Below the pieces are notes generated by a model, which did not search any database, was not told the DNA's origin, and worked only from the letters and a program-made list of their open reading frames with translations. From positions 1 to 39,735 of IMG/VR virus record IMGVR_UViG_3300034072_000840: 39,735 nucleotides of DNA. One strand, written 5' to 3'. The position numbers and the translations under genes were made by a program. Source of the DNA: a virus. Below are positions 1-39,735 of the stretch, one piece after another (positions within the stretch are counted from its first letter, which is position 1; every line of letters begins with the position of its first letter).

Positions 1-3000
1 ATGAGCTAGATGCTCGCAAGGCAGTTCTGGCCAAGGTCAACATGTCGGTGGATCACATGGCATCGGCTGCTGCACCGTTCACCAAAAGTGACGGTGTAGA
101 GTTGCCAGCTGATCCGGCCAAGGCTGAAAAGATCCTCAACGAGATGTATGCTGAGGAGCTGGCCAAGGTTACGAAAAAGAAGCCCGAACCAAAGGCAGAA
201 GTGTCCGAGGATATCTCCGCTGCTCTTGGTTCAATCGGTACGCTCCACTCCAGTGGAGCTAGGATCATTAGCCGGGACGCTATCCGCCAGATTGTCGGTG
301 AGCTCAACATCCCTCTGGATCAGCGAGGTCTCTTGCGTTCGTCGGTCAATGCTCTGGCAACCAAGGGCTGGACCGTGCTACATGGTACGCCTGAGCAGCT
401 CATCGAGTATGCCCGTGAGAATGGCCTGAAGGTTCCTTACGGCTTCAACGACAGCAACGGCATGGTCTTGCCGGCAGACAAGGTGATGTTCCTCACCTCG
501 GCCAATAGCGAGACCATGACGCATGAATTCCTGCATGCTGCTACCGTGCAGCTGATCCATGCCCACTACTCGGGCAGTGGTCAGGTAGCCAAGGCAGTGC
601 CTGATGCTGTGAAGCGTCTCGAGCTGCTGATGGCAGACTTCCTGGCGATCGATCCAAGCACGATCGAGGATCAGGAAACTCGTGCAGAGTTCAAGTTCGT
701 TAAGGAGCAGATCAACAAGTTCGACGAGAGCTCGATGAGCGATGCCAACATCAAGACCGGCAAGCTTTCCGAATTCATGGCCTGGACCCTCTCGAACCAA
801 AAGCTCTCTGATCTCGCTCGCAAGACCAAGGTGAAGAGCAAGCTGGCTCTGATTGTTGACAAAGTTCTCGAGACGCTCAAGAAGCTGTGGCGTCAGGTGG
901 GCCTGGCTCCCACTCCTCGAGATGATATCTACAGCAACGTTCGCTTTAACACGCTGCTGCTAATGGAGAACAAGCAGAAGTCGGTGCTCGACCCTGCATC
1001 GGTGACGAGCATGGCCCAGTTCCAGGCTCGCAACTACGGTGGCAGTGATCGGCTGATCGAGCTAGAGAAGTCGTTTGCTCGCAAGATGCTGGCTGCTCTT
1101 CCTACTGAACCGACACAACGATTCCGTATCGATCAGAAGTATGAAGCGATGCACCGCATGGCTGGTCAGGTTCGCAAGACTTTCCAGTCCAATGGCTTTG
1201 CCATGAACCAGAAAGAAGCATCGTTCTTCGAGACCTTGGTCATGGCTCTGGCCGTCGACAAGACGCTCAATGCCAATGCTCAGTCTCGCGCTGAAGAAGT
1301 CTTCCGTGAGGTTCTGTCGAAGCTCAAGGTCGAAGACTTCATGGATGATCCCGATAGCCAGGATCAGTACGATCGTGATCAAGCCAACCTCAAGTTCAAC
1401 ACTGTGGTGGGTAATGCTTTTGTCGGACGGGATCTGTCTAGCCGTACCATGCTCATGCCTGCGTTCCTCGCTCTGGCAATGGTACATGAACCCTTCCGCA
1501 ATGCTCTTTCCAAGATGGATCTTCCCAAGTTTCAGAAGAGCTCTGAGGGCACTCTGGATGCATTGCTGAGCAACCTTGGCAATGAGGGTCTCGATCGTCT
1601 TGGCCGTACCCTGTCTGGTGAAGGCAAGTCCGAGAACGTGCTGGATGCTGTTGAGGCTCTGACCCGTAAGATGGCCGAGGCTCAGTCCGAGCGGGAAGCT
1701 GTCATCGAAACCCATATCGATGCCATCGGTAATACGATCGACAAGACGAATAACTTCGTGGTCGATCAGATGAATCGCTTGAGCCGTGAAGGGTACGATC
1801 GACTCCAGGATGTCGTTGAAAATTCCGACAACAAATATGCCCGGGGTGCAGCTCGTGCAGCTGCTGCCGTAGTGAGCTTCTTCAATGAGGACATCTCCGG
1901 CGCCAATGCTGAGTTCGCTCTGAAGCTGTCGGACAAGTCCACTGTCTGGAAGCCTCTGCGCGAGCTCCTGTCGGAAGTGATCGGCCGCACTGAAGAGAAC
2001 GCTCCGATCTACGACATGATCAAGGCTGTTCGGTCCTACATCCAGCAGACCCGTCAGATCTATCGTGAGCGTCTACCCAAGTTCCTGTCGGAGAAGTTTT
2101 CGAGGAAGCTCTCCAAGCAGGAATGGTCTGGCATGTATCATGTCATGGCCAAGACTGATCTGGCTGCCGTTGCTTCTCTTGGTTCAAAGCGTGTTCTGGA
2201 TATGCTCCGGGATGCTGGCAAGCTGCGTCAGGAGACTGCTGCTCTAGAGCGTCAGATTGACAAGCTGGACTCGGTGCATTCGACCAAGCTCAAGAGCAAA
2301 GCTCGGGAGCTGGCTGAGTACATGATGCTGCGTAAGGTCAGCAGCAATCTTCTGACCAATGCCGAGAGCGTGGCCAATCTGTATGGTGAGCTCACTGCCC
2401 AGCAGCGCAATAGCCGTGGTATGCCTAAGAAGGCTCTGATCCAGGCAATCGATCAGCTGGCTACGTTATACGCTCTGGATCTTAGCGGATCCAAGAACCG
2501 TCAGGCTGTGGCTGAGCTTGCTGCCAAGGAAACCGACGGCGTAGAGTTCATGCTGAATTACCTGAAGGGTCAGCGTCAAAATGAGCAAGACAAGGCTCGT
2601 AGTGGTCGGGCTCAAGTCAATCACATCAAAGGCTACGTCCCGACGGAAATCCGTTCAGGTGCAAGCCTGATTGTCGCTCCGGATTTGCAGCACAACGATC
2701 TGGTGGCTCGTGGTTATACCCGAGTTGCTCCTTACAAGGGCTCACCTGCCGAGGGTCCTTCTGGTTCGCAGAGCTATTATTTTGCTCCGCTGTCTGCCCG
2801 TGCCCAGTTCAATCAGGGCATTGCCCAGAATGTTCGTTCGACCTTCTCAGGTGTCGATCCGGCATCGGGCTTCAGCATTGAAAATTATGGTCTTGGTCGA
2901 ATCACGAACCAGGAGACTGTCCGCAAGATCACTAGCCGCATTCGGATGAACCGTGGGTCTGAAGCTCTCATTCCCATTCGTGACGAATTTGGTGATGTTG

Positions 3001-4376
3001 TGGCTTACGAACGCACGCTGGATCCTGCTCAGCTGGCCAAGCTGGAACGTGAAGAAGACCTGTCTAAGGTTCTGGGAATCTGGCGTGGTAGGCAGCTGGA
3101 AGAAGCTTCTGCTGACCAGTTCAATCAGATCCTGGTCGAGCGTCTTCACGCTATGTGGGACAAGCGTTCGGTCGGTGATGAGGAAGCTTTTGTGGATCTG
3201 TTCGATCCCAAGTCCCATAATGATCCGGTGATCACTGATGCAGTGAAGCTGTTCACTCCCCAGATGCGTCGACACATCGAGAACGCCTTTGGTGGTGAGG
3301 GCTTCATGGTTCGCAAGAGCATGATCAACGATGTCGTCGGGTATCGCTCGGCATCGATAGGCGATCTGTGGACAGGTGTGACAAGGGTGCCACCTGAGAC
3401 TGCCAAGGTGGCCGCCAATGTGCTGACCGCGGTAATGGGTAAGGATGCCTACAAGTATCTCGTTACCGGTGAGAAGCTGTGGCAGAACTTTGTATCCGAC
3501 GCTCGCACTACGATTGTGGTTCGCTCCGTGATTGTCCCTGCATCGAATATGATCAGCAACGTCTATCAGCTGGCTTCTCGAGGTGTGCCCCTCAAGGATA
3601 TTCTTCGTGGCATGCCCAAGAAGCTTGCTGAGATTCAGGCATATCACGAGAATCACCAGAAGGAGATCAAGCTGGAAGCAGAGCTGCTTTCGGTGCAGAA
3701 CGATCCTACCAAGAGCCGTGCTCTGAAAGCCCAGATCCAGTCCCTCAAAGATGGACACCGGCGCCTGAGCATTTGGCCTCTGATTGCCGCCGGTGAGTTC
3801 TCGTCGGTCTCGGAAGCTACCGTGATGCGGGAAGAGTCGACGTTGTTTGAAGGCAAGGTGACCCAGTACATGGAGAGCCTGGTCGACAAGCTGCCTGACT
3901 CGGTTCGCACTGCTGGACGCTATGCGATCATCTCGCGCGATACTGCCCTGTTCCAGGGTCTCCAGCGTGCTGTCGAGTACGGGGACTTCCTGGCTAAGGC
4001 TGTTCTGTATGATGATCTGACCAAGCGTCAGGGCATGGACAAGGACAAGGCTCGAGCCAAGGTCAGCGAAGAGTTCGTGAACTACGATCGCCTGCCCGGC
4101 CGTTTCCGCGGTACCTTGGAGAACATGGGTCTCATCTGGTTCTGGCACTTCAAGCTTCGGGCCATCAAGATTGCCATGTCGACGCTTCGGAACAATCCGT
4201 TACACTTCCTCATGGCAGCAGCTGTTCCTGCTCCTGACTTCTTCGGATCGGTAGGTCTGCCGGTTACGGATAACGCTCTGGCTGTGGCAGCTGAAGGCAA
4301 GCTCAACTATTCCATCGGGCCATTGCAGGGCCTTCATGCCCACGCATTGAACCCTTGGATGAATCTGTTGGGATAA
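1..4376 (+). CDS. Virion RNA polymerase-like giant protein (N4 gp50 type), C-terminal part, cut by window edge
   Basis: The reading frame is open to the left edge (codons from base 3 read ELDARKAVLAKVN before the first ATG at 42), so this is the 3' part of a larger gene. About 1,458 residues are visible, ending with TAA at 4374-4376. In N4 the virion RNA polymerase is about 3,500 residues, is packaged, and is injected to transcribe early genes; its C-terminal third is for encapsidation. The last 120 residues (YDRLPGRFRG, LIWFWHFKLR, then a hydrophobic stretch and NPWMNLLG) look like the end of that family to me. The T7-like catalytic motifs are not visible here and would lie upstream of the window. 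A metallopeptidase-like HEFLH lies 161-165 residues after the ATG at 42. Position and strand, opposite to and convergent with the replication genes, fit a late gene. Family assignment rests on synteny and general resemblance. Confidence 0.75.
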   Translation, partial: ELDARKAVLAKVNMSVDHMASAAAPFTKSDGVELPADPAKAEKILNEMYAEELAKVTKKKPEPKAEVSEDISAALGSIGTLHSSGARIISRDAIRQIVGELNIPLDQRGLLRSSVNALATKGWTVLHGTPEQLIEYARENGLKVPYGFNDSNGMVLPADKVMFLTSANSETMTHEFLHAATVQLIHAHYSGSGQVAKAVPDAVKRLELLMADFLAIDPSTIEDQETRAEFKFVKEQINKFDESSMSDANIKTGKLSEFMAWTLSNQKLSDLARKTKVKSKLALIVDKVLETLKKLWRQVGLAPTPRDDIYSNVRFNTLLLMENKQKSVLDPASVTSMAQFQARNYGGSDRLIELEKSFARKMLAALPTEPTQRFRIDQKYEAMHRMAGQVRKTFQSNGFAMNQKEASFFETLVMALAVDKTLNANAQSRAEEVFREVLSKLKVEDFMDDPDSQDQYDRDQANLKFNTVVGNAFVGRDLSSRTMLMPAFLALAMVHEPFRNALSKMDLPKFQKSSEGTLDALLSNLGNEGLDRLGRTLSGEGKSENVLDAVEALTRKMAEAQSEREAVIETHIDAIGNTIDKTNNFVVDQMNRLSREGYDRLQDVVENSDNKYARGAARAAAAVVSFFNEDISGANAEFALKLSDKSTVWKPLRELLSEVIGRTEENAPIYDMIKAVRSYIQQTRQIYRERLPKFLSEKFSRKLSKQEWSGMYHVMAKTDLAAVASLGSKRVLDMLRDAGKLRQETAALERQIDKLDSVHSTKLKSKARELAEYMMLRKVSSNLLTNAESVANLYGELTAQQRNSRGMPKKALIQAIDQLATLYALDLSGSKNRQAVAELAAKETDGVEFMLNYLKGQRQNEQDKARSGRAQVNHIKGYVPTEIRSGASLIVAPDLQHNDLVARGYTRVAPYKGSPAEGPSGSQSYYFAPLSARAQFNQGIAQNVRSTFSGVDPASGFSIENYGLGRITNQETVRKITSRIRMNRGSEALIPIRDEFGDVVAYERTLDPAQLAKLEREEDLSKVLGIWRGRQLEEASADQFNQILVERLHAMWDKRSVGDEEAFVDLFDPKSHNDPVITDAVKLFTPQMRRHIENAFGGEGFMVRKSMINDVVGYRSASIGDLWTGVTRVPPETAKVAANVLTAVMGKDAYKYLVTGEKLWQNFVSDARTTIVVRSVIVPASNMISNVYQLASRGVPLKDILRGMPKKLAEIQAYHENHQKEIKLEAELLSVQNDPTKSRALKAQIQSLKDGHRRLSIWPLIAAGEFSSVSEATVMREESTLFEGKVTQYMESLVDKLPDSVRTAGRYAIISRDTALFQGLQRAVEYGDFLAKAVLYDDLTKRQGMDKDKARAKVSEEFVNYDRLPGRFRGTLENMGLIWFWHFKLRAIKIAMSTLRNNPLHFLMAAAVPAPDFFGSVGLPVTDNALAVAAEGKLNYSIGPLQGLHAHALNPWMNLLG

Positions 4377-4591
4377 TAAAAAAGACCCCTACCAGGGCGA
4401 GTGGTAGGGGTCTTCATTCCTCTTAACGGCGAGGCCCGACTCATCTGGCAGGGAGCTTTCCTGACCGGAGCTTTCCGAGCAAGTCGATTACCGGCTACCT
4501 GACTTGCAAGTTTGATCCCGTCTCGTGGGATCAGGCCGCTGGTTCCTCCACATTCGGATGCCGTTGCAGGGACCAGAAACCCGCCCAGCAT
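4334..4591 (-). CDS. Doubtful small ORF at operon end
   Basis: An 85-codon frame starting ATG directly after the stop of the 54-residue membrane protein gene, beginning MLGGFLVPATASECGG, which vaguely recalls a lipoprotein signal. Against it: the frame runs through the terminator hairpin at 4384-4412 and into the 3' end of the opposing late gene, and the sequence shows no recognisable domain. It could be a short Rz1-like lysis lipoprotein, but I consider it more likely non-coding. Confidence 0.25.
   Translation of the reverse strand: MLGGFLVPATASECGGTSGLIPRDGIKLASQVAGNRLARKAPVRKAPCQMSRASPLRGMKTPTTRPGRGLFYYPNRFIQGFNAWA
4384..4412. terminator. Bidirectional hairpin terminator between convergent units
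   Basis: A perfect 11-bp stem (gacccctacca / tggtaggggtc) with loop gggcgag, extended by AA/TT on the flanks. On the minus strand the 3' arm is followed by six T, a classic intrinsic terminator for the replication operon. On the plus strand the tail is weaker (tcttcattcc). It lies 7 nt after the stop of the giant late gene. Confidence 0.85.
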
Positions 4592-4756
4592 TCAGTCTGG
4601 CTGTTTATCCATCCAGTGCATCAGCCATTTCCCAATGAGCCAGAGCACGATGATGGCAGCCAAATAAGGTGCTGCGAATGCGATAGCGGCTCCCAGTAGG
4701 GATACCGTGGCAAGAGCCAGGATCCCTACCAGAAGGATCCTGGCCAGGTATATCAC
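4592..4756 (-). CDS. Small inner-membrane protein, 54 aa
   Basis: Starts with GTG at 4756-4754, overlapping the TGA of the upstream gene (GTGA), a sign of translational coupling. The peptide has two hydrophobic segments (residues about 3-27 and 28-43, e.g. ILLVGILALATVSLLGAA) followed by a polar tail ending HWMDKQPD. It resembles a holin-like or other small phage membrane protein in size and topology, but no family is recognised. It is the last convincing gene of the minus-strand operon. Confidence 0.6.
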   Translation of the reverse strand: MIYLARILLVGILALATVSLLGAAIAFAAPYLAAIIVLWLIGKWLMHWMDKQPD

Positions 4757-5280
4757 GCCGCTTCAGGCTTCGCATTTACCGGCTTGCTGAGACCACCGAA
4801 GATCTTCTTCACAGCCGGCTTGGGATCGGCATCGAACGGAACATTGTCCTGTCCTTCAGCTGCCTGCACTTCCGGTTCCTTGACCGGATCAGCCTTCTTG
4901 CCGAAGACTGCACGCAGAGGCTTGGTTGCCGGAGCTTCTTCAGCAACAGGCTCATCTGCTACTGGTTCAGCCTCAGGCTCTGCCTTTGCCACTTCGACGA
5001 CAGGCTCCTCGACCTTGACTTCAGCCTTGGGGGCCTCTGCCTTGGTCTCGGTCTTCTCAGCCTTGGTGGTCGCCTTGACTTCCGGCTTGGTGACTTCCTC
5101 GGGCTTACCGCCCTTGGGTCCATCTTGCGGAGTGATGTCGATGACAGCCGTAAAGCCTTCGGTGCCACGGGTGGCCTTGAGATCGATATCGACCCGCATA
5201 TTTTCCCGCACTGCAATGAGTGCAAGAACGTGGTTGCGGATAGCCGTTTCGATCTCGGTCTGAGTGATGGTGATCTGCAT
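4753..5280 (-). CDS. Hypothetical protein with acidic Ala/Pro/Lys/Glu-rich tail
   Basis: 175 residues. The N-terminal 55 residues (MQITITQTEIETAIRNHVL) form a compact folded-looking segment; residues about 60-135 are a low-complexity region of repeated Lys-Ala-Glu-Pro-Val patterns; the tail again looks ordered (LRAVFGKKADP, KKIFGGLSKP). No family is recognised. The ATG lies 3 nt after the TAG of the resolvase gene, with AGGGA about 9 nt upstream. The place next to SSB and resolvase suggests a middle/replication gene, but function is unknown. Confidence 0.75.
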   Translation of the reverse strand: MQITITQTEIETAIRNHVLALIAVRENMRVDIDLKATRGTEGFTAVIDITPQDGPKGGKPEEVTKPEVKATTKAEKTETKAEAPKAEVKVEEPVVEVAKAEPEAEPVADEPVAEEAPATKPLRAVFGKKADPVKEPEVQAAEGQDNVPFDADPKPAVKKIFGGLSKPVNAKPEAA

Positions 5281-5283
5281 CTG

Positions 5284-5841
5284 CTAAATCCCTGTAAAGA
5301 GTCTCATGAGGTTCTGGAACATTGGCGTCCTTACCCCAGCATGGATTGCTCCTATGGCATCAGCCACATGTTCTGCCTTCTCGGCACTGAGCTTACCATG
5401 GTGGTATGGGAAGTTTGCCTCCGGATACCAGGACATTGCACTCTGAATCATTTGGTTCTTTGTGGCACTCTTGGTTCCTGCCAATGCGAGTTTGACCTCG
5501 ATCGGTGTCACCTCGATCAGAGGAATTCCCTCTGATCTTATTACCCCCAATATACCAACACACATGCCATAGCTAGCCATTGCACGCGCAGATTGAGATC
5601 CAACCGGCACTTCGACAAAAACTACCTTAGCTTTCCTGGCCTCTTCCAGAGCAATCTTGGACAATTGCTCCGCTTGCTCGAGGTCCTTGGAATTCTGTCT
5701 GACCTGTTTTGAAACAGTCTTGACCGGAGTGACGGTCTGTAAATGCGGTGTGTCAAGCACCCCCGCAGTCAGATCAAGAATTCCTGAGGCGATGCCCCAG
5801 TTGGACATGCTCGGATCCATTCCGACTACGGGGATACGCAT
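5284..5841 (-). CDS. RuvC-like Holliday junction resolvase
   Basis: 185 residues with an RNase H-fold pattern: VVGMDPSMSNWG at the N-terminus (first acidic residue), VVFVEVPVGSQSARAM near residue 95 (second acidic residue in VEVP), and HVADAIGAIHAG near residue 160 (third acidic residue). This spacing matches RuvC-type resolvases of phages, which cleave four-way junctions in replicating or recombining DNA. It lies between the SSB gene and a hypothetical gene in the replication operon, where N4-like phages carry a similar protein. The stop is TAG, followed after one codon by the next ATG. Confidence 0.8.
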   Translation of the reverse strand: MRIPVVGMDPSMSNWGIASGILDLTAGVLDTPHLQTVTPVKTVSKQVRQNSKDLEQAEQLSKIALEEARKAKVVFVEVPVGSQSARAMASYGMCVGILGVIRSEGIPLIEVTPIEVKLALAGTKSATKNQMIQSAMSWYPEANFPYHHGKLSAEKAEHVADAIGAIHAGVRTPMFQNLMRLFTGI

Positions 5842-5857
5842 GAGACTTTACGCTCCC

Positions 5858-6613
5858 TTAGGCCGCGTTCTTGTTGCCGAAGAGACGCTTGGTCTCGGTC
5901 TTGGCGCCAGCCTGTGGAGCTGCACCCGAACCGGGGCGGCCGGACTTGCCTGCCTGATTATCATTCTTGGCAGTCTTGTCACGGGTCTGACCCTTGTTGC
6001 GTTCGGTCCAGGCATCGATAAACACGCCGGTCTCGAGACCTTTGCGGGCTTCTGCGACAGTCAGCTTCGAGTCGAGGTCATAGACCTTCTCGATGGTGTT
6101 CTCATCACGGGTCTTGCCGGTCGGGACGTAGTTGCCGGCATCGTCCTTCTTGCTGACATCGACGGTCGACTTGACGATGGCTACACCGACTTCCTTGCCG
6201 ATGAGATCGACGAGAACATGGGCTGCCTTGGGCAGTTCCTTCTTCTCTTCGTAGTCCCACTGCTTGACCAGCTTTTCCTCGGTGGGCTGGTTCTCGAGCG
6301 ATTCCCCGGTTGCCACGAGGCAGAGGTCATCGATCGTGGTGAAGCCTGGCAGAGGGACCTTCTTGGTCTTGTCGTCCTTGTTCAGGAAGTAGTTCTCACC
6401 CTTCTTATTGGTGATGTAGATCGTCTCGCTGTAGTCAGCGCCATTGATCTTGCCCTGAACGGTCACGTTGCGAGCACCGCCTGCCGACTGGCCGGCATAT
6501 GCCATGGTGATCTTCATGGTATAAACGTCGGTATCCAGTGCCGGAGTACCGCCGCCCAGACGATCTTCCGATTCCTCGAGACCGTCGCTGTTGAGGTTTT
6601 TGAAAATGCTCAT
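5858..6613 (-). CDS. Single-stranded DNA-binding protein, N4 gp45 type
   Basis: 251 residues, MSIFKNLNSDGLEESEDRLGG at the start, a central region rich in beta-strand patterns (VYTMKITMAYAGQSAGGARN, SETIYITNKKGENYF) and a flexible Gly/Lys-rich C-terminal tail (KSGRPGSGAAPQAGAK). In N4 this protein binds ssDNA for replication and recombination and also activates late transcription by host RNA polymerase. Assignment is by position after the gp44-like ATPase gene and resemblance to N4-like SSBs, which are unrelated in sequence to bacterial SSB. The start is supported by AAAGAAAGACAAAGAGT just upstream. Confidence 0.75.
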   Translation of the reverse strand: MSIFKNLNSDGLEESEDRLGGGTPALDTDVYTMKITMAYAGQSAGGARNVTVQGKINGADYSETIYITNKKGENYFLNKDDKTKKVPLPGFTTIDDLCLVATGESLENQPTEEKLVKQWDYEEKKELPKAAHVLVDLIGKEVGVAIVKSTVDVSKKDDAGNYVPTGKTRDENTIEKVYDLDSKLTVAEARKGLETGVFIDAWTERNKGQTRDKTAKNDNQAGKSGRPGSGAAPQAGAKTETKRLFGNKNAA

Positions 6614-6649
6614 TGTACTCTTTGTCTTTCTTTTGTGCTGTCTTGACGA

Positions 6650-6703
6650 TCAGTTGCCGTAGAAGGCAGCGAGGTGATCCAGCAGAAGCTGGACATCGTT
6701 ATG
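6650..6703 (-). pseudogene. Displaced native 3' end of the gp44-like ATPase gene
   Basis: Directly after the endonuclease stop (TAA at 6701-6699), a reading frame encodes HNDVQLLLDHLAAFYGN and a TGA stop. The intact ATPase gene 450 nt upstream ends DNCVQLLLDHLTEFYRA. Ten of 17 residues are identical and the frame ends at the same place. It has no start codon of its own. It is best read as the original end of the ATPase gene, separated when the endonuclease gene inserted with a substitute 3' end. Confidence 0.85.
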
Positions 6704-7130
6704 CGGCGCGATAAATTCTGTTTACCGTTGAGATACTCACACCATACTCGGATGCAAGATATCGCGTCTTTTCACCGCCCTGTTTCCGGCGAATTATTTC
6801 GTCTGCTTGTGCAGTTGTGATTTTCAGTTTGCAAGTGATCCTGCCGCTGGATCTTCCAACAACAGCAATCATGTTTGCACGCCGAGTTACCACTAAGCAT
6901 GTATCAGGCGAGTAAAGCTTGCTGCCAGGGACCTTGATGTCCTTGTCAACTTGCATTCCCGGCTTCCACCCCTGGGCTAAGCACCAGTTGATGTAGGCTA
7001 CGGGATCTTCTCGCCATTCATCACAGACGGTGACACCTTTGGCGCCGTACCAAGGGTATCGGCTATCGCTGGGCACATGGCACCTACGCACCATGTCCTG
7101 CCAGCGGCTGTACAGGGGATGCTTTGACAT
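6699..7130 (-). CDS. HNH homing endonuclease
   Basis: 143 residues from the ATG at 7130 (MSKHPLYSRWQDMVRRC); a GTG at 7157 would add nine residues and overlap the ATPase stop. The N-terminal half has the usual free-standing HNH layout: WQDMVRRC, WYGAKGVTVCDEW, and VDKDIKVPGSKLYSPDTC, where VDKDI stands for the usual DRID-type segment. The C-terminal part (ITTAQADEIIRRKQGGEKTRY, VSISTVNRIYRAA) is a helix-turn-helix likely used for DNA recognition. It sits inside the 3' end of the gp44-like ATPase gene, and a displaced copy of that gene end follows it, which points to gene conversion during homing. Confidence 0.85.
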   Translation of the reverse strand: MSKHPLYSRWQDMVRRCHVPSDSRYPWYGAKGVTVCDEWREDPVAYINWCLAQGWKPGMQVDKDIKVPGSKLYSPDTCLVVTRRANMIAVVGRSSGRITCKLKITTAQADEIIRRKQGGEKTRYLASEYGVSISTVNRIYRAA

Positions 7131-7149
7131 CCCATGTTCAACTCGTTGC

Positions 7150-7896
7150 TTACGCACGGTAGAACTCGGTCAAGTGATCGAGCAGCAGCTGTACGCAGTT
7201 GTCCATGTAGGTCTGGCTCTTGGAGAACATTCCCATCGGAGAACGAATACGGGTCCCAATTGTCTTTTCAGTCAACCGGGTCTGGAAGACGTACTTGAAC
7301 CCAAGATCCTGCTCATCTTCGGAGACATGAAGCAATGTCTCGTCATACTTGGGCAGATCTTTTACAGGGATCTTCGTAGCTTCCACCACGGTGGAGAAAT
7401 AAGCTTCAACACCCTGGTTCTTGAGGGCACCCTTGATAGGGACCGAACGCTTCATCTCCATGGCTTTTTCATCATACACATCGAGAACGTGTGCGATGAT
7501 CACCACAGGCTTACCGAACTTGACCAGCTTGACCTGGATCAGTTCTTTCCAGAACTGGGCGTAGTTGCTCCAGCCCTTCATGGTGTCAGCAGTACCGAGA
7601 ACGTACTGGCTCTCGAACATGTCCATCATGAAGGTCGAGCTGTCGATGATGATACCATCGAGATCATCACGGTTCTCTATTGCCTGGTCGACGTACTCAT
7701 GAACTTGCCATGGGTCGGTGATCCGAACATTCATGAAGCTGTTCCGGAAAGGCAGACGCTTGCCTGCCTCAGTATTAATGTAGAGCCAGCGATCCTGGTT
7801 CCGGATGTTGCGGAGCGATGCCGACTTGCCTGCACCTGATACTCCGCCAACCAGTACCAGCTGATCGTTGACTTCAATGTCCTGTTCGTCGCTCAT
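7150..7896 (-). CDS. P-loop ATPase, N4 gp44 type (RecA/Sak4-like fold)
   Basis: 248 residues. Walker A GVSGAGKSAS at residues 18-27, Walker B LDGIIIDSS with Asp85, then a KPVVIIAHV strand near residue 130. This is the layout of phage AAA_24/Sak4-like ATPases that accompany SSB and recombination proteins. In N4 the gene lies between primase (gp43) and SSB (gp45), as here. The C-terminus (QLLLDHLTEFYRA) appears to be a substitute supplied by the neighbouring HNH gene; the older end remains at 6650-6703. The start ATG has TAAGGAATT about 12 nt upstream, just after a long hairpin (7919-7975). Confidence 0.8.
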   Translation of the reverse strand: MSDEQDIEVNDQLVLVGGVSGAGKSASLRNIRNQDRWLYINTEAGKRLPFRNSFMNVRITDPWQVHEYVDQAIENRDDLDGIIIDSSTFMMDMFESQYVLGTADTMKGWSNYAQFWKELIQVKLVKFGKPVVIIAHVLDVYDEKAMEMKRSVPIKGALKNQGVEAYFSTVVEATKIPVKDLPKYDETLLHVSEDEQDLGFKYVFQTRLTEKTIGTRIRSPMGMFSKSQTYMDNCVQLLLDHLTEFYRA

Positions 7897-7918
7897 GGCG
7901 ATTGTAATTCCTTAGTTT

Positions 7919-7975
7919 GCAACAGCTTCGGCCAGCATTCCTGAACCCCAAGAAAGGGCTGACCGAAGCTGTTGC
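7919..7975 (-). promoter_or_regulatory. Long hairpin in the leader of the gp44-like gene
   Basis: An 18-bp stem with one mismatch (gcaacagcttcggccagc / gctgaccgaagctgttgc) and a 21-nt loop that carries the recurring intergenic motif gaaccccaagaaa. It lies in the 91-nt gap between the primase stop (7988) and the ATPase start (7896). No T-run follows, so it does not look like a simple intrinsic terminator; an RNA processing or attenuation site is possible. Confidence 0.7.
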
Positions 7976-7987
7976 GGGGGTGACCGG

Positions 7988-10228
7988 TTAGGCCGCTGCC
8001 TTTGAGTATCGCTTAGCGACCGTACACATTATTGTGCTGTCCAGTTCCTCTTCCGTCAGAGGAGTGTTCAGCTTGGCATTGAAGGCATGCACTTGCTTCT
8101 GGACCGTGATGAGGTCCATGCCGCTGTCAACCAGAGCCAAGGCGAACTTGATCATCTGATTGTTGCGGTTGCCTTGAGCAATGCTCTGGGCGAACCAACG
8201 CTCAAGGTTATCGAGGCTTCCCAGCTCCTGGTTCTTCTTGAGGTACTCCTCATTCCCTTTTGTCTTGGGAATGAAGGGCAGAGCATCGAGGAGCTTGCCA
8301 TCATTGTAGTGATAGGCGCAGTTGGGATTGGTAAGCCACTTCTTCGAACGCTGCTTGGCAGCTTCGTCCGTCTTGAATGGCAACCATTCGAGCACGGAAT
8401 CCATGAATTCCTTGTACTCGGTCTTGTCCATTTCGAGCCGGTAGTTGATCGGCAATACGAGACGGAAGCGATCGACAGCAGGCGTAGGATTGCCATCCTT
8501 GTCCTTGCCGGCGATCTGGTGACGCTTGGTGGTATAAGTGAAGAACTTGTAGTCCTTCAGCAGGTCGTGAACCATTGCCATGGTGATCCCGTCCTCACCA
8601 TCGCAATCAACGACGATAGTATCGAAGCCGGGAATGACGTTCTCATCGGACCGGTGACCACCCTTGAAGTGGTGGTTGGCCCAATGCATGTCATCCTGCT
8701 GAGCCAGGATGTGGAGCTTGTCGAACGGTGCTCTTTCGGACTCATAGCCATAGGCAAAGTTGTCCGAATAGCTGACCGTGAGGCTGTCGATATCGGTCTC
8801 CTTGAGGGTCTCCCCCTTGAAGAACTCGATACCGTCGACGAACGTCTTCTTGATGATGATGTGGTTCTTGTGTCCCCATGCTGTTGCCAGCGTCATCATC
8901 TCATTCCGTCGGGCATTGGAGCCAGAGTAGAACGGAAGCGTCTCCACGAGATCCGACTGTGTGACTTCGGTACCTACCTCGGCAATGTACCGAGCCAGGC
9001 GAACATAGGACTTCTCACGGTTTAGAATTCGCTGGAAGCCTCTGCCTGATTCCTCGACCAGGAGAATGGCCGAGAGCAGATGCTCCATCTCGACTTCACT
9101 GGATTCATCCACGAACGCCAGAGCCCCAGCAATCTTGAGCACCTTGAAATAGCGGTGGCTCATTTCTGCCTTACGGATCTCGTCGTGCTGACCCATCTTC
9201 TCGGCTTCACGTTCGCACTGAAGCTTGTAGGTGATCAGCTTGATGGCAACGTCATCCTCAACGGTCATTCGCCAGGCAAACTTGGCCGGATCAGCCAGCT
9301 TGTGGAAATGGGCTGACCACTTGTTGATGGAAGCGTCGTTCGAGGGCTGGATCAGCTTGGCATAGATCAGTGCCGGATCTGTCTCTTCCGTTGCAGTGGC
9401 ACGGCTTTCACCATGACCGAACAGACAGCGACGAGCATAACCGGTCTCCATGAATGACCAGAACTGGTCCTCGGTGGAGCCACCGTCGAGCAGCTTTGAA
9501 GGGGCGCCGAACAGCAGCATGTTGGCTGGCGTCTTGCCATCCATATCTTCGCCACGCTGGTTCTCAGCGTTCTGCTTGGTGAGCTTGAGCTTGGTCTTGC
9601 CCTGATCGAACAGTTCCAGGAACACGGTCAGGACCTCGGTCGAGTTGATCAGGTTGAGTCCGATCTCATCGACTTGGAAGTTGATGGCTCCTGCACCGCT
9701 CATGAGCAGCTTCTGACGCAGCTGCTTGACGGCCGGAGTTGTGCCGGAGTCGAACGTGAATGGATAAGGCCCCAGTCCCTGATAGGACTTCTCAGCCTTA
9801 TTGAACTCTTCTTGTGGATCGGTTCCATTGTGGCCGGCACGACGATTGGCAATCTTCCACAACTCGTTTTCCGTGATGTGAGGAAGCGTGTTATCCATGA
9901 ACCGACGGCGGAATGGGGCGAGGAATTCCTCTTCCATGATGCCGATCGAATGACCCTTGCCGAAGCCTGAGGTGGCCAGCAGTAGAGCATAGAGATTGAC
10001 CGGGATTTCACCGCGATCTTTTGTAGCGATGACAGCTCGCATCGAGGCAGCCATCTTGGCAAGGAAATAGGCGACCTCAACGCGAAAGAAGCTGAGGTCC
10101 TTGTTCTGAGTCTTGTTTGCGAGGACTTCTGAAATTTCCTCAATGGCCGGGTGATGAGTCACCCCCGTTAAATCGATCATGCTCACCCCCGTGAGATGTT
10201 GATGGGAAAGCAGCTGGGAATATTTCAT
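7988..10228 (-). CDS. Primase with P-loop ATPase domain, N4 gp43 type
   Basis: About 746 residues. The N-terminal half has a DUF3987-like ATPase: GFGKGHS P-loop near residue 90, FQVDEIGLNLINS as Walker B near 190, FGAPSKLL near 240. The C-terminal part looks like an archaeo-eukaryotic-type primase: GFDTIVVDCDGEDG (acidic pair), DRFRLVLPINY, and KKWLTNPNCAYHY. Such proteins make primers for phage replication. I chose ATG 10228 (GGTGG about 8 nt upstream). A GTG at 10237 and an ATG at 10180 with GGGGGTG ahead are alternatives; the start cannot be settled by eye. A 7-bp inverted repeat (gctggga / tcccagc, 10210-10231) overlaps the ATG at 10228. Confidence 0.8.
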   Translation of the reverse strand: MKYSQLLSHQHLTGVSMIDLTGVTHHPAIEEISEVLANKTQNKDLSFFRVEVAYFLAKMAASMRAVIATKDRGEIPVNLYALLLATSGFGKGHSIGIMEEEFLAPFRRRFMDNTLPHITENELWKIANRRAGHNGTDPQEEFNKAEKSYQGLGPYPFTFDSGTTPAVKQLRQKLLMSGAGAINFQVDEIGLNLINSTEVLTVFLELFDQGKTKLKLTKQNAENQRGEDMDGKTPANMLLFGAPSKLLDGGSTEDQFWSFMETGYARRCLFGHGESRATATEETDPALIYAKLIQPSNDASINKWSAHFHKLADPAKFAWRMTVEDDVAIKLITYKLQCEREAEKMGQHDEIRKAEMSHRYFKVLKIAGALAFVDESSEVEMEHLLSAILLVEESGRGFQRILNREKSYVRLARYIAEVGTEVTQSDLVETLPFYSGSNARRNEMMTLATAWGHKNHIIIKKTFVDGIEFFKGETLKETDIDSLTVSYSDNFAYGYESERAPFDKLHILAQQDDMHWANHHFKGGHRSDENVIPGFDTIVVDCDGEDGITMAMVHDLLKDYKFFTYTTKRHQIAGKDKDGNPTPAVDRFRLVLPINYRLEMDKTEYKEFMDSVLEWLPFKTDEAAKQRSKKWLTNPNCAYHYNDGKLLDALPFIPKTKGNEEYLKKNQELGSLDNLERWFAQSIAQGNRNNQMIKFALALVDSGMDLITVQKQVHAFNAKLNTPLTEEELDSTIMCTVAKRYSKAAA

Positions 10229-10249
10229 CCCAGCCACCGTTGGCTCAGG

Positions 10250-11293
10250 TCAGGAGCTGAAGATGGCGCCCAGCAAGTCGTTGCTGAGTTCCGTTGCTCC
10301 TGGTTCGAGACCGAGCCTGTCTTTCTGCGTGCAAGCGTGAAAAGCGGGGCAATAAGCACACGCCTTGGGCTCACCTGGAATGGTGACGATCACGCCCTTA
10401 CCGCCCTTCTCGGCCTGGAACTTGCGAGCCTCGTTGAGGTCATCGAAGTTCTTGGTCGAACGGGCATTAGGATCCTTGGCTTTTACCGGATCGGAAAAGA
10501 ACTTGAACTTGGGCGATGAGCGCCAGAGCTCTTCGTCCGTGCATTCCGGGATCTCGGATTCCGGTGCATCCTTGTAGCGTTCGATCAGGAGCAGCCGGCT
10601 ACGAATCCAGCTCTCTGTCTCCTTCTCGGAAGTTAGAGGAATGTCCTTGTACTCTACACGCTTCTGAGGATAGGCCGGGTTCGTCTTCACCATAGACTTC
10701 TGCCAGTCAGTGAAGATGAAATTGATCCGGATGTAATCCTCTTCGATCTTGTCCTTGTGGAGCCAGCGGTAGATGCTTCCCTGACGGGAATAATCATCAT
10801 CTTTGGTTCCCTTGATCCAGGACCAGACAGAGGTGGACTTGAAGTCCTGAACGATGCCTTCGGCAACCATGTCGAACTTGCCACCGATAATGTAGGTGGT
10901 GCCATTCACTTCGATTTCCCGGAAACCTCGTTGCTCGAAGTAAACCGGGATGATGTCGTTGCTGGCCCTGAGCTGTTCAGGCGACGGATTGACTACGATC
11001 CGATCGATGATGTCCTTGCTGTAGCCAAGGAGCTTCAAAGAGCTTTCCTTGTTGTTGAGCCAGGCATGTTCGATAGCCGTATGGATGGCATGGCCCATTG
11101 CCCGAGCAATGTACTCGGACACATCAGGGGTCTGCTTTTCCTTGGGCACACGCTTCGACAGAATGAGCTGTCGAGTAGGCTTCATCAGCGAGGTAGCCGA
11201 GACATAGTTCGGCTTGTCGATGTAGTCGTAGTCATCACTCAAAAGCCAGACAGCTAAGGGTAATGACACATCAAGATTGTTAGAAACTCTCAT
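10250..11293 (-). CDS. PD-(D/E)XK nuclease, RecB/Cas4-like, N4 gp42 type
   Basis: 347 residues. Active-site pattern GGKFDMV (Asp141) and VQDFKST (Asp150, Lys152) is that of RecB-family exonucleases. Near the C-terminus CAYCPAFHAC (Cys312, 315, 321) recalls the Fe-S cluster cysteines of Cas4/AddB-type enzymes; a fourth Cys is not obvious. Probably acts on DNA ends during recombination or replication. Its start overlaps the endonuclease stop (TAATG). The first 18 codons are near-duplicated at 11870-11796, so the present 5' end was probably installed along with the HNH gene. Confidence 0.8.
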   Translation of the reverse strand: MRVSNNLDVSLPLAVWLLSDDYDYIDKPNYVSATSLMKPTRQLILSKRVPKEKQTPDVSEYIARAMGHAIHTAIEHAWLNNKESSLKLLGYSKDIIDRIVVNPSPEQLRASNDIIPVYFEQRGFREIEVNGTTYIIGGKFDMVAEGIVQDFKSTSVWSWIKGTKDDDYSRQGSIYRWLHKDKIEEDYIRINFIFTDWQKSMVKTNPAYPQKRVEYKDIPLTSEKETESWIRSRLLLIERYKDAPESEIPECTDEELWRSSPKFKFFSDPVKAKDPNARSTKNFDDLNEARKFQAEKGGKGVIVTIPGEPKACAYCPAFHACTQKDRLGLEPGATELSNDLLGAIFSS

Positions 11294-11799
11294 TAGATGA
11301 GTCCCATCATTCTGTTGGTTTTGGCAAATGGACCGTGAAGATCATTGGCCGCTTTGTCGTACGCAAGTGCAGCAGCAACAGGATCTTTATAGGAACCAAG
11401 CCTAACTTCCTTACGGTTACAAGTTATCTTGGCCACGTAAGAGCCGTGCTTATTTAGCGATACGCCCTTGAAGCCGGACGTATTGTTGCCGCGAACAACA
11501 CCATTGCGATTGTTCTGCATGTGCGTGCAGGGTCTCAGATTGACGATCTTGTTATTGGATCGACAATTGTCCCGGTGGTCGATGCGATCTACCCAGACGC
11601 CATGAGTTATGTACCAAGCTAGGCGGTGACCGTAGTACAGCTTGCCTTCAAATCGGATCTGAAGGTAGCCGCTGGTCTTTGAAATGCTGCCTGCCAGATT
11701 GCCCTCACGAGCACGGGCATTCACATTCCGAAGCCACCGGAACTCTCCGGTGGTCGGGTTGTAGGACAGCGCTTTTACAAGCCTATCGAGGTGACTCAT
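11293..11799 (-). CDS. HNH homing endonuclease with AP2 DNA-binding domain
   Basis: 168 residues from ATG 11799. N-terminal HNH: GEFRWLRNVNARAREGNLAG, GHRLAWYITHGVWVDRIDHRD and NLRPCTHMQNNRN. C-terminal AP2 domain: GFKGVSLNKHGSYVAKITCN, RLGSYKDPVAAALAYDKAA. This HNH-AP2 pair is typical of free-standing phage homing endonucleases. Its ATG overlaps the stop of a 24-codon remnant of the nuclease gene and its stop overlaps the start of the intact nuclease gene, so it is wedged exactly into the 5' end of that gene. Confidence 0.9.
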   Translation of the reverse strand: MSHLDRLVKALSYNPTTGEFRWLRNVNARAREGNLAGSISKTSGYLQIRFEGKLYYGHRLAWYITHGVWVDRIDHRDNCRSNNKIVNLRPCTHMQNNRNGVVRGNNTSGFKGVSLNKHGSYVAKITCNRKEVRLGSYKDPVAAALAYDKAANDLHGPFAKTNRMMGLI

Positions 11800-11870
11800 C
11801 GGAGCCCCTCGTCGTGCAGAAGCCAAACTGCGATCGGTAAGCTGATGTCGAGATTATTGGAGACTCTCAT
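11796..11870 (-). pseudogene. Displaced native 5' end of the gp42-like nuclease gene
   Basis: A 24-codon ORF, MRVSNNLDISLPIAVWLLHD then EGLR and stop. The intact nuclease gene starts MRVSNNLDVSLPLAVWLLSD. Sixteen of the first 18 residues match while the bases differ at many third positions, so these are diverged copies rather than a recent tandem duplication. The ATG overlaps the previous stop (ATGA), keeping the original translational coupling; its stop overlaps the endonuclease ATG. It is the stub left when the HNH gene inserted with a replacement 5' end. Confidence 0.88.
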
Positions 11871-12298
11871 TTGAGTTTGGCTCCTCTCCAGACGACACGC
11901 TGACCTTCGATGAGTTCCTTTGCCGACTGTTGGAGCTCTTCGAGAAGCTCGGGGTCAGTGACAATGGTAGCTCCAGTTGACGGGAGTCCTCCTGCCGGGA
12001 GACCGGTGAGTGATTGTGATTCATATTCCTGATCCTTCAGGATCCGGTCAGCCACGAGCTTGGTGTAACCAACAATGTCGTGCCAGCTGTCGTGGTAGTT
12101 TGGATCCCCATTGAGGATGCGGCCCATCTTGTGAGCCAGCATTTCCAGGGATTCCTTCATATCGTCTGCGAGAGAATCCCAGTTGCGACCAAGCATCATC
12201 GCACGCTTGATAGCCTGCGTGATCTTTGCATGGTCGGTGAACTCACCGTAACGGGTTCCCCGTTCAGCGAGAGTGGCGTCAATATCAGCCGGCTGCAT
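11867..12298 (-). CDS. DUF6378-like protein
   Basis: 143 residues from ATG 12298, chosen because GGGGAAC lies about 9 nt upstream (a TTG at 12313 is also in frame). Core: RGTRYGEFTDHAKITQAIKR, LEMLAHKMGRILNGDPNY, DSWHDIVGYTKLV. This matches the DUF6378 pattern seen in many phages (RG.RYG....HA, then EALEMI..K..RILNGDP...DSWHDI.GY). The function is not established; the fold is all-helical and related proteins have been likened to MazG-type enzymes. It overlaps the upstream gene and is coupled to the nuclease remnant. Confidence 0.75.
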   Translation of the reverse strand: MQPADIDATLAERGTRYGEFTDHAKITQAIKRAMMLGRNWDSLADDMKESLEMLAHKMGRILNGDPNYHDSWHDIVGYTKLVADRILKDQEYESQSLTGLPAGGLPSTGATIVTDPELLEELQQSAKELIEGQRVVWRGAKLK

Positions 12299-12590
12299 TC
12301 TGGAGTTCCCCAACGCCTTCCATGAACTTGGCCTGGGTCATGTGACCGAGGTAGCTCACGCCGATGATAAAGACATCGTGGACTTGGGTATTGGGGCTAC
12401 CCATGCGCTCGAATAGGCGCATCTGGATGCCTTGCTGAGCCATACCGATGTGCTTGGCTGTGACGTTGCGATCATCACCAGTAAGGGTGGTGTTGATGTT
12501 CATCTGTTCGATCTCTTCGGATCCCTCACGGGTGAAGATGACCATGCCCGACACCAGATGATAGTGCTGGGGCTTGTTTGCTTTGGACAT
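12285..12590 (-). CDS. Hypothetical protein, 101 aa
   Basis: MSKANKPQHYHLVSGMVIFT at the start, then a beta-rich pattern with QVHDVFIIGVSYLGHMT near the end. No family recognised. A GGAGACATGC leader gives a good Shine-Dalgarno. It follows the polymerase C-terminal piece by 86 nt and overlaps the next gene, so it belongs to the replication operon. Confidence 0.7.
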   Translation of the reverse strand: MSKANKPQHYHLVSGMVIFTREGSEEIEQMNINTTLTGDDRNVTAKHIGMAQQGIQMRLFERMGSPNTQVHDVFIIGVSYLGHMTQAKFMEGVGELQNAAG

Positions 12591-12676
12591 GCATGTCTCC
12601 TGTGCCGGAAGACAGAGGTCAACCGGGGTATTGGAACCAGAAAAAGGAATGACAGTGGGTGGCTGCTAACCTTGGG

Positions 12677-13483
12677 TCAGGCAGCCAATCCCGTCTGCTT
12701 GGTTACGTGCTCTTCGATGACATTGAGAATGTCTGCCTCTGTTGCTCCGTTGGGGAGCGTTATCTCTGTCGTCCAGTTGGGGTAGAAGAGACCCAAACTT
12801 CCCCCGAGCTTCACCTGTGGGTGGTAAATCTCAGGATGGTTTTGCCATCTGACGGCATCAACTAGATGAGTGTTGGCATAGACGATAACTTTAATGTCGT
12901 CCTGCATCAAGAAATATCCTGCGTCATGGATTTGAGCACAGGGTTTTATCGACAGTCTGTGAACACTCTTTCGGACTTTGCCCATAAACTCTGAGCCAGC
13001 ACGGGAATTGAGCAGACACCAGCTCTGTCCCAGGGCATTGCCAGCAGTCCTCCCTTCAGCTTCAGCAGCTTGTGGGGTGGCCTTGGCTCCACGAATAACC
13101 TGAGCCAGCAGAGGTGTGCGGAGTCTCAGGCCAAAAGCGATGGTGATGTATCCATCCTTGGTAGCCTGATCGAGCTTGTCCGAGACCCATTGGTCACTGA
13201 CCGCATAGAGCTCGTGATACCTTGCCTCGATTGTTTTAGCCTTCTCTTCCGAGAAGCCACAGTTCTTGACGAGTGTGGACCATGTTCCCTGATAAGTATG
13301 CTTTTCCTGTGCCCCCTCTCAATAAATGAGAGGGGGCTAGCAGGTTAGAGCAAAGGTAGGGGCTTTGCTCTCTTGTCGATCCTTAGCGTAGAGAAATTGA
13401 ACAGAGTTGATCCGGGCAACATTGTGCTCGGAGACCGAGACCTCCGATACAGATTCGATTGGTTCAGTAATTCTTAGCACCAT
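12677..13483 (-). CDS. DNA polymerase (family A), C-terminal piece, interrupted by a 48-nt gap with stops
   Basis: Starts at ATG 13483 (MVLRITEPIESVSE), inside the 3' end of the HNH gene. It reads 47 codons to FALT within RQESKAPTFALT, the O-helix/motif B of family A polymerases, then meets TGC TAG. The chain resumes 48 nt later as YQGTWSTLVKNCGF, the normal continuation of motif B, and runs in the same frame to TAA at 12677. With the gap removed the product is 252 residues and contains motif B (Arg36, Lys40) and motif C QIHDAGYF (His170, Asp171). The downstream part has no usable start codon before Met at 12985, well past motif B. Expression therefore needs a recoding event, most simply ribosomal bypass of 13342-13295. 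It would pair with the N-terminal piece, which holds motif A and the exonuclease. Confidence 0.85.
13295..13342 (-). other. Candidate translational bypass element (48-nt coding gap)
   Basis: Minus-strand order: Thr codon ACC (13345-13343), TGC, TAG stop, a 10-bp hairpin, in-frame TGA in the hairpin loop/arm, AGGA (13308-13305), 7 nt, then Thr codon ACT (13297-13295) and TAT where the polymerase resumes. A tRNA-Thr with GGU anticodon reads both ACC and ACU, so peptidyl-tRNA could leave ACC and land on ACU. The T4 gene 60 bypass has the same parts: matched take-off and landing codons, adjacent UAG, hairpin, upstream SD-like signal, about 46 codons into the gene. The function is inferred; the interruption and its parts are seen. 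Confidence 0.8.
13311..13337 (-). repeat. Hairpin inside the coding gap
   Basis: Perfect 10-bp inverted repeat gccccctctc / gagagggggc with a 7-nt loop. The stem starts at the last base of the UAG stop in the mRNA. No U-tract follows, so it is not a normal terminator. Confidence 0.9.
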
Positions 13484-14051
13484 TTATGCGCGCTCTCTTA
13501 ATTCGTTGATCCATAAGTGAGTTATCTAGCTCGTTTTCCAGCCCAGTTTCCCTAGCTAACTTACGAAGCTTCACAGACAGAAATGGAACCTTGTAAGGCA
13601 CCCGGAGGCAAACATCTGCGTATGATTCACCGGAGATGACATCATTTAGGCAGTCCAAAAACTCCTGCCTCGTGAGCTTGTTTGTGTATGTTCTAAGGCC
13701 TGTTCTTATGGCGTGAAGTTTATTGCCTAAACTGTCTACCCATTCCAAATTGCCTACGTCGTTATTTTGCCGGTTGCCATCCTTATGGTTTACTTCCGGC
13801 AATTGCTTAGGATTGGGAATATAAGCTTGGGCGACTAAGCGATGAACGTAGAAAGATGTGCCCTTATTTTCTTTCCAGAGGTTAACCTGGAGGTATCGCG
13901 TATCTTTATGTGGGTAGGGAGTAAGCAACTTGCCCCACTTAGGGATGGCTACCTTGTCGGCCCCAATCACTACACGATCTAATGATCTCACCTGACCGCA
14001 TTGGCTAACTTCGTAGGAACCCTCATAACCCAGAATTGGAGAGAAGTGCAT
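13464..14051 (-). CDS. HNH homing endonuclease (NUMOD4-HNH) splitting the DNA polymerase gene
   Basis: 195 residues. N-terminal NUMOD4: FSPILGYEGSYEVSQCGQVR. HNH core: YVHRLVAQAYIPNPKQLPEV followed by NHKDGNRQNNDVGNLEWVD. A DNA-binding tail follows (TRQEFLDCLNDVISGESYAD). The ATG overlaps the last 29 bases of the polymerase N-terminal piece, with GGAG 9 nt upstream; the stop lies 17 nt inside the C-terminal piece. No room remains on either side for a group I intron core, so this is an intron-less insertion that splits a gene, like mobA in T4 and mobE in Aeromonas phage Aeh1. Confidence 0.92.
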   Translation of the reverse strand: MHFSPILGYEGSYEVSQCGQVRSLDRVVIGADKVAIPKWGKLLTPYPHKDTRYLQVNLWKENKGTSFYVHRLVAQAYIPNPKQLPEVNHKDGNRQNNDVGNLEWVDSLGNKLHAIRTGLRTYTNKLTRQEFLDCLNDVISGESYADVCLRVPYKVPFLSVKLRKLARETGLENELDNSLMDQRIKRARINGAKNY

Positions 14052-16191
14052 ACAACTCTGCTCCTGTCACTTCATTGCCTAGATAATTTATAACTTCATT
14101 GGCATGAAAATAGACATTCTTGCCGCCAACTTTCGCAATGTAACAAGGAACATTGTCTTGAGCAATCTCAATGTCAGGCATTGAGTCGCTAAAGTATGAT
14201 TGAGCACGAAGGCAGTGGCCGTCGAACCCGTCAGTATAGACGCGCAATTTAGCAGGGTCTTTGGTGGTCAGAGCTGAGATGCGATCCTCAAGGGAGTCAA
14301 AATCCAGTCCTGCAAAGATCCAGCCATCGGGTGCCTCGAAGCAGCTTTTGATGAGCTTGCCCAGGCTGAGCTTGTTGCCTTTCATGTACGGCGCCAGAAT
14401 GGCCCCATAGAGCTTCATGAGATACTCGGAGATGAGCATCATCACATTGGCCGGCAGGTTCTGGAGATTAGGCCCAGAGGAGCTTAGACGGCCGCTCTTG
14501 GTTCCTCCAAGATTGAAATTGCCAAAGAGGTAATGCCAGCCATCCCGACCTTGTTGAGCACTCTTCAGGGATGGGATAAAGTCGGTGATGATCTTGTTGA
14601 CCGCCTTGAAGTCGATCAGTGCTCCAAGGAATTCCAGAGTATCTGCGTCCTTGGTGTGATTCCTCAGATTCTTCAGCGTGTCGCCGTCTGTCGACGGCTG
14701 CCCCGCATCAGTCAGACCCAGGACAGGGAGTTCCAGTACCTCGAACAGGAGTTCTTGGAGCTGGGGGTTGGAGTTCGGATTGAACTCCACGGCCTGGGTC
14801 TCGTCATCCTCGAATGCGATCTGCTTCTTTTTCAAAGCCTCGTTACGCTTGGCTACGTGCTTATGACGCAGCAGATGGTTGTAGTGCTGGATGACCTTGG
14901 AATGCCCCAAGGTCTGAAGCGCTGAGCCCTCGATGTCATTGAGGATCTGTTCGACCTTCAGGACCTGGTTCATGTTCACCGGCATGCCAGTGAGCTGCAT
15001 CTGGATAATATCCAGCATTGCAGGCTGGAACAGGTCCCGGTAAACCAGCAACTGCTGGTCTGCTACGAGAGTGTCCCAGTGCTTTTCATAAACATGCCAT
15101 GTGGAAAGGCTGTCGACGAGATTGTATTTGAGCAGCTCAGGTTGAGGGATCCGGCGGATATCCTTGATTTCATCCTGAGCATAATTGCCCGCAAAGTCCT
15201 GAGCCTGATCTTTCAGGCTCAGCTTATTGCCAGCACATGAGTTGGTTGCGAGGTAGGTGATGAGCTTGGTGCAATCCCAACCACCACTATCGCCCAACAT
15301 GATATCCATGCCGTAGAGCAGACCTTCCTGATCCAGGAGATGCTCCATGAAGAGCTGATAGATCAGGACGTAAACGTCATAGCCGATGTTGTGCCATTTG
15401 AACTCTACGCCGAGCTCACGGGCCACGATGAAGAATTCCTTCAACATTGCCCGACGGTAAGCATGAGGCACCTGAATGCCGTGCTGGCCCAGCTCATTCT
15501 TCTGGTTCGGATCAGCGGGATCGATCGGCAAATAATCTACCGGAAAAGCAATGCCTTCATGCTTGGACCAGGCAAACGAAATAGTGCCGATGCCGGCATC
15601 ATAGTGCTTGAGGCTGAATGCCTCGATATCCGCGGTCAGTGGCTTGCCCTGTTCCAACAGCTTACGAAGCCACTGTTCGATGCCTTTGTCTGTGGTGGGG
15701 TAGGCGGCGAACTTGATAATGTTCTGGCCAGGTACCTTGTAACCACCGGCAATGTGATCGATCAGGGCATTCATTCCCGTGGCGATCTTGGCTGTCACTG
15801 CTTCGGGATCATAGAATACCGCGGCATAGTTGGGCACATAGACAACCTTGAAGTCGCCCAGAGCACAGTCCACGACGTAGCCGAGGTTGGCTTCCACTTT
15901 GGGAAGCTTGGTTAGGACCTTGAAATAGTCAGCGTCTGCAACCAGCAGGTATTTGGTGCCCAGATCCGTCAGGGTTGGTTCGAGCTCTTCAGCAAACCAT
16001 GCCTTGATCTCTCCGGCCGACGGCTTCTTTTTACCTTCGGACTTGAAGGTCTCCACCACGAGAAGGTCATTCTCGTTGAATGGGTATGGATCGGTGTAGT
16101 GCTTGCGAATGTCGTCCTTGCGAATCTTGGGAACCAGTAGGACCACAGGATAGTGGGTGAGTTCGGGATCTGCGAACGACAGGTAACGCAT
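14023..16191 (-). CDS. DNA polymerase (family A), N-terminal piece with 3'-5' exonuclease and motif A
   Basis: 722 residues, N4 gp39 type. Exonuclease motifs: TADIEAF (Asp188, Glu190), HNIGYD near 275, and YNLVDSLSTWHVYEK near 385. Polymerase start: GTKSGRLSSSGPNLQNLP near 565 and motif A FAGLDFDSLEDR (Asp630). The protein stops about 60 residues later, in VTGAELYALLSNSGL, before motif B, because the HNH gene interrupts it. Motifs B and C are on the separate piece at 12677-13483, so the catalytic centre must be assembled from two chains. ATG 16191 overlaps the preceding TAA. Confidence 0.9.
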   Translation of the reverse strand: MRYLSFADPELTHYPVVLLVPKIRKDDIRKHYTDPYPFNENDLLVVETFKSEGKKKPSAGEIKAWFAEELEPTLTDLGTKYLLVADADYFKVLTKLPKVEANLGYVVDCALGDFKVVYVPNYAAVFYDPEAVTAKIATGMNALIDHIAGGYKVPGQNIIKFAAYPTTDKGIEQWLRKLLEQGKPLTADIEAFSLKHYDAGIGTISFAWSKHEGIAFPVDYLPIDPADPNQKNELGQHGIQVPHAYRRAMLKEFFIVARELGVEFKWHNIGYDVYVLIYQLFMEHLLDQEGLLYGMDIMLGDSGGWDCTKLITYLATNSCAGNKLSLKDQAQDFAGNYAQDEIKDIRRIPQPELLKYNLVDSLSTWHVYEKHWDTLVADQQLLVYRDLFQPAMLDIIQMQLTGMPVNMNQVLKVEQILNDIEGSALQTLGHSKVIQHYNHLLRHKHVAKRNEALKKKQIAFEDDETQAVEFNPNSNPQLQELLFEVLELPVLGLTDAGQPSTDGDTLKNLRNHTKDADTLEFLGALIDFKAVNKIITDFIPSLKSAQQGRDGWHYLFGNFNLGGTKSGRLSSSGPNLQNLPANVMMLISEYLMKLYGAILAPYMKGNKLSLGKLIKSCFEAPDGWIFAGLDFDSLEDRISALTTKDPAKLRVYTDGFDGHCLRAQSYFSDSMPDIEIAQDNVPCYIAKVGGKNVYFHANEVINYLGNEVTGAELYALLSNSGL

Positions 16192-16673
16192 TAGTAAATC
16201 AGCCTTGCTGCTGTGAAGAATTCCAGCTTGGGAATGATCTTCAGATATTGGCGGTATGCCCTGCTTCCTGGTTCGATATTCCAGGCTTCAGGGCGAGTTC
16301 TTGGCAGCTTGATCCAGTCGTAATCAGCACATTGGATCAGGCATTCTGGCAGGGCGTCTCTCAGGTCTTGAGTGGTCTGACTATTCTGAACCAGGGGTAG
16401 GAGACCCTGCTTGATCAGTTGAATGTCATCAGACACCTGCTTGTGGCTGAGCCTGAGGGCCTCACCTTCTTCTTCTAGTGAGGGGTCCAAGGCAGGCCAG
16501 AGACTTCCTTTGGGCGCTTGAGAATGCTTAAGCAGATATCCTCTGTGCAGCACTCCCAGAGCGGTGTTGTTGGCAGTCTTTTGGTTGAGGATAACCAAAC
16601 GATCTATCGCGGCTTGAATCCTTCGAGCTTCGCCCCGGGAGATGGATTCGAGCATGGCATCGAGAAGAACCAT
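16191..16673 (-). CDS. Hypothetical protein, 160 aa
   Basis: MVLLDAMLESISRGEARRIQ at the start, largely helical, with a hydrophobic Trp/Tyr-rich C-terminal part (RAYRQYLKIIPKLEFFTAAR). No family recognised. It lies between the helicase and polymerase genes, overlapping the polymerase start, the position of N4 gp38; conserved location suggests a replication accessory role, unproven. Confidence 0.75.
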   Translation of the reverse strand: MVLLDAMLESISRGEARRIQAAIDRLVILNQKTANNTALGVLHRGYLLKHSQAPKGSLWPALDPSLEEEGEALRLSHKQVSDDIQLIKQGLLPLVQNSQTTQDLRDALPECLIQCADYDWIKLPRTRPEAWNIEPGSRAYRQYLKIIPKLEFFTAARLIY

Positions 16674-16682
16674 GACGGTCTC

Positions 16683-17978
16683 CTAAAAGTGAAGACCTCC
16701 GTATTTGTCAGCGAGATTCCCGTAGAGGAATATCCGATGCCTTGGCCGACTGAGAGCCACGTAAAGCATACGGGCTACCATGTTCGGATTGGGGCATGTG
16801 CTGATGTTTCCGAGATCCACGAACACGGAATCGTAGGTAGAACCTTGCGACTTGTGGACGGTGCTGGAATCTAGTGGACGGAGATCGGGGAATGTCCCCT
16901 TGAGGTTGAAATATTCGGGCCACTGCTTCCTTCGCTGGTAATACTTGACCAGCTTGTTGAAGTGATCCCGGTCGACAGGGATAGGAACTTTCTCGACGTA
17001 ACCACCACTGCTCATACCGAGTGTGGCATAAACAACTTCGAGTTTGGTTCCTGCCGTATCGACTTCGATGAAGGTTGACCTGTGCGCCAGCTCAATGACC
17101 TCGAGCTCTTGCTCGATCGAGATTCGCTTCTTGCCGATGTTGACCATGGAGTTGCTGACTAGGAGCTCACCGACGGTGTATTCATCGGGCAGGTGACGCA
17201 GGCTTCGAATGTGATCGTTGAACTGGTTCACCCGGGCGTTGGTATATGAAAGGATCTTGGACGCCTTGGTTTGCTGAGCAAAGGTCTGATCAATCATGCT
17301 CTGCATCTGATCATCGTCGAGCCAGTCGATGACACCAGGCTTGATCTCGATCGGATAGAATTCGTTGTTCTCAACCTGATACCGGAGCTGTTCGTGCAGA
17401 GCCTTGAACTCAGGAACACTGGTTCGCATCTGTTCGGTCAGCTCATAAGTGCGGATATTGAGCTTATCGACTGGACAGATAGCTTCGGTGACCGGGCTGA
17501 GCTGGCAATGATCTCCGACGTAGATAATCTTGCAGTCGATGGCAGCATCACGGACAGCATTGAGCATGCCGGTATCCATCATGGTGTACTCGTCGACGAA
17601 GATGATCTTCTTCTCGTGAGGCTTCCAGTCGTTGCGACGGGTAAGCTTGGTTTCGCCCGTGCTGTAATCTTCTGTGACCTTGAGGCACAGCAGGGAAGCC
17701 AGAGTCGAGGTCGGACGTTGGGTGGCAATAGCCAGTACCTCGGCTGCCTTGTTGGTCGTGGCGGTCATGTGAACGCCATCGTACTTGGGCTCGATGCCCA
17801 TGATTCCGCAGAGCTCGAAGTACCGCGGCATGATGCTGTCGATCATGTTGCTCATGAGGTGGGTCTTACCGGTGCCGCCGGGACCCGAGACTTTCATCTC
17901 TCTCTCATTGTCAGCCAGTAGGAATTCCAGAAACCCTTCAGCCGCAGCGGATTGTCCCTGGTTCAGGGTTGATGTCAT
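16683..17978 (-). CDS. SF1 DNA helicase, RecD/Dda-like, N4 gp37 type
   Basis: 431 residues. Walker A SGPGGTGKTHL (residues 31-41), motif II IIFVDEYTMMD near 120, motif III VGDHCQLSP near 155, and C-terminal UvrD_C_2-type motifs VHKSQGSTYDSVFVDL and RMLYVALSRPRHRIFLYG. This is a 5'-3' helicase of the RecD/Dda group that would unwind the phage fork. The ATG is preceded by GAGGAAATCTAA, the same leader as the gene starting at 19436. Confidence 0.88.
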   Translation of the reverse strand: MTSTLNQGQSAAAEGFLEFLLADNEREMKVSGPGGTGKTHLMSNMIDSIMPRYFELCGIMGIEPKYDGVHMTATTNKAAEVLAIATQRPTSTLASLLCLKVTEDYSTGETKLTRRNDWKPHEKKIIFVDEYTMMDTGMLNAVRDAAIDCKIIYVGDHCQLSPVTEAICPVDKLNIRTYELTEQMRTSVPEFKALHEQLRYQVENNEFYPIEIKPGVIDWLDDDQMQSMIDQTFAQQTKASKILSYTNARVNQFNDHIRSLRHLPDEYTVGELLVSNSMVNIGKKRISIEQELEVIELAHRSTFIEVDTAGTKLEVVYATLGMSSGGYVEKVPIPVDRDHFNKLVKYYQRRKQWPEYFNLKGTFPDLRPLDSSTVHKSQGSTYDSVFVDLGNISTCPNPNMVARMLYVALSRPRHRIFLYGNLADKYGGLHF

Positions 17979-18002
17979 TTAGATTTCCTCGGGGATGGTT
18001 GT

Positions 18003-18042
18003 GGGAGCCAGGGAAAGAAGAGGAACTTTCCCCGGCTCGACC
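18003..18042 (-). promoter_or_regulatory. Hairpin in the helicase leader
   Basis: Inverted repeat gagcc-a-gggaaag / ctttccc-c-ggctc (12 bp with one internal mismatch, 8-nt loop) in the gap between the MazG-like gene and the helicase start. It contains a version of the recurring intergenic motif (gccagggaaagaag). No T-run follows on the minus strand; a processing or attenuation signal is possible. Confidence 0.55.
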
Positions 18043-18044
18043 AC

Positions 18045-18494
18045 TCAAACGAACGGTGTCAGGTCAGGTGGGCTGTAATTTTTTCCTTTAGAAATCTTGC
18101 CGTTCGGAAGCAGGACGGGCTTGCCGTCTTCGAACTTGGAATAGTTGGAGCGATTGACCTCGGCCAGACCACCGGGAGCATCCATACCAGCAAGGACAGC
18201 AGTGCCGGTAGCTGTCACGAGCTGATCACAGATGGCATCGAAGAACTGGTGACGATCATCCTCATGCAGGATGAGGAACGGCTCAGCTCCCTTGTTCTTG
18301 AAGTGATTGGCGAGATTGGTGATTGCCGATCGAGCAGCTTCCTTGAGACGATCGCCGGTGTAATTGATGGGCGTGAGCTCATCGATCATTTCACCAACTT
18401 CTTCGAAGTGTACACCCATCTGGACGTAGAAGTTGGCCAGGGTAGGCTCAGGCTTGGCAGCCTTGAACCAGTTGGCGGTGTCTTCAAGCGGCAA
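18045..18494 (-). CDS. MazG-like nucleotide pyrophosphohydrolase
   Basis: 149 residues. FEEVGEMIDEL near residue 30 is the EExxE metal-binding helix; FDAICDQLVTATGTAVLAGM near 105 gives the second acidic helix; EVNRSNYSKFEDGKP and ISKGKNYSPPDL near the end are typical of phage proteins of the phosphoribosyl-ATP-pyrophosphohydrolase/MazG superfamily. Likely hydrolyses nucleotides (house-cleaning or (p)ppGpp/dNTP pool control). It overlaps the upstream HTH gene by 11 nt. Confidence 0.78.
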   Translation of the reverse strand: MPLEDTANWFKAAKPEPTLANFYVQMGVHFEEVGEMIDELTPINYTGDRLKEAARSAITNLANHFKNKGAEPFLILHEDDRHQFFDAICDQLVTATGTAVLAGMDAPGGLAEVNRSNYSKFEDGKPVLLPNGKISKGKNYSPPDLTPFV

Positions 18495-18804
18495 GGGACT
18501 TCTCCTGTTCAGCGAGGTATCGCTCCATCAAGAGATTCTTGATGTAGGTTTTGATGGGAGTGTGGGCACCTAGCTGGGATTCCAACCAGGTCTTTTGGTC
18601 TTGGCTCATGGACAGATAGATATCTTCCATAAAAGCCCGCCGAGTGTCAGCAGGTTGAACACCAAGGGCATGAAGCCTCTGGGTAACCGTAGAAGTGTGG
18701 CAGCCAAGTGTCTCAGCGATGGTGGCGAGTGACAGTCCGACGCTGTTCAAACGAACCAAGTCGGAATCTGTCACCCTTCTGTTTGAACGGTAAACGTCAG
18801 TCAT
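18484..18804 (-). CDS. Small helix-turn-helix protein
   Basis: 106 residues from ATG 18804 (MTDVYRSNRRVTDSDLVRLN). A clear HTH follows: GLSLATIAETLGCHTSTVTQ, then RLHALGV. The C-terminal half is helical and charged. Probably a DNA-binding regulator. Nested inverted repeats just upstream (18815-18854) could be its operator. A TTG at 18822 would lengthen it by six residues but lies inside that repeat. Confidence 0.75.
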   Translation of the reverse strand: MTDVYRSNRRVTDSDLVRLNSVGLSLATIAETLGCHTSTVTQRLHALGVQPADTRRAFMEDIYLSMSQDQKTWLESQLGAHTPIKTYIKNLLMERYLAEQEKSLAA

Positions 18805-18814
18805 GCGATAAACC

Positions 18815-18854
18815 CTGTGCAATTATCAACTCTGTCTTAGTTGAGTTTGCACAG
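18815..18854. promoter_or_regulatory. Nested inverted repeats upstream of HTH gene (operator-like)
   Basis: Outer arms ctgtgcaa (18815-18822) and ttgcacag (18847-18854), inner arms tcaact (18826-18831) and agttga (18839-18844), 7-nt centre. It sits directly before the start of the HTH gene, as an autoregulatory operator or an RNA hairpin would. Confidence 0.6.
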
Positions 18855-18875
18855 AATGCCTAGAGTTTTGAAGAT

Positions 18876-19436
18876 TCACCCGGCAAAGTTATCGATGACC
18901 CGACGAATCACATGAACTGATACCCCGAGCTGGCGAGCAATCTCGGCCTTGGAGTGACCCAGACCACGGAGTCTTGCGACTTCGAGATCACGGCTCTTAC
19001 GGATCTTGTCAGCATCTGAGATAGTCTCTGCAAAGCTGCTGGCCTTGTCTGCGTGCAGCATCTTGGACAGGCTCTGGGCCTTGCGGGAGACCTTCACCTT
19101 GGGCTCCTCACCGATGATGTCGAGCATCATGCGGACTTCGGCTTGGGATACACCAAGCACCTCCCAGCTGACCTTGTGCTTCTTCTTGAGGGCACGAAGA
19201 TCATAGGCAGCAGCTCGGCGGATATCGCCAGGAGTTTCAAGACCCATCAGATCATTGCAGATCTCTCGGGCTTGCTCCTTGCGAGTAGGAACGATGTAAG
19301 GGTTCAGCACAGGCTTGGTTTCCCCAGCTGGTTCGACAGGAGCTGCTTCGAGCTCTGGCTCAATGGTTGGTTGTGGGGCTGGTAGGCGCCTTGCGAACAG
19401 GCGCATGAAATTGGGTAGTCTGTGTCGGAATCGCAT
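18876..19436 (-). CDS. DNA-binding protein with C-terminal HTH
   Basis: 186 residues. N-terminal basic/proline-rich segment (MRFRHRLPNFMRLFARRLPA), a central helical part (YDLRALKKKHKVSWEVLGVS), and a C-terminal HTH (GHSKAEIARQLGVSVHVIRR). Likely a regulator or replication accessory protein; no specific family. The ATG has GAAGGAAATCTAA in front. Confidence 0.7.
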   Translation of the reverse strand: MRFRHRLPNFMRLFARRLPAPQPTIEPELEAAPVEPAGETKPVLNPYIVPTRKEQAREICNDLMGLETPGDIRRAAAYDLRALKKKHKVSWEVLGVSQAEVRMMLDIIGEEPKVKVSRKAQSLSKMLHADKASSFAETISDADKIRKSRDLEVARLRGLGHSKAEIARQLGVSVHVIRRVIDNFAG

Positions 19437-19450
19437 TTAGATTTCCTTCA

Positions 19451-19520
19451 GCAAGACCGCAGCACAGAGCCCAAGGAAAACCGCAGGTTTTCCTGACAGG
19501 CTCGAGTGTGCGTAGGTCTT
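19451..19520 (-). promoter_or_regulatory. Multi-part hairpin in the leader of the gene at 19436
   Basis: Central 9-bp perfect stem aggaaaacc / ggttttcct with a 3-nt loop (19474-19494), flanked by gagcc / ggctc and by gcaagacc / ggtcttgc further out. It fills the 88-nt gap and contains the recurring motif (gcccaaggaaaacc). N4 virion RNA polymerase promoters are small hairpins with 3-nt loops; whether this is one, or an RNA structure, cannot be told from sequence. Confidence 0.6.
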
Positions 19521-19524
19521 GCGG

Positions 19525-19785
19525 TTATGCTGCCTTGAGCGTGGTAACAGGAACCATGGAAGGATCTTCGATGGTCACCTTGAATGTGCGGCCGTCGGCA
19601 AAGATGATGTCGCGTTCTATGGCACGAACACACTTGTCTTCGATAAGGTCGGCAGCCAGACCGAGCATGACCTGATCGGTCACCTCAGCGACCTTGCGGA
19701 AACGCTGGCCAGGCTTCTTGATAACGATCCAGAACGTACCGTCCTTGGGGTCGATCTGGACGGTGAACTGCTTGCTGGGATTCAT
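19525..19785 (-). CDS. Hypothetical protein, 86 aa
   Basis: MNPSKQFTVQIDPKDGTFWI at the start, beta-rich, with VMLGLAADLIEDKCVRAIER in the middle and a short GRTFKVTIED strand pair. No family recognised. A GGGAG-type Shine-Dalgarno precedes the ATG (AAATCCTCCC). Confidence 0.65.
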   Translation of the reverse strand: MNPSKQFTVQIDPKDGTFWIVIKKPGQRFRKVAEVTDQVMLGLAADLIEDKCVRAIERDIIFADGRTFKVTIEDPSMVPVTTLKAA

Positions 19786-19840
19786 GGGAGGATTTCTCTC
19801 TAATGGTCAGGAACGAAGCCAAGAAAAAGCTTAGCTTTCC

Positions 19841-20176
19841 TCAGATGCCTCGGACGTTCTGGAGATGATCGTGTTGCTGCCTGAAGCAACGATAGGACCC
19901 GTTCCAGCGATGCCGACCCACGATCCGGTAGATCTGTGAGGTAGGGTCTTGAGATTTTTTGCGACCATCAAGGCGAATGTCGAAACCACATTCGTACTCA
20001 AGGCGTTGCATGTACTTCAGGAGTGTCTGTTGGTCTGGGATAAGCCGCTGTTGAATGGCAACCGAGGCTGATAATCCACGGGGAGCCAGTGCCAGGAGAA
20101 TCAATCTTCTTGCCCTGGTTCCCTTAGGTGGACTGACGAAACCATACCTCACGATATAGTGCCGACGGTCTCTCAT
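19841..20176 (-). CDS. Hypothetical winged-helix-like protein, 111 aa
   Basis: Basic protein; RARRLILLALAPRGLSASVA and QQTLLKYMQRLEYECGF look like the helices of a winged HTH, followed by RLDGRKKSQDPTSQIYRIVG as the wing. The call rests on pattern only. ATG overlaps the ThyX stop (ATGA-type overlap near 20173). Confidence 0.6.
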   Translation of the reverse strand: MRDRRHYIVRYGFVSPPKGTRARRLILLALAPRGLSASVAIQQRLIPDQQTLLKYMQRLEYECGFDIRLDGRKKSQDPTSQIYRIVGRHRWNGSYRCFRQQHDHLQNVRGI

Positions 20177-21060
20177 CCCGGGATGAACTCATTGGGCAAC
20201 TGCTTACGGAGCTGTCGCCAGCCTACGAAATTGCCGTGCTCCTTGGCATTGGCCCACTTACCCCCCAGACCACCAAACATGGTGTTAGGCTCATCAGGTG
20301 TCGCCTGATGTTCCGCTGGTGATGCGTGAAGGGGCTGGCTGACGACGAGCTTCTCGTAGAGAGCAATGTCTTCCTCGACAGTGGTCTGCCGGCCATCATG
20401 GGTCAGATAGCTGACACGAGCACAACGAGCGACGGAGACTTTCTTCATTACCTCCAGCCAGCTACCATCAACTGTGTTGCCGTGATTTAGTCCAACTTCG
20501 TGATCATCATAATTAATGTAGGGTAAGTGCCAATCACCTGCTTGTAACAGCTCTGGGTCACTCTGAGCCAAGGCAGCCATCATGGCTTCGGCGAGTGCCT
20601 TGATCTCAGGCTGAGCATCAGCGTGAGCACGAAGAGCGAAGAAATTCGCCCATTCGGTTCCGGAACACACGACATTGATGTGTGCCCACGGCTCAAGAAT
20701 GCGATTGGCAATCTGCTTGTGCAAGCCATTGCTGACCAACCATTCAGCCTTACTGATCATCTGTTCCATGGCGTCGAGCCAGATGGACTGGCAGACGCCG
20801 ATGGCTTCTGGATCAAGCTCTGCTCCGGCCTGCATACCAGGCTTATTGGAGCCCCAGTAAACTGGCATTGCCGGATCACGGCGAATATCTTCGATCATCC
20901 GTCCCACCGGTATTGCACGGGAGCTGGAAGCGTTTCGGCTGAAGACCCTATGGGTCATAAATTCCGAATGCACCATACGAGGATAGCGCAATTGAAATGT
21001 GGTGAGGCGCTTTCCCTCAGGGGAAACGCTGTCTGCGATCACGATTGCTGAAATTGTCAT
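20173..21060 (-). CDS. thyX: Flavin-dependent thymidylate synthase (ThyX)
   Basis: 295 residues from ATG 21060 (MTISAIVIADSVSPEGKRLT). The ThyX signature appears as THRVFSRNASSSRAIP at residues 36-51, matching the S-x-N-x-x-S-x-R part of the RHR(x7)S-type motif. Later segments (CSGTEWANFFALRAHADAQP, WHLPYI, VARCARVSYL) match the family, which makes dTMP from dUMP with FAD and methylene-tetrahydrofolate. Several N4-like phages carry this gene. An in-frame extension to 21150 is unlikely because it crosses the hairpins at 21070-21158. Confidence 0.85.
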   Translation of the reverse strand: MTISAIVIADSVSPEGKRLTTFQLRYPRMVHSEFMTHRVFSRNASSSRAIPVGRMIEDIRRDPAMPVYWGSNKPGMQAGAELDPEAIGVCQSIWLDAMEQMISKAEWLVSNGLHKQIANRILEPWAHINVVCSGTEWANFFALRAHADAQPEIKALAEAMMAALAQSDPELLQAGDWHLPYINYDDHEVGLNHGNTVDGSWLEVMKKVSVARCARVSYLTHDGRQTTVEEDIALYEKLVVSQPLHASPAEHQATPDEPNTMFGGLGGKWANAKEHGNFVGWRQLRKQLPNEFIPG

Positions 21061-21173
21061 GTCTGTTCCATACGAAGAGACCGGAGAGTTCCCTCCCCGG
21101 TCTGATATTTTCAAACAAATGTCTAGTCTGTTTGAGGTGAGCGCCCACAATCTTTGAGATTGTCAGGCTTGAG
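21061..21173 (-). promoter_or_regulatory. Intergenic leader with three hairpins before thyX
   Basis: Three separate inverted repeats: agaccgg / ccggtct (about 21078-21104, with inner gag/ctc), tcaaaca / tgtttga (about 21112-21136), and acaatct / agattgt with a 3-nt loop (about 21148-21165). No gene fits. Likely regulatory RNA structures or promoter hairpins. Confidence 0.5.
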
Positions 21174-21470
21174 CTACCACTTATATCCCGGACACTCGAA
21201 CTCTGTCTCGCTGTATGGGCGATCACAGAGCACTCTGCCGACATAGTTCACCGTGGCAAAGCCTGGTACGATGTAGAGCTTTCCTTCACAGTCCACGACT
21301 GTCCAGACATAGCGAGGATCAACGTCTGAACCGATCGTGCCGTGATCACGGATGATGGACCCGTCGGGTGCGGAGATAGGCTTGTAGCGTCTCTCGAAGA
21401 CAAAATAGCCGCCGGCTCTGGACCGCTTGCGAATGCGGATAGGCGCCTTGATGACCTTAGGCTGCTGCAT
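21174..21470 (-). CDS. Hypothetical protein, 98 aa
   Basis: Basic N-terminus MQQPKVIKAPIRIRKRSRAG, then a beta-rich part ending YSETEFECPGYKW. No family recognised. The ATG overlaps the end of the glutaredoxin gene, so the two are co-translated. Confidence 0.65.
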   Translation of the reverse strand: MQQPKVIKAPIRIRKRSRAGGYFVFERRYKPISAPDGSIIRDHGTIGSDVDPRYVWTVVDCEGKLYIVPGFATVNYVGRVLCDRPYSETEFECPGYKW

Positions 21471-21681
21471 TGCTCAGATCCTGATTCAGTTCATCAAAGC
21501 CACCGACCATCTTGAGAACCAAGGGAAGCGTCTGGCGTCCGATCGATGCAGGCAGAGCACCGAGCTCAGGCACATTCATGATGTTGTGCTCGGCATAAGT
21601 CAGTCCCTTCTGGTTCAGAAGTTCCTTGGCCTTGTCGCAATAAGGACAGTTGTCCATGGTAACGATGATGTAGTCTTTCAC
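21457..21681 (-). CDS. Glutaredoxin-like protein
   Basis: 74 residues from GTG 21681, with CGGAG 8 nt upstream. VKDYIIVTMDNCPYCDKAKE carries the CPYC redox motif at residues 12-15; TLPLVLKMVGGFDEL holds the cis-Pro and glutathione-binding part. Glutaredoxins of this size reduce ribonucleotide reductase or other disulfides in the cytoplasm. Grouping with thyX fits nucleotide metabolism. Confidence 0.88.
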   Translation of the reverse strand: MKDYIIVTMDNCPYCDKAKELLNQKGLTYAEHNIMNVPELGALPASIGRQTLPLVLKMVGGFDELNQDLSNAAA

Positions 21682-21734
21682 TCGTGAACTCCGTGATAAG
21701 TCTGTGTGGAGAGATTTAAGCTTTATATGTAGGA

Positions 21735-21764
21735 AGTCTCCAAACTTCTGGAGATTCCCCCATG
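21735..21764 (+). promoter_or_regulatory. Hairpin covering the ribosome-binding site of the plus-strand unit
   Basis: agtctcca / tggagatt (8 bp with one wobble, 6-nt loop aacttc) directly before ATG 21762. The 3' arm contains the GGAG Shine-Dalgarno, 8 nt from the ATG, so folding would hide it. An AT-rich stretch (atttaagctttatatg) upstream could hold a promoter. Confidence 0.6.
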
Positions 21765-22034
21765 TCAAGTGCAAAAGTCAGGGTAGCTGTTCCAGCTGTT
21801 TGGACTGATATCTCAGGTGCGGCTGCCAATGTGGCCGGTATGTCGTGGTATAACGACCCACGTTTCAGCTTTGGTCCAGTTGCTTTGGCATTTCAAGCCA
21901 CCAGTCCTGTCTATGGTGATCCTTTTGTCACGCTTCAGCGTGGGGATTCCTGGTATGACAAGGCTGGGTCAGCAAAGATCTGGGCGATGAAGCTCAGCGA
22001 TCAGCCTGTTCTTCTCACTGGCATGGCGGACTGA
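21762..22034 (+). CDS. Hypothetical small protein next to tail spike
   Basis: 90 residues, MSSAKVRVAVPAVWTDISGA at the start, rich in small and aromatic residues and beta-prone (FSFGPVALAFQATSPVY, FVTLQRGDSWYDK). No family recognised. Same strand and 5 nt ahead of the tail spike gene, opposite to the replication genes, so probably a late structural or tail-associated protein. Confidence 0.7.
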   Translation: MSSAKVRVAVPAVWTDISGAAANVAGMSWYNDPRFSFGPVALAFQATSPVYGDPFVTLQRGDSWYDKAGSAKIWAMKLSDQPVLLTGMAD

Positions 22035-22039
22035 ACCAA

Positions 22040-24835
22040 ATGGGCCACTCTCGCACACTCAATCGACCCGTGACAGGTGACGGTGGCCTGTTTTCATATG
22101 GCTTTGCAGGCGCCCGTGGCAGAGTCGGAGGTGGTACTCCTGCGCCGACCCCGACGCCTACACCTTCTACAGCTGACTTCTATGTAGCAGACAGCGGAAG
22201 TGGTGATGGCTTGAGCGCTGCCACTCCTGGCAATTTCTCTACTGTCTGGGCTGCTGCTTCGGACGGTAAGACGATCAAGCTGGTAGGCGACACTACCGTT
22301 CCTTCGTCGCACGTCTGGGACAAATCAGTTACGCTATTTGCGGACAAGGGTTCTGCTGACGCCAATCCTCTTGGCGATGGTGCTCCCCTGGCAAATTGTC
22401 GCTTCACTCGACCCATGAAGCTGAAGTTCTCACCGCCTCTTGCAGCCGGTCCGATAACGGATCCTAATGCTTGCATTTCTGGTGTTGCTGCCGGCAAAAC
22501 GCTCACACTCAAGGACGGCATCAAATGTGTATTTGAGTACTGGCCGAGTGCAGGTCAAACCTGGGCACAGTATAACCTTATCCTGATCAGCGGTGCTCCG
22601 ACTGCTAAGCCTCTCATTACAGGGCTGAGCTACACCTCCGGTATTGTTATCGATGGGGCAGAAGTCTTCCACGGTTACGGGCCGACCTTCTTGCCTTACG
22701 ACCCGACGGTGAAGCTGCCAGAGTTCGACTCGCCCGCCAAGTTCCGGATCGACCTTGCCACCGGCCAGACCATTGCCGACGCTGCTGGGTCGTACACTGG
22801 TTGGGGCGATCCAGTTACCACCAACTATAACACTCCGTTCTATGGTCCTTTGGTTCTTGGTGGACAGTGGGCACTGGTGGATATCAAGAATGGATATTTC
22901 CACGACTTCCGCGAGTTCTCGAAGCTCAACATCTCGACCACGGGTATGGTGCATATTCGGGATAACTGGTTCGAACGCAGCATCGGTGATTTTGTTCGGA
23001 CGCAGATTGGCTCTGGATCCGGCCAATTCACAGGCATCTTCAAGTTCGAACGGAATATCGTTCTCGACGTGATCGGTAATGCTCGTGATGCAGGCAATCC
23101 GCACTCGGATGCTACCCAGCTATATGCAATGACCGCTGTGGCCGGGAACGATGTCAACAACCCATTTAAGATCATTCGTCCAGAAGCTAATAACAATTTC
23201 TACGGCATTACCCGTAAGGGTAGTCGGGCGCAGCTTCAGACGCATTTCTGGCAAGCTTCAGACAGCCACCAGAACACGGACAAGGCGGTTGTTGATCAGG
23301 GGATCGTTCGCAACAATGTGGCGATCGGTCTCGGCTACAAGCTGTTTTACGCCGATGCTTCGCGTGACATGTATATCCGCAACAATATCGGTGTGTTGCC
23401 TACCTGGTGGGCACCGCCAGATGGGGCGAACATCTGCGATATCCGTGTGGACAGGACCTACAACGGCTCTTCTGGCGGAATACCGTACACGGTCAGCTAT
23501 TCAGACAGCGAAGCCCTGGTTGCAAATACCATTGCTGAAGGGCTCACTGGTAACGCCACGCTTCGAGTTGAGAACAACCTGACCACAGGTTTGCAGGGAT
23601 CGAGCGTCTCTCACGCAACGATCTTCGCTGATCCCTCGGATCCTGGTTCGACAATCCTGTCCCCGCATGCGCTCTTCGAAAAATATAAGCCATTGGCTGC
23701 TCATGCTACCAAGGGACCACAGTTCTCTTCATTGCGAGCACTGATTGCTCACAATGGGGATTTCACCGGAGAGCGTCCACACATTGGGCCTCTGGATCAG
23801 ATTGGTGTAGCCGCAAACACCCTGACCACTTCCAATATGTTTGTGATCCATGGGGGTGACGTAGGGGATACGTTGAGCCTGATCTGTCCGGTTGGTCTGG
23901 AATGGAGAACACTCGAGCCAGTTGACCGGACTACAGTCATCACCGATTGGAACAGTGCTAACGCCAGTGTGCCCGTCGGCAAGCTCATGCAGTTCCGCAT
24001 GACCAGTGCAGCATCAGGTAGCGCCATCACGAAGACTGTTACATTGGGTGACAGCACTTTTGATTGGCGCCTGGATTCGGTTACGGCTTACGCCTATCCG
24101 CAAATCCTGATGGATCCAGCCACGCCTGATACTTTCGGGCCGGCATCTTCTCAGACACTTTCAGCAAGTGCCGGTACTACTGGTACGTTGGCCCTCATGC
24201 GGTTCAATGTGAATGAGAAGCCAACAGCGAATATTACCTTGTTTGGTTCGAGTGCAGGCACTCCCAAGGTGCTTGTCCAGATCCTCAGCACAGGACAAAT
24301 TCGCGTATCTCTGGCAGCTGCCACCGGTTCAGCTTTTGCCCGAATTGAGAGCAATTTTGCTGGAGCCAACGGTGTGTGTGATGGTCTGGATCACGACATT
24401 CTCATATCTTGGGATACGTCGCAGACTGATCAGGCGCTTGGCCGTAGCCTCTACATTGATGGTGTCGATTCTAACAGCTCTGGGGCCACCTGGACTGCTG
24501 GCACTGTCGGATACGCTACAGCCATCAACACATATCGTATCGGTAACGTCGGCGCCGGTGGCAGAGACGTCAAGCTCGGTGCATTCATTCTTCGCTGCAC
24601 GGAGCGTGTGGACATCACAGATGGTGCGAAGCGTGCTCTGTTTGCCGCGGATTATCTGCGTGAAGGCGGTGTTGGTCCATTCTCTTCACGTCCTGCATTC
24701 CTACTCACCGGTACTGCTGCCCAAACCAATGGTTGGAATGACGCAACCAATGGCATGAACTGGGGCACTGGCTTCAAGTTTAAGCCTGTGTCGCCATCTG
24801 CCGCTGTCGATGTAACAGGCTCAGCCTGGAGTTAA
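22040..24835 (+). CDS. Tail spike / receptor-binding protein with beta-helix and lectin-like domain
   Basis: 931 residues. Short head (GDGGLFSYGFAGARGRVGGG), a Pro-Thr linker (PAPTPTPTPS, about 34-43), then DFYVADSGSGDGLSAATPGN, the usual entry of a right-handed beta-helix, which runs to about 560 with repeated FYGI.., VRNNVA, YIRNNI-type rungs. A middle sandwich-like region follows, and residues about 715-880 (TGTLALMRFNVNEKP, DHDILISWDTS, RSLYIDGVDSN, YRIGNVGAGGRD) resemble a concanavalin A-like/LamG fold. Pectate-lyase-type spikes bind and may cleave surface polysaccharide; catalytic residues are not identified. Confidence 0.8.
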   Translation: MGHSRTLNRPVTGDGGLFSYGFAGARGRVGGGTPAPTPTPTPSTADFYVADSGSGDGLSAATPGNFSTVWAAASDGKTIKLVGDTTVPSSHVWDKSVTLFADKGSADANPLGDGAPLANCRFTRPMKLKFSPPLAAGPITDPNACISGVAAGKTLTLKDGIKCVFEYWPSAGQTWAQYNLILISGAPTAKPLITGLSYTSGIVIDGAEVFHGYGPTFLPYDPTVKLPEFDSPAKFRIDLATGQTIADAAGSYTGWGDPVTTNYNTPFYGPLVLGGQWALVDIKNGYFHDFREFSKLNISTTGMVHIRDNWFERSIGDFVRTQIGSGSGQFTGIFKFERNIVLDVIGNARDAGNPHSDATQLYAMTAVAGNDVNNPFKIIRPEANNNFYGITRKGSRAQLQTHFWQASDSHQNTDKAVVDQGIVRNNVAIGLGYKLFYADASRDMYIRNNIGVLPTWWAPPDGANICDIRVDRTYNGSSGGIPYTVSYSDSEALVANTIAEGLTGNATLRVENNLTTGLQGSSVSHATIFADPSDPGSTILSPHALFEKYKPLAAHATKGPQFSSLRALIAHNGDFTGERPHIGPLDQIGVAANTLTTSNMFVIHGGDVGDTLSLICPVGLEWRTLEPVDRTTVITDWNSANASVPVGKLMQFRMTSAASGSAITKTVTLGDSTFDWRLDSVTAYAYPQILMDPATPDTFGPASSQTLSASAGTTGTLALMRFNVNEKPTANITLFGSSAGTPKVLVQILSTGQIRVSLAAATGSAFARIESNFAGANGVCDGLDHDILISWDTSQTDQALGRSLYIDGVDSNSSGATWTAGTVGYATAINTYRIGNVGAGGRDVKLGAFILRCTERVDITDGAKRALFAADYLREGGVGPFSSRPAFLLTGTAAQTNGWNDATNGMNWGTGFKFKPVSPSAAVDVTGSAWS

Positions 24836-24842
24836 GTGACTA

Positions 24843-24874
24843 AGGCCAGTGTTAGTTTGAGCTAGCACTGGCCT
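24843..24874. terminator. Hairpin between tail spike gene and cargo operon
   Basis: 13-bp stem aggccagtgttag / ctagcactggcct (one wobble) with a 6-nt loop. It follows the spike stop and overlaps the TAG of the convergent small gene, so it can serve both transcription units. No long T-run on either side. Confidence 0.7.
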
Positions 24875-25151
24875 ACCCCTTCAGATGATCGCCGTTCTCG
24901 ATGGCGGGTTGCTTCATGACCCTGATGGCGTTGGCGACGTCTGGAAAGCCAGTCTTGTCGGCATGGTCAGCCGCCATTTCCAGCCCTTCGTTGATCCCTG
25001 TCTGTCGGTCGGCAAGTAGGGCGCGGATAGCGGCGGCGGCTTGGTTTGGCAGCGCGTGATCTTCGTTGGCATAGGTCCCATCGCCATAATGCCCGTAAGC
25101 CACAGTATCGGCAGACTCCAACCGCTCGATCAGTTTGGCGTAGTCAGTCAT
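24873..25151 (-). CDS. Small hypothetical protein of the cargo operon (92 aa)
   Basis: MTDYAKLIERLESADTVAYG at the start; the part NQAAAAIRALLADRQTGINE resembles many short phage/prophage proteins with an AAAAI.AL motif. Start ATG 25151 overlaps the upstream stop. No function known. Last gene of the GC-rich operon. Confidence 0.65.
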   Translation of the reverse strand: MTDYAKLIERLESADTVAYGHYGDGTYANEDHALPNQAAAAIRALLADRQTGINEGLEMAADHADKTGFPDVANAIRVMKQPAIENGDHLKG

Positions 25152-25353
25152 GGCTTGGCTCCGGTTTGTAGGCGATGATCTGGTCTTCCCATGGAACCTT
25201 GTCATTCCAAATAAGGCTTGCCGCTGTGTCGCGCTGGCTAGCGTCAACCACACCGTCGCGCATCATGTAAATCGGCCTGCTATCCAGCGGCACCGGACAC
25301 GGCCCGCCATCATGCTCAATCCACCCTTCCGCCTTCATCGCTTCACTGAGCAT
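25144..25353 (-). CDS. Small hypothetical protein of the cargo operon (69 aa)
   Basis: From ATG 25353: MLSEAMKAEGWIEHDGGPCP, then MMRDGVVDASQRDTAASLIW and YKPEP near the end. The pattern 'GW..HDGGPCPV....VE...RDG......A...W.......I..Y' is frequent in short phage proteins of unknown function. Overlaps both neighbours. Confidence 0.7.
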   Translation of the reverse strand: MLSEAMKAEGWIEHDGGPCPVPLDSRPIYMMRDGVVDASQRDTAASLIWNDKVPWEDQIIAYKPEPSHD

Positions 25354-25645
25354 CGGGGGTCTCCTTGAGGGCTTGGCGGCAAGCATCGTGATAGCCACAA
25401 CAGCTTTCACCACATTGGCCGGGGCAGTCGCGCCAGTCGTCGGGGCCTGCGCCTCTCTGATAGCGCGACAGCTCCCCCTCCAACCCCTCAATCCTCGCCC
25501 GCAATTCATCCAGCTTGGCGGCGATGATGGCGGCGGCGGCTTGGTCGTCTGCGTTATCTGGGGCATCAGGATCAGAAAAAGGGTAATTTCGGTACGCCTT
25601 GCGCGCCTCCCGCCACAGTTCCATTGCTTCGGTGTTGTCAGTCAT
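25343..25645 (-). CDS. Small hypothetical protein of the cargo operon (100 aa)
   Basis: MTDNTEAMELWREARKAYRN, a helical middle with coiled-coil character (AAKLDELRARIEGLEGELSR) and a Cys-rich end (CPGQCGESCCGYHDAC) that could bind zinc. No family recognised. Good Shine-Dalgarno (AAGGAGGAC) just before the ATG. Confidence 0.7.
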   Translation of the reverse strand: MTDNTEAMELWREARKAYRNYPFSDPDAPDNADDQAAAAIIAAKLDELRARIEGLEGELSRYQRGAGPDDWRDCPGQCGESCCGYHDACRQALKETPDAQ

Positions 25646-25805
25646 GGCGGGTGTCCTCCTTACGAGGGCCGCGCACTTGATGAGCCATCACCGGCCAAGT
25701 ATCGCCGCACTTATCGCAGTGCTGAAAGCGCCAGTCGCCATAGCCATTCCACCAGAGATGCTTGCTATGCGTCAGCCAGCACCAAATTTGCTTGATGATG
25801 AACAT
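25638..25805 (-). CDS. Small zinc-ribbon-like protein (55 aa)
   Basis: MFIIKQIWCWLTHSKHLWWN then WRFQHCDKCGDTWPVMAHQV; one CxxC knuckle is visible, preceded by Cys9 and His residues. A strong Shine-Dalgarno AAGGAGGTGGGGTG precedes the ATG. Overlaps the next gene start. Function unknown. Confidence 0.6.
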   Translation of the reverse strand: MFIIKQIWCWLTHSKHLWWNGYGDWRFQHCDKCGDTWPVMAHQVRGPRKEDTRHD

Positions 25806-25864
25806 CACCCCACCTCCTTAACCGCTAGGCCGTGGCGGGCGAGGGCTTGCATGTAATCAACCAT
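25805..25864 (-). CDS. Possible 19-aa peptide
   Basis: MVDYMQALARHGLAVKEVG, between the stop of the 83-residue gene (overlapping it) and the ATG of the 55-residue gene (sharing ATGA-type overlap). It fits the tight packing of the operon but is too short to judge; it may only serve translational coupling. Confidence 0.35.
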   Translation of the reverse strand: MVDYMQALARHGLAVKEVG

Positions 25865-26108
25865 GATCTTGTCCTTTCAGGAGGGCGCGGACTTCGAGGC
25901 CCTTGGCGCTCAGAGGCCATTCGATTGCGGTGTGCGGGCTGTAAAACGCTCCTACTCCGGGGCGATACTTCACCAACCCGCGATTACGTAGAGCCTCCAA
26001 CGTTGCCATCGACGCCCAACCGTAGGCTGAACCGCCCGCGTTCTTGTGCAGCAAGGCTTTGCGCATTGTCGCACTCAGCCCCTTCGCGATCTCTTCAGCT
26101 TTGGTCAT
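25857..26108 (-). CDS. Small hypothetical protein (83 aa), winged-helix-like
   Basis: From ATG 26108: MTKAEEIAKGLSATMRKALL, then ASMATLEALRNRGLVKYRPG and WPLSAKGLEVRALL. The arrangement (helix, TLEALRNRGLV recognition helix, beta wing) resembles small winged-helix proteins. Possibly DNA-binding; no specific family. Confidence 0.65.
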   Translation of the reverse strand: MTKAEEIAKGLSATMRKALLHKNAGGSAYGWASMATLEALRNRGLVKYRPGVGAFYSPHTAIEWPLSAKGLEVRALLKGQDHG

Positions 26109-26224
26109 GGCTTGTCCTTTGGGGTGTGGTGGTCGCACGTCTCATTGTGTTCTGTGGTCACGATCTGATGCCAGCGCATCGCGCCTATTCCGCGCATCCC
26201 AGATTGCTTCTCGCATTTACCCAT
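26105..26224 (-). CDS. Small hypothetical peptide (39 aa)
   Basis: MGKCEKQSGMRGIGAMRWHQ, then VTTEHNETCDHHTPKDKP. Two Cys and several His could bind a metal. Its stop overlaps the next ATG (ATGA). Preceded by GGTGGGGGCGCG, a purine-rich leader. Confidence 0.45.
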   Translation of the reverse strand: MGKCEKQSGMRGIGAMRWHQIVTTEHNETCDHHTPKDKP

Positions 26225-26262
26225 CGCGCCCCCACCACCGGCACGTCCCACACGCAGGCGCT

Positions 26263-26424
26263 TCAACCATTGTCCGTCTCCTTGTCCTCGTATTGGGAGA
26301 GGGCGGCGAGGATCAAAGGACGCGCTTCGTCCAGTTTCTCCAGCTTCCACCACCCTTCACCCCAACCCATGGCGGCCTTCACTGCCCGCGCAGCCTCTAC
26401 CAGCGCTTGCTCTCGGGGGGTCAT
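26263..26424 (-). CDS. Small hypothetical protein (53 aa)
   Basis: MTPREQALVEAARAVKAAMG, then WWKLEKLDEARPLILAALSQ. Helical; the pattern 'EQALVEAARAVL.....W..LD.AR..L..AL' is common in prophage accessory proteins. ATG 26424 overlaps the upstream stop. Confidence 0.65.
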   Translation of the reverse strand: MTPREQALVEAARAVKAAMGWGEGWWKLEKLDEARPLILAALSQYEDKETDNG

Positions 26425-26750
26425 GGCTTGTCCGTCTCCTTGAGGGCTGCGAGGGCTTTCCAAGACATCTGCATGGGGCAGGTCATCACAGGCGCATTGG
26501 CCCCGCTGCAATCACCGTTACAGACCGGACAGCCGAACGACCGGAACACCCGCAACGCCTCCACCAGTTCGCTCTGCACTGGACGGGCGGCTTCGATGCG
26601 GTGCCGGGCGAAGGCATCGAGCACGAAGTGGCGAGGCGCGTCCTTGAGTATGCGGGGCAGGCTGTGCCCGTTACCGCACAGGATCGCTGCCAGTTCGATG
26701 GCTGCGCGACGATCCGCTTCAGTCACCTCTACAGGCGTTGCGTTGGTCAT
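26421..26750 (-). CDS. Small hypothetical protein (109 aa)
   Basis: From ATG 26750: MTNATPVEVTEADRRAAIEL, then FARHRIEAARPVQSELVEAL, and a Cys cluster CPVCNGDCSG plus MTCPM near the end that could be a zinc knuckle. Helical prophage-type protein; no function known. Overlaps both neighbours by 4 nt. Confidence 0.7.
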   Translation of the reverse strand: MTNATPVEVTEADRRAAIELAAILCGNGHSLPRILKDAPRHFVLDAFARHRIEAARPVQSELVEALRVFRSFGCPVCNGDCSGANAPVMTCPMQMSWKALAALKETDKP

Positions 26751-26884
26751 GTCGGTTCTCCCGGTGGTGGTGGAAGCGGCACACCCCGCCCCGCCAGCGT
26801 GAATTGATCCCTGGCAGCACGAACCTGCAAAGCGGCTTCGATCCACCAACGGTAGAGGCCAAGCAGGGGGATTAGCGCGATCAT
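26747..26884 (-). CDS. Small hypothetical protein (45 aa)
   Basis: From ATG 26884: MIALIPLLGLYRWWIEAALQ, then a proline-rich end GVPLPPPPGEPT. The N-terminus could be a short membrane anchor. ATGA overlaps at both ends place it in the operon. Confidence 0.55.
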   Translation of the reverse strand: MIALIPLLGLYRWWIEAALQVRAARDQFTLAGRGVPLPPPPGEPT

Positions 26885-27276
26885 TGGGGGCCTCGCGCTT
26901 TGGTGAGGGCGGCGCGGGCGTTTCTGAGGACAGTCTGAGTAACGAATGGCCGGTGAAGTTTTGCCCAATCCTCGCAAGCGATAAGGCCGTGCGGGACATG
27001 CCGATCAACCCACTCGCGGAGTGCCGATATCTCGGCAACGGCATCCTCCAACGCCTCAAGAAGTTCTGGTGCGGCGGCTATCAGGCGAGCGTTGGCGATA
27101 ACACGGCTATAATCGCCGCTTTCAATCTCAGTTGGCCAAGGCAGGGCGTATCCGACGAGACCGCCAAGATTGTCACCGATGATGGGGACACCAAAATCAG
27201 GGCCTTCAGTCTCCACTAGCTGTGTCAACCAAGGCCCCGGAGTGTGCCCACCCTCGGGCGCGTCAGGGGTGGTCAT
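26881..27276 (-). CDS. Hypothetical phage protein (131 aa)
   Basis: From ATG 27276: MTTPDAPEGGHTPGPWLTQL, then VIANARLIAAAPELLEALED. The 'HTPGPW ... ANARLIAAAPELLEAL' pattern is one of the commonest short hypothetical proteins of temperate phages. Function unknown. It marks this operon as phage-derived rather than chromosomal. Confidence 0.8.
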   Translation of the reverse strand: MTTPDAPEGGHTPGPWLTQLVETEGPDFGVPIIGDNLGGLVGYALPWPTEIESGDYSRVIANARLIAAAPELLEALEDAVAEISALREWVDRHVPHGLIACEDWAKLHRPFVTQTVLRNARAALTKARGPQ

Positions 27277-27377
27277 GCTGCTTGCTCCGAAAACTTGTCT
27301 CGGAACCAATCGACCAGCTCGTAGCCAATCAGACAAAGGAGGACGAACAAGGCAGGAATCATTATGACGAAGAGCAC
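27273..27377 (-). CDS. Small membrane peptide, first gene of cargo operon (34 aa)
   Basis: Chosen start GTG 27377 with AAGGAAA 6 nt upstream: VLFVIMIPALFVLLCLIGYE then LVDWFRDKFSEQAA, one membrane span followed by a charged tail. The frame is open to an ATG at 27476, but that longer form would run through the integrase arm-type repeats. Its stop overlaps the next ATG (ATGA). Confidence 0.55.
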   Translation of the reverse strand: MLFVIMIPALFVLLCLIGYELVDWFRDKFSEQAA

Positions 27378-27426
27378 GCTATGTTTCCTTTCTGGTTCGC
27401 AGGTAGCGAAGCCGAATGTGAATGCC

Positions 27427-27448
27427 AATCCATACAAAGCCCATACAG
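27427..27448 (+). repeat. Left arm-type repeats of the attachment site
   Basis: aatccatacaaa at 27427-27438 followed by a shorter ccatacag at 27441-27448. The same 12-mer recurs on the other side of the tRNA-derived core at 27648-27659. Spaced direct repeats flanking a core are what integrase N-terminal domains bind. Confidence 0.7.
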
Positions 27449-27509
27449 TAGCTTTTTCAGACAGGCATTTTATCACATAAATTTGGTATGTTAGACGATT
27501 TCGCCTTGT

Positions 27510-27557
27510 CCCTTCACACGGGTGGGGTCACAGGTTCAATCCCTGTCGCGCCCACCA
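27510..27557 (+). other. attP-like core: 3' part of tRNA-Val(CAC)
   Basis: From anticodon-stem position 29 to CCA the sequence is a textbook tRNA 3' half: loop ttcacac (anticodon CAC), 3' anticodon strand gggtg, five-base variable loop gggtc, T-arm acagg-ttcaatc-cctgt, acceptor cgcgccc, discriminator a, cca. Upstream bases (gt instead of ca at positions 27-28) break the pairing and no 5' acceptor gggcgcg is present nearby, so it is not a full gene. This is what a phage attP that rebuilds a host tRNA looks like. Confidence 0.82.
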
Positions 27558-27590
27558 CTTAAATCCCTGAAATTGCTAGGTTTTAAGTGG
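27555..27590. repeat. Inverted repeat at the end of the tRNA fragment
   Basis: ccacttaaa / tttaagtgg, 9 bp, with an 18-nt loop; the left arm includes the CCA. It could act as a terminator-like structure after the tRNA or mark the edge of the recombination core. Confidence 0.5.
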
Positions 27591-27599
27591 CTTGGTTGA

Positions 27600-27660
27600 C
27601 CGAACCAAGGAAACCAAAATACGCCAAAACACGTCAAATTTCATACAAATCCATACAAAA
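27600..27660 (+). repeat. Right arm-type repeats and intergenic motif
   Basis: Contains ccgaaccaaggaaacc (27600-27615), a copy of the motif found in many gaps of this genome, and the repeats tcatacaaat and aatccatacaaa (27641-27659), the latter identical to 27427-27438. From 27378 to 27755 I see no gene; the stretch is the attachment region. Confidence 0.7.
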
Positions 27661-27755
27661 CGCATGCAGAGCCCAGACGGTGCAGCAGATAACTTCGGCA
27701 CTAGGCGTTGCATGATTCGTTTGGCATAAGCTTCTCACACTTATGAGGAATGCTT

Positions 27756-28076
27756 ATGCGGACGATGATTGTGTTGGGTCTGGGCCTGGCTCTGGGAGCA
27801 TGCTCTTCGACAATGACCCAGGAACAGGCCATGGCTCGATATGGTACCACTGATCCTGCTACGATCGCTGCGATTCAGCAGAGGAACTACAATCAGACCA
27901 TGAACAATCTGACTGCCATGAACAGTCAGATGCAACAGAACGTAGCCATGGGATGGGTTACCTTGAGCCAAGGGCAACAGCCCCCAGCTGTAGGCAATTA
28001 CCAGTACCAGGGATCCGATGGATCATGGGTTTATTGTGTTCGTGTAAGCGCCAGTGTCGTCAACTGTCGGCAGTGA
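27756..28076 (+). CDS. Small lipoprotein
   Basis: 106 residues from ATG 27756 (GAGGA 6 nt upstream; an ATG at 27750 is also in frame). MRTMIVLGLGLALGACSSTM has a signal peptide with lipobox LGAC, so it should be lipidated and anchored in the envelope. The mature part is Gln/Asn-rich (QQRNYNQTMNNLTAMNSQMQ). It is the only plus-strand gene between attP and the integrase, a place typical of lysogenic conversion genes; function unknown. Confidence 0.75.
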   Translation: MRTMIVLGLGLALGACSSTMTQEQAMARYGTTDPATIAAIQQRNYNQTMNNLTAMNSQMQQNVAMGWVTLSQGQQPPAVGNYQYQGSDGSWVYCVRVSASVVNCRQ

Positions 28077-28295
28077 GGCATGAGCAATCTCAGGATACAG
28101 AGCATCTGACCAGAGTTTCCCGGAAGCAACCCAACCAGCATAGAAAGCTGGGAGGTCAGCTTCCGGGAGAGATGCTTCCAAGGCTGCATTCTCATAGGTT
28201 CCCGCGGTGAACAGAAGACCTGTCACCTCCAGCTCTGGATGAGCGACAGCAACTTCGTCGAAGTCCTCGAGTAGGATGCTCTTGAGGGATTGCAT
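28023..28295 (-). CDS. Hypothetical protein, 90 aa
   Basis: MQSLKSILLEDFDEVAVAHP, then LPEADLPAFYAGWVASGKLW. Acidic, no family recognised. Its end overlaps the end of the lipoprotein gene on the other strand by 54 nt, which is unusual for this genome and lowers confidence. It follows the integrase gene on the same strand. Confidence 0.5.
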   Translation of the reverse strand: MQSLKSILLEDFDEVAVAHPELEVTGLLFTAGTYENAALEASLPEADLPAFYAGWVASGKLWSDALYPEIAHASLPTVDDTGAYTNTINP

Positions 28296-28342
28296 GGCAA
28301 GACTCCGTGAAAGTTCCCACGTTGAGTCTTGCTACTCTGAAG

Positions 28343-29449
28343 TCAAGCCTTCCTCAGTTTGATCTTGGTCTTGGCCTCAGCTCTAGCAATGCCTGCGAGC
28401 TGGGCTTCATGGACTTTGTTGGCGATCTCTTCTGCATGGGTGTAGGTACGCTTCATCAGATTGACGTCAGCCCACCCACCAAAGGCAGCAGCAGCCTTCT
28501 CGTCGATAGAGTGCCTGACGTTCAGTTCCTGACCGAAGCCATGTCTGCCAGCAGCATGAAATGGGATGAATTCGATCTTGGCTTTCTCGATAGCCTTGTT
28601 CCAAGCCTTGCGAGGAGAAGATCTTTCGGCATAGCCGAATAGGCGCCGGTTACGATCGGTATGTTCCCAGCCTCTGGGATAGAGTTCAGGTGGCAGCTCT
28701 CTAAGTTCGGCCGCCAGCCATTCAGGGATATCGAGCCAGCGATCTCCCATTCCCTTGGCTCCAGGAATGCACAGCCTTGATCCGACAGAATCAAAATGGC
28801 TGGGGTGCATTTCCATAGCTTGAGAAATTCGAGCACCGGTAGCGAACATGGTCAGAGCCAGAGCTCTCACTCTTGGTTCGGCATGCTCGCAGAATTGGAG
28901 GATCCATTCCCATGAGCCAGGAGGATAGTGAGTACGGCCAGTTGAACCTCGTCTCTTGTCCTGCCTGGTTCGCTCCTGACGATCATAGCCCTTGATTTTA
29001 ATGGGGGCACATTTGCCCAGATCATGGGCATTGTTGATGACAGATCGGACAGGAGTCAGAACCTGACGGGTCCATGTGACGGTACCAGCATCAGGGTAGA
29101 TTTCTCGAGCGAGCTCTCTCACCATTTTGGGGGTGATCTCGATTAGGGGCTTTTCACCCCATTCTTCCAGTATCGGTATAAGATAGCCGGCGGTCTTGGC
29201 ATTGGCCTCGTACAGCAGACAGGCTTCGGCAAAGGTGAATGCCTTTTCCTCTTCCTTGTCTGCTGCCTCGGGGCCCAGCAGGAAACGTCGGACTATCCTT
29301 GCTTCTTCTTGCCTGCACCACTCCCACGCACCTTGCTCTGATAGAGCTCCAGTGCTTTTCTGGTAGTAGTCTGAGATGGGCCGGCCTTCGTGCGTGACTC
29401 GACCTTTCGCCCACCATTTGGTGCCTCTGAGGTACGGTTCGAGCGGCAC
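28343..29449 (-). CDS. int: Tyrosine recombinase / phage integrase
   Basis: 368 residues. N-terminal SAM-like core-binding part about 70-150 (FTFAEACLLYEANAKTAGYL). Catalytic residues visible: TGARIS (Arg207), GAKGMGDRW (Lys232), FHAAGRHG (His298, Arg302), GGW (Trp326) and nucleophile Tyr336 in RTYTH. It lies about 0.8 kb from the tRNA-Val-derived attP core, as expected for site-specific integration into that tRNA gene. N4-like phages are usually described as lytic, so an apparently intact integrase is notable. Confidence 0.9.
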   Translation of the reverse strand: MPLEPYLRGTKWWAKGRVTHEGRPISDYYQKSTGALSEQGAWEWCRQEEARIVRRFLLGPEAADKEEEKAFTFAEACLLYEANAKTAGYLIPILEEWGEKPLIEITPKMVRELAREIYPDAGTVTWTRQVLTPVRSVINNAHDLGKCAPIKIKGYDRQERTRQDKRRGSTGRTHYPPGSWEWILQFCEHAEPRVRALALTMFATGARISQAMEMHPSHFDSVGSRLCIPGAKGMGDRWLDIPEWLAAELRELPPELYPRGWEHTDRNRRLFGYAERSSPRKAWNKAIEKAKIEFIPFHAAGRHGFGQELNVRHSIDEKAAAAFGGWADVNLMKRTYTHAEEIANKVHEAQLAGIARAEAKTKIKLRKA

Positions 29450-29688
29450 TTCTCACCTTCCTTGAGTATCAGTTCCATGTGACCCACGGTGATCAGCATG
29501 GTTCGTCCAAGCTTGATACGAGCACCGAGCTTGTTGGCCTTTTCCCTGAGGCTTCGCTCAGAGATGGTAATGCCCTTCTCGGCCAGCAACTCCACCCATT
29601 CGGATGGTTGCTTTCCATGCTCGATGACATGTGGAACAGTCGGGTTCAAGGGAATGAACGATCGGCCGATGAAGTCATGCACAGCCAT
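29293..29688 (-). CDS. Possible excisionase-like DNA-binding protein overlapping int
   Basis: 131 residues. VIEHGKQPSEWVELLAEKGI and TISERSLREKANKLGARIKL then GRTMLITVGHMELIL resemble a small winged/MerR-like HTH (recognition of DNA, then a hydrophobic strand), the form of excisionases and integrase-partner proteins. The C-terminal third is basic and Gly/Ser/Lys-rich. It overlaps the integrase start by 157 nt in another frame, so the two genes are tightly linked. Family is uncertain. Confidence 0.55.
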   Translation of the reverse strand: MAVHDFIGRSFIPLNPTVPHVIEHGKQPSEWVELLAEKGITISERSLREKANKLGARIKLGRTMLITVGHMELILKEGEKCRSNRTSEAPNGGRKVESRTKAGPSQTTTRKALELYQSKVRGSGAGKKKQG

Positions 29689-29699
29689 GGGTCAGCCTC

Positions 29700-30221
29700 T
29701 CACTCAAAGATCGATGCCACTGGCTCATCAGCTTGGTTGGCGTATTTGCCAGTGTAGGCAGCTGGATGAGCGATCTGGTGGAATATCACTTGTGCGATTC
29801 CCGAACCAGCAGGGACGTGAATGAGTTCCGGGCCATTGAAGGTCAGTTCCAGGGTCAGATGCCCTGACCATCCTGGTTCGAGATTGGTGGTTCTACTGGC
29901 GTCGAGACCTACTCGGGCCCAAGTGGACTTGTTGAGCACATGACCCATCAAGTCATTAGGAACGTCAAAGCACTCCATTGAGGATGCCAGAGCGAATGAG
30001 CCATACTTTCTAGGTTGGCCTTCGATCTGATATTGAGCAGGCCGGCGAATTTCACCTGTAATGTGGTGATAAATCGGTGGCCAGAACCAGACTTCCTGCT
30101 TGATCCGAATGTCATAGCCACACTCGGTAAGCCCATGGCTGACGCCATTATGTTTGACTTTGTGGTCGAGCATGTCCTTGATAGGAGCTGCCTTGAGCAA
30201 GCTGGGTCCGTTGATGACCAT
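29700..30221 (-). CDS. dCTP deaminase / dUTPase-family protein
   Basis: 173 residues. LTECGYDIRIKQEV near residue 32, NKSTWARVGLD near 95 (usual form KSTYAR), TNLEPGWSGHLTLELTF near 113 and IHVPAGSGIAQVIFHQ near 135 follow the trimeric dCTP deaminase/dUTPase pattern in order. Such enzymes make dUMP for ThyX and control dUTP. In this class the Glu of LTLEL is the catalytic residue. Deaminase versus dUTPase activity cannot be decided by eye. Confidence 0.85.
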   Translation of the reverse strand: MVINGPSLLKAAPIKDMLDHKVKHNGVSHGLTECGYDIRIKQEVWFWPPIYHHITGEIRRPAQYQIEGQPRKYGSFALASSMECFDVPNDLMGHVLNKSTWARVGLDASRTTNLEPGWSGHLTLELTFNGPELIHVPAGSGIAQVIFHQIAHPAAYTGKYANQADEPVASIFE

Positions 30222-30225
30222 AATA

Positions 30226-30540
30226 TCAATCCAATATTAAATGAAAGCGCCGCTCAGTCTGTTCGGGAGTTTCCCCAGGCAGAGCGTGTTCTCTTAGGAA
30301 TTGTTCGTGGGCTAAGTGATCTGACACTTGTTCAATGACTTCGCATTCCCAGTAATTGATCTCATCAAGCCGATCGTAGATCTTCTGGGAGACTTCCTTG
30401 CCCTTGGTTCCGTCTCGTTTCTGCCAGTAGAGGGCATCTACCCCAGCATCGTCGTCGATTGTCCAACCGTCTCCACGAGTGAACCACACCTCTGCAATAA
30501 GAGGCAGGCCACCTAGAACAGTGCATGGTCCCTCGGGCAT
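30226..30540 (-). CDS. Hypothetical protein, 104 aa
   Basis: MPEGPCTVLGGLPLIAEVWF, then GWTIDDDAGVDALYWQKRDG and IEQVSDHLAHEQFLREHALP. Acidic; no family recognised. It lies 4 nt before the deaminase gene in the minus-strand operon. Confidence 0.65.
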   Translation of the reverse strand: MPEGPCTVLGGLPLIAEVWFTRGDGWTIDDDAGVDALYWQKRDGTKGKEVSQKIYDRLDEINYWECEVIEQVSDHLAHEQFLREHALPGETPEQTERRFHLILD

Positions 30541-30549
30541 GATCTTTCC

Positions 30550-30795
30550 TTAGTAGGTTGTGCAGCCGAACTGACCCTCGATCACCACACCGTTGTCGTT
30601 GATGAACTTGGTCAGCGCCATGATGTCGTCGAAGTGCCGACAACCCTTGCGATTGGACAGGTAATCCCAATAGTCACCATCCTCTTCGCAGCGGCGATCG
30701 GCCTTCCCCATCTGATTGTCTGTCAGAAGGTAATAGCCTTCGATCTCGCTCTCATCGACAGCGACGATAAGGTATTGGTAAACGGGCTTAGCCAT
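30550..30795 (-). CDS. Hypothetical protein, 81 aa
   Basis: From ATG 30795: MAKPVYQYLIVAVDESEIEG, then DYWDYLSNRKGCRHFDDIMA. No family recognised. The stop of the upstream 55-residue gene lies 2 nt inside/next to the ATG, consistent with coupling. Confidence 0.65.
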   Translation of the reverse strand: MAKPVYQYLIVAVDESEIEGYYLLTDNQMGKADRRCEEDGDYWDYLSNRKGCRHFDDIMALTKFINDNGVVIEGQFGCTTY

Positions 30796-30796
30796 C

Positions 30797-30964
30797 TCAG
30801 TGAACTCCAGTGAGTACGGAAAGCAGACGGGTATGCTCGAAGTCGAGCCTGCTCTGAGCTTTGTTCCGTTCTTTAGCGTCACGATGACCGGCACTTACAT
30901 GCTCTCGGACAGCATACTCGAAATCAGCGATCAGCTTGAAGGCTGCACGCTTGGAAATGGCCAT
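30797..30964 (-). CDS. Small basic protein, 55 aa
   Basis: MAISKRAAFKLIADFEYAVR, then EHVSAGHRDAKERNKAQSRL. Helical and positively charged. ATG 30964 overlaps the upstream TGA (ATGA). No family recognised. Confidence 0.6.
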   Translation of the reverse strand: MAISKRAAFKLIADFEYAVREHVSAGHRDAKERNKAQSRLDFEHTRLLSVLTGVH

Positions 30965-31383
30965 CAGTCTCGGTCCTCCCGAAGCATCTCACCGATACGG
31001 CAGCCGATAGCGTTGTAGATCCGTTCGATCTCACGCTGGTCTGCATCTTCGATGAGCCAGTTCTGGATGTAATCGACAGTCAGGATCTTGCTGAGCTGGG
31101 GAGTCATCGGAGCAGGCTTGGGAGCAGCCTTCACTTCTTCCACTGGTTCAGACGGAATGCTGTCCGACAGCTCGATCGCGGTATCTGGAATCTCAATGTT
31201 CTCAGGCGCCTGAGGCTGGCTGTTGAGCAGCTCGTCGAGCATCTGCTGGACCCAGTTCATGAGACCAGACTTGTCGGTGGGGATATCGATCTGGGAGTAG
31301 TCCTTGTTGACCTTCCCTGCATCAGCCTGAGTACCAAGGATCTTGGTATGGCCTTCTGCATCGACGGCGAGATAGAAAATCAT
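30964..31383 (-). CDS. Hypothetical protein, 139 aa
   Basis: MIFYLAVDAEGHTKILGTQA at the start, an acidic Pro/Glu-rich linker (IPSEPVEEVKAAPKPAPMTP) and a helical end (QREIERIYNAIGCRIGEMLR). Preceded by AAAGAGATTTAG. No family recognised. It is divergent from the small plus-strand unit at 31422-31575. Confidence 0.65.
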   Translation of the reverse strand: MIFYLAVDAEGHTKILGTQADAGKVNKDYSQIDIPTDKSGLMNWVQQMLDELLNSQPQAPENIEIPDTAIELSDSIPSEPVEEVKAAPKPAPMTPQLSKILTVDYIQNWLIEDADQREIERIYNAIGCRIGEMLREDRD

Positions 31384-31421
31384 CTAAATCTCTTTCTTTT
31401 CAGTTGACAATGTGAAGCATA

Positions 31422-31453
31422 GTCGCAATAACGGCGTAGCCGTTATTGGCGAC
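31422..31453 (+). promoter_or_regulatory. Strong 14-bp hairpin with 3-nt loop between divergent units
   Basis: gtcgcaataacggc / gccgttatt-g-gcgac, 14 bp with one bulged G and loop gta. It lies between the start of a minus-strand gene (31383) and a plus-strand micro-gene (31480). Hairpins with 3-nt loops are the recognition form of N4 virion RNA polymerase promoters, though those stems are shorter. Could also be the 5' structure of a small RNA. Confidence 0.65.
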
Positions 31454-31479
31454 ACTCCAACATTATTGAGGAAATACTA

Positions 31480-31542
31480 ATGGAACTCAGCACTATTGCT
31501 TGGATAGCACTGGACGTTGCCATCTGGCTGTTCGGAGACTGA
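31480..31542 (+). CDS. 20-residue hydrophobic peptide in a self-contained plus-strand unit
   Basis: MELSTIAWIALDVAIWLFGD, with GAGGAAATACTA ahead of the ATG as an ideal ribosome-binding site. One amphipathic/hydrophobic helix. It is followed 8 nt later by a strong terminator. It is on the strand opposite to all genes around it. A real peptide is plausible; the transcript could also act as a small RNA. Confidence 0.5.
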   Translation: MELSTIAWIALDVAIWLFGD

Positions 31543-31550
31543 CCCAATCA

Positions 31551-31575
31551 CCCCCGGATCACTCCGGGGGTTTTT
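31551..31575 (+). terminator. Intrinsic terminator on the plus strand
   Basis: cccccgga / tccggggg (8 bp, 4-nt loop tcac) followed by ttttt. Ends the small plus-strand unit before it enters the antisense of the gene ending at 31577. Confidence 0.9.
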
Positions 31576-31576
31576 G

Positions 31577-32131
31577 TTAGGCAGCCTGCTTATCTTCAAC
31601 CGGAAGATCGAACCGAGCGTTCAGGTCTTCCTTGTTGACAGCAGGCAGATTGGCGACAATCATCTGGCCTACTACTTGCTCAACGAACGGCATAATTTCC
31701 GGCCACTCTTCCTGGATCTTTTTGATCGTATTCAACCGAGCAAGCATAGAAGTGAGCAAGCTTATATCTGTGTCCCTGTTCTGCTTCTCGGCATCGAGTT
31801 TGGCGATGTGAGCCAGAACGGAGACTTGATGCTCTTCAGACATTTGTGTGAACCTGGGCAGGTTTGCCTTGGGTCTGAAGTTTTCCAATTGCATGTAGCG
31901 AAAATCGCCATTCACGTTGCCGAGAGCCCAGTTGTTTATGATCTGGATCATACCGGGATGCTTCTCGGCCAGCTTGTCAGCTAGTGCTTCATCAGCTTTG
32001 GACACGACAGTCCGATAGATCTTGAGGGCAAGATCGTAGCCTTCCTGAGCCAGGGCCTTGGTAATTGGCCCATACTTGTTGTTGATGATCAGCTTACGGA
32101 CACAGTCCTGTTGTGATTTGGTAAGACGCAT
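31577..32131 (-). CDS. Hypothetical protein, 184 aa
   Basis: MRLTKSQQDCVRKLIINNKY, mostly helical, with IKKIQEEWPEIMPFVEQVVG and LPAVNKEDLNARFDLP near the end. No family recognised. It follows the VWA gene in the same direction; in N4-like phages small conserved genes of unknown role accompany the gp24/gp25 pair. Confidence 0.7.
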   Translation of the reverse strand: MRLTKSQQDCVRKLIINNKYGPITKALAQEGYDLALKIYRTVVSKADEALADKLAEKHPGMIQIINNWALGNVNGDFRYMQLENFRPKANLPRFTQMSEEHQVSVLAHIAKLDAEKQNRDTDISLLTSMLARLNTIKKIQEEWPEIMPFVEQVVGQMIVANLPAVNKEDLNARFDLPVEDKQAA

Positions 32132-32140
32132 GGGTTTTCC

Positions 32141-33334
32141 TTAGGCGTTAATGCAGATGAGCTGGCCAAAGGGAACCTTGGCATCTCTGCTATCGATGGC
32201 GATCCAGATGGTGGGACATTTGGGTCCCGGCTGCATCGGTGTGACGTACATATCGGAGAAGATGATGGCTGCCGTCGGATTGACATCCATCATGTGCTGA
32301 CGGATTTCCTTGAAGCAGGTGCCGCCTCGACCTTGAACATCGATCCCATCGAAGGGATCATCTTCGGTCAGCTCGACGATCTTCTGAATCTTCGTGTCGA
32401 ACATGACGATGGTCATCTTCTCAGGGTTGTACTTGGTCTTGATGGCTTTCACTTCGGAGTTCATCCGGTCGGTGACTGGTCCAGTGGTGGAACCAGAAAC
32501 GTCCCAGTAGAATGCCAGATGCGTCAGGCGTTCATCGCTTTCCAGGGAGGGCATGTAGATGTCCGGATACCGACGGTTTGGGCGCCGGTAGGTATAGTCA
32601 TCCGAGCACCTCTCATCGAGGAAGCGATCGAGCAGCACATCCCAAGCAACCTTAGGAGTAAGGAACTTGTTGATGTGCTCGACAACAGATCCAGGGACAG
32701 CGCCAGGCTTACCGGCCGCTACTGCTGTATGGGCAGCCTGGATCACATTGTTGATGGCTCTCTGGGTGTCTTCCATGGACATTTGAGGAGCCATGTCCTG
32801 CCCATTGGTTCCACCTGTAGGCATGTTCCCTTGGGGTCCAGAAGACGGGTTTCCATCAGCTGAACCAGGTCCACGAGGAGCACATGGGGGATCTGGCAGA
32901 TCGGCATAGATATCCTCTACTGCCCATCCCCGGTACTTTTCGTCCCAGATGAAGTAAGGACTCTCAACGGCATAGCCGTCTTTCTTGAGGTTGTTGTTGA
33001 TGTCGATATCGCAGGCGATGTTCCACTTCTTCGGGTCCCTGTCACCCATACGAGCGAAGTGGAGATTGGCAGGATGCCAGATCTCGTGAAGCAGAGTGGA
33101 TTTCCTGAGTTCAGGGGTGAGCTCGAGGAAGTCATTAGGATTCCACCAGACATGGATGCCGTCAGTCGCAGCTGTCTGCACATCCAATGTCCAGATGAAT
33201 TCCATACCGCACATCAGGGGACCCAGGAATGCTCCATTGTCCCCCAGAAATGCTGCTGTCTTGGCTCGATCGAACTCCTGATTAAGGGAGTCCATATCGA
33301 AGCCAGAATCGCTGGAAAGCGGTCGGAAGCTCAT
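32141..33334 (-). CDS. VWA-domain protein with metallopeptidase-like domain, N4 gp25 type
   Basis: 397 residues from ATG 33334. N-terminal domain has LLHEIWHPANLHFARMGDRD with HEIWH at 83-87 (zincin-like HExxH), then a Gly/Pro-rich linker (about 150-185). C-terminal VWA-like domain has FYWDVSGSTTG (MIDAS Asp278, Ser280, Ser282), MTIVMFDTKI and AAIIFSDMYV. This two-domain form pairs with MoxR ATPases, where it acts as a chaperone-like partner. ATG overlaps the preceding stop (ATGA). Confidence 0.85.
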   Translation of the reverse strand: MSFRPLSSDSGFDMDSLNQEFDRAKTAAFLGDNGAFLGPLMCGMEFIWTLDVQTAATDGIHVWWNPNDFLELTPELRKSTLLHEIWHPANLHFARMGDRDPKKWNIACDIDINNNLKKDGYAVESPYFIWDEKYRGWAVEDIYADLPDPPCAPRGPGSADGNPSSGPQGNMPTGGTNGQDMAPQMSMEDTQRAINNVIQAAHTAVAAGKPGAVPGSVVEHINKFLTPKVAWDVLLDRFLDERCSDDYTYRRPNRRYPDIYMPSLESDERLTHLAFYWDVSGSTTGPVTDRMNSEVKAIKTKYNPEKMTIVMFDTKIQKIVELTEDDPFDGIDVQGRGGTCFKEIRQHMMDVNPTAAIIFSDMYVTPMQPGPKCPTIWIAIDSRDAKVPFGQLICINA

Positions 33335-33492
33335 CGATCCCACCTCTTGAAAGTAAGCCGGTGTGCCCATTCCCTTCCTAGATCGTAAGCGTAATCCAGA
33401 TGGGTGTATGGACACTCTTCGGTGCGGTTGGGGTCAGCCCAGGTAAAGCCCAAGCGAAACTCGAACATGCCCAGTAGAAAGGCTCGAAGCAT
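33331..33492 (-). CDS. Small hypothetical protein, 53 aa
   Basis: MLRAFLLGMFEFRLGFTWAD, then ECPYTHLDYAYDLGREWAHR. GGAGGCAATT before the ATG is a strong ribosome-binding site. Its TGA overlaps the ATG of the VWA gene. It sits between the MoxR ATPase and its VWA partner. No family recognised. Confidence 0.65.
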   Translation of the reverse strand: MLRAFLLGMFEFRLGFTWADPNRTEECPYTHLDYAYDLGREWAHRLTFKRWDR

Positions 33493-33507
33493 AATTGCCT
33501 CCCTGGT

Positions 33508-34587
33508 TCAGGCAGCGTTCTTGAGCTGGCGATCCTGAGGATTGAGATACTGCGACAGTGCCACCATTGCTTTGATGAAGGTCGGATGGCTGTGCAGCTT
33601 GGCGTTGCCGGCAATCGCCGTGCGATAGAACAGGATACGGTTTTCGATACCGAACCGGTCCATGTACTGAGCCAGAGGACCAAAGGTCGTCTCGTCTGCT
33701 TCAGTAGCCAACTTCATCGTCACAGCCCAACGAGTAGCCGTATCCCCAGGAATGCTGGCAGACATTGGGTCGTTGATGATGGCCCGGATATCCGGAAGCG
33801 AAGCATAAACCTTGGTGAACTGCACGAAGTCGACAGCTACGCCTGGGCTGATGGTGCCGACATAGAGAGGAGTCTTGGCATCAGTGATCTCCTGATCCTT
33901 GATCAGACGATTCATGAATTCCCAGGTACGCTGGCAGCAGAACGTATCGTTCTTGTGATCCGGCTTGAAGTCGTTGAGCGAGCTAGGCTTCCAGTTGAGG
34001 TAAGCAATGATCCGTGGATCATACTGCTGAGGGGTAGCTACGTCCTCAAGCCATTCCTTGAAGTCAGTCCGCATCTTGATGTGAACCACACGGCTCTGAA
34101 GTGCAGTGCCGATACGGGTAGTGATGGCGCCGTCGGTATCATGGTTGCCGGCCATGGTTGGGGCAACGAATTCATGCAGACGGTGCTGGCCCACCATGCG
34201 ATCGAGGATCAGCTTGTAGGAAGCTGCCTGGACTGCCTTGGTGGCCGAGTTGGCTTCATCAAGGAAGAGCATCCAGCCCTGCTTGTTCTTGGGCAGAGGA
34301 ATGCCTTCCAGTGGGAAGAGCTCCTCGAATGGCATGAAGGCAGCCTTACCATCTTCGGTGAAGCGGGGCAGACCATTCATGTCCGTCGGTTCAGAGGTGC
34401 TGAGGCGATGGTCGATCAGCTGAAGTTCCAGCTTGTCAGCGACCTGACGCATGATCGAGCTCTTGCCCATCCCAGGTGAGCTCTTCACGAAAGGAACCAG
34501 ACCAGCATAGATACAGTCTTCGACGAACTGTGCGGTCTGACGGGGAGTGCATTCATAAATGGAATCGAGAGTTGCCTGGTTCGACAT
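33508..34587 (-). CDS. MoxR-type AAA+ ATPase, N4 gp24 type
   Basis: 359 residues from ATG 34587 (MSNQATLDSIYECTPRQTAQ). Walker A SSPGMGKSS at 36-44, Walker B GWMLFLDEANSA near 110, sensor-type VAPTMAGNHDTDGA near 145 and an arginine-rich ALQSRVVHIKM segment near 165. MoxR ATPases remodel partner proteins together with VWA proteins, and the partner follows immediately. In N4 the pair gp24/gp25 has the same order. Confidence 0.87.
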   Translation of the reverse strand: MSNQATLDSIYECTPRQTAQFVEDCIYAGLVPFVKSSPGMGKSSIMRQVADKLELQLIDHRLSTSEPTDMNGLPRFTEDGKAAFMPFEELFPLEGIPLPKNKQGWMLFLDEANSATKAVQAASYKLILDRMVGQHRLHEFVAPTMAGNHDTDGAITTRIGTALQSRVVHIKMRTDFKEWLEDVATPQQYDPRIIAYLNWKPSSLNDFKPDHKNDTFCCQRTWEFMNRLIKDQEITDAKTPLYVGTISPGVAVDFVQFTKVYASLPDIRAIINDPMSASIPGDTATRWAVTMKLATEADETTFGPLAQYMDRFGIENRILFYRTAIAGNAKLHSHPTFIKAMVALSQYLNPQDRQLKNAA

Positions 34588-34609
34588 GGGGTATTCCTCT
34601 GTTGAGAGA

Positions 34610-35056
34610 TTAAAAAGGGAAGACTGGTTCGATGGGGTCACCTAAAGGAACCGCATCTAAGTTGATCTCTGGAGTCGGGACGGTGAGTAAGCAGCCGTCA
34701 TCTGCCGAGCTACGACGTTCTATGTCGCCATCTTCTTTACCGCAGCGATAGAACTCGTAATAGAGATCGAATGCCTCTTCAGCCGTTTCTAGGAGCTGGT
34801 TCCATGCTCTGACGCAAGTGTAGTCGTCGTACCACTTCCACCCGTATACTTCTAATTCCAGCATACCGAATACGGTCGGCAGATACTGTTTAGCCTTGGC
34901 GTCCCAAGTTTTGGTTTCGAAGAGATAGCGCTTTAGGGCGCCATCAAACTCCTTGAGACCCATGTCTTCTCCGGAGAGTTGCTTTGAAGAAAGCAGGGCA
35001 GTGATCTTGTCATTGTCGCCATAAATGATTGAGCGGACGTTTGAGCGGTAGCCCAT
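34610..35056 (-). CDS. Hypothetical protein, 148 aa, paralogue of the next gene
   Basis: MGYRSNVRSIIYGDNDKITA, then EFDGALKRYLFETKTW, GMLELEVYGWKWY. It shares an ordered set of motifs with the gene at 35083 (IYG.DD.ITA, S.QL, ALKRY, G.L.LE, W), so they are old tandem duplicates. Function unknown; no Cys or nucleotide motifs. Confidence 0.7.
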   Translation of the reverse strand: MGYRSNVRSIIYGDNDKITALLSSKQLSGEDMGLKEFDGALKRYLFETKTWDAKAKQYLPTVFGMLELEVYGWKWYDDYTCVRAWNQLLETAEEAFDLYYEFYRCGKEDGDIERRSSADDGCLLTVPTPEINLDAVPLGDPIEPVFPF

Positions 35057-35082
35057 GGTTTTCCTCGGTAAATTGATGGGTC

Positions 35083-35550
35083 TCAGAGGGCCAAGAAAGG
35101 TCTCTCAGTATCGGGGATTTTCTGAACATCCACAGCAAGGCTGTAGCGTAGCTTGAGCATTCCGGCGTTCTTACTGGAATTCCATTGTATGGGTTTGCCT
35201 AGCGTCTGGTCGTTGTACTCTACATGCTCGTATTCGAGCATGAATAGTTGTTCACAGTGAACCAGAAAATCACGCCAAGTAGTCAAAACCTTGCCACTAG
35301 GCCCTTCGATCATCTCTAAATCTAGCACGCCATTATTGACCTCTTCTCCTTCAAAGAAGAGTGACGGGCTGTGGATATAGCGTTTGAGAGCGGGCTGAAG
35401 CACATCGAATGGGTGGTTACCGTTGATCAACTGCCACGATGCTATCGCGGCAGTGATACGATCATCCGGCCCATAGATGAGGGCCTTGCAGTGGTAGGTC
35501 ACCGCTCGAGAGTTCTCGAGAACTGCCGGTTGAAGTACCCGGCCATCCAT
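35083..35550 (-). CDS. Hypothetical protein, 155 aa, paralogue of the previous gene
   Basis: VTYHCKALIYGPDDRITAAI, then VLQPALKRYIHSPSLFFEGE and NGVLDLEMIEG. Same motif order as the gene at 34610. The first 18 residues (MDGRVLQPAVLENSRA) overlap the upstream gene and may not be translated; a later start would be a non-ATG codon. Function unknown. Confidence 0.65.
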   Translation of the reverse strand: MDGRVLQPAVLENSRAVTYHCKALIYGPDDRITAAIASWQLINGNHPFDVLQPALKRYIHSPSLFFEGEEVNNGVLDLEMIEGPSGKVLTTWRDFLVHCEQLFMLEYEHVEYNDQTLGKPIQWNSSKNAGMLKLRYSLAVDVQKIPDTERPFLAL

Positions 35551-35753
35551 TCTGCCTGGATCAGTAGAGCTCGCTGTACTGGTGTTGGCTCGATGAACTG
35601 GATGACGGGGATAGCTTCTTGCTCTTGTCTATCAGGAGCATTGGGACATTCATTGCCCAGAGCAAAGCGGATCTCGGTGTCGAGAGCCTTGCAGTGCTTG
35701 CACTGCATGTGAAAGCCCTCGACCTCCGACGGCACCATTTCGTGGTCTGCCAT
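35499..35753 (-). CDS. Small protein with CxxC motif, 84 aa
   Basis: MADHEMVPSEVEGFHMQCKH then CKALDTEIRFALGNECPNAP. His15, Cys18, Cys21 and Cys36 could bind zinc. No family recognised. Follows the 77-residue gene by 2 nt and overlaps the next gene. Confidence 0.6.
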   Translation of the reverse strand: MADHEMVPSEVEGFHMQCKHCKALDTEIRFALGNECPNAPDRQEQEAIPVIQFIEPTPVQRALLIQAEWMAGYFNRQFSRTLER

Positions 35754-35755
35754 GG

Positions 35756-35989
35756 TCAGTCCTCCGGAGCATCAACTTCGGAGGATTCGATGGTCCATCC
35801 GGTGGCCTCATTGATTGCACTGGTGGAGCCTTCTTCGGATTGAACTGTGTTCCAGGCTTCGACTTCATCTTCCTCAGGGCTGAGGCTGATCGATACGTAA
35901 TCCTGAGCGGCCTGAAGTGCCTCGGATTCCGAGTCAGCTTCGACGATTACGGAGATTGAGGCTGTGATGCCTACGGTGAAATTCGCCAT
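35756..35989 (-). CDS. Small acidic protein, 77 aa
   Basis: From ATG 35989: MANFTVGITASISVIVEADS, then SEALQAAQDYVSISLSPEED. AGGAGCACCACA gives a good ribosome-binding site. Acidic beta-alpha pattern; no family. An upstream in-frame ATG (36145) would place the terminator hairpin inside the gene and is rejected. Confidence 0.7.
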   Translation of the reverse strand: MANFTVGITASISVIVEADSESEALQAAQDYVSISLSPEEDEVEAWNTVQSEEGSTSAINEATGWTIESSEVDAPED

Positions 35990-36051
35990 TGTGGTGCTCC
36001 TAGAGCTGTAGTTTTCCTCTTGGTTCCCGGATTCGTTGACCGAAAGCCGAG

Positions 36052-36084
36052 AAAAAAGAGGACCACCCCTTGTGAGGGTGGTCC
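36052..36084 (-). terminator. Intrinsic terminator
   Basis: ggaccaccc / gggtggtcc, 9 bp, loop cttgtga; on the minus strand it is followed by CTCTTTTTTC. It lies after the NUMOD1 endonuclease gene and before the 77-residue gene, and would end transcription coming from the RNA polymerase gene. Confidence 0.85.
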
Positions 36085-36169
36085 GATAGTCAAGGGAGAG
36101 TGCCTGAAGGCATTTTCTAATTAGCCAGACGCAAAGTTTGCGCAAGCTATTTTTGGGATTGTTCCGTCA

Positions 36170-36724
36170 TTAAACGTAGAAACCCGCAGATTGTATCAGG
36201 ACAGTGCAATCTTGTGCTTCAGGCCATCTCCAATCATAGCCATAAGCGGATTTCCACACTCCATTAGCCACAGCAGCAATGTTTGATGAGCTTGCGCCGC
36301 CTACAGCCCTGAGTGCGATCTGCATTGAAGGGTACTCAACCACAAACTGTCCGTCTTTGGTCCACTGCTGCACGGCCTTAGATTTGGCGTGCAGATAAGT
36401 GCCATCCTTGTTTTGGCGTTCCTGGTTCAGAAGGTTTTGTCTGAAGGTGACCAGTTGGATGTTGGTCAGGCTGTAGCCCTTGGTGTTGTCCAGCCTGTCG
36501 ATGCTTGGCGATAAGTCTTTTTTGTAATCGCTAGCCACCCAAGCGTCGAATACGTCTTTAAAGTGAGGTTGGCTAAGAAGCCAGTCACGTAGTTCGTCCT
36601 TGCTGTAGGTTGGGGGAGTTCGACCATAGGCTTTTGATGTCATCTTCTGATTTGAGTAGATCAGTGTGAGCAAGCCTGGGATCGTTCTGCGGTAGTTCTT
36701 AACCTCTAGCGATGTGGAAGCCAT
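36170..36724 (-). CDS. HNH-type homing endonuclease with NUMOD1-like tail
   Basis: 184 residues. Core DLSPSIDRLDNTKGYSLTNI then QLVTFRQNLLNQ is the HNH variant of many free-standing phage endonucleases (PSIDRIDN.KGY...NI). C-terminal YPSMQIALRAVGGASSSNIA resembles a NUMOD1 DNA-binding helix-turn-helix, ending YGYDWRWPE. It lies 50 nt downstream of the RNA polymerase gene, its probable neighbour-target. No displaced gene end is seen here. Confidence 0.82.
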   Translation of the reverse strand: MASTSLEVKNYRRTIPGLLTLIYSNQKMTSKAYGRTPPTYSKDELRDWLLSQPHFKDVFDAWVASDYKKDLSPSIDRLDNTKGYSLTNIQLVTFRQNLLNQERQNKDGTYLHAKSKAVQQWTKDGQFVVEYPSMQIALRAVGGASSSNIAAVANGVWKSAYGYDWRWPEAQDCTVLIQSAGFYV

Positions 36725-36774
36725 ATAAACCTCTGAATTGTTGCCCCTTTGTTAGCACAGATGACTTATAGAGG

Positions 36775-37980
36775 TTAGCTTAAACTGTAGTTGGACGCCG
36801 CAATGTCCGCAGCAAGCGTCGGATCGAGCTTACCAATCTGGACTTTGCGTCCAATCAGCTGGCTGATGATGCTGGAGAGCAGCTCTGATTCTGCAATCAT
36901 CTGGAGCTGGAGATTGTACTGCCGGCGCAGATCGTTGGCGTAGTGGGGCAGACAGCGGAAGCAGTCATGGATGGGCATGACGCTGAACGGCTTGTTCGGA
37001 AGGCTGTTGAGCAGCTTGCGAATTACCACGGCATCGACATGACCTAGGTTGTCCTCATTGAGGTGATCCAGGATGCGAGCCGAGAGGTATCCCGTTTCGA
37101 GGTAGTTGGCCCACAAGGTGCAGACCATCTTGTCATCCTTGGTTCGGTTGAATGTGCCACGAGGCCCTGAGTGAATGGCATCAGCGATCATGTCGACCTT
37201 ACGCTGGTCATAAGAGCAGCGACGGACGATCTCACGCACGATCATGCCATCAATGGAGTGAACCATGTTGGCGCCTAGAGCTCTGCCCTCTGGCATGGGC
37301 TGGTTCACCTTGTAGCTGATCTCGATCGGCTGCTCGTCGAAGTGAATCGTCTCATAGACGGTATCCATGACCTTGGTTCGAACGTGGAAGTTATCAGGCA
37401 GAACCCAGTCATGGCTGAGTGCTGTTGGATTCCACAGATCCCGCATGGTCTCATTGAGTTCCCAGGCAGCCGGGCAGAATTCTTTGAGGATATCGTAGAA
37501 GAGCTCGAGGAGCTCACCTTCCCCGAAGATCTTCTTAGGCATGGCAGTGGAGCTATAGAGCGAGGTCATAATGGCCTGCTTGGTATCGCTCCGCTTGATC
37601 TTGGCATTGCCCCCTGAGCGCTGAAGCATCAGGTCATAGATGTTGGTGTAAGCGTCCTCACGGTGACCGGTGTCGACGACATTGCACAGCTCGGCAGCTG
37701 AGCGATCACCAGTAAGGCAGGCAAGGAGCTGAAGCCCACTGGAAGTGGCATCGAGACCTACGCAGTAGCCAATAGGCAGACCCTTCTGAACGTCTCTGTA
37801 TGCCTTTACCGCGGCAAAATAGAGTGCAGGTTCTTCTGCCTGGGTCATCAGGCTCTCGAGGTGAGGCTCATTGGCCTCGAACCAGGCAAGGCGATCGTCC
37901 CAGTCGAGCTTGTCGTGGCCCATGTGGTTGGCAATATCGATCTGAAGGTACTGCTTTCCGGTGAAGAGTTGCATGGTCAT
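36775..37980 (-). CDS. Phage RNA polymerase, N4 RNAPII large-subunit type
   Basis: 401 residues from ATG 37980 (AAGGAAA 8 nt upstream). T7-like catalytic motifs: A, CVGLDATSSGLQ (Asp77); B, RSDTKQAIMTSLYSS (Lys134, Tyr142); C, VMPIHDCF (His338, Asp339). It lacks the N-terminal half of T7 RNA polymerase; in N4 a separate roughly 270-residue subunit supplies it and the two chains form the middle-gene polymerase. That partner gene should lie upstream, beyond the right edge. It is preceded by a hairpin-plus-T-run, so expression may be attenuated. Confidence 0.9.
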   Translation of the reverse strand: MTMQLFTGKQYLQIDIANHMGHDKLDWDDRLAWFEANEPHLESLMTQAEEPALYFAAVKAYRDVQKGLPIGYCVGLDATSSGLQLLACLTGDRSAAELCNVVDTGHREDAYTNIYDLMLQRSGGNAKIKRSDTKQAIMTSLYSSTAMPKKIFGEGELLELFYDILKEFCPAAWELNETMRDLWNPTALSHDWVLPDNFHVRTKVMDTVYETIHFDEQPIEISYKVNQPMPEGRALGANMVHSIDGMIVREIVRRCSYDQRKVDMIADAIHSGPRGTFNRTKDDKMVCTLWANYLETGYLSARILDHLNEDNLGHVDAVVIRKLLNSLPNKPFSVMPIHDCFRCLPHYANDLRRQYNLQLQMIAESELLSSIISQLIGRKVQIGKLDPTLAADIAASNYSLS

Positions 37981-38002
37981 GGTTCGGTTTCCTTCAGGCA
38001 AT

Positions 38003-38036
38003 AAAAAGCCGACCGTCAGGGGGACTGGCGGCCGGC
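38003..38036 (-). terminator. Terminator/attenuator before the RNA polymerase gene
   Basis: gccgaccgtcag / ctggcggccggc, 12-bp stem with one mismatch and one wobble, loop gggga; on the minus strand followed by CTTTTTATT. It lies 23 nt upstream of the RNA polymerase ATG, so it separates that gene from the early genes. Confidence 0.8.
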
Positions 38037-38062
38037 ATGTGTGGCTATGATGTGTGGTTTGA

Positions 38063-38071
38063 TTAGCGCAT
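38063..38071 (-). promoter_or_regulatory. Minimal two-codon upstream ORF
   Basis: ATG CGC TAA with AGGAGA 6 nt upstream (38083-38078) and the terminator hairpin starting 26 nt downstream. Very short ORFs with strong ribosome-binding sites can stall ribosomes and influence a downstream attenuator. May be chance. Confidence 0.35.
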
Positions 38072-38122
38072 GGTGAGTCTCCTGGGTTTGAGCGAGTGCC
38101 GAACCAAGAAAAGAGCTAAGGG

Positions 38123-38344
38123 TTAGCTGTCCTTACGTCCCAGGATCTCATAGACATGATCCCACAAGGCTCGATCGATGATCCGTCGGTCTCCGAAGAA
38201 CCAGACAGAGACAACATCCTGGCGCCATATGCCATCATCTCCCATGACGAGAGCAGGAGCCCCCGGAACCCCGAATACGGGCTCGGAAATGATGTGACCT
38301 TCACAGGTCAGAGGCGAGTCATTGGTGTTGAGTTGAGTAGCCAT
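38123..38344 (-). CDS. Hypothetical protein, 73 aa
   Basis: MATQLNTNDSPLTCEGHIIS, then GDDGIWRQDVVSVWFFGDRR. No family recognised. Separated by 2 nt from the preceding gene stop. Early-region small gene upstream of the RNA polymerase. Confidence 0.65.
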   Translation of the reverse strand: MATQLNTNDSPLTCEGHIISEPVFGVPGAPALVMGDDGIWRQDVVSVWFFGDRRIIDRALWDHVYEILGRKDS

Positions 38345-38346
38345 GA

Positions 38347-38595
38347 TTAATCTCGCTTAGGTGGGAGATAGCTGATCAGATTCTCGATCTGATCCAGGCG
38401 AGTACGCAGCATTTGCAGGTTCTCAGGGGTGGCTTCACCCAAAGGAACCAGGGCCTCTACAGAGTCACCATTCATGTGTTTGATTGAGAGCTGTCGATCA
38501 GCGTCGACGACGAGATAGCTGGCTTGCCTACCCCTCAGAAAGAATCTGAATGAGGCTGAACCAGGCTCCTGCTTGAGGAGTCGGAGAGCGACCAT
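38347..38595 (-). CDS. Hypothetical protein, 82 aa
   Basis: MVALRLLKQEPGSASFRFFL, then ENLQMLRTRLDQIENLISYL, a likely coiled-coil end. No family recognised. Start could be the ATG shown; leader is weak. Confidence 0.6.
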   Translation of the reverse strand: MVALRLLKQEPGSASFRFFLRGRQASYLVVDADRQLSIKHMNGDSVEALVPLGEATPENLQMLRTRLDQIENLISYLPPKRD

Positions 38596-38819
38596 AGTTC
38601 ATGCTCGGTGTCTGGTATTCATGGGTATGGGCTTCGGTTGAGCCCTGATTGGTCTGGCCCTTAGGGCATCAGACTTGAACTTTGAAGGTTTAATTCTCCT
38701 TTGTGATCCTGCTCCACGTTCGGTGAGTATGATCTGAACCAGAAAGTGAAGCAGGATTTCGGTGGTCAAGTTGGATCACTCCATAGGAATGACCTACCTT
38801 ACCTCAGGGAAGGGAATGC
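38596..38819 (-). other. Intergenic region with hairpins, no gene seen
   Basis: Contains atcctgct / agcaggat (38706-38756) whose loop carries tgaaccagaaag, and tctggccc / gggcatcaga with a 3-nt loop (about 38654-38674). An AAGGAG with no ATG at a proper distance is present. Probably a regulatory region between early genes. Confidence 0.5.
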
Positions 38820-39020
38820 TCAAGGTGTCCAAGCACCGTCATAAGACCACCACTCATCAGTGATGGTTACGGTGTTGATTGAGACATAGCTGGGTAGCTC
38901 TGCCTCTGGTTCATCGGGGAATTCAGTGGCGAGGTAACGCTTGATGGCTTCCTCACGGGATACGTTGAGGAAGCAGCGTGTCATGCCAAGACATCCGATC
39001 GAGACGATCGTGTTGGTCAT
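38820..39020 (-). CDS. Hypothetical protein, 66 aa
   Basis: MTNTIVSIGCLGMTRCFLNV, then SREEAIKRYLATEFPDEPEA and a TITDEWWSYDGAW end. No family recognised. Follows the endonuclease gene closely. Confidence 0.6.
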   Translation of the reverse strand: MTNTIVSIGCLGMTRCFLNVSREEAIKRYLATEFPDEPEAELPSYVSINTVTITDEWWSYDGAWTP

Positions 39021-39044
39021 TCGACCAATTCCTTGTCAGCGAGC

Positions 39045-39689
39045 TCACGACAGAGCGTGAGGCAAATTGTTGCGTTGTATGTATTCATTGCGAGCCTCCT
39101 TGGCTGCCTCCGGTGTCGAGAAGGTGCCAACTCGCACACGGTTACCGTGGCTGGTGACATGAGCGGCCCACTGCTTTCCCCACCGGCCTACGCCGATATA
39201 GGGTGCGTTAGTGCCTCTGCGTTTGGTCTTGTTTGCAGCCTGAACGAAACGGTCTGCCCAATAGCAGTTGTCTGGTTCATAGTTGCCATTTACGTCCCTA
39301 CGCTCGATCGAAAGATCTTCGGTGTAGTTTGTCGCAATTGCCCAGAGCTTAAACTCTTGGAAGTCAGACCAAGCAGCACAGACGGAGATGCCCCGTCCCC
39401 CGTAGTACTGATAAGCACTGTCGGTTGTAACGTTACATCTCTTCTGCATGTTATGCCAAACGTCACGTAGATGTGTTTTGCTCTCTCCGTGGGTCGTATT
39501 GATTTCCTTAGCGTAGCATCCACAAGATGTAGATGCTCCTCGCTTTAGGTTTTGCCAGAGAACCTAGGTAACTTTGCCACAATCGCATTGGCAAAGAATT
39601 CTGCGTTTAGTCCCCAAACGGGAAATCTCTTCTATGAGAGTCAAGCGGCTCATCTTGGATCCGAGCGGGATCGTGTCTAGCTTTGGCAT
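39045..39689 (-). pseudogene. HNH-AP2 homing endonuclease with in-frame amber codon
   Basis: From ATG 39689 the frame reads MPKLDTIPLGSKMSRLTLIE through ILCQCDCGKVT, meets TAG at 39566-39564, and goes on in the same frame as VLWQNLKRGASTSCGCYAKE, then LRDVWHNMQKRC and YQYYGGRGISVCAAW (HNH), and an AP2 domain (YIGVGRWGKQWAAHVTSHGN). The N-terminal CDCG / LKxGxTxSCGC zinc segment on both sides of the TAG is standard for this family, so the TAG replaces one sense codon. Either a pseudogene or amber readthrough; 214 codons in all. An internal ATG at 39449 would drop the zinc segment. Confidence 0.8.
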
Positions 39690-39735
39690 TTCAATGCTTT
39701 ACTCTACTAGCTCCTTATCTGCAAGAACACAGCAA

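What the first reader, a model, noticed from the sequence alone, without database searches (positions are those of the whole stretch)
13295..13483. Candidate ribosomal bypass element (48 nt) inside the DNA polymerase catalytic motif
Seen: after ATG 13483, 47 codons lead to ...KAPTFALT (motif B), then TGC TAG, a perfect 10-bp hairpin, an in-frame TGA, AGGA and ACT TAT, after which the polymerase continues as YQGTW. Deleting exactly 48 nt between ACC and TAT gives an intact O-helix. The downstream part has no start codon that keeps motif B. Take-off ACC and landing ACU can be read by one tRNA-Thr. AGGA is 7 nt before the landing codon. Known: T4 gene 60 skips 50 nt after codon 46 with a stop codon next to the take-off codon, a hairpin and an SD-like stimulator. 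Inference: this is an independent bypass element, in a DNA polymerase. Double readthrough would put 16 extra residues in the active site, so it is less likely. I know of no described case in this gene.
Basis: partly seen in the sequence, partly recalled or inferred. Interest (0 to 1): 0.97.

Follow-up and report, generated by a model that had tools for sequence, protein, structure and literature searches.

The report
Ribosome-skipped insert in phage DNA polymerase
A bacterial virus carries a 48-letter hairpin insert with stop signals in the active site of its only known DNA polymerase gene; ribosomes most likely jump over it, and related viruses show that such inserts accompany a selfish DNA-cutting gene whose cutting site they probably destroy.

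Summary
The window is a Schitoviridae (N4-like) phage contig. An I-HmuI-type HNH homing endonuclease gene splits its family-A DNA polymerase gene. After codon 47 of the second half, between KAPTFALT and YQGTW inside the O-helix, lie 48 nt with TAG, a 10-bp hairpin and TGA. A 94%-identical relative (L006) lacks both endonuclease and insert.

The motif-B interruption tracks the endonuclease: 13 of 17 HNH-bearing loci versus 0 of 81 HNH-free loci (Fisher 4e-13). Three other lineages carry hairpin inserts of 45, 47 and 40 nt at the same codon boundary, with Thr codons at both ends; two are not multiples of 3, so readthrough cannot restore the frame. Eight lineages instead carry 5-, 6- or 9-nt inserts with stops, or +1 nt after UUU. 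In phage nACB1 a related HNH sits inside a group I intron in motif B itself. Recoding would restore the wild-type motif in each.

Best reading: a T4 gene 60-like translational bypass across an insert that destroys a homing site, in a new gene and phage family. All decoding is inferred; nothing was measured.

The parts
14023..16191 (-). N-half of the split family-A DNA polymerase (722 aa), up to MPDI plus a foreign tail
   Evidence: Pfam DNA_pol_A E 1.1e-24; alignment with intact N4-like polymerases
14023..14169 (-). 48-aa tail of the N-half that intact polymerases lack (EIAQDNVPCYIAKVGG...LSNSGL, with stop codon)
13464..14051 (-). free-standing HNH homing endonuclease gene (195 aa, NUMOD4 + HNH_3), overlapping both polymerase halves
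   Evidence: I-HmuI 1u3e E 4.7e-11
13343..13483 (-). start of the polymerase C-half: 47 codons ending KAPTFALT; take-off codon ACC 13345-13343
13295..13342 (-). 48-nt insert (bypass element): TAG 13339-13337, TGA 13321-13319, landing codon ACT 13297-13295
   Evidence: absent in L006
13311..13337 (-). hairpin GCCCCCTCTC-ATTTATT-GAGAGGGGGC
13306..13344 (-). predicted lower take-off stem, CCUG 13344-13341 with CAGG 13309-13306, taking in two bases of the take-off codon
13305..13308 (-). AGGA, Shine-Dalgarno-like, 7 nt before the landing codon
   Evidence: sequence
12677..13294 (-). rest of the polymerase after the gap (YQGTW..., 205 codons and stop)
   Evidence: 99% aa identity to L006

Best explanation
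The 48 nt are a translational bypass element in the phage's DNA polymerase gene, carried together with a free-standing HNH homing endonuclease. The endonuclease gene split the polymerase gene about 100 coding nt upstream of motif B. Its target is most likely the conserved motif-B DNA (KAPTFALTYQGT), where a relative of it in phage nACB1 sits inside a group I intron. The 48 nt interrupt that target and so protect the carrier from self-cleavage. Ribosomes translating the C-half let go of ACC 13345-13343 with peptidyl-tRNA-Thr as the take-off hairpin forms, re-pair at ACU 13297-13295 and continue with UAU, which gives the exact wild-type O-helix; the two halves then assemble. Shown by sequence: the split, the insert, its absence from a close relative and its link with the endonuclease across lineages. 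Inferred: the target site, the protection, the bypass and the assembly.
For: Insert and HNH absent together in L006, 94% identical. Motif-B interruption in 13 of 17 HNH-bearing versus 0 of 81 HNH-free loci, Fisher 4e-13; at the MPDI split site 11 of 11 versus 0 of 5. Hairpin inserts of 45, 47 and 40 nt at the same boundary with Thr codons at both ends in L216, L217/L218 and L223; 47 and 40 nt rule out readthrough there. Only one polymerase, in two halves, in the related contigs checked. Related HNH in an RF00028 intron in motif B of nACB1. Stable hairpin. Codons after the gap: 22 synonymous and 3 nonsynonymous differences from L006.
Against: No expression, mass-spectrometry or cleavage data. 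In the window itself the insert is a multiple of 3, so the frame does not exclude readthrough. The stop is one codon after take-off, not adjacent as in T4, and no T4-like KKYK peptide is evident. The lower stem is only weakly beyond chance (p 0.04). Four HNH-bearing loci have an intact motif B. All recoding-type members are metagenomic. The low dN against L006 may predate the import.
Confidence: 0.76

Rival explanations
1. Double stop readthrough (TAG and TGA) adds 16 residues inside the O-helix.
For: 48 is a multiple of 3, so the frame is kept in the window; L216 (45 nt) likewise.
Against: The homologous elements of 47 nt (L217) and 40 nt (L223) and the 5-nt inserts cannot be read through in frame. 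Two different stops, and an insertion in the middle of a catalytic helix that is otherwise nearly invariant.
Confidence: 0.04
2. The polymerase is broken: the inserts are repair scars of endonuclease cutting, and the contigs come from dead genes.
For: Interruptions cluster at the presumed cut site; L086 has lost motif B.
Against: The inserts are of few kinds and each is decodable: hairpins with Thr codons at both ends, 5-9-nt inserts with stops, +1 always directly after UUU. No random small deletions were seen. The C-terminal frames stay open and conserved. No second polymerase was found. L217 and L218, from two metagenomes, agree with 1 difference in 5 kb.
Confidence: 0.12
3. The 48 nt are removed from the mRNA (intron or hairpin excision with religation).
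For: nACB1 has a real group I intron 5 nt away.
Against: No RF00028 match in the window even at permissive thresholds; 5-48 nt cannot hold a ribozyme.
Confidence: 0.03
4. Three-piece polymerase: translation stops at TAG and restarts after the hairpin, and the pieces assemble.
For: The gene is already in two overlapping pieces, and an AGGA lies just before the resume point.
Against: No ATG, GTG or TTG in the resumed frame before YQGTW; the break would separate adjacent residues of one catalytic helix.
Confidence: 0.04

Closest known systems
Phage T4 gene 60 programmed translational bypass with the HNH gene mobA (PMC5009743, PMC3014915, PMC2988022)
   Same: An HNH homing endonuclease gene splits an essential replication gene; the downstream half carries a 50-nt insert after codon 46 (here 48 nt after codon 47) with stops, a take-off hairpin that includes part of the take-off codon, and a Shine-Dalgarno-like site before the landing codon; the insert is thought to protect from the endonuclease.
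   Different: Other gene (DNA polymerase, not topoisomerase) and phage family (Schitoviridae); Thr codons ACC/ACU instead of GGA/GGA; stop one codon after take-off; no evident KKYK nascent-peptide signal; several lineages and several decoding types at one site.
HNH homing endonucleases of group I introns in phage DNA polymerase genes (I-HmuI, I-HmuII, I-BasI, I-PfoP3I; PMC3428280)
   Same: Same endonuclease type (I-HmuI is the only PDB match) and a polymerase gene as target; nACB1 keeps the intron form at motif B.
   Different: In the window the endonuclease is free-standing, upstream of the presumed target, and a short non-intron insert occupies the target.
Collaborative homing (free-standing F-CphI at an intron insertion site in cyanophage psbA; PMC6083498)
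   Same: A free-standing endonuclease whose presumed target is an intron insertion site of related phages.
   Different: Here no intron lies in the target, only a short insert. The comparison rests on the search abstract and general knowledge; the paper was not read in full.
Mitochondrial byps of the yeast Magnusiomyces capitatus (described in PMC5009743)
   Same: Short inserts skipped in translation; take-off and landing codons not always identical.
   Different: 81 sites in one relaxed mitochondrial system; here one site per phage, tied to an HNH gene.

Membership tests
T4 gene 60-type programmed translational bypass | Untranslated insert interrupting a gene that relatives have intact | tested here: met
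   L006 and 80 other HNH-free loci are uninterrupted
[quoted passage not shown]
   ACC and ACU, both Thr but not identical; identical ACU/ACU in L217
[quoted passage not shown]
   ACC TGC TAG: the stop is one codon later
T4 gene 60-type programmed translational bypass | Take-off stem-loop that includes the take-off codon | tested here: inconclusive
   Predicted in the window, L216 and L217; spacer shuffles p 0.04, 0.01, 0.08
T4 gene 60-type programmed translational bypass | Nascent-peptide signal (KKYK 25-30 residues before the P site) | tested here: not met
   No KKYK in the 47 codons of the window; another peptide signal cannot be excluded
T4 gene 60-type programmed translational bypass | Ribosomes skip the insert and make one protein | not testable with these tools
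   needs a reporter or mass spectrometry
Group I intron | Catalytic core (RF00028) | tested here: not met
   No match in the window; match in nACB1, E 1.1e-8
HNH homing endonuclease (I-HmuI type) | NUMOD4 and HNH domains, homology to I-HmuI | tested here: met
   Pfam NUMOD4 and HNH_3; 1u3e E 4.7e-11
HNH homing endonuclease (I-HmuI type) | Cuts the allele that lacks the insert and promotes its own transfer | not testable with these tools
   Homology to L006 breaks at both ends of the HNH-containing segment, as transfer would give; cutting not tested

The most novel reading that the evidence does not exclude
A class of homing-endonuclease-linked recoding shields: phages disable one endonuclease target inside an essential polymerase gene by whatever disruption the ribosome can decode (hairpin bypass of 40-48 nt, 5-9-nt hops over stops, +1 frameshift at UUU-N) or by an intron. 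Bypass would then be a recurrent outcome of an intragenomic arms race rather than a T4 oddity. The sister endonucleases of L222 and L223 go with different solutions.
Probability: 0.65. Interest if true: 0.94.

Novelty: new variant of a known kind. Interest (0 to 1): 0.91.

Why it matters
Long translational bypass in phages rests on one proven case, T4 gene 60; a 2020 review says it has been seen only there (PMC7576135). Here at least four lineages carry a hairpin-type element in one DNA polymerase gene, and eight more carry shorter recoding inserts at or near the same site, tied to HNH endonuclease genes. This gives a natural panel for what a ribosome needs to jump, supports a reason why bypass evolves (protection of a homing target), and shows that stops or frameshifts in phage polymerase genes need not mean a dead gene.

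Tried and rejected
Group I intron in the window: no core found. Exact hairpin elsewhere in IMG/VR: none, so it is not a widely repeated mobile hairpin. Pattern motif B + N6 + CCCCC in viral contigs: four contigs of the three known lineages plus one chance hit, L353, in an unrelated gene. A gapped pattern for 1-31-nt inserts gave nothing; it requires TATCAGGG, which the known short-insert cases at that boundary do not have, so it proves little. A genome-contig scan with the HNH alignment gave no match like the window's: most reach about 50% identity or less, a few short pieces more. HNH phylogeny: the main clade is mostly unresolved; only L222+L223 is firm, so whether the hairpin elements share one origin is open. 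Sixty phage records sampled across 475 with a polymerase match all showed one contiguous piece. A trans-splicing split intein for the N-half tail was considered and set aside: no Cys, Ser or Thr follows the C-half head.

Full report
Observation. On the minus strand ATG 13483 opens 47 codons ending KAPTFALT, followed by 48 nt (13342-13295) holding TAG, a 10-bp hairpin, TGA and AGGA, then TAT CAG GGA ACA TGG and 205 open codons of a family-A DNA polymerase. The fold is -37.4 kcal/mol, z -5.4.

Context. The window is an IMG/VR virus contig of a Schitoviridae phage: its polymerase matches N4-like polymerases and it encodes N4-type RNA polymerases. The polymerase is split. The N-half (16191-14023) runs to MPDI plus a 48-aa foreign tail. 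An HNH gene (14051-13464) overlaps both halves. The C-half starts at 13483. The HNH is similar to I-HmuI (1u3e, E 4.7e-11). A close relative, L006 (94% nt), has the intact gene without HNH or insert; blastn homology breaks off near 14192 and resumes exactly at ACTTATCAGGG (13297). The 48 nt thus form the 3' end of an apparently imported segment that also holds the HNH gene and a diverged stretch of polymerase.

Family evidence. Scans of IMG/VR and phage records with polymerase and HNH queries gave 109 distinct polymerase loci that could be read at motif B. Interruptions occur in: window (48 nt), L216 (45), L217/L218 (47) and L223 (40), all with Thr take-off and landing codons and 6 nt from take-off codon to CCCCC; L055, L215 and L220 (5 nt with TAG or TAA after the Thr codon); L224 (9 nt, CUC...CUU, with TAA); L023 (6 nt with TAG after KAP); L035, L054 and L222 (+1 nt directly after UUU); and nACB1, which has a group I intron. 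Recoding would restore the wild-type residues in each. All 13 have an HNH gene in the polymerase. Of HNH-bearing loci 13 of 17 are interrupted, of HNH-free loci with at least 800 nt upstream 0 of 81 (Fisher 4e-13). At the MPDI split site it is 11 of 11 versus 0 of 5 (p 2e-4). The four exceptions (L071, L081, E. coli phages PD205 and SP5M) carry a different HNH type and motif FLLTYGG; at least PD205 and SP5M are split at a different site. L086 has lost motif B altogether and is not counted. The subfamily-specific C-terminal profile of the HNH matched nine IMG/VR loci, all in this polymerase gene.

Why the target is probably motif B. In nACB1 an HNH 57% identical by alignment (65% over the matched part) lies in an RF00028 intron between KAPTFA and LTYMGTW. 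Intron HNH enzymes of phage polymerase genes cut within a few bp of the intron site, and I-PfoP3I needs -3 to +11 around it (PMC3428280). The window insert is about 5 nt downstream of the nACB1 site, inside that range. Cutting itself was not tested.

Mechanism. Readthrough cannot explain inserts of 47, 40 or 5 nt. Splicing lacks a ribozyme. No second polymerase was found in the interrupted lineages checked. Against L006 the 205 codons after the gap show 22 synonymous and 3 nonsynonymous differences, although this divergence may predate the import. What remains for the window is bypass from ACC to ACU. The lower stem includes the end of the take-off codon in the window, L216 and L217, with different sequences (CCUG/CAGG, GCUCU/AGAGC, CUCUC/GAGAG); spacer shuffles give p 0.04, 0.01 and 0.08, and 0.30 for L223. 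This resembles the T4 take-off stem-loop.

Known systems. In T4 an HNH gene (mobA) lies between genes 39 and 60, and gene 60 carries a bypassed 50-nt insert after codon 46 that may protect against the endonuclease (PMC5009743, PMC3014915). The anatomy here is strikingly parallel, in a different gene and phage family. T4 features not met: a stop directly after take-off, and an evident KKYK peptide. No held paper describing this case was found, and a 2020 review says phage bypass was known only in T4. Most subscription journals and all preprints are outside the library.

Limits. No expression or cutting data; all recoding-type members are metagenomic contigs. L217 and L218, contigs from two metagenomes, agree. 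The short hops (especially L023, L055 and L215, whose landing codons are not synonymous with the take-off codon) and the single +1 cases are less secure than the hairpin cases. HNH-free counts include related sequences, so the Fisher values are guides, not exact probabilities.

Noticed in passing
14169-14023 (window); similar tails in L055, L086, L023, L035, L052, L058, and at another split site in L054 and L071: The N-half ends in a roughly 40-aa tail (CYIAKVGG...TG.ELY) absent from intact polymerases. Related tails occur at two different split sites (hhalign probability 95%, few sequences) and in split genes without HNH, so it may be a portable module that helps the halves assemble.
   Followed up: partly
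L064 (between the polymerase halves, in 4965-6060), L223 2331-3080: A Tad2-like (Thoeris anti-defence 2) gene lies between the polymerase halves (PF11195, E 8.6e-22 and 1.3e-24).
   Followed up: partly
28343-29449 (window): A tyrosine integrase gene (PF00589, E 6.1e-11) in an N4-like phage contig, a group usually regarded as strictly lytic.
   Followed up: no
L166 3767-4617 (nACB1, OQ032511): The separately annotated 'DNA polymerase' and HNH genes of this isolate are exons and reading frame of one group I intron-interrupted gene.
   Followed up: yes
L052 around 5820-5870; L056 around 380-415; L063 around 1455-1500: Split polymerases without HNH have a GC-rich hairpin followed by T-rich DNA between the halves, like a terminator or attenuator.
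   Followed up: no
L086 843-1877: The HNH frame runs straight into the polymerase C-terminal region with motif B missing; a real deletion or an assembly fault.
   Followed up: no
22040-24835 (window): 931-aa ORF with no match in PHROGs or Pfam.
   Followed up: no

Follow-up and report, generated by a model that had tools for sequence, protein, structure and literature searches.

A split polymerase gene interrupted in motif B

The window, by which we mean the whole analysed stretch of 39,735 bases from an IMG/VR record, is part of the genome of an N4-like (Schitoviridae) phage; both the homology and the gene order of its polymerase match those of N4-like phages. A family-A DNA polymerase is encoded on the minus strand in two pieces, and the HNH gene between them shares 29 bp with the N-piece and 20 bp with the C-piece (Table 1). 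An earlier sequence-only reading had described an N-piece, an HNH gene overlapping both sides, and a C-piece with a gap 47 codons after its start, and every coordinate of that description was right. Homology of the N-piece to the unsplit relative L002 stops at 14192, and the last ~48 residues of the N-piece are an extension missing from this relative. Only one family-A polymerase, present as two fragments, was found per genome tested, a count from records that may be incomplete.

The start of the C-piece translates as MVLRITEP...RQESKAPTFALT (MVLRITEP...SKAPTFALT), 47 codons, followed by TGC TAG. Using the N-terminal part of this piece as a query against isolates, matches began only at residue 20, without the extension. 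The zero-frame TAG (13339-13337) lies one codon after the ACC that ends FALT, and the gap contains both an in-frame TAG and an in-frame TGA. Past the gap, the frame continues as ACT TAT CAG GGA (13297 on, TYQGTW...), with 205 open codons from Tyr to 12677. The break falls in motif B, which forms the O-helix in polymerases of family A.

For the gap, a hairpin is predicted with a folding energy of -29.5 kcal/mol (z -6.5), a value matched by 0 of 200 shuffles. The putative takeoff and landing codons are synonymous (ACC/ACT) and not identical, and the Shine-Dalgarno-like sequence before the landing codon is weak. Several simple accounts of the gap were rejected. A chance event or an assembly slip is ruled out by four further phages, each with a different hairpin insert at this codon, and a rho-independent terminator by the lack of a U-run and the position of the hairpin within a coding gene. 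An intron remnant was likewise dismissed, as the window region had no Rfam match. Readthrough of the stop in an in-frame insert of 48 nt is also ruled out, because the sister inserts of 47, 41, and 40 nt are not multiples of three and readthrough of these could not restore the frame. Skipping by the ribosome is the most likely fate of the 48-nt insert, judging from its sequence and that of its relatives.

Table 1. Features of the locus in the window and interruptions of motif B in related polymerases. Codons are given on the coding strand; takeoff and landing codons are predicted.
Feature	Position	Strand	Description
Polymerase N-piece	14023..16191	minus	722 aa, DNA_pol_A, family A, N4-like, through motif A
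NUMOD4-HNH_3 homing endonuclease gene	13464..14051	minus	195 aa
C-piece, first part	13343..13483	minus	47 codons from ATG at 13483, ending in takeoff codon ACC (13343-13345)
Coding gap	13295..13342	minus	48 nt: TGC TAG ... hairpin ... landing codon ACT (13295-13297, counted in)
Takeoff stem-loop	13306..13344	minus	lower stem CCUG/CAGG (13341-13344 with 13306-13309)
Takeoff stem-loop, upper part	13327-13337 with 13311-13321	minus	11-bp stem, loop UUUAU
C-piece, second part	12677..13294	minus	YQGTWSTLVK... through the polymerase end
Mobile block	13298..14191	minus	N-piece tail, HNH, C-piece start, and gap; missing from the 94-96% identical L002
Insert of L341/L342 (= L213/L214)			47 nt: ACT CTC TGA CCCCCCCTAG-TAAA-CTAGGGGGGG GATGAGAGAAATGA ACT TAC
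Insert of L333			45 nt: ACG CTC TGA ... TTCG loop ... ACC TAT
Insert of L403			41 nt: ACG ATA TAA ... TTCG loop ... ACG TAT
Insert of L323			40 nt: ACT GGA TTA ... ACA TAT
Short allele of L439			ACG TA ACA TAT; stop TAA, Thr to Thr over 5 nt
Short allele of L365			CTC AGG TAA CTT ACC; Leu to Leu over 9 nt
Short alleles of L332 and L350 (= L057)			AC(C/T) TAGCT TAT; 5-nt TAGCT alleles
Short allele of L355 (= L216)			one extra C after TTT (TTT C GCA)
Short allele of L050			one extra C after TTT, as L355
Short allele of L035			one extra T
Short allele of L019			CCT TAG CTT ACG; 6-nt allele

Hairpin and short alleles in related phages

Viral contigs were scanned with polymerase, C-piece, and hairpin patterns for further alleles. 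Four additional hairpin inserts of 47, 45, 41, and 40 nt were found at the same Thr codon, so that with the window five gap lengths are spread over all three frames. The 47-nt allele is identical in two separate metagenome contigs. Threonine codons flank all five inserts on both sides (ACC/ACT, ACT/ACT, ACG/ACC, ACT/ACA, and ACG/ACG); the flanking codons always specify the same amino acid and are identical triplets only in L341 and L403. A Thr-to-Thr hop would yield the exact wild-type motif B in every hairpin allele. The first zero-frame stop lies one codon past the takeoff in four of the five (TAG, TGA, TGA, and TAA) and far downstream of it in L323. In L341 (TGA ACT) and L323 (TAA ACA), a stop stands in frame directly before the landing Thr, and decoding must therefore resume at that Thr.

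The five inserts share a common layout: a Thr codon, a short lower stem, a small internal loop, an upper stem, an unpaired spacer, and a second Thr codon. The lower stem begins in or just past the takeoff codon, and the upper stem consists of 9-11 bp with a C-rich and a G-rich strand and a loop of 4-5 nt, which is UUCG in two inserts. Predicted stability at the takeoff region is high throughout (z -3.4 to -6.6 over the five alleles, dinucleotide shuffles). Pairwise identity of the inserts is only 53-69%, and the pair types near the loop differ between them. All bypass alleles come from metagenomes. No gapped isolate was found among the 478 phage records that match the motif-B region; 468 of these cover at least 80% of the region in one place, and the region was in a single piece in 60 of the 60 matches listed.

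Motif B is also interrupted by much shorter sequences (Table 1). The stop directly adjoins the takeoff codon in L439, L332, and L350, and the codons on either side are matched in L439 (ACG UA ACA) and L365 (CUC AGGUAA CUU). A well-matched landing codon is missing in L332, L350, and L019. These alleles are consistent with stop-hops or +1 shifts, and their assignment is less certain than that of the hairpin alleles. L320 and L322 were flagged as interrupted by the script only; they carry a different motif (HFSQQYQG) without a break.

The endonuclease clade and its link to the interruption

The HNH protein of the window exceeds the curated cut-offs for both HNH_3 (PF13392, 33.7 bits against 24.8) and NUMOD4 (PF07463, 31.3 bits against 23.4), and is thus a NUMOD4-type HNH homing endonuclease. 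An EVNHKDG...NLEW block is conserved among nine HNH homologues. Two homologues lie inside introns that interrupt motif B, and these are 65% (nACB1, locus L162) and 54% (L512) identical to the protein of the window. The intron of the Acinetobacter phage nACB1 (OQ032511) interrupts FALT at its Leu codon, 5 nt ahead of the bypass point; its two halves match RF00028 with 41 and 30.5 bits (E 8e-9 and 1e-5), below the curated cut-off of 50. The same arrangement in L512, a contig binned as Gastranaerophilales, was assigned by reading the sequence. Intron-borne endonucleases cut close to the insertion site of their own intron. Because homologues reside in motif-B introns, motif B is likely the target of this HNH clade.

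For counting, all loci were collapsed to 160 distinct polymerases, and clade membership was defined as a score of >150 bits against a profile of the HNH clade of the window. The clade was present in 12 of the 160, and motif B was interrupted in all 12, by five hairpins, four short stop-hop-like inserts, one +1 insertion, and two introns. Among polymerases with weaker HNH matches, three were interrupted (L019, L035, and L050) and five were intact (Pylas included), and none of the 140 without any HNH was interrupted. The comparison of the clade with all others (12/12 vs 3/148) gives a Fisher p of 1e-15, which is nominal given the relatedness of the phages. In the HNH tree, the hairpin allele L323 is sister to the +1 allele L355 (support 1.0), and the two 5-nt alleles cluster with a pair of hairpin alleles (support 0.92). 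Insert types thus interleave in the tree, and the type of insert therefore changes while the interruption persists.

Three pairs of close phages retain the footprint of the transfer, with 94-99% identity outside the block. Between the window and L002, identity is 94-96% as far as position -898, counted from the Tyr codon, and is at this level again from -3 (the landing codon) onward; a block of ~895 bp stands in place of about 110 bp. L341 and L383 are 96.4% identical to -873 and 96.0% from -3, and L323 and L330 are 99.2% identical to -699 and 99.0% from -3. In the last pair, a split was already present in the recipient, together with a Tad2-like gene. The HNH gene and the gap were acquired as one block in every pair, and at its 3' end this block stops at the landing codon. 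The sequence-only reading had likened the locus to the endonuclease-plus-bypass cassette of T4, with an HNH enzyme that may cut uninterrupted motif B and an insert that may give immunity, and had asked for linked inheritance; the complete association in the clade and the three block acquisitions both bear out such linkage. It had also named a gap without endonuclease history as evidence against the idea, and no such case was seen among the 140 polymerases lacking an HNH gene.

Differences in the codons past the gap are mostly synonymous (22/3, 18/5, and 6/0 synonymous/nonsynonymous per pair; 46 vs 8 in total), with a pN/pS of 0.04 for the window against L002 and about 0.05 downstream overall. 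By this excess, the part beyond the gap is under purifying selection and still read, a signal that could partly predate the arrival of the cassette.

A proposed homing cassette concealed by translational bypassing

These observations are very probably explained by a mobile homing cassette whose insert destroys the motif-B target of its own enzyme and is hidden by translational bypassing, as has been proposed for mobA and gene 60 of T4. The anatomy of the locus, the association of endonuclease and interruption, their acquisition as a block, the selection on codons past the gap, and the intron-borne homologues at motif B are seen in the sequences, while cleavage specificity, immunity, and bypass are the parts of this explanation that we infer. 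Within the polymerase gene of the phage, the HNH endonuclease would recognise the conserved sequence of motif B (KAPTFALTYQG); the endonuclease gene of the cassette splits the polymerase about 110 bp upstream of this site. With the insert placed exactly within the target site, the chromosome that carries the cassette could not be cut. An uninterrupted polymerase gene met during co-infection would be cut and then repaired with the cassette allele as template, by which endonuclease and insert are copied jointly. By itself, the insert would inactivate the polymerase, but the ribosome would get past it. In translation, it would pause on the Thr codon ACC that ends FALT, where a stable stem-loop begins and a stop follows one codon later. 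The peptidyl-tRNA would then release, the hairpin mRNA would be skipped, and the tRNA would re-pair at the Thr codon ACT. Restarting at TAT would give the exact wild-type FALTYQG.

Other readings of the locus differ in what they make of the insert. It could be a scar that inactivates the polymerase, as a pseudogene or assembly error, in a phage that is no longer viable or relies on a different polymerase. Repair scars could indeed take the form of frame-breaking indels at an endonuclease site, and the +1, 5-nt, and 6-nt alleles resemble such events. Nevertheless, 197-207 open codons after the Tyr are kept in all 13 interrupted alleles examined, the downstream pN/pS is low, and no second family-A polymerase was found in the genomes tested. 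Five divergent genomes also share the same hairpin plan, one allele recurs in two contigs, and we consider a scar highly unlikely. The polymerase might instead be made in three pieces, namely the N-piece, a 47-residue peptide, and a C-part from re-initiation. The gene is already in two pieces, but this further break would fall inside the O-helix (motif B) of the fingers. In the window, L403, and L439, the first 50 codons past the gap contain no in-frame ATG, GTG, or TTG, and in-frame stops are found shortly before the post-gap part, thus re-initiation near YQG cannot supply motif B; a three-piece enzyme is hardly credible.

Removal of the insert from the RNA, either as a mini-intron or by hairpin cleavage and RNA repair, would present the ribosome with an intact message. 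The introns that carry HNH homologues in nACB1 and L512 indicate that RNA-level removal exists at this site. However, the 37-45 nt between the codons are far below the size of a self-splicing intron, and no conserved group I intron core was detected by Rfam, either in the region from the window or in the remaining hairpin alleles. Beyond the Thr codons, the inserts also have no common sequence resembling a splice site, which makes this route very unlikely, even though a hairpin insert may have descended from an intron allele. It is just as improbable that endonuclease and insert are linked only by the shared split gene, with motif B not a target and the insert doing another job, such as lowering the polymerase level, which an inefficient bypass would do. 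Against mere co-location, motif B is intact in all 24 split polymerases without HNH, many of which carry other cargo such as Tad2-like genes, it is marked by the intron-borne homologues, and sister HNH proteins differ in insert type (L323 and L355) while the interruption persists.

The closest parallel to the proposed cassette is phage T4. There, the HNH endonuclease gene mobA accompanies the gene 39/60 split, and bypassing depends on matched codons, an adjacent stop, the nascent peptide, and L9 (PMC5009743, PMC3014915, PMC2988022). According to reviews, this bypass is unique among T4-like phages (PMC5009743, PMC3014915, PMC2988022). In the T4 record, the gene 60 takeoff codon GGA is at codon 46, with a 50-nt gap and a takeoff stem with a UUCG loop. 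As in gene 39/mobA/gene 60, an HNH gene splits an essential replication gene (PMC5009743, PMC3014915), and the downstream piece carries an insert of ~50 nt with a stop, matched codons, and a stem-loop that includes the takeoff codon. An immunity role has been proposed for both inserts, and the UUCG loop recurs in two of the five hairpin alleles here. The systems differ in that the gene split here encodes a family-A DNA polymerase of a Schitoviridae phage, the hop is on Thr with one codon between takeoff and stop (Gly with an adjacent stop in T4), and the stem is larger, C/G-rich, and fills most of the gap. Moreover, the HNH gene is full-length whereas mobA is annotated as defective, and many alleles are found, including +1, 5-nt, 9-nt, and group I intron inserts. 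The window system would work in the same manner and very likely follows the same evolutionary logic. The sequence-only reading had seen the T4 design in a different host gene, which agrees with our results; its third element, a different endonuclease family, fails at the family level, since MobA is also an HNH enzyme (PMC2988022, PMC3014915). The match of 46 and 47 codons that it noted is incidental: in ungapped C-pieces, too, the start lies 45-47 codons ahead of the Tyr, and this distance is set by the position of the gene split.

Other systems resemble the window in part. nACB1 and L512 have the same HNH clade in the same gene and the same motif B, but their insert is an intron in the FALT Leu codon, presumably spliced from the RNA. 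N4-like polymerases split by HNH genes also occur in Vibrio phages JA1/VchO139-I (PMC3670811), Klebsiella phage Pylas, and E. coli phages U1G, phi G17, and PGN829.1; unlike in the window, motif B is uninterrupted in those examined and the HNH types are different. The byps of Magnusiomyces capitatus mitochondria and the candidate in Streptomyces phage Hau3 are also short untranslated inserts that are skipped, but they have no described endonuclease partner and their codon logic differs (PMC5009743). In mycobacteriophage Corndog, an HNH gene lies beside a tape-measure gene that needs unusual translation, possibly a bypass, without a described gap in a conserved motif or a hairpin element (PMC4351075). 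No earlier report of such a bypass in N4-like phages was found in the open-access literature.

A wider interpretation, which we hold to be reasonably likely, is that one endonuclease lineage protects itself by breaking up the polymerase motif that is conserved most strongly, and that the interruption is hidden interchangeably by a group I intron, a long hairpin bypass, a 5-9-nt stop-hop, or a +1 frameshift. To our knowledge, efficient long ribosome bypass has so far been essentially limited to one phage, in T4 gene 60. The alleles described here would provide five different natural sequences of a second bypass type, for which ungapped sister genomes can serve as controls. The rules of bypassing, and its possible evolution as immunity to homing endonucleases, would then become directly testable. 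Annotation may benefit as well, as genes of this type appear broken to gene callers. If the interpretation is true, recoding signals would have emerged again and again as the cost of being immune to the endonuclease, and T4 gene 60 would represent a general class instead of being a curiosity.

Tails supplied by the cassette

The mobile cassette, which spans the N-piece tail, the HNH gene, the C-piece start, and the 48-nt gap, provides both pieces of the split polymerase with short tails of their own. These N-piece and C-piece tails are alike among the split alleles, and they may be used to dock the polymerase pieces to each other.

Variant alleles and further HNH genes

A second HNH gene lies downstream of the polymerase C-piece in the window. 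In L082 (IMGVR 3300028388_004293), an HNH gene of the window's clade appears to be fused in frame to the C-terminal region of the polymerase. The fusion lacks motif B and the codons after it, and may derive either from a deletion or from a junction made during assembly. L512 (CALVEJ010000102.1) is a 73-kb N4-like phage contig binned with a Candidatus Gastranaerophilales MAG. The polymerase of this contig is split, and an intron-like element carrying an HNH gene also breaks its motif B.

The same +1 insertion, together with the bases TTTCGCACTTACCTATCAGGG, is common to the polymerase alleles L050 and L355, the split points of which differ. The shared insertion may reflect convergence, or an immune site may have been passed on by recombination. 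The AT-rich phage of L403, the allele with the 41-nt gap, carries a cluster of five tRNA genes.

Features of the window and of the compared polymerase loci
Feature	Location	Strand
Second HNH gene (HNH_3 + AP2)	window 11293-11826	(-)
N-piece tail, ...VYFHANEVINYLGNEVTGAELYALL	window 14026-14190	(-)
C-piece tail, MVLRITEPIESVSEVS	window, C-piece codons 1-22	
HNH fusion	L082:843-1415	
Shared +1 insertion	L050:940-990; L355:3610-3660	
tRNA cluster	L403:37-497	(-)
Slot genes	L324:2764-3501; L327:3029-3505; L330:3044-3508; L336:2993-3508	
Slot genes, further loci	L326:2008-2448; L329:2956-3501; L338:3284-3484	
Slot genes (L347, L348, L337, L340)		

Cargo between the polymerase pieces

Split polymerases that lack an endonuclease often carry anti-defence genes in the slot that separates their pieces. 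A Tad2-like gene (PF11195) is found there in many of these alleles, and the slot of others holds an Acb2/Tad1 hairpin domain (PF24729) or RyR. A former homing site seems to have been converted into a slot for counter-defence cargo.
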